From assembly GCA_036939755.1 (NCBI GenBank), contig JALLAZ010000131.1, positions 1-22,199 on the forward strand: a stretch of 22,199 nucleotides of DNA, in the 5' to 3' direction. The notes under the pieces were generated by a model. The model was not told where the DNA came from and did not search any database. It saw nothing but the letters and a program-made list of their open reading frames with translations. Below are positions 1 through 22,199 of the stretch, in pieces. A program made the translations under genes and the position numbers. Numbering within the stretch: the first letter of the stretch is position 1; the number at the start of each line of letters is the position of its first letter. Source of the DNA: Stephanodiscus triporus (Eukaryota > Bacillariophyta > Thalassiosirophyceae > Thalassiosirales > Thalassiosiraceae).

Positions 1-775
1 CGGGAGGACGAATTGGAGGATTGCCATCATCACCACCATCAACAACTACAACTTCGTCTACAATGTCAGATTCAGAGAGAACATTTTGTTGGATAGATGT
101 AGGGACAACAACTTTGGTAAGAAGTCTTTGTTGCTTGCGCAACTTCTTCTTAGAACGCCTGTTCCGACGGTGTCTAGCTTTTTTGTGTACCGGTTGCTCA
201 ATGTATGCAATCGAGGCGGCCTGCGTCCTGATCGACGAGGGCTGATTGGATTTAGCAAAGGCATGCACCCATGACGGAGGACGAAGAGACCGATGACACT
301 GATCATCGTCACAAACACCGCAATCATCAACAGTGACCGGACAAACGCGAGCGTGGCAGCTCTCAACATCATTACGATGAGGACAGTGAACACTCTCGCT
401 CGCGTTGACAGGACAGCGGTTGGGATCATTGGCATCAGTACGTGCGATCAAATCACTACGGCGGCCTTGGGACGATAACTTGAATAAACAGGCAATATCA
501 AGTCTCGAACAGCGTTGGCATTGAGATGGAAAAGTTCCTGCATAAACGCATTTTAGGTGACTGCGCGTGCAATGAACGCAATTTCGCTGAAACAAGGACA
601 CATCGGTCGTCTTCGAAGATGCATGCCGAGTAGTGACAGTGGGAGAGAATAGACACTGCAGGCCGTTAACGTTGCAGTTATAACATGAGCCTTTTATTTG
701 ACGATGCAACTCGCACTTCAGTTGTTTCTCATGACAATTGATGCAACGAATGGGGAGGGGAGTGCCGCCCTCCAT
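1..775 (-). CDS. Partial tandem Zn2Cys6 zinc-cluster protein, probable transcription regulator
   Basis: Seen: an ORF open for 258 codons from ATG at 775-773 to the left window edge, so its C-terminus is missing. An in-frame TAA lies upstream of the ATG. Residues 11-41 (C11, C14, C21, C31, C34, C41) and 66-96 (C66, C69, C76, C86, C89, C96) both have C-x2-C-x6-C-x9-C-x2-C-x6-C spacing, which fits the fungal-type Zn2Cys6 binuclear cluster. Lys precedes the third Cys in both (QLKC, HLKC), as in that family. Residues 121-160 hold seven more Cys. Residues 197-217 are strongly basic (KKARHRRNRRSKKK), a likely nuclear localisation signal, followed by an acidic Val/Asp/Gly stretch. Known: Zn2Cys6 domains bind DNA through two zinc ions. 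Inferred: a nuclear DNA-binding protein. It could instead belong to an uncharacterised mobile element. No intron is visible in this part. Confidence 0.7.
   Translation of the reverse strand, partial: MEGGTPLPIRCINCHEKQLKCELHRQIKGSCYNCNVNGLQCLFSPTVTTRHASSKTTDVSLFQRNCVHCTRSHLKCVYAGTFPSQCQRCSRLDIACLFKLSSQGRRSDLIARTDANDPNRCPVNASESVHCPHRNDVESCHARVCPVTVDDCGVCDDDQCHRSLRPPSWVHAFAKSNQPSSIRTQAASIAYIEQPVHKKARHRRNRRSKKKLRKQQRLLTKVVVPTSIQQNVLSESDIVDEVVVVDGGDDGNPPIRPP
488..580 (-). other. Zn2Cys6 binuclear cluster domain 2
   Basis: Residues 66-96 of the left-edge protein: CVHCTRSHLKC followed by CQRCSRLDIAC. Spacing is identical to domain 1 and the sequence is closer to the classic fungal consensus. Confidence 0.7.
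653..745 (-). other. Zn2Cys6 binuclear cluster domain 1
   Basis: Residues 11-41 of the left-edge protein: CINCHEKQLKC, then CYNC and a closing Cys six residues later. Spacing is 2-6-9-2-6, within the usual Zn2Cys6 range. Confidence 0.65.
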
Positions 776-1359
776 CGCCGAAACTGTTAGTCGGGGTACT
801 GGTAGGCTTGGTGGTTAGAACGGAAACCGTTCTATTATGTTGCGTCAAACGGAGTTTACCGCCATAGGGGAAGTTATGATGACCGTTGGATTTTTGGAAG
901 ACGTGCCAAAATAGCCATTGGATTTGTCGGGGGAAAACAGTCCACTAACAATTGGGTGTATCGCGTTATCCAAAAAATTGGATCTAATGCGATAAACATT
1001 TCGGAACAAACTAACAGATAAAACAAAGTAACGCAATAAATTGTATCTATTACAAATAAATTTGTAATTACAATGATTTATTCACAAACGATACAATAAA
1101 TAATTACCAGAAACAATTCATATCAAAAATAATGTTCACTTCATCAAAGCAATTTTACGAGATGTATCGATTAAACACTAGGTTGAATAAATCAATAATT
1201 GTACATTTTATCAAAACTGTCAAGTAATCAATATAGAAACAATTAATTGCTAACAAAACAATTACGTGTATCAAATACAAATTAACAAACATTTTAGATA
1301 CAATAAATTGTATCTGCTGATACAAAAAAATTCCGCAGATCAAAAAAGGGTTTACAGAG
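776..1359. other. AT-rich intergenic and promoter-side region
   Basis: No coding sequence seen. It lies 5' of the zinc-cluster gene and should contain its promoter. From about 1034 to 1315 it is very AT-rich, with recurring acaa/ttgt words and small inverted repeats: 9-bp arms at 1049-1057/1060-1068 and 8-bp arms at 1296-1303/1308-1315. No clear TATA element can be singled out in such biased sequence. Confidence 0.5.
1034..1315. repeat. AT-rich island flanked by exact 15-nt direct repeats
   Basis: CAATAAATTGTATCT occurs at 1034-1048 and again, identical, at 1301-1315, bounding 252 bp of AT-rich DNA. The inner side of the left copy abuts the palindrome ATTACAAAT-AA-ATTTGTAAT. The repeats could be a target-site duplication or a by-product of AT-rich slippage. 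Confidence 0.5.
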
Positions 1360-1856
1360 GACAGTCGCTGATGAGTAAGATTGCGCTCCGTAAATGCCTG
1401 ATAGGCCACAGTAGAAGTGACCTTCATTGTGTACCCTAGCCTCCTCAACGCTTTACCAATGTCGCCCTCTGTAAAAATCTTGGCATCATCGGACCACTGA
1501 TTTGCAATAAAAGCAATGCACTCAAAATAATTTGCCTACGGCCAAATCAACTTGAACAGGACAAGGAGTAAGAGGTATTCCCCAGACAACTCTGAGATCG
1601 GCTTGTTCCCTGTCATCCGCTTCGGATTGATACCTCTCTGCATCCATCGGTAGACACTGGACCTCATTCCCCTGGGGGCAGGGTTCCCCGCCAGATATGC
1701 ATCGACGATCATCTGACGGAAGAGGATGTCATATCCCCTTGCGTCACCTCTTCTTGGGTGTGGGAGAAAAGGAGTATCTCTCAATACACCATCAACCCTC
1801 GCGACACCATTATCCCGATGCCACTTGACAATGGACTCTTCTCGCTGGAACATCAT
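1360..1856 (-). pseudogene. Transposase N-terminal remnant (helix-turn-helix part)
   Basis: One frame starts with MMFQREESIVKW at 1856, is interrupted by TAG at 1536-1538, and continues in the same frame to about 1360. Before the stop it reads RQMIVDAYLAG and RGMRSSVYRWMQRG. After it comes GDIGKALRRLGYTMKVTSTV, which looks like the second DNA-binding helix region of Tc1/IS630-like transposases. I associate this family with heterokont genomes from general familiarity, not from a search. The DDE catalytic part is absent: beyond about 1360 the frame runs into AT-rich sequence. The ORF is therefore both truncated and stopped. A domesticated DNA-binding fragment cannot be excluded but is unlikely given the stop. 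Confidence 0.5.
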
Positions 1857-1877
1857 CAGCAGTGGCGGGCGGCAACG

Positions 1878-1985
1878 GTGGCGGACGAGGCGGCGGATGA
1901 GGCGGCGGACAAGGAGGCGGATGAGGCGGCGGGCGAGGTGGCGGACGAGGCGACGGACAAGGAGGCGGCAACGGAGGCAAGGAGG
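1878..1985. repeat. 12-bp GC-rich minisatellite, nine units
   Basis: Nine consecutive 12-nt units of the type GCGGCGGATGAG, with variants GTGGCGGACGAG, GCGGCGGACAAG and GAGGCGGATGAG. A unit of 12 keeps frame, so long ORFs arise on both strands (Ala-Asp-Glu repeats on plus, Pro-rich on minus). It lies just upstream of the transposase remnant. Confidence 0.8.
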
Positions 1986-2167
1986 AGGGAAGCGGCGCCG
2001 AGGGAGCAGATTGTTGGGAGGGTCGAGAGGGAGCGTTGTGTCGAAGGGCGGCGCCTCCGGATGATGGGTGGCAGCGGGGGAGGGTGGCGTTAGCGGCAGC
2101 AGCGGCAGCAGAATAATTGTTTTACTTGGATTTTGAGGGGCACATCGAATTCCTAGCCGCTAGGTAG

Positions 2168-2242
2168 CCCTTACTCAACCCTTATTCAGCCCTTATTGAA
2201 CCCTTAATGAACCCTTATTTAACCCCTAACAAACCCTTACGG
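2168..2242. repeat. 11-bp tandem repeat, about 6.8 units
   Basis: Units CCCTTACTCAA, CCCTTATTCAG, CCCTTATTGAA, CCCTTAATGAA, CCCTTATTTAA and CCCCTAACAAA, then a partial CCCTTACGG. The 11-bp register is strict. The period is close to one DNA helical turn. Function is unknown; it may be a subterminal repeat of the adjacent DNA transposon. Confidence 0.8.
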
Positions 2243-2382
2243 TACAGCCAGTCTCAATTGTTAATAAAGCAGTAGTATCTGCTTTATCTCACAAACGACT
2301 TAGCAAGAAAAAAAGAAGATCGCCATGGTGAAGCCGTTCGCCAGGTCCAGCGGCATGGATATTTTAAATATAGCCGCCCCCC

Positions 2383-2412
2383 CCGGCAACCCCTTCGTGA
2401 TGGGCTTGCCGG
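2383..2412. repeat. Imperfect hairpin
   Basis: CCGGCAACCCC and GGGCTTGCCGG form 11-bp arms with one mismatch around an 8-nt loop. It is close to a C-run (2377-2384) and sits in non-coding sequence between two element remnants. No role is assigned. Confidence 0.45.
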
Positions 2413-2480
2413 GAACCCATACAAAGGATTTTATTTAATTACTTAAACCGGCTCAGAAAAAAATTCATTAGTACACTGAT

Positions 2481-3245
2481 CTATTTTATTTCATTTTTCA
2501 GCCTCCTTCCAACACGATCGTGCTCCCCTCACTTGCCCGTCAGGTAGCGCGTCCAGTATGATCTCCCCTCCATCGTGCCTGCATATTTTTGGTTGGTTGT
2601 TGTGTAAATCGGTCCGGCTGCCGCCTAAGACCACGATCTGATTTAATTTCTTAGTTTTTTGTTGCCTCATTTGCCACCCCAAATGACATGAAAGCGTCCC
2701 CTCCACACATTTTGCTGAGGTCAAATCTCATCACACAACCTCCCCCCACCACCAACACTGTACTTTGGTTGGTTGTTGTGTGTTTCTTCATCATTAGGTG
2801 GCCCTCCACAGCCGCCGAGTGTATTTTTTCATATAATTTTTTGTCGCTTGAGCTCCAATAGCCATTGAAATCGACGGGTAATCATTCTCCCCCAACGTTC
2901 CGCCCCACGGCAAAATCTCTTCCCAAATATCCACCCCATCGCTGGTACTGTTTTTGGTTGGTTGTTGTTTAGTTTGTCTAGGGGCAGCCGCTCAAGGCCG
3001 AGGCCCGGTGTTGAGGCGATAGTGAAATGATGTAATCACTTAGCCGGTTTGACATGGAAATTGAGATATTGATTAAATTATGAGCTGAAGCTTTCTACTT
3101 TGCCGTGCATGGAGAGGGAGGCGAAGTCGGATGTTGACGTGGAAGGGTGCGATGTTTTGGATCTTGGATCTTTCCACTTCATGTTCGACAGCACGTATGG
3201 CAGGAACGAGGTACTTTTAGTACCATGAGACTGTGTCTTAACACA
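2481..3245 (-). repeat. Probable Copia 3' LTR, far end undefined
   Basis: On the minus strand the purine run CGCGGGGG ends at 3246 and is followed by TGTGTTAAGACACAGTC. This is the expected layout of a polypurine tract followed by an LTR starting with TG. The LTR interior has a perfect inverted repeat GGTACTAAAAGTACC near 3210-3224. Three copies of a T/G-rich 18-mer occur at 2588, 2764 and 2953 (plus strand). No second LTR is in the window, so the outer boundary is only a guess. Confidence 0.4.
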
Positions 3246-3275
3246 CCCCCGCGATGAAGGAGTGGGGCGAAGGGA

Positions 3276-4017
3276 TCACTGCTTCATTGGAATGTCAGAA
3301 GGGTTGTCCAAAGGAACAAACTGAGGAGGAGGATTGAAGGAAGGAGAGAGTTTGGTTTTGGATAATGTTGGAGTTGGAGTAGGAATAGAATCAAGAACAG
3401 GATCTTCAGAGTAATCAACCGGGCAATTCATTAAGAATGCACGCATGAGGCGGAATTTGGCACCCTGAAGGGGTTTGGTAAGGACATCTGCCCACATTTG
3501 TTCAGTAGGACAATATTGAAGATCGAGTTTGCCCATTTTGTGAAAATGACGAACAGATGCTTGGTTCATTTAGAACTGGAGATGTAGTCGTTTTTAGCCA
3601 AGGAAAGAGTACTCATATTGTCTTGATAGACGATGTTGGTTTTGATTTTGTAGCCCTGGGCTTCAAGGATTGACGCGTCCAGAGGACATCGCTAATTTTG
3701 TCATAGAGGCCGATGATTTCACTTTCGCAAGAGCTTTTGGAAGGAATTTTATCTTTCGTGGATGAACTGGTAGTGGCCCAGCGACCAAAGGCAAATGTAA
3801 GGAGGGAACCCGTGTGACATTTGCAATCGTCGTGAAGTTGATATGAAGCATCGACATACCAAACAATGTTGGAGAGAGATTCAGCGAAGAGGGTGAGTTT
3901 CAAATAGCAAGTAGAATGTAAATATTTGATAACGCGTTTTAGTTTGCCCCAGTCATCTTGATCAGGCTTCTTGACGCGAGTAGTCAGGAAGGCAACTGGG
4001 GACTGGTTTTCATCCTA
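3276..4017 (-). pseudogene. Ty1/Copia polyprotein remnant: end of RT, RNase H, C-terminus
   Basis: Reading the minus strand: VAFLTTRVKKPD and WGKLKRVIKYLH (RT-RNase H linker), then VDASYQLHDD, HTGSLLTF and KSSCESEIIGL (Copia RNase H), then VYQDNMSTLSL and finally YCPTEQMWADVLTKPLQG with FRLMRAFLMN. These pieces lie in more than one frame: there is a frameshift near 3675, a TGA at 3566-3568, and another shift just after it. The 5' side ends abruptly near 4017 and gag, protease, integrase and most of RT are missing. It is a dead, 5'-truncated copy. The C-terminus runs into a Pro/Thr/Ser tail ending at 3276, next to the polypurine tract and LTR start. Confidence 0.8.
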
Positions 4018-4170
4018 GCTGGAGCAGTTTGTTTCATTTGAAAATTTGCTCCGGTACAAACCTACGCCAGTGTAGGCTTGTGCCTATTTTCTATGGTAAC
4101 TTAAGGCCGGCTGGCGCACAAACCGTTTGGCTACTAGGTTTTATGCTGCAATTAGCTACTTTATTGTACT
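4018..4170. other. Junction sequence between Copia and GIY-YIG element remnants
   Basis: Short non-coding stretch where Copia homology ends. It has a small interrupted palindrome (CCTAC..GTAGG near 4064-4079). No gene seen. Confidence 0.35.
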
Positions 4171-5335
4171 CTACGTAACAAAACACATGAACAAAAAACC
4201 TCCCTTTAGTACTATAGGGTCGATTATTAGTGGGGATGCTTGAGTAGAAGGTGGGGGTTCATCGGGGGGAGAATCAGGGAGTGTTATTTGGTCGGTGGAG
4301 TAGTCGGTGGTACTGATACCATCAATTGAACCCATCAGATCAGAATTTGCATGTGGCCGGAGCCTCATTGTCAAAGTTCTGGGGATGGTAGGGCTAACAC
4401 GGTCTTCGAAAATAACGCATAACGGTGGGGGTTCGTTTGGGACAGATGGTTGTGCTGGTTGTGTTGTGGCTTGTGTCCCAAGGGATATCAAGCACACACT
4501 TTGGTTATTGGTAGTCTGTGTAGAGGGTTGGAAGGAGCGTTGATATCGATTGGATTGGTTGTAAGATAGTATATATTTATTGTATAGCTTAGTCACCACA
4601 CCTATGTGTTCTTGAACGCGTGTTTTGACGTTGACGTAACGCTGTGATTTATCTATGTCTATGTAAAAGCATTTGCAACAACCACTAGATTTGCAAGAGA
4701 TTTTGTAGACGATGCCTGCCATTTGGCAGGTGGTGTTGCCATTGCTGTAGATGCAATCCCCGTTGATTTTAAATCTAGTTGGGCAGTTACATTTGTGGAG
4801 GCCACGATCCGCATCGACAATTCCATGAAGGAGTTTTCAATTTAAGTCACCAAGTAGTTTCGTGCATAGGTTAGTAGTATGCCTGCTATAAATGATACAC
4901 GGACGTAACCATTTAAGCTGGAACCCATTCCGTAGGCATTTGACACGTTGGTAGATGGGTAATTTCATTAAGTCCGCATATTTCGTGATGAAGAGTGTAT
5001 CTTGGTGGTCAATTGCTCGATTCCGTTTTTTGAGTCTGGCTAGACCAGATCTAGATTCTTCTTCTTCAATAAGAACAGCACTGAGGGTATATTTTTTTGG
5101 TTGGGTTTGAGTTGTCTAGCTAAGCTGAGCGCATCATGTTTGTCGGGATAAATGTCAGAGATGCTCATATTGGCATTAGTATCTGTCATAGTGGTGAGTA
5201 GTGCAAGGCGCAGTTCAACACCAGATAGGACGGCTGCTTTTTGGTTACGGTGGTGGTGGCTGTCGTGATTGAGGTACTTGACGAGTTCGCGCGGCTTCTT
5301 GTACATGTGGAAATGAGGATGGGGTGAGGGTCCAA
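4171..5335 (-). pseudogene. 3' end of a retroelement ORF with GIY-YIG-like endonuclease domain
   Basis: Going downstream on the minus strand: YKKPRELVKYLNHDSHHH, GVELRLALLTTMTD and SISDIYPDKHDAL, a frame change near 5090, RSGLARLKKRNRAIDHQD, LFITKYADLMKLP and WLRPCIIYSRHTTNL, an in-frame TGA at 4837-4839, then KLLHGIVDADRGLHKCNCP. Next is a GIY-YIG-like stretch: AGIVYKISCKS, CFYIDIDKSQRYV, VKTRVQEHIG. The order (Cys-rich CNCP motif, then VYKI..YI..R..EH) matches nucleases that follow reverse transcriptase in Penelope-like and related retroelements; the exact family is uncertain. The RT core is absent (5' truncation), and one stop and one frameshift make it non-functional. The last about 100 codons are Pro/Thr/Ser-rich and may be tail or unrelated. 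Confidence 0.55.
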
Positions 5336-6090
5336 AAAATAAAATATGGAAATAAATAAAATATATTGCCACATTTTATGCCATTGTTGCCTAAAACTCT
5401 GCCAAGTCTCCATCCTTGCTCTCATGCCTCTCATCTGCCCTTGCTGGTTGTTGTTCTTGTGCATAGTAGTAAGTAGTACCCCTACCACTACTATTTTTGG
5501 TCATGGTCATGTCACAACATGAGAAAGTCTCACTTGGGGCATAGTTTGATTATGATTACTCTATGGCTGAGATATGAATGATCATGATCAAAAAATTTCA
5601 CATACGTAAATCTATGTAGGAGTCTGGAAATTCAATATTAAAGTTGTAGCAATTTTTACATCATCTCAGCCCGAAGATTTGGCAGCACTACAAACGCGAA
5701 GACCATTATTATTTTGTGTGTCCTGTACAAAATTGTCTCAACAAACGTGTGCAGGCACAAAAAATAAGGTTGTCCCACAGATCATTTTGATATGGTGCTG
5801 CTAATTTTGGGGGGGTTGTCAGTATTATTAATGCTTAATGTGTGGTAATACAGTAAACTTATCTAGATGGCTGATATTAGTGGTATTCTAAACTGAATTT
5901 TTCGTTTCGTTGTTTGCAAAAAATACCAAACTCATTGATCAAGTGCCTCTTGATCAAATAAAAAATAATAGGACAAAGAGGGGCTTAAAAATATTGAAGG
6001 ACAGCCAATCAGTAAAAGCATTCCTCTCAGGGACTAACAAGCCAATCAGAATGTGACTACGAAAAGCCTGTGGGGTTCAATGTTAATCAA
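5336..6090. other. AT-rich non-coding flank, 3' side of the giant gene
   Basis: No coding sequence supported. The part next to 6091 should hold the 3' UTR and poly(A) site of the minus-strand giant gene. A perfect hairpin (TTGATCAAG, 5-nt loop, CTTGATCAA) lies at 5935-5957 beside an A-rich run, about 135 nt past the stop codon. A related ctgattggct word occurs twice just after the stop (minus strand). Confidence 0.4.
5935..5957. repeat. Perfect 9-bp hairpin downstream of the giant gene
   Basis: TTGATCAAG at 5935-5943 and CTTGATCAA at 5949-5957 are exact reverse complements around TGCCT. It may lie in the 3' UTR or just beyond it. No protein-binding or RNA role can be claimed. Confidence 0.55.
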
Positions 6091-7547
6091 TCACACATTA
6101 GAAGAGAGATCGAACAAGTCCGATGGATCAGAGAAGTGAGTTGCTGGAAAGCTGTTTCGGTTCGGGCAGATGTAGTCAAAATCTGCTGCATCTATGCCTG
6201 CCCACGCTGCAATAGGAAGGAAGAGAGCCTCCCAAGATTTTGTGGGAATCAGCCTCCCCCTTCCAATGTTCAAGGGCGCGTTTTCCTTGATTGATGGATA
6301 TTTTCCAAAAATTTGACCTCCCTTAACTCCTCCACCCATCAAAATGTAATTTCCACCCCAGCCGTGATCGCTGCCTCCATTTCCGTTCGGGGCGAGAGTA
6401 CGAGCAAAGTCGGAGGTCTGGACCACTGTCACACTGTTCCATGTATTCTTGGCTTTCATTTCGTCCGCGAATGCCTTGAAGGACGCATCCACATCAGAAA
6501 ACAATCTGACTTGGTTGGCAAGTAACGCATCATGTGTGTCCCCTAAGTAATGTATTGCGGTCAAGCAATAGCTGTAAGACTTTATCATCAATGACAAGGG
6601 GAAAAGTAAAGAGAGGCAAAAAAAACTTACAACCACCAGTCTCTACGAAAAACACGTCCGCATCAGTACGTCGCACAGCACGAGAATCAATCATCTTTGC
6701 AACCATACTCAATTGCCTTCCTAGGCCTGATGTCGGGAATACAACCTGTGTTGTCTTGCCTGCCAGAGTATCAAAAACCTCTTTGTTGTTGGCCAGACTC
6801 TTCATCAATGATTCTGAATAAAAATCAGCAAACACGCCCGATTCAGGCGTGGTCTCCCCATTGAGCGAGGCAATCCTAGAATCCATATCTGTGCTTGACG
6901 GAGCCGCATTAAATTGTGTTGTCCCGCCGTCACTGATGATCATAGGACTTGATGCGAGTCCTGGCTCCCCAATTAGACAAATCGAGTGGGCATTGAGTGA
7001 AAATGCACCTACATTACGACCCTTCTTTTCCGTTAAAATATCCCTAATCCTGCCAAGGATGCCTGTGCCGTCTTGTGCTTTGAGCGGATCAAGTTTCTGA
7101 GCGGCTTGCTGCTGGAAATTGTGAGCAAAGAGCTGGGTTTTGGTATCTTTCCAGTAGTTTTCTTTGTCAGTCTCCTTTGTTAATTCACCAGTATTTGTGA
7201 AGAATAGCAAATCACGCTCATTGAACAAAGCTTGCAGAGATCCAAGTTGCGGATGTACACCAAATGTTTCACAAGCTTGGTTGGTCATAGTTCCGTTCAG
7301 AACTTTTAAACTGTTGCGGTCGAGTGCAACATCCTGACGTATCTCCACATATTCATCCCACAAAGTCATGTTGTCAATTTCTTGGGAGCAAGTATGAGGT
7401 ACCAGCATGTTGAACGAATCCTTGATTCAGAGGCAGCAGGCACATAAGAGAAACATGTAAGTGACACATACATGGCAAAATAGTGAGTGAAATCGTCAGT
7501 GTACTCACACAGCCTCCTCCAAATAGGACATAAACTATCGCCTTGTA
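6091..7547 (-). other. DUF1501 domain, C-terminal
   Basis: Residues about 3748-4173, exons 25-27. It opens with [19 protein letters not shown] (junction of exons 25/26), matching the 'GGxDxxNMLVP' start of DUF1501. It contains LFFTNTGEL, then ETGGWDTH (exons 26/27) and [20 protein letters not shown], the two signature motifs. DUF1501 belongs to the alkaline phosphatase/sulfatase-like superfamily; the Asp and His in WDTH and GSDHGWG are candidate metal ligands (inference). Length of about 425 is normal, so this domain is complete. A six-proline linker at residues 3738-3743 separates it from DUF1800. Confidence 0.9.
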
Positions 7548-10500
7548 TGCGGCACCTGAAGGTGGTGGTGGTGGAGGCAGTTGCCTCGCTTTACCGGTCT
7601 TGAGGATGGTATTTGTGCTTTGGAACTCGGGGGCCGCCAACAAAAGTTGCTGATAGAGATTGAAAAAAAGATTAGGACAATAGCAAGCTCAGATAGCTAC
7701 TAAATTCAATAAGGACATACCTGGGCCAAACGAAGAGCCGCTCCTGCTGGGTCCAGTAGACCTGTTTGATTCAGTTTGGAAATGTAGGCGTCCTCGATTA
7801 TTTTTCGGCTGGCGTCACTGAGCCTTCCACTTGTTAAAATGGTGGATAGCTCACGGACGACATTTCTGGCTTGATCTTGTGGAGTAGTTGTATTTTTATT
7901 GTGTGGCCTTGAGAAGGAGAGGCGAGCAGCTGCACGAGAGAAATCACCTTCGACGCAATTCGTCGACTCTGTTCCAAATCCTCCGTTGCATCTACTCAAT
8001 CCATATTTAACCAATGAAATCATTCCATTTAGTGCGCCCACTGTTTTGCAAAGTAAGTTTTAAGAGATCAGGAGGTCAGATTTTCCTGCAATTGCTTAGG
8101 TGAGACACAAACCATATAACAATAACCTACCAGTTTTGGGCATGTCCATGAGCATTGCTTCAGGACTACGGTGCGATGCTTTCCCTGGGCGGCCACCCGG
8201 TGGTACGTATTCTGGGAGCAAGAATGAAAATACAGTAGGGAAACAGTGGGCCATCTGGCCAATCTTATAGTCCAGATCATTAAGCTTGGCTAGAGGCTGG
8301 CCATCAGCGAGTTTCAGCTCCATTCCTCTCATAACTGCCATCAGTTTACGCAATGGCTCGCGAAGGCCTCCCTTGAAAGGGTAAGCATCAAGGCTAACAG
8401 AGCGTGGTTCTGGGTCGAGTAAGACAGCGGCAATCGTTGCGCGGAGGTCTCCGTATTTACTGGGAAAAAACCAAGTAGGGAGTAGCAATAAAAAAATCGG
8501 TTGAGTGATAGCAGTGCCAAGAGATGTGCTAAAAGAGCAACAACATGGTAACAAATCTCAGCGGTTTGATGTTCAAACCTCTCACCCTTCGCCAATCCCC
8601 TCGTAGTTACCAGTTCTGAATGCTGTTGCAACTCGTTTCACATAAGCCGGCATCGGGTTTGATGTGGTTAATCGTTGAATCAAACGGTATGCAATAAACG
8701 GAGCTGTGTTGTCATGGTAGAAGTAGTGATCAAGTGCTGCCTCAGTCTCGTATAGAGCGTCTCTTGCATTGGCCTATCAAAAGTTGAGTTGCGAGATGGG
8801 GAAATATTCATACACGCGCAGAAAAAAAAAATTACATGAAATGATGATATCGGGTCAACTCACTTCCGGATTCAAAACAGACATGAAACTTGGAGCATTG
8901 CGGAAGCTAAACATGGTTGCTCCCTCAATAGCAACCATGGAGCGAGTGTTCTTGAGGCGGTGGAGACGACCGTAAGCATCTGTCACCTCAAACACAGTCA
9001 GTGTATCAAAGGCTCCAGTAGCAGCGGCCAAGTAGGCAGTGACGCCATTAGCTTCAAGTGATTCTGCATAAGTGCCTTGGGGGTAGGCACCCGTGTCGTA
9101 TGCCCCAACATAGAGCTTTGACAATACTTCGTCTACACTTTTTGGCATTGCTTTAAAGACACGAGATTCAGTAATGGTAGTGTGACAGAGGCAACCACCA
9201 GTCTCAAGGGTTTCACAAGCACCGTTTCCACAGGAGTTGCCGTTGGTAACATCATTGTCGTTCTTCGGATATTCGCCATCAGCACTCCAATAAACTTTGA
9301 AAAAGTTCCTGTTATCATCCCGAATGTGAGGATGCAAAAATGCATACGAGTCAGGCTCATAAACTAAGGCCACTTGGCCTATTGCATTGACCTTCACCCG
9401 GATGGCACATTTATCTGTGGTCCAATGATATCCTTTCTTGTACCAATCAATACCAGTGATATCATTGAAGTCACATAGAACCATGCCCATAGCCGCACAA
9501 CGGGCACCTGCAGTCAAAAAATTGACACGTTCTTGGTCGTAGAGGTAACTTGTGGCACGCTCAGCAGTTAAATCATGAGTGCCCGCACAGCATGCCTGAG
9601 TGATAAATAAGACGAAATGTCAGACATAAGCAATCAAAAGGTAAAGAGCGCTTCTAAGCAATTCAGGTGGAGTGATATTGGACTCCTATTGTATCGACTC
9701 ACCTCAGATGCATAAGGCTGTACATATTCAAATAAATAGAGAAAAAGGATGACATTAATGAGCCTCAAGAGTAAGTAACACGGGCAATAAAACCAGTATT
9801 TTCTGAATGCGTACCAAAAGTGGATTGGCACAAGACGAGGCTGACCACCTTTCCTTGTAAATGATTTTCTTCGCATTGCCATAGAAAGCATGTTCTACAC
9901 AGGCAGGCCGGACATATTCATAATTAATGCCCTCGCTAACTTCAACAACGCGCAAAGTGTCAGCGTCACATTCTTTCTCCTTGCAGGCAAGGTTCTGCTC
10001 TAAAGTGACAGTGTTTTCATATTGGCAGGTGCCGCTATCATCTGCGTTGCAAAGCTCTGCTTTGAGAGACGAATTAGAAGCAAGGATGAATCTCTTCAGG
10101 GTAGGATCATTGTTGAACCTTGGGTCGTCTTCCATCAACTCAGGCATAGTAGTCAGTCCAAGCAACCTGTATTTTGCTCCTTTCTTTAAAAACATTTTCG
10201 TTGGAAGATCCGAGCAGAGAGGATAACGGTCTCCAATATAACCCCCGGTCATATCCGTCTTGGGAAATTTATCACGCCAGCCAGCTTGGATTTTCATCGG
10301 GTCTTGGCGATTGCCAGACCAAGTGTTCTCCTCTATATTTCCTCGACCTTGCTGGTAATCAAATCCAGTCCAGAGTCTTGCCAAGGACATAATCTCGTCG
10401 TTGCCATAGGCCAATACAGGCTGCCCTTCATCATCAAGAACCGGAGTGCCATCGAGATTCAGCTTATCCAAACCAGTTGAGAACAATTGCATGATCTCAC

Positions 10501-13500
10501 GCGCCTGAAATTATCGATGGAGTTAGAGCGATGGCTGCGTGCAGCATGAACATGATGAGCGATAGACAAATAGAAATCAAACTTACAAAGTTTTCGTCAG
10601 CGAAAGAAATAATCTGCTGGTTCTCCCACATGTATGCTGCACTTTTGCTCTGGAGGAAAGACAAGTTCTCTCCCATGAGTGGATGGAATGAAATTTCGCG
10701 AAGAATATCACGATAGTTACCAAACGCATTCCTGACAAAAATGTCATAGTAATTGAGAAATGCTTCAGTGTGCGAGCCTTGAACTTCAATGGCGCCACGA
10801 GCGACAACCAGAAATTGGGCAAATGCCCAGGCAACAATCTGCCTAAGCTGATCAGGAGCAGTGAGACTTATTTGCGTCCAAATATATTCCCTCTGTCTCC
10901 AGAGATCCCAGTCTGTGTCCCTCTCTGTTGTGACTTCAAATACATGGCCTTGACTAAGGTTGTTTGCAGTCTCATAGGGCGAGCCACAGACTAAGATCCC
11001 CCCTCCAGTAATATCCGTCTCAGCTCCAAAATACTCCGCAACCTCGACTGTTCGAACTTCATTTGGCAAATCAACAAACTTCATGACATCGCCAAATCGG
11101 CCTAACTTGGGAAATCTAGGGCTGTACATATCCCAGCGGTGGATAGGGTGAGCCCTCAGTGTAGAGTTAGGATTGGGGGGGGGCTTTGCAGGATACATGA
11201 GGATAGCACTTCGATTAAAATCCATCCATTTTTTTATAGGATGCGGGTGGTTGTTCATAGCCGCAATCATGTTGCCTGGGTGAGTGTCCTCCTCAGCCCA
11301 ATAGGAAAAGTCATACACAGAAAGGTGTTCTGGGTGAACGCGTCTGAAGCATTTGGAATTGATGATGATGTCTACTTCCACAAGAGTGGCGTGATTCGAA
11401 CTGCAAAACATCCCTGTCATAGGGAAAGTTATGTCACGCAGACCTGGATTTAAATCAATAGTTTCTCTTTGCTGCAAAAGCTTGACCAGGGTGGAATTAG
11501 TCTCAGCGCCCATGGGTGTTGGGGTGCATTGGGCTGCATCCAGGATTTCCCAACGAGATCTTAGATTTGGAACACATGGCGATGGCTGGGTCACATTGTC
11601 AATGTCTCTCAGCGGCAACCCCATTATTGCATAAACGTACTGATCGGTGATGTCGTGTAGCGCGATTAAGTTGGCAGCATTCAATTCAAACTGAATTGAG
11701 GGTGTGCCTGCAGAGCCACATGCCATACTGGAATTAGAGAGGGAACACTGCTCTTCATTGAGGAACGTGCGCGGGGCGTTGGCGCATTTTGTTCTGAGCG
11801 CAGTAACTGACCGCACAAGGCCACCACCATCAGGTATGTGATGTTCAAGTGTGTTCTCCACTAAGGCCATTCTTGGATCGAACATAAGCCACGAGCCATC
11901 AGGAAGTTTGCCAAATATTGGTGCATCATTTTCTTCCGTCACGGCATTGAGCTGACTACAGATGGGGTCGCTCAGGCCACTCTTAAGAATGAACTCCCCC
12001 CCACGACTACGCACTTCATCGATTGAGTCAAAGGTGCCGGGGGCCAAATTAGGGAGACTCAAGACAGAGTAGGGTTGGGCTGAGTCAGGATAAAATTTAA
12101 CGGCAGGGTTCGGCAGTGCCTGGCAAGTTCCATCGCTCATGCGCAGGTTAAACCAGCCCCCTTGCCACTCATCTGGTCTCCAGCACATCACATATTCTTT
12201 GTTAAATTCCAATGTGTATTTGGATCCAGCCGCGAAGGATAAGGATTTTACCACAGTGCGGACGTGACCTGCAGAGACGATGAGAGCAACCGACGACATC
12301 AAAAAAGAATTCTAATGGGTTAGCATATAGGCAGCACATGCATGCCCCGTGTTCTACCCTAACTTACCATTCAACTTAATCGTGATGTAGGTAGAAGTTG
12401 AGCTTTGCTTCGTTGCTTCGAACCGCTGAGGAACAAGAACACCGTTTTCCCCCTCCTTCTTTGAAAATGCGAATCTCCTCCATCTTGAAACCGGATCGCA
12501 TGGATGACCATTCTCTGCAATACCCACTGGATTGGTGAGCTGATGACAATAAAGCAGGAGAGCCTGTCGTTAGACAAAGAATAGCAGCACACCAAAAATC
12601 AAACAACGAGGCCCATTTGCATACCCGTGGATTCGCGCGCTCGCGAAAGTATTGGCGGTGGCTAGTAGGATTCATGTTCATCTGATCGACTATCCAAGCT
12701 TTTGCAGTGGCTTCAGTAAGAGTGCCGAAGGATGAAAGATCTTGTGCTGTTGTGCCGAACGTAGCAGTCTCGAGCAATCGCGCTACCTTGTCAGCCTCAC
12801 TAACAGAGTGAGAATAACTCGTGAGGTAGTACTTCCCAGTATCATTCAAGTCTGGTAGGTTAAGTTGAGAGCCTTCAGAGTAGTCGCCAATCTCTTTGCC
12901 ATAAAACAACCTCATCGCAAATTCACCAGCAGCCTTCTCCCAAGCTCTGCCATCATAAGAGAGAGCCACGGGGACAACATCTGATAGCGTTCCATTGGGG
13001 TCGGCGATTGCCTTGGTGAGAACGCACAAGGAGCTGCTCAAGGCCAACATTACAGGTCCCGAAGGAACTTCTGTGGAGACATATAACGCACTGGGGCATG
13101 AAGTGATTGTTGAAACAGTCGGCATTATTGTTGGCTGCATGAAATTGTGTATAGTTAGAAGAGACATGTGAGCTATTCATTTTACGATTACTCGGCGCGA
13201 ACAAAACCAACAACAGAGAAAGACTCACAGAATGTGTCGGTGCGCCTGTTGCCTCGTCCTCCTCTGCAGCAGTTATGGCGAATGTTGGCGAAAGAGTAGG
13301 TGGGAACGTCTGCACCTTTGATATTTGCATGTCGTCCACAACAATATCCCTGCAAAAATGAATTAAAAATGACACGATGGTGTCACCAAGTGATGAGATC
13401 GGAATGGTACTCTTCACCAAAATCATTCCAACAATAATGAACAATCTCATGTGCACACTCACTGGTCCTTGCTAATTTCATTAATATAGACCCAAACTTT

Positions 13501-16500
13501 TACACAAGACGCCAACGCGTCGTTGACTAAAAAGCCATTTTTGAAGTCATTGTATGCATCCTTCTGCCATCCTTGTACCGTATTCCAGAACCTCCAATAA
13601 AGATAACGATTGGCGCCAACGGCACATTCTTCACCAACAATCATTACGGATGGGCAGTTCTTGCCGCTCGTCCACTGATCATTGGTGTTACATTGCACAC
13701 CAGCTCCCGATGTGGCGTTAAGCAATCGAAACTTGGCTGATATTTCGTACTCGTCTCCAATTACAAAGCAACGTTTATCGAGCTGCTGACGAATTCCATA
13801 CCATTGATTATCACGGGCGTAAGCTCGCAGTGCAAAGTCTCCCTGACCCTCGGATCCTGGGCTGTAAAGTTTCAGTTTCATCCGATCCCTGTCAGTTGCG
13901 TGCCAAAACGCAGCACTGCCATTTTTGAACGAGGGGTTCTCGACAAGGGCATTACATTGTTTGGGGAGATGCTTGACCTCCACATTGTCTATAATAACAT
14001 CGTATGCGGTACTAATGCCATCAAAATATATCTTGGTGAAGTCAGCTTGCGCTTGATTGGGGCGGAGAGTCCACAGACCGTGAATATTATACCTGAAAGC
14101 GATGAGAGACGATAACAGAAAAGAAAGCCTAGGTGAATTCGAGGGTACACACGATGATACGATGAACAATATGAAATGGAAAATTACCATCCATTATCAA
14201 CATCCGACTCATCGGTGGATATCATAGCCACGCGTTGGTATTCATGGACTCCTGCCTTCTGTGTATACATCCAAATATCAGAGCATCTAATAAGGCTATC
14301 AGACCATGTGAAAGGATTGCAAAATGCTGCAATGCCCGGAGCTGCGCTTTTTTCAAAACGAATTTTCCCCGTGAATGCCAACCGCTCGCCAGCTAAAAGT
14401 TTAGATGGGATAGATTAATAAATATTTGCACCGATGACAAGGTTCACGAAAAGTGGAAGATTTGTAAGTGCTTACCATTTTGGACGCAGTCTGTATTCAT
14501 GATCTTGAATGGGGATATGACAATCTTAGAGATAGACTGGAGAAAAACTAAACAACAAACATTTGCGTTAATCAAATGTACATACCTGAGCAGGACCATG
14601 AGATAGATGCGGCCGCGTGGAGGCCTTTAAGGCTTGTCCTTTTCCTCCATAACCAGTAACAAGCGACAAGGTTACATCATCGCCCCACGTGTCCCAATAT
14701 TTTGTTTTGGGTTCTTCCATGTCGCTATTTAAAAGCAGTTTATCAGGATTACAGACCATCCGCTTGAAGGACACATTGTCAACGATGAAATCCTGGTTGT
14801 CAGGGCTTCGCTCGATTTCAAAAAATGCACGGAAGGTATTAGGAAGGCGGAGGATTCCATGGACAAGATTAAAGTCGCTGGAGTTATACGGACGAGCTAA
14901 AACAGCTTTATCATAGTCTTCCCAGTTCGACACTAACATTGTGGGGGGCGCGTTAAAGGAGGCAAATGGATGAGTTTGTTCAAGGAATAATGGTTTTTAA
15001 CAGGGAAAAAGTGCAACGTACAGAATTCCTTGGTGGTTATGTTTGCATAGCTTCGGGCATTCATTGTCATGACGGGCGACAAATTATTCCACCATACTTT
15101 GTTTGGATTGATTGTTTGGATTGGTGTTGATGGATCATTCTTGACCGTGACCTTCATATAGGCACTAAACTCGTAGAACTTTCCCTTCATGAGGTCGAGG
15201 CAGCGGCTATCGATGTCCTGTCCAAGACCCGTCCAATGACCTTCGCGATTTACAGTACTAATTGCATTGGTTCCACCTATGCCACGGCCCAATCTGACAG
15301 CAAGATCCCTCGGTTGCCCCAGTGTAGAAATCCAAGGATATGTGGTGACAATGTCGCTATCAATGCCTCCGTTTCGGATGAGTTCGACGCACTGCTGCTC
15401 ACTAACTGAAGGTTTTAATAGAGTAATTGAATCGACTGCTGCGAACCCTGTACATTCAGGCGGCTTCTGCCAGGTCTCTTCGACATACTGTGGCCACACT
15501 TGGACACCTTGCTCATTGATAAATTCGGCAGTGTATTGGCCTGCGGGCAGCGAAGCAGAAAACCTTCGGCCAGCGTAGGCATCGGAGAAATATGCGGCGT
15601 TGATCGTGAATATGGTTCCTGGAACATCCATCAAAGTTCCAGTGAGAGTATTTTTTATCTGCGTCAGAGAATAGCAAGAGATGGATGTGGAATAAAGTCA
15701 GTTGACGATTGTCAAATATCCAAAATTGGTGATAAGTGTACCTCCTTCAACATTATGATGACACTCACCCTCAACTTCCAATTTTCCGTTCCGAACTGTT
15801 CAACTTTAAACGAAAATGTTCGTAGACAAGCATTGGGACAGAAGGCAAGGCATTTTCCAATGCTCGAACATGCCCCAACACCTAAAATACCCTTAACATG
15901 CTCGTAATCATGAATTAATGATCCGCTTGTACCATTCCTGGAAGGATCAAAACTTCCACCCATATCCGTAATCACTAGATCACTCACTCCATAAGAAGTT
16001 GTCACTTCGCACCCGTCCATGATGATCCCGCGGCTATCGGATATCTTGACATTTTGGACCGAGGAAATGTAGTCGAAATGCTTGTCCCTTACTTCCGGAC
16101 TAATGGCAATAGGCTGTGATGGCAAACATACAAAACATATGTGTAAGCATAACAGCAGCAAAGTAAAACATTACTTTCGAGAGCTACTGTACTCACCTCC
16201 GTCGACTTGCAGTTAGGGTACCACTGCTTTTCCATGTCAAATCCTGAAATATTGACATTCCTCAAACGCAATCCTAAGTTTGGATCCGTAGGCCCGGTTT
16301 GCCAAATGGCAGACGGCAATATAAGGCCTTCATGACGCCAACTGGACGATGAACAGAGATTGAGGGAACGGGCCACAGTGTGATCCTTGAAGATCTTGGA
16401 AGAGCCCACAATTTCAAAGTCCTGCAACGTGACACGGTCAGAGACGCGTATTACAACACCCCACTGGTTGTCGGATAGCTTCCCACCAAGATATTCAGCA

Positions 16501-19500
16501 GCGACATTATCTGCCAAGCGAGGGGACAAAGAGTAGGTATCGAGAAAACAGGTGAGATAACAAGTTGTCTAGAAAGTGAGAAACGTGACATAGCTGTTTG
16601 CAAAACTCACTCCACGTCGAAATACCCTGTTCCCTATTCCTATAAGCCATAGTATTCTCAAATTTAGGCACGTTCACATTGTTCCTAAACGCATAGAATT
16701 GCTCTGAACAACAAAAAGAATTGGAGAGAGAATGACAGGGCAGTGCACAGAATAATACCAGGCAGATTAATCACCCAACTGCAAAAGTTACACATAATAA
16801 ATCACTCGAACTACAACATTCTTCTCACCAAAATTTTCGAATCTAAATCCTTGCCAGAAATTCGAATGTGCCTGATCATTCATCGAAAAAGTGACAAGCT
16901 CAAAATAAATCTCGGTTGAACAAAAGGGATGAAAATTTTGTGTTACGGAATAACTCACCTTGTTGCTGCGGAAAATACCCATGGGCTTTTGGCGATTGCT
17001 TCTTTTGTTAGGGTCAATGCCATTGCAAGCGTAGCATTCGTCTTCGCCATAAAAAGCCCAATGCATATGAGCATCAAAGCTGTTTGTATGTGCAAGAGAG
17101 AGATAGAGAGGAACACGACAGAGTACAACACAATACCAGGAAGATTAGTAGTCGCCCAAAACTACAAAAGTAACACAATACATTATTCAAAAGAATAAAT
17201 TCAACTTACCCACGTCCGGCACTACCGGCGGCAACATTCCCAATAAAGTCATTCTCACTACTCCTGATGAAGAAGGTTGCCCTATCATGATCGGACTGCC
17301 CAGCCAATTGCTCGCCCCACGAGATCAAATCATTCGTCTTCGACCCAATATTATTAAGAATCGAATTCTGGTTTGCCTCGAGACCGATGTAGTAGCAATG
17401 CCTGATGATGGTGATATTGAACCCAAAAGAGCAGTGAAAAATGAACACATGAACACGCACGAATGCAGCCCACCACGATAAGAATAACAACTCACCCCGC
17501 TGTATCATGAGCGACATTCGCGGCAATGGTGGCGTTGGACACACCGTCCATGGAAATGCATCGATGCGCAGAGTTGCGGATAGAATTGCGACTAATGGAT
17601 GTGCCCTTGACATCGCGCGAGTACAGAAACTGAAGTGGGAAACGGTTCTTGTAACCTTGTTGTCCCATATTAGTCAATTCCACACCCTCGATGACTTGAG
17701 CGACATTGGGCGTGTGGAGTACCTGCAGATACCCGCCCCGGCACACGGGTACGTTGCAGTAATCCCATTGCTTGGCAGGGTTGGTTGTGTAGCACCATGC
17801 TTTCTCCTGCCAACCTGCCTGTCCATCTGGGTTTCGGCAGTAGTTGTGATCTCCAAGACCGGCGTTTGGATAATTCGTTGGAGTTTTTGTGTGAGTGAAG
17901 GGCGTTTGCACGGACCACTTTTGACAAGTGAATCCGCCAACAGTTGTGGAAATAGTGCCACGGTAGTCGGCTTGCTTGATCCGGTCGGTGCCGCATAAGT
18001 CAACGCGAGTCTCTCCCTCAATCTTGATGTTGCGCGTGAGCATTGCAACTTCGACGCCCATCCCTGGCGTTTCTTTCTCGGAGAGTACTGAATCGATGGC
18101 GATGTTGAGCTTGAGGATCGAACTGCCATCTTCCTTGGCTTGGATGGAGTTGATCATGGCATCTTGGGAGTCCTTCCAGCTTAATGTAGAGGACGTGATG
18201 TGAATATCAGAATTGGCTGCCCAACGGGACACAGCAGATGAGTTGACCTTGAGGCCTTCCGCGGGCTAAGAGCACATTTGCGACAAGAGATGCGTGTGAG
18301 CGAACCATCCGTTGATAGTATATAAACACGCACGAATACAGGTGAAACAACTCACCCCGCTTGTGTGCTTTATACTGATATCATCAAAATCGATCAAAGC
18401 GCGATTATTTGCATCCTCGTTGACCGTATATGACTCCCATACTACTTCCGTCAAACTCGCCAACTCCTCCCCTACCAAAAGGGGAGCCGAACATGTTGTC
18501 CAAGTACTGGACTGCGATATTTCAGGACATTGCAAAACCAGGGGAGACACCCAATCACCGTTTGGTTTCTTTCCTTTGAGCTGGACGTTAATTTTCATCT
18601 TGCCCGAGGTGTAGGCGTACAACCGCGTGCGGAGGCTGACGGTGTACACGTGGCCCTTAACGAAGCACTCCGGGTTGGGACGGAATCGAATAGGTAGCCA
18701 AATATTATTCCAAGAGCCGCGTGCCCTGATGCGGTAGAACCTGTTGACGATTCCGGATACCATCTCCTCGTAAACAAGCGGGTTGAAGTCCCGGTCATAG
18801 AGGAAGGGGTAGTGCGAGAAACCACCACCGTCGTTGTCTTCGGCCTTGCCATTGACGGCGAGTTCGACGCAGGCTTCGCTTTTTGGGGCGTAGCTCTTGT
18901 TCGACGGCAACTCAAACAGGAAGTGATCCAATAGTACTTTGGCACCAAGAGGGAATTTGTCTAATATGAAGAGTTGACCGGCGACGTTTGTCAGGTCATC
19001 GCCAGTCCATTTCCATTCCGTTGAGAACCAGAACCACTCGTCGTTACTTCCCATGTTACCGTTGCTTATATATCTCTCATCAAACCTGTCGCCCCCCACA
19101 GTGCGCAGGATCTTCCGACGAATACGTGGACAGTTGCTGCCACTGATCTCGCAATCAGACTTCGTGCCCGGGGCCGTGCCGTTGCGGAGGATCTTGAGCC
19201 TTAGGGTCACTAGGTACGTTGCCCCGGCAATGAGAGGGCACTGCGTTGCGATTTCACTGAGTTTGTGGGATAAACGGGCAATTAGTTCATGTGTACAAAT
19301 CAAAGTTTATGACGAAAAGATTTTACACAAATAGAAGTATTCATGGGCGCAACAACAACAACAGAGTGAGCAACTGACCTGAAGTCCAACTTGAAGCCCT
19401 GCCAATCGAATTTCACGGGTCCCGCCTCGATCGCACCGCCCTGATCGTGCAAGTGATGCACGATGATGCCTTCGCCGCCGCTCCACACTTGAAAATCCAC

Positions 19501-21111
19501 TTGATCGTCGAAATTGTGATCGACGAGCTTGCTGGGGCATTGCGCCGGCTCCCCAGCAACCCCGGTCCGATTGGGCGGCGCGATTGCCGTGCGCTCCTTG
19601 CCCACCTCGGAGGAAAGGATCGGGTTGGGCCTCGCGCCCTCGGCCGTCTCCATAAGGGTCGTCCAGGTCTCGGCCAGCCCGTTCGCGGCGAGGCTGCCGG
19701 TCCACCCTCGCACGATCAATTGACCACCGACGACTAGGAACGGCTTGACGCCCGCGTTGAAGGTCGAGCTCGCCACGCCGGCGTTCCCGGACGCGGGAAC
19801 GAACGTGACGTCGGTATCCCCCGTCAGCACGATCCTCATGCTGGTGTTGTTCTTCGAGATCGGGTTGGTGTCGCTCATCTCCAAAACGCCCTGGACAAAC
19901 ACGAACTTGGTGAGCAACGTTGACTTGTGATTGGGAGGGACGTACAGTTTCCCGATGATGTCGAGACCGTCGATGGCCGTGGGGGTGGAAGGGAGGTCGT
20001 ATGTGTAACACATCCCGCACGGGACAGTAACCTTGGCGGTACCCGACAGCAACGACGACAACTTGTTGCCAGAGCAGATAGCCGTGGCGATGTTGGCGTT
20101 GCAGATAAGGGGATTGAAAAGGCCGATGGGGAACGTGTTGATCCCCTGGGTAACCTGCAGCCTGCGATTGACCTCGTGCTCGGCGGCGGCGGCTTCCCTG
20201 TCCAACCGACCACCGTCGCCGCGACGACGACGAGGGGGATGATCGCGATTCTCGATGGGGGGGCGACGGAGCCTCCGGTCACTGTGAGCCCTGGACCTGC
20301 CAAGTGCCTTCATCTCGTCCTCGGCATCCTCCGCCGGATGCACCACGACCTGCGGCTCCTGCTCCTGCTCCACAACGATGGTCTCGGCAAGCGACCCATC
20401 TTGAAGAAACGCGACGAGCTGCTCGTCGATCGTCGTCTCGGTCACCTCTTTCTCATCGAGGCCCGTTCCGGGGAAGGCCAAGCCGTCCGATGGCTCTTCC
20501 ATCATCGTGTGAGTCTCGACGTTAGCAACGCCATGATCTTCTTCGGACCCCACCGCGACCGGCTCTGTCGCGGACCCGGGATCGGTGACTCCCCACGTTG
20601 TAGAGCCGTCCATGACGATTTCGACGGGTTCGAACCCCCCCATTTGCGCATCGACCTTGAGCCCCGCGAGGGTCAGGTTTGTCAGGTTCGTCGCCCCCTC
20701 CCCCCCCCCCTCCCACCCCCCCTCCTCCTCGGTCGACCACGACGAAGAGGAACCGGAGGGCGGCGCCTCCTCGACGCCTGCCGCGAACTTTTCCGCGGCC
20801 ATCTCGCCCCCCGGCACGGTGACGATGAACTCGCCCGGTGGGACACCTTTACCCCCCGTGGCGTTGTTCGCCTGTGTGGCGCCGTCCGGCGCGTCGCAGC
20901 AGGTGGACGAGCCGAAGGAAACCACTTCCTCGGATTGAGAGGCCTCGGACTTGACGACGTCCTTCTCCTGACCAAGACCTTGAATGACCTCGGACATGGC
21001 ATCCTCCTGTCCGCGACGTTGACTGACAACGGGCAGGGCACTCTTGGCCTCGCCGAGGGAGAAGGCGACGAGGACGAGCCACGCGGTGGTGCGAAGGACG
21101 CAGAGCCTCAT
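6091..21111 (-). CDS. Giant secreted G8 / kringle / beta-helix / DUF1800 / DUF1501 protein, 27 exons
   Basis: Exons, 5' to 3': 21111-19379, 19256-18356, 18265-17496, 17401-17210, 17079-16959, 16871-16829, 16703-16611, 16510-16197, 16113-15769, 15658-15022, 14932-14586, 14524-14476, 14392-14188, 14092-13463, 13349-13229, 13134-12625, 12539-12368, 12268-10587, 10504-9815, 9717-9703, 9595-8864, 8773-8586, 8459-8131, 8040-7721, 7649-7509, 7420-6631, 6542-6091. All introns are GT..AG; the total is 12,522 nt (4,173 aa plus TGA). The start is the first ATG of the long first exon: A at -3, then a hydrophobic signal peptide. Domains by residue: signal 1-22; acidic linker to 270; Arg-rich 270-319; G8 about 344-475; beta-sandwiches 525-696 and 705-878; beta-helix 879-1504 with kringle 969-1053; beta-sandwiches 1592-1775, 1777-1959 and 1961-2139; PT linker; DUF1800 about 2280-3726; DUF1501 about 3748-4173. 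No transmembrane segment was noticed after the signal. Function is inferred: extracellular polysaccharide binding or processing. Individual junctions, especially around exon 20, need RNA support. Confidence 0.85.
7611..12798 (-). other. DUF1800 domain with two very large insertions
   Basis: Residues about 2280-3726. Core motifs in the correct order: [64 protein letters not shown] (spanning the exon 18/19 junction); [26 protein letters not shown] with [37 protein letters not shown] at the end. Bacterial DUF1800 proteins are roughly 450-600 aa. Here about 530 residues are inserted before LRQIV (2338-2868) and about 440 between WTGF and ALDHYF, the latter with a Cys-rich patch ([16 protein letters not shown]). 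The biochemical function of the family is not established. Confidence 0.85.
9703..9717 (-). other. Predicted 15-nt microexon (exon 20)
   Basis: On the minus strand, ATGTACAG is followed by 15 nt encoding PYASE and then GTGAGTCG. The upstream intron (9718-9814) has a pyrimidine-rich 3' end. Exon 19 is taken to end at a GTACGC donor (9814). The microexon keeps phase 0 on both sides. An alternative is skipping it, which also preserves frame. Confidence 0.55.
13313..13962 (-). other. Carbohydrate-binding-like beta-sandwich module 5
   Basis: Residues about 1961-2139, exons 14-15. It begins [19 protein letters not shown], contains [20 protein letters not shown], and ends [12 protein letters not shown]. 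This is the clearest CBM4/9-like copy. A Pro/Thr/Ser linker ([20 protein letters not shown]) follows and leads to DUF1800. Confidence 0.6.
13966..14753 (-). other. Carbohydrate-binding-like beta-sandwich module 4
   Basis: Residues about 1777-1959, exons 11-14 with the short exon 12 inside. It begins [14 protein letters not shown], followed by [14 protein letters not shown], and ends [12 protein letters not shown]. Same start and end pattern as its neighbours. Confidence 0.55.
14757..15397 (-). other. Carbohydrate-binding-like beta-sandwich module 3
   Basis: Residues about 1592-1775, exons 10-11. It begins [13 protein letters not shown], includes [15 protein letters not shown], and ends [11 protein letters not shown]. 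The start closely resembles module 2 (CVEL..NG). Confidence 0.55.
16704..16828 (-). repeat. Intron 6, similar in sequence to intron 4
   Basis: A block at about 16752-16798 reads, on plus, ATACCAGGCAGATTAA then CTGCAAAAGTTACACA. It closely matches intron 4 (ATACCAGGAAGATTAG then CTACAAAAGTAACACA, about 17131-17179). Intron 6 is phase 1, intron 4 phase 2. Confidence 0.7.
17080..17209 (-). repeat. Intron 4, similar in sequence to intron 6
   Basis: Partner of the intron 6 copy. The similarity covers most of the central and 3' part, including the pyrimidine-rich tract before the acceptor, while the flanking exons are not visibly alike. Confidence 0.7.
17741..17995 (-). other. Kringle domain inserted in the beta-helix
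   Basis: Residues 969-1053, wholly inside exon 3. Six Cys in kringle order: [32 protein letters not shown] and [26 protein letters not shown] and WDYC are hallmark kringle motifs, and the length of about 85 is normal. In the family, kringles are disulfide-rich binding modules. Cys spacing indicates an intact fold. Confidence 0.92.
18356..18880 (-). other. Carbohydrate-binding-like beta-sandwich module 2
   Basis: Residues about 705-878. It begins [13 protein letters not shown], contains [10 protein letters not shown], and ends [10 protein letters not shown], a typical CBM4/9 terminal strand. The module ends exactly at the exon 2 boundary. Confidence 0.55.
18902..19539 (-). other. Carbohydrate-binding-like beta-sandwich module 1
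   Basis: Residues about 525-696, across intron 1. It begins [19 protein letters not shown] and ends [11 protein letters not shown], the layout of CBM4/9 or galactose-binding-like modules (start 'NxDF..G...W', end 'DDVxL'). Family membership is by pattern only. Confidence 0.45.
19687..20076 (-). other. G8 domain
   Basis: Residues about 346-475. Characteristic flow: [47 protein letters not shown] and [14 protein letters not shown]. This matches the G8 domain (eight conserved glycines, beta-rich) of CEMIP/KIAA1199, TMEM2 and fibrocystin-L. In those proteins G8 precedes the parallel beta-helix, as here. Known members act on or bind extracellular glycans, notably hyaluronan. Confidence 0.8.
20155..21045 (-). 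other. Acidic low-complexity region followed by Arg-rich segment
   Basis: Residues 23 to about 270 are rich in Glu, Asp, Gly, Ser, Thr and Val without visible folded-domain motifs. Residues 270-319 switch to Arg-rich sequence with DRRLRRPP and [14 protein letters not shown] followed by G fits a furin-type cleavage site only loosely. The DNA here is clearly more GC-rich than the rest of the gene. Confidence 0.6.
21046..21111 (-). other. Signal peptide of the giant protein
   Basis: Residues 1-22: [20 protein letters not shown] followed by EAKS. A short basic start, a hydrophobic core and small residues near the likely cleavage site give a standard secretory signal. Confidence 0.8.
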
Positions 21112-21240
21112 CCTTACGAAATTTGGCTCTCTCCTTAGTTGAGGCTGGGTCGTCGTGTTTGCGAAGCGAGAGACGAGAGTGAGAGAGGAGAGAGAGAGAT
21201 TACCTAGAGAGCTTCAGACTTCATACTAAAGTTGCTGGCC
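21112..21240 (-). promoter_or_regulatory. CT-rich leader / core promoter side of the giant gene
   Basis: Directly upstream of the ATG the minus strand is CT-rich (runs of CTCTCTCTC around 21175-21205, seen as GA-rich on plus), ending TTCGTAAGG before the ATG. A pyrimidine-rich leader is plausible. The transcription start cannot be fixed from sequence alone. Confidence 0.35.
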
Positions 21241-21525
21241 GGAACCAAAGAGAGAAACCAAAATATCGAAACGATATTCTAAGACGGCCGAACGAAAGCG
21301 AGTGGCCAGCGTGCATCCGTCTTCTAGAGAGAAACTCTACTCACTATGTGCTACTGCTAGCTTCCGATAACTTGATTGGCAAGTAGATGCAAATAGATGT
21401 TCCTTCGAATATATGATGTGCTTCAGACCGATCACTCCACTGATCGACACCTTTTTTGTGGCGATGCGGTGGATACTATTGAATAGAGAGTAAATTTTAC
21501 CCGACAACACCGTCTCCTAAGCCGT
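21241..21525. other. Non-coding upstream flank
   Basis: No gene, tRNA or clear promoter element seen. Mixed-composition sequence between the CT-rich leader and the repeated motifs. Confidence 0.35.
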
Positions 21526-21940
21526 TTTTGCAAAGACTTGAAGTTAAAAATCGATCACTATTGATCGTGAATGAAGACTTGTTTGAACTGAAAATGATAT
21601 CGTTTGCGCGATTAAAGTTTTTCTGATCGTGATGGGGGACGGGTGGGTGGTCGGTAGAGAGTTGAATCTTCATCTTCGGTGATACTCCGGACGCTGTCAC
21701 AAAAAGACTTGAATGTTAAAAAATGTTCTGATCACTGTTGATCGTGAAGAAGCATCGATAGTATGATGTGAGTAGTGATGTGAAGAATATTGGGAATTCT
21801 CCGGCTCCCGGTTGGTCGATCCTGTGCATTTTTGCACAAAATAGGCGTCACAAAAAGACTTATGTGGTAAGCCTGTCGAATCGTTGCGCGATTTCTCGAT
21901 CGTGAAGGGCGGGTCGTTCGGACATTCTCCGGCTCCCAGA
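21526..21940. repeat. Diverged repeated motifs upstream of the giant gene
   Basis: GTCACAAAAAGACTT occurs exactly at 21696-21710 and 21847-21861, with a weaker relative (GCAAAGACTTGA) near 21530. ATTCTCCGGCTCCC occurs exactly at 21796-21809 and 21924-21937. GATCGTGAA follows the first motif in all three places, and CGATCA-CTAT-TGATCG at 21552-21567 is palindromic. The arrangement suggests about three decayed copies of a unit near 130-170 bp. Confidence 0.6.
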
Positions 21941-22087
21941 TGGATCGTTTGGACATTCCCCGGGACCTATCGTGAATTTTCATTCACGTCGTATGAACCA
22001 TACCGTACGGCACTACCCTATAGACCGGGGTTTAAGCACCACCGGGTTAACCCCGTTATTCTACCAGAGTAGTGGGTGGCTGTCAAA

Positions 22088-22145
22088 AGGGGTTGACTAT
22101 ATATTGAATATATTCATCTCCATTAGGGTGCCATAGTCAACCCCT
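22088..22145. repeat. Perfect 13-bp inverted repeat, 32-nt spacer
   Basis: AGGGGTTGACTAT at 22088-22100 and ATAGTCAACCCCT at 22133-22145 are exact reverse complements. Nearby sequence repeats related words (GAAATTTAGACTTT and GAATTTAGACTACCCC at the window end). It could be a hairpin within, or the edge of, a MITE-like element that continues beyond the window. Confidence 0.65.
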
Positions 22146-22199
22146 AAATTTAAGCCAGGCGAAATTTAGACTTTATTTATTCCGAATTTAGACTACCCC

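Follow-up and report, generated by a model that had tools for sequence, protein, structure and literature searches.

Two domains that occur widely in bacteria, DUF1800 and DUF1501, still lack a known function; at least 10 open papers name DUF1501 and at least 4 name DUF1800, and no tested function for either was found in the passages covered. The contexts described in those passages are chitin synthase operons that carry genes of both (PMC5122149), export, a metagenome correlation cluster, protein lists tied to type 6 secretion genes, with both domains among the entries (PMC6653060), and calcification; DUF1800 was placed in a cluster assigned to DNA metabolism and repair (PMC3597751), and DUF1501 had no match in the main text of PMC5615132. 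In agreement with the first-pass annotation of this DNA, which describes the two as commonly adjacent bacterial genes, DUF1800 was followed by DUF1501 as a second gene in 74 of the best 80 bacterial loci, and the two were fused in none of these 80 (the count covered every locus, 80 bacterial ones and 15 on viral contigs). Further related systems are CEMIP, TMEM2 and fibrocystin-L, which share with the present protein a CEMIP-type beta-helix and possibly a G8 domain (here near the detection cut-off).

The diatom locus analyzed here joins these two kinds of system. It has both domains of the bacterial pair in the same order but fused in one gene and, unlike 81 bacterial ORFs, with a cytochrome b5-like insert; it differs from CEMIP, TMEM2 and fibrocystin-L in having a kringle where the beta-helix starts and in being joined to CBM-like modules and to DUF1800-DUF1501. 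That DUF1800 and DUF1501 work together is strongly supported by their fusion in algae. The fusion sets both outside the cell beside sugar-binding modules, with an enzyme fold predicted by modelling for DUF1501, so that what these common domains do at the cell surface becomes testable; with the b5-like insert comes a further, specific test, for heme, in easily grown diatoms. A literature search, mostly of the main texts of open papers, had no paper on this protein among those listed.

Gene structure and the linker between the two halves

The window, i.e. the whole stretch of Stephanodiscus triporus DNA analyzed, is 22,199 nucleotides long, and all features given below lie on its minus strand. 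The gene (6091..21111) comprises 27 exons running from 21111 to 6091, which form in the final model one open reading frame of 4,166 aa with no stop inside. The exon chain was searched by script from the ATG at 21111, adopted because no ATG precedes it in the open frame, and the best-scoring end was the stop at 6091. All 26 introns are GT-AG and 71–130 nt long, and GC content was 0.50 in the coding part versus 0.31–0.46 in the introns of an earlier model. An unconstrained control run on the gene strand scored 998 (31 exons, 4,182 aa, a start further upstream and the same stop), against a top score of 173 and 743 aa on the opposite strand. Exon junctions were also aligned to relatives P0001–P0004, among which P0001 is a 4,319-residue single ORF on a 13,243-nt JGI contig that covers 92% of the protein, kringle included. 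Gap-free alignment to P0001 was found at 24 of 26 junctions; junction 12 differed by one residue from P0001 and by none from P0002, and junction 11 had 11 surplus residues relative to the relatives. The 27 exons in one consistent frame between 6091 and 21111, and the single protein, that had been annotated at first pass were thus upheld by the chain search and the junction alignment, but the protein has 4,166 and not 4,173 residues because the acceptor at junction 11 was moved by 33 nt (intron 11, 14504-14585).

Gene structure, signal-like start, order of domains and conservation of the fusion are read directly from the sequence. The start codon opens a signal-peptide-like stretch recognized by hydrophobicity scan (aa 1-22, 21046..21111), followed by a variable, acidic, low-complexity stretch placed by alignment to P0001 (aa 23-340, 20092..21045); aa 1-300 have 23–24% identity to P0001 with many gaps. 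Between the two halves lies a Pro-Thr linker (aa 2133-2173, exons 15-16, 13096..13312), five residues of which are missing in P0002–P0004. A possible division into separate genes near this linker, at 13.1–13.3 kb, had been raised at first pass, and it is contradicted by the gap-free alignment there to the single-ORF P0001.

One form of such a division is two neighboring genes, the second beginning in intron 14 (13350..13462) with its own signal peptide, since the exon-15 frame reads there through an ATG and a hydrophobic signal-like stretch, a possible alternative start, and the paralogues C419 and C960 carry signal-like starts ahead of their PT linker. Read in the upstream frame, intron 14 nevertheless contains five stops, its splice sites are standard, and the last strands of one beta-sandwich are spread over exons 14 and 15 without a gap relative to the single-ORF relative. 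Two genes were rejected on the way junctions 14 and 15 align with P0001, and we consider them most improbable. An assembly artefact or bacterial contamination is scarcely credible: the assembly is a draft of 1,324 contigs, but introns occur throughout the gene and the same architecture is found in the independent relatives P0001–P0004.

The upstream half and the spread of the fusion

Pfam profiles were searched against the joined protein, and G8 was sought in single-frame and genome searches as well. The CEMIP-type parallel beta-helix (aa 1055-1248, exons 3-6, 16845..17737) matched PF24606 over its full length, profile positions 3–212 of 212, with E 2e-30 and 106.5 bits (cut-off 27.3). The G8 domain (PF10162; aa 358-441, 19789..20040) was near its cut-off of 22.9, with E 0.001 and 19.4 bits in the joined protein, 21.3 bits in single-frame searches and 24.8 bits in the genome search, and is annotated for P0002 and P0004 and not for P0001 or P0003. 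The first-pass pairing of G8 with a beta-helix is therefore firm for the helix and borderline for G8, and its description as an animal-like ectodomain is too narrow, because a bacterial control, Deinobacterium chartae, is likewise matched by the G8 and CEMIP models; CEMIP was found in none of 15 bacterial genomes carrying the DUF1800-DUF1501 pair. The kringle predicted earlier was recovered (aa 977-1053, 17741..17971; PF00051, E 4e-21, 75.5 bits, cut-off 34.3), set into the CEMIP-like part with RNIKIEG on one side and GGYLQV on the other, and plasminogen ranked first when it was searched against PDB sequences. Modules of the CBM_4_9 beta-sandwich type start near aa 1597, 1783 and 1959 (together about 13313..15382). 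CBM_4_9 was detected with E 2.5e-16 in two stretches of the joined protein, so that two of the five beta-sandwich modules first proposed have Pfam support and the remainder have no Pfam match. A start motif resembling that of these modules occurs also at aa 709.

The joining of a glycan-type half to DUF1800-DUF1501 is real and conserved in relatives. Two uncharacterised gene models of Cyclotella cryptica, CCRYP_005584-RA and CCRYP_018076-RB, each match the protein as one gene model in the same order of G8, CEMIP beta-helix, CBM_4_9, PT linker, DUF1800 and DUF1501, but without a kringle and at 55–56% identity over 75% of the query. Among the matches listed for the DUF1800-DUF1501 half (120 of 131), fused proteins are common in diatoms, including the pennates Nitzschia, Seminavis, Stauroneis and Epithemia, and occur in a dinoflagellate, while Triparma has DUF1800 only. 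Of the 104 high-scoring relatives among these listed matches that were used for domain counts, 90 have no extra Pfam domain and 14 have an additional precomputed one, which in 10 of the 14 is carbohydrate-binding, lectin-like or discoidin-like; for PF13385 and PF00397 this sorting used what we take to be their names. One dinoflagellate member has three stretches of the cellulose-binding CBM_1.

DUF1800 with its b5-like insert, and DUF1501

Both domains named at first pass were well supported in the joined protein, DUF1800 (PF08811) with E 5e-47 and 161.4 bits (cut-off 26.1) and DUF1501 (PF07394) with E 2e-28 and 99.9 bits (cut-off 27). DUF1800 comprises an N-terminal segment placed by motif (aa 2275-2327, 12634..12792; the best Pfam stretch covers profile positions 57–203), a first core part with DQLRQ and [13 protein letters not shown] (aa 2846-3036, exons 18-19, 10241..10895) and a second (aa 3431-3719, exons 22-25, 7611..8764). 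PDB sequence searches gave four chance-level matches for a core piece and none for the linker with the DUF1800 start; beyond the b5 part no solved relative of the core was among the matches listed, which does not imply a new fold.

A cytochrome b5-like insert (aa 2685-2790, 11061..11378), located by alignment, model and motif scan, seems to sit inside DUF1800 and is new here. The first-pass annotation does not mention it. The b5-like fold is predicted from models of relatives, and His2717 (11280-11282) and His2761 (11148-11150) are candidate heme ligands. The insert with two conserved histidines was found in the DUF1800 of 86 of 103 algal-type proteins and in 0 of 81 bacterial ORFs. In the alignment the first histidine is kept in 34 and the second in 32 of 37 rows, and a motif scan found the second in 32 of 43 proteins at a spacing of mostly 24–46 residues, with 44 residues here versus 23 in the Effrenium member. 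The part differs from cytochrome b5 itself in lying within DUF1800 of a secreted protein, and its heme binding is putative.

DUF1501 (aa 3741-4166, exons 25-27, 6094..7547) has a predicted fold resembling that of phosphodiesterases, sulfatases and alkaline phosphatases, i.e. the fold of the alkaline phosphatase superfamily (NPP, PafA, sulfatases and LTA synthases), with 8–13% identity in the rows shown and low Foldseek TM-scores of the model to known enzymes (0.28–0.41, by query length); a PDB sequence search with DUF1501 gave no match. Asp3754, His3853, Asp4018, His4020, Asp4075 and His4076 are conserved, and the Asp and His residues of the presumed metal site are invariant in algal DUF1501. 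Residue 112 is possibly the nucleophile position because it directly precedes the invariant His113 at a helix start. It is Ala in the diatom protein and in 78 of 86 algal proteins (those spanning the domain among 105 blast-matched database proteins) and Ser in 66 of 73 bacterial ORFs (those longer than 350 aa from 74 loci with a DUF1501 ORF), so the nucleophile may be absent in most algal members. The earlier suggestion of a phosphatase- or sulfatase-like enzyme thus agrees with the predicted fold, but activity of the algal domain is doubtful. A profile alignment with PF01663 relatives intended to place catalytic residues was dropped as weak, covering 40–42 columns only.

Proposed function

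We tentatively propose, at a probability of about 0.42, that the gene encodes one protein secreted into the diatom's cell wall or exopolysaccharide layer, where it would bind glycan and perhaps edit its sulfate or phosphate esters. The protein would consist of two joined secreted modules, the CEMIP-like G8/beta-helix with beta-sandwiches, and the DUF1800-DUF1501 that bacteria encode as a two-gene pair. The N-terminal half would anchor the protein on extracellular polysaccharide, DUF1800 with its possibly heme-binding insert would scaffold DUF1501, and DUF1501, with a metal site of conserved Asp and His, would act on sulfate or phosphate esters of the polysaccharide. That the pair handles extracellular polysaccharide, as suggested at first pass, is favored by the sugar-binding-type extra domains and the CBM_1 stretches noted above. 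Against polysaccharide editing are Ala112 in algae, the low TM-scores, the 90 of 104 relatives without an extra domain, and the bacterial neighborhoods: a sample of 244 ORFs from 63 bacterial loci, reduced to 121 (every second locus, ORFs of at most 900 aa) with 94 used, gave no shared neighbor gene and no common glycan gene among 25 of 80 matched families, the largest having 4 members. The DNA metabolism and repair cluster (PMC3597751) and the type 6 secretion lists (PMC6653060), so far as described in the passages available, also count against it.

A structural or adhesive matrix protein is somewhat unlikely; in this reading DUF1501 is no longer catalytic, although its fold and metal site persist, and the giant chain does no more than crosslink or coat wall polysaccharide. 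Ala in place of Ser at residue 112 is what such a loss would predict, but the nucleophile assignment is itself inferred and the presumed metal-site residues are invariant in algae. Beta-sandwich, kringle and beta-helix modules are typical of adhesion, and all are present here. In one study TMEM2, which is related to CEMIP and has a beta-helix, was reported to show no hyaluronidase activity (PMC10206443), which is also in line with a non-catalytic protein. We regard as unlikely that the bacterial pair, once fused in algae, gained a heme-binding b5-like domain and became a secreted redox-linked machine editing or crosslinking wall polysaccharides, with the giant G8/kringle form the largest seen here; the two histidines are not a constant distance apart, which reduces the weight of this idea. 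A secreted scavenging enzyme, held near the cell by its binding modules and feeding it with phosphate or sulfate released from dissolved organic matter, is distinctly unlikely given how large the protein is, with its many modules and PT-rich linkers. A role specific to chitin, the module assembling or trimming beta-chitin fibres, is very unlikely. Thalassiosirales make chitin, and this genome has two Chitin_synth_2 matches (E 1.5e-165 and 2.8e-160); the model likewise exceeds its cut-off in 4 of 14 control genomes, among them E. coli. The diatom chitin synthase paper PMC10134812 gave no match to any of five terms looked for in it. The bacterial chitin synthase operons described in the passages of PMC5122149 point the same way, but no chitin synthase was among the 25 of 80 bacterial neighbor families, and a chitin-only role is weakened because, among the matches listed, the fused pair occurs also in the pennate diatoms and the dinoflagellate.

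One gene or two

The gene on the minus strand at 6091..21111 lies on a contig (22,199 bases) contained whole in the window and belonging to a draft genome of 21.65 Mb in 1,324 contigs. A scripted exon chain begun at the ATG at 21111 had its best end at the stop at 6091 and, after inspection and one correction, comprised 27 exons and 26 introns, all GT-AG and 71-130 nt long, with 4,166 codons free of stops. An unconstrained gene-finder run scored 998 on this strand compared with at most 173 on the opposite one, and its chain of 31 exons began further upstream and ended at the identical stop. By a simple hydrophobicity scan the protein starts with a signal-like stretch and has two moderately hydrophobic internal stretches and no C-terminal anchor.

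Nine relatives were recovered with the whole protein as query. Among these, P0001 (JGI) is one 4,319-aa open reading frame on a 13,243-nt contig, most likely a transcript because genes of this kind carry introns; 24 of our 26 exon junctions matched it without gaps, one was off by one residue and one led to a 33-nt correction. The first-pass annotation had proposed a single fused protein and named the PT linker at about 13.1-13.3 kb as an example of a point where it might split; both junctions there were gap-free against P0001, and the single protein is upheld. The Cyclotella cryptica gene models P0002 and P0004 have AED 0.03, and their quality strings, which we take to follow the MAKER format, presumably denote transcript support for all splice sites. 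The MMETSP transcript P0023 encodes CEMIP, DUF1800 and a C-type lectin domain and stops within the first residues of DUF1501. In the frame of exon 15, intron 14 (window 13350-13462) also encodes a start that resembles a signal peptide. From this possible alternative start a second transcript may arise inside the gene; the fusion would stand even then.

Paralogues and algal relatives

Both DUF1800 and DUF1501 were matched at four further loci of the same genome. Rough models on contigs C411, C419 and C960 (L020-L024, L027) give long DUF1800-DUF1501 proteins with signal-like starts, PT-rich linkers preceding DUF1800 in C419 and C960, a kringle and a ricin-type domain (the latter below cut-off) in C411, and CBM_6 and CBM_35 in C419, where DUF1501 fell below its cut-off. 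The copies on contig C1166 (L025-L026, about 9875-16559) are decayed and chimeric, broken by in-frame stops and changes of frame; a DUF1800-DUF1501 piece lies beside others that share 69-76% identity with the G8 region of the window and the sequence after it. Because such paralogues exist and a protein resembling the N-terminal half also seems to occur on its own (P0131), the giant is most simply explained as a join of two secreted modules.

The DUF1800-DUF1501 half as query gave 131 matches, and counts rest on the best 120, of which 104 reached E 5.5e-79 or better. Twenty of the 104 bear organism names (18 diatoms, one Triparma, entered under the name Bolidomonas and placed by its taxid, and the dinoflagellate Effrenium). 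Over the several protein searches together, Cyclotella and Skeletonema were the nearest named relatives among the matches listed. The remaining 16 were weaker and had DUF1800 without DUF1501; those with names are bacteria.

The gene pair in bacteria

Of 541 bacterial loci the best 80 were compared: in 74, the gene immediately after DUF1800 on its strand was DUF1501, the order of the algal chain, and none was fused; five of the six loci lacking DUF1501 end within 800 nt. As one search pattern lay in DUF1501, those loci that the DUF1800 pattern alone had picked up, and that left enough sequence downstream, were counted separately, and 28 of 29 had the pair. A neighbour survey found no shared third gene among the families listed. 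Excerpted text of PMC5122149 places DUF1800 and DUF1501 genes in bacterial chitin synthase operons and describes the DUF1501 protein as bearing a twin-arginine motif. Contigs labelled viral also carry the pair, at 14 of 15 loci (L113-L127), two of them on one 322-kb contig.

Function and the rest of the window

Missing from the domain list of the first-pass annotation was a cytochrome b5-like module with two conserved His inside the algal DUF1800 (window 11061-11378). DUF1501 residue 112 (window 7124-7126), a possible nucleophile position adjoining an invariant His, is Ser in most bacterial proteins examined and Ala in most algal ones. The same genome has a silicon transporter match (758.8 bits) and two Chitin_synth_2 matches, the latter model also exceeding cut-off in 4 of 14 control genomes. 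Together with the nearest named relatives, the host is very probably a diatom close to the Thalassiosirales.

According to excerpts of the cited studies, DUF1800 was enriched among genes up-regulated in calcium-induced calcification of E. huxleyi (2/10, FDR 0.0036; PMC7563939), TMEM2, related to the beta-helix part, lacked hyaluronidase activity in one study (PMC10206443), and one correlation study filed DUF1800 in a DNA metabolism and repair cluster (PMC3597751), which does not fit an extracellular reading. Taken with the carbohydrate-binding companions in 10 of the 14 DUF1800-DUF1501 relatives listed that have any extra domain, the balance points to a role in the extracellular matrix rather than to any proven reaction. 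Our leading, still tentative reading (probability about 0.4) is a wall or exopolysaccharide protein in which a predicted DUF1501 metal site would act on esters; its main rival, a non-catalytic matrix role, we consider rather unlikely.

Elsewhere, a minus-strand ORF at window 2-814, cut by the contig end, has two Zn2-Cys6 cluster stretches (31.1 bits). Minus-strand ORFs at 3276-5115 had no Pfam match and presumably resemble copia-like and GIY-YIG/Penelope-like mobile elements. A GC-rich array at 1868-1968 repeats in units of 12, 24 and 36 bases.
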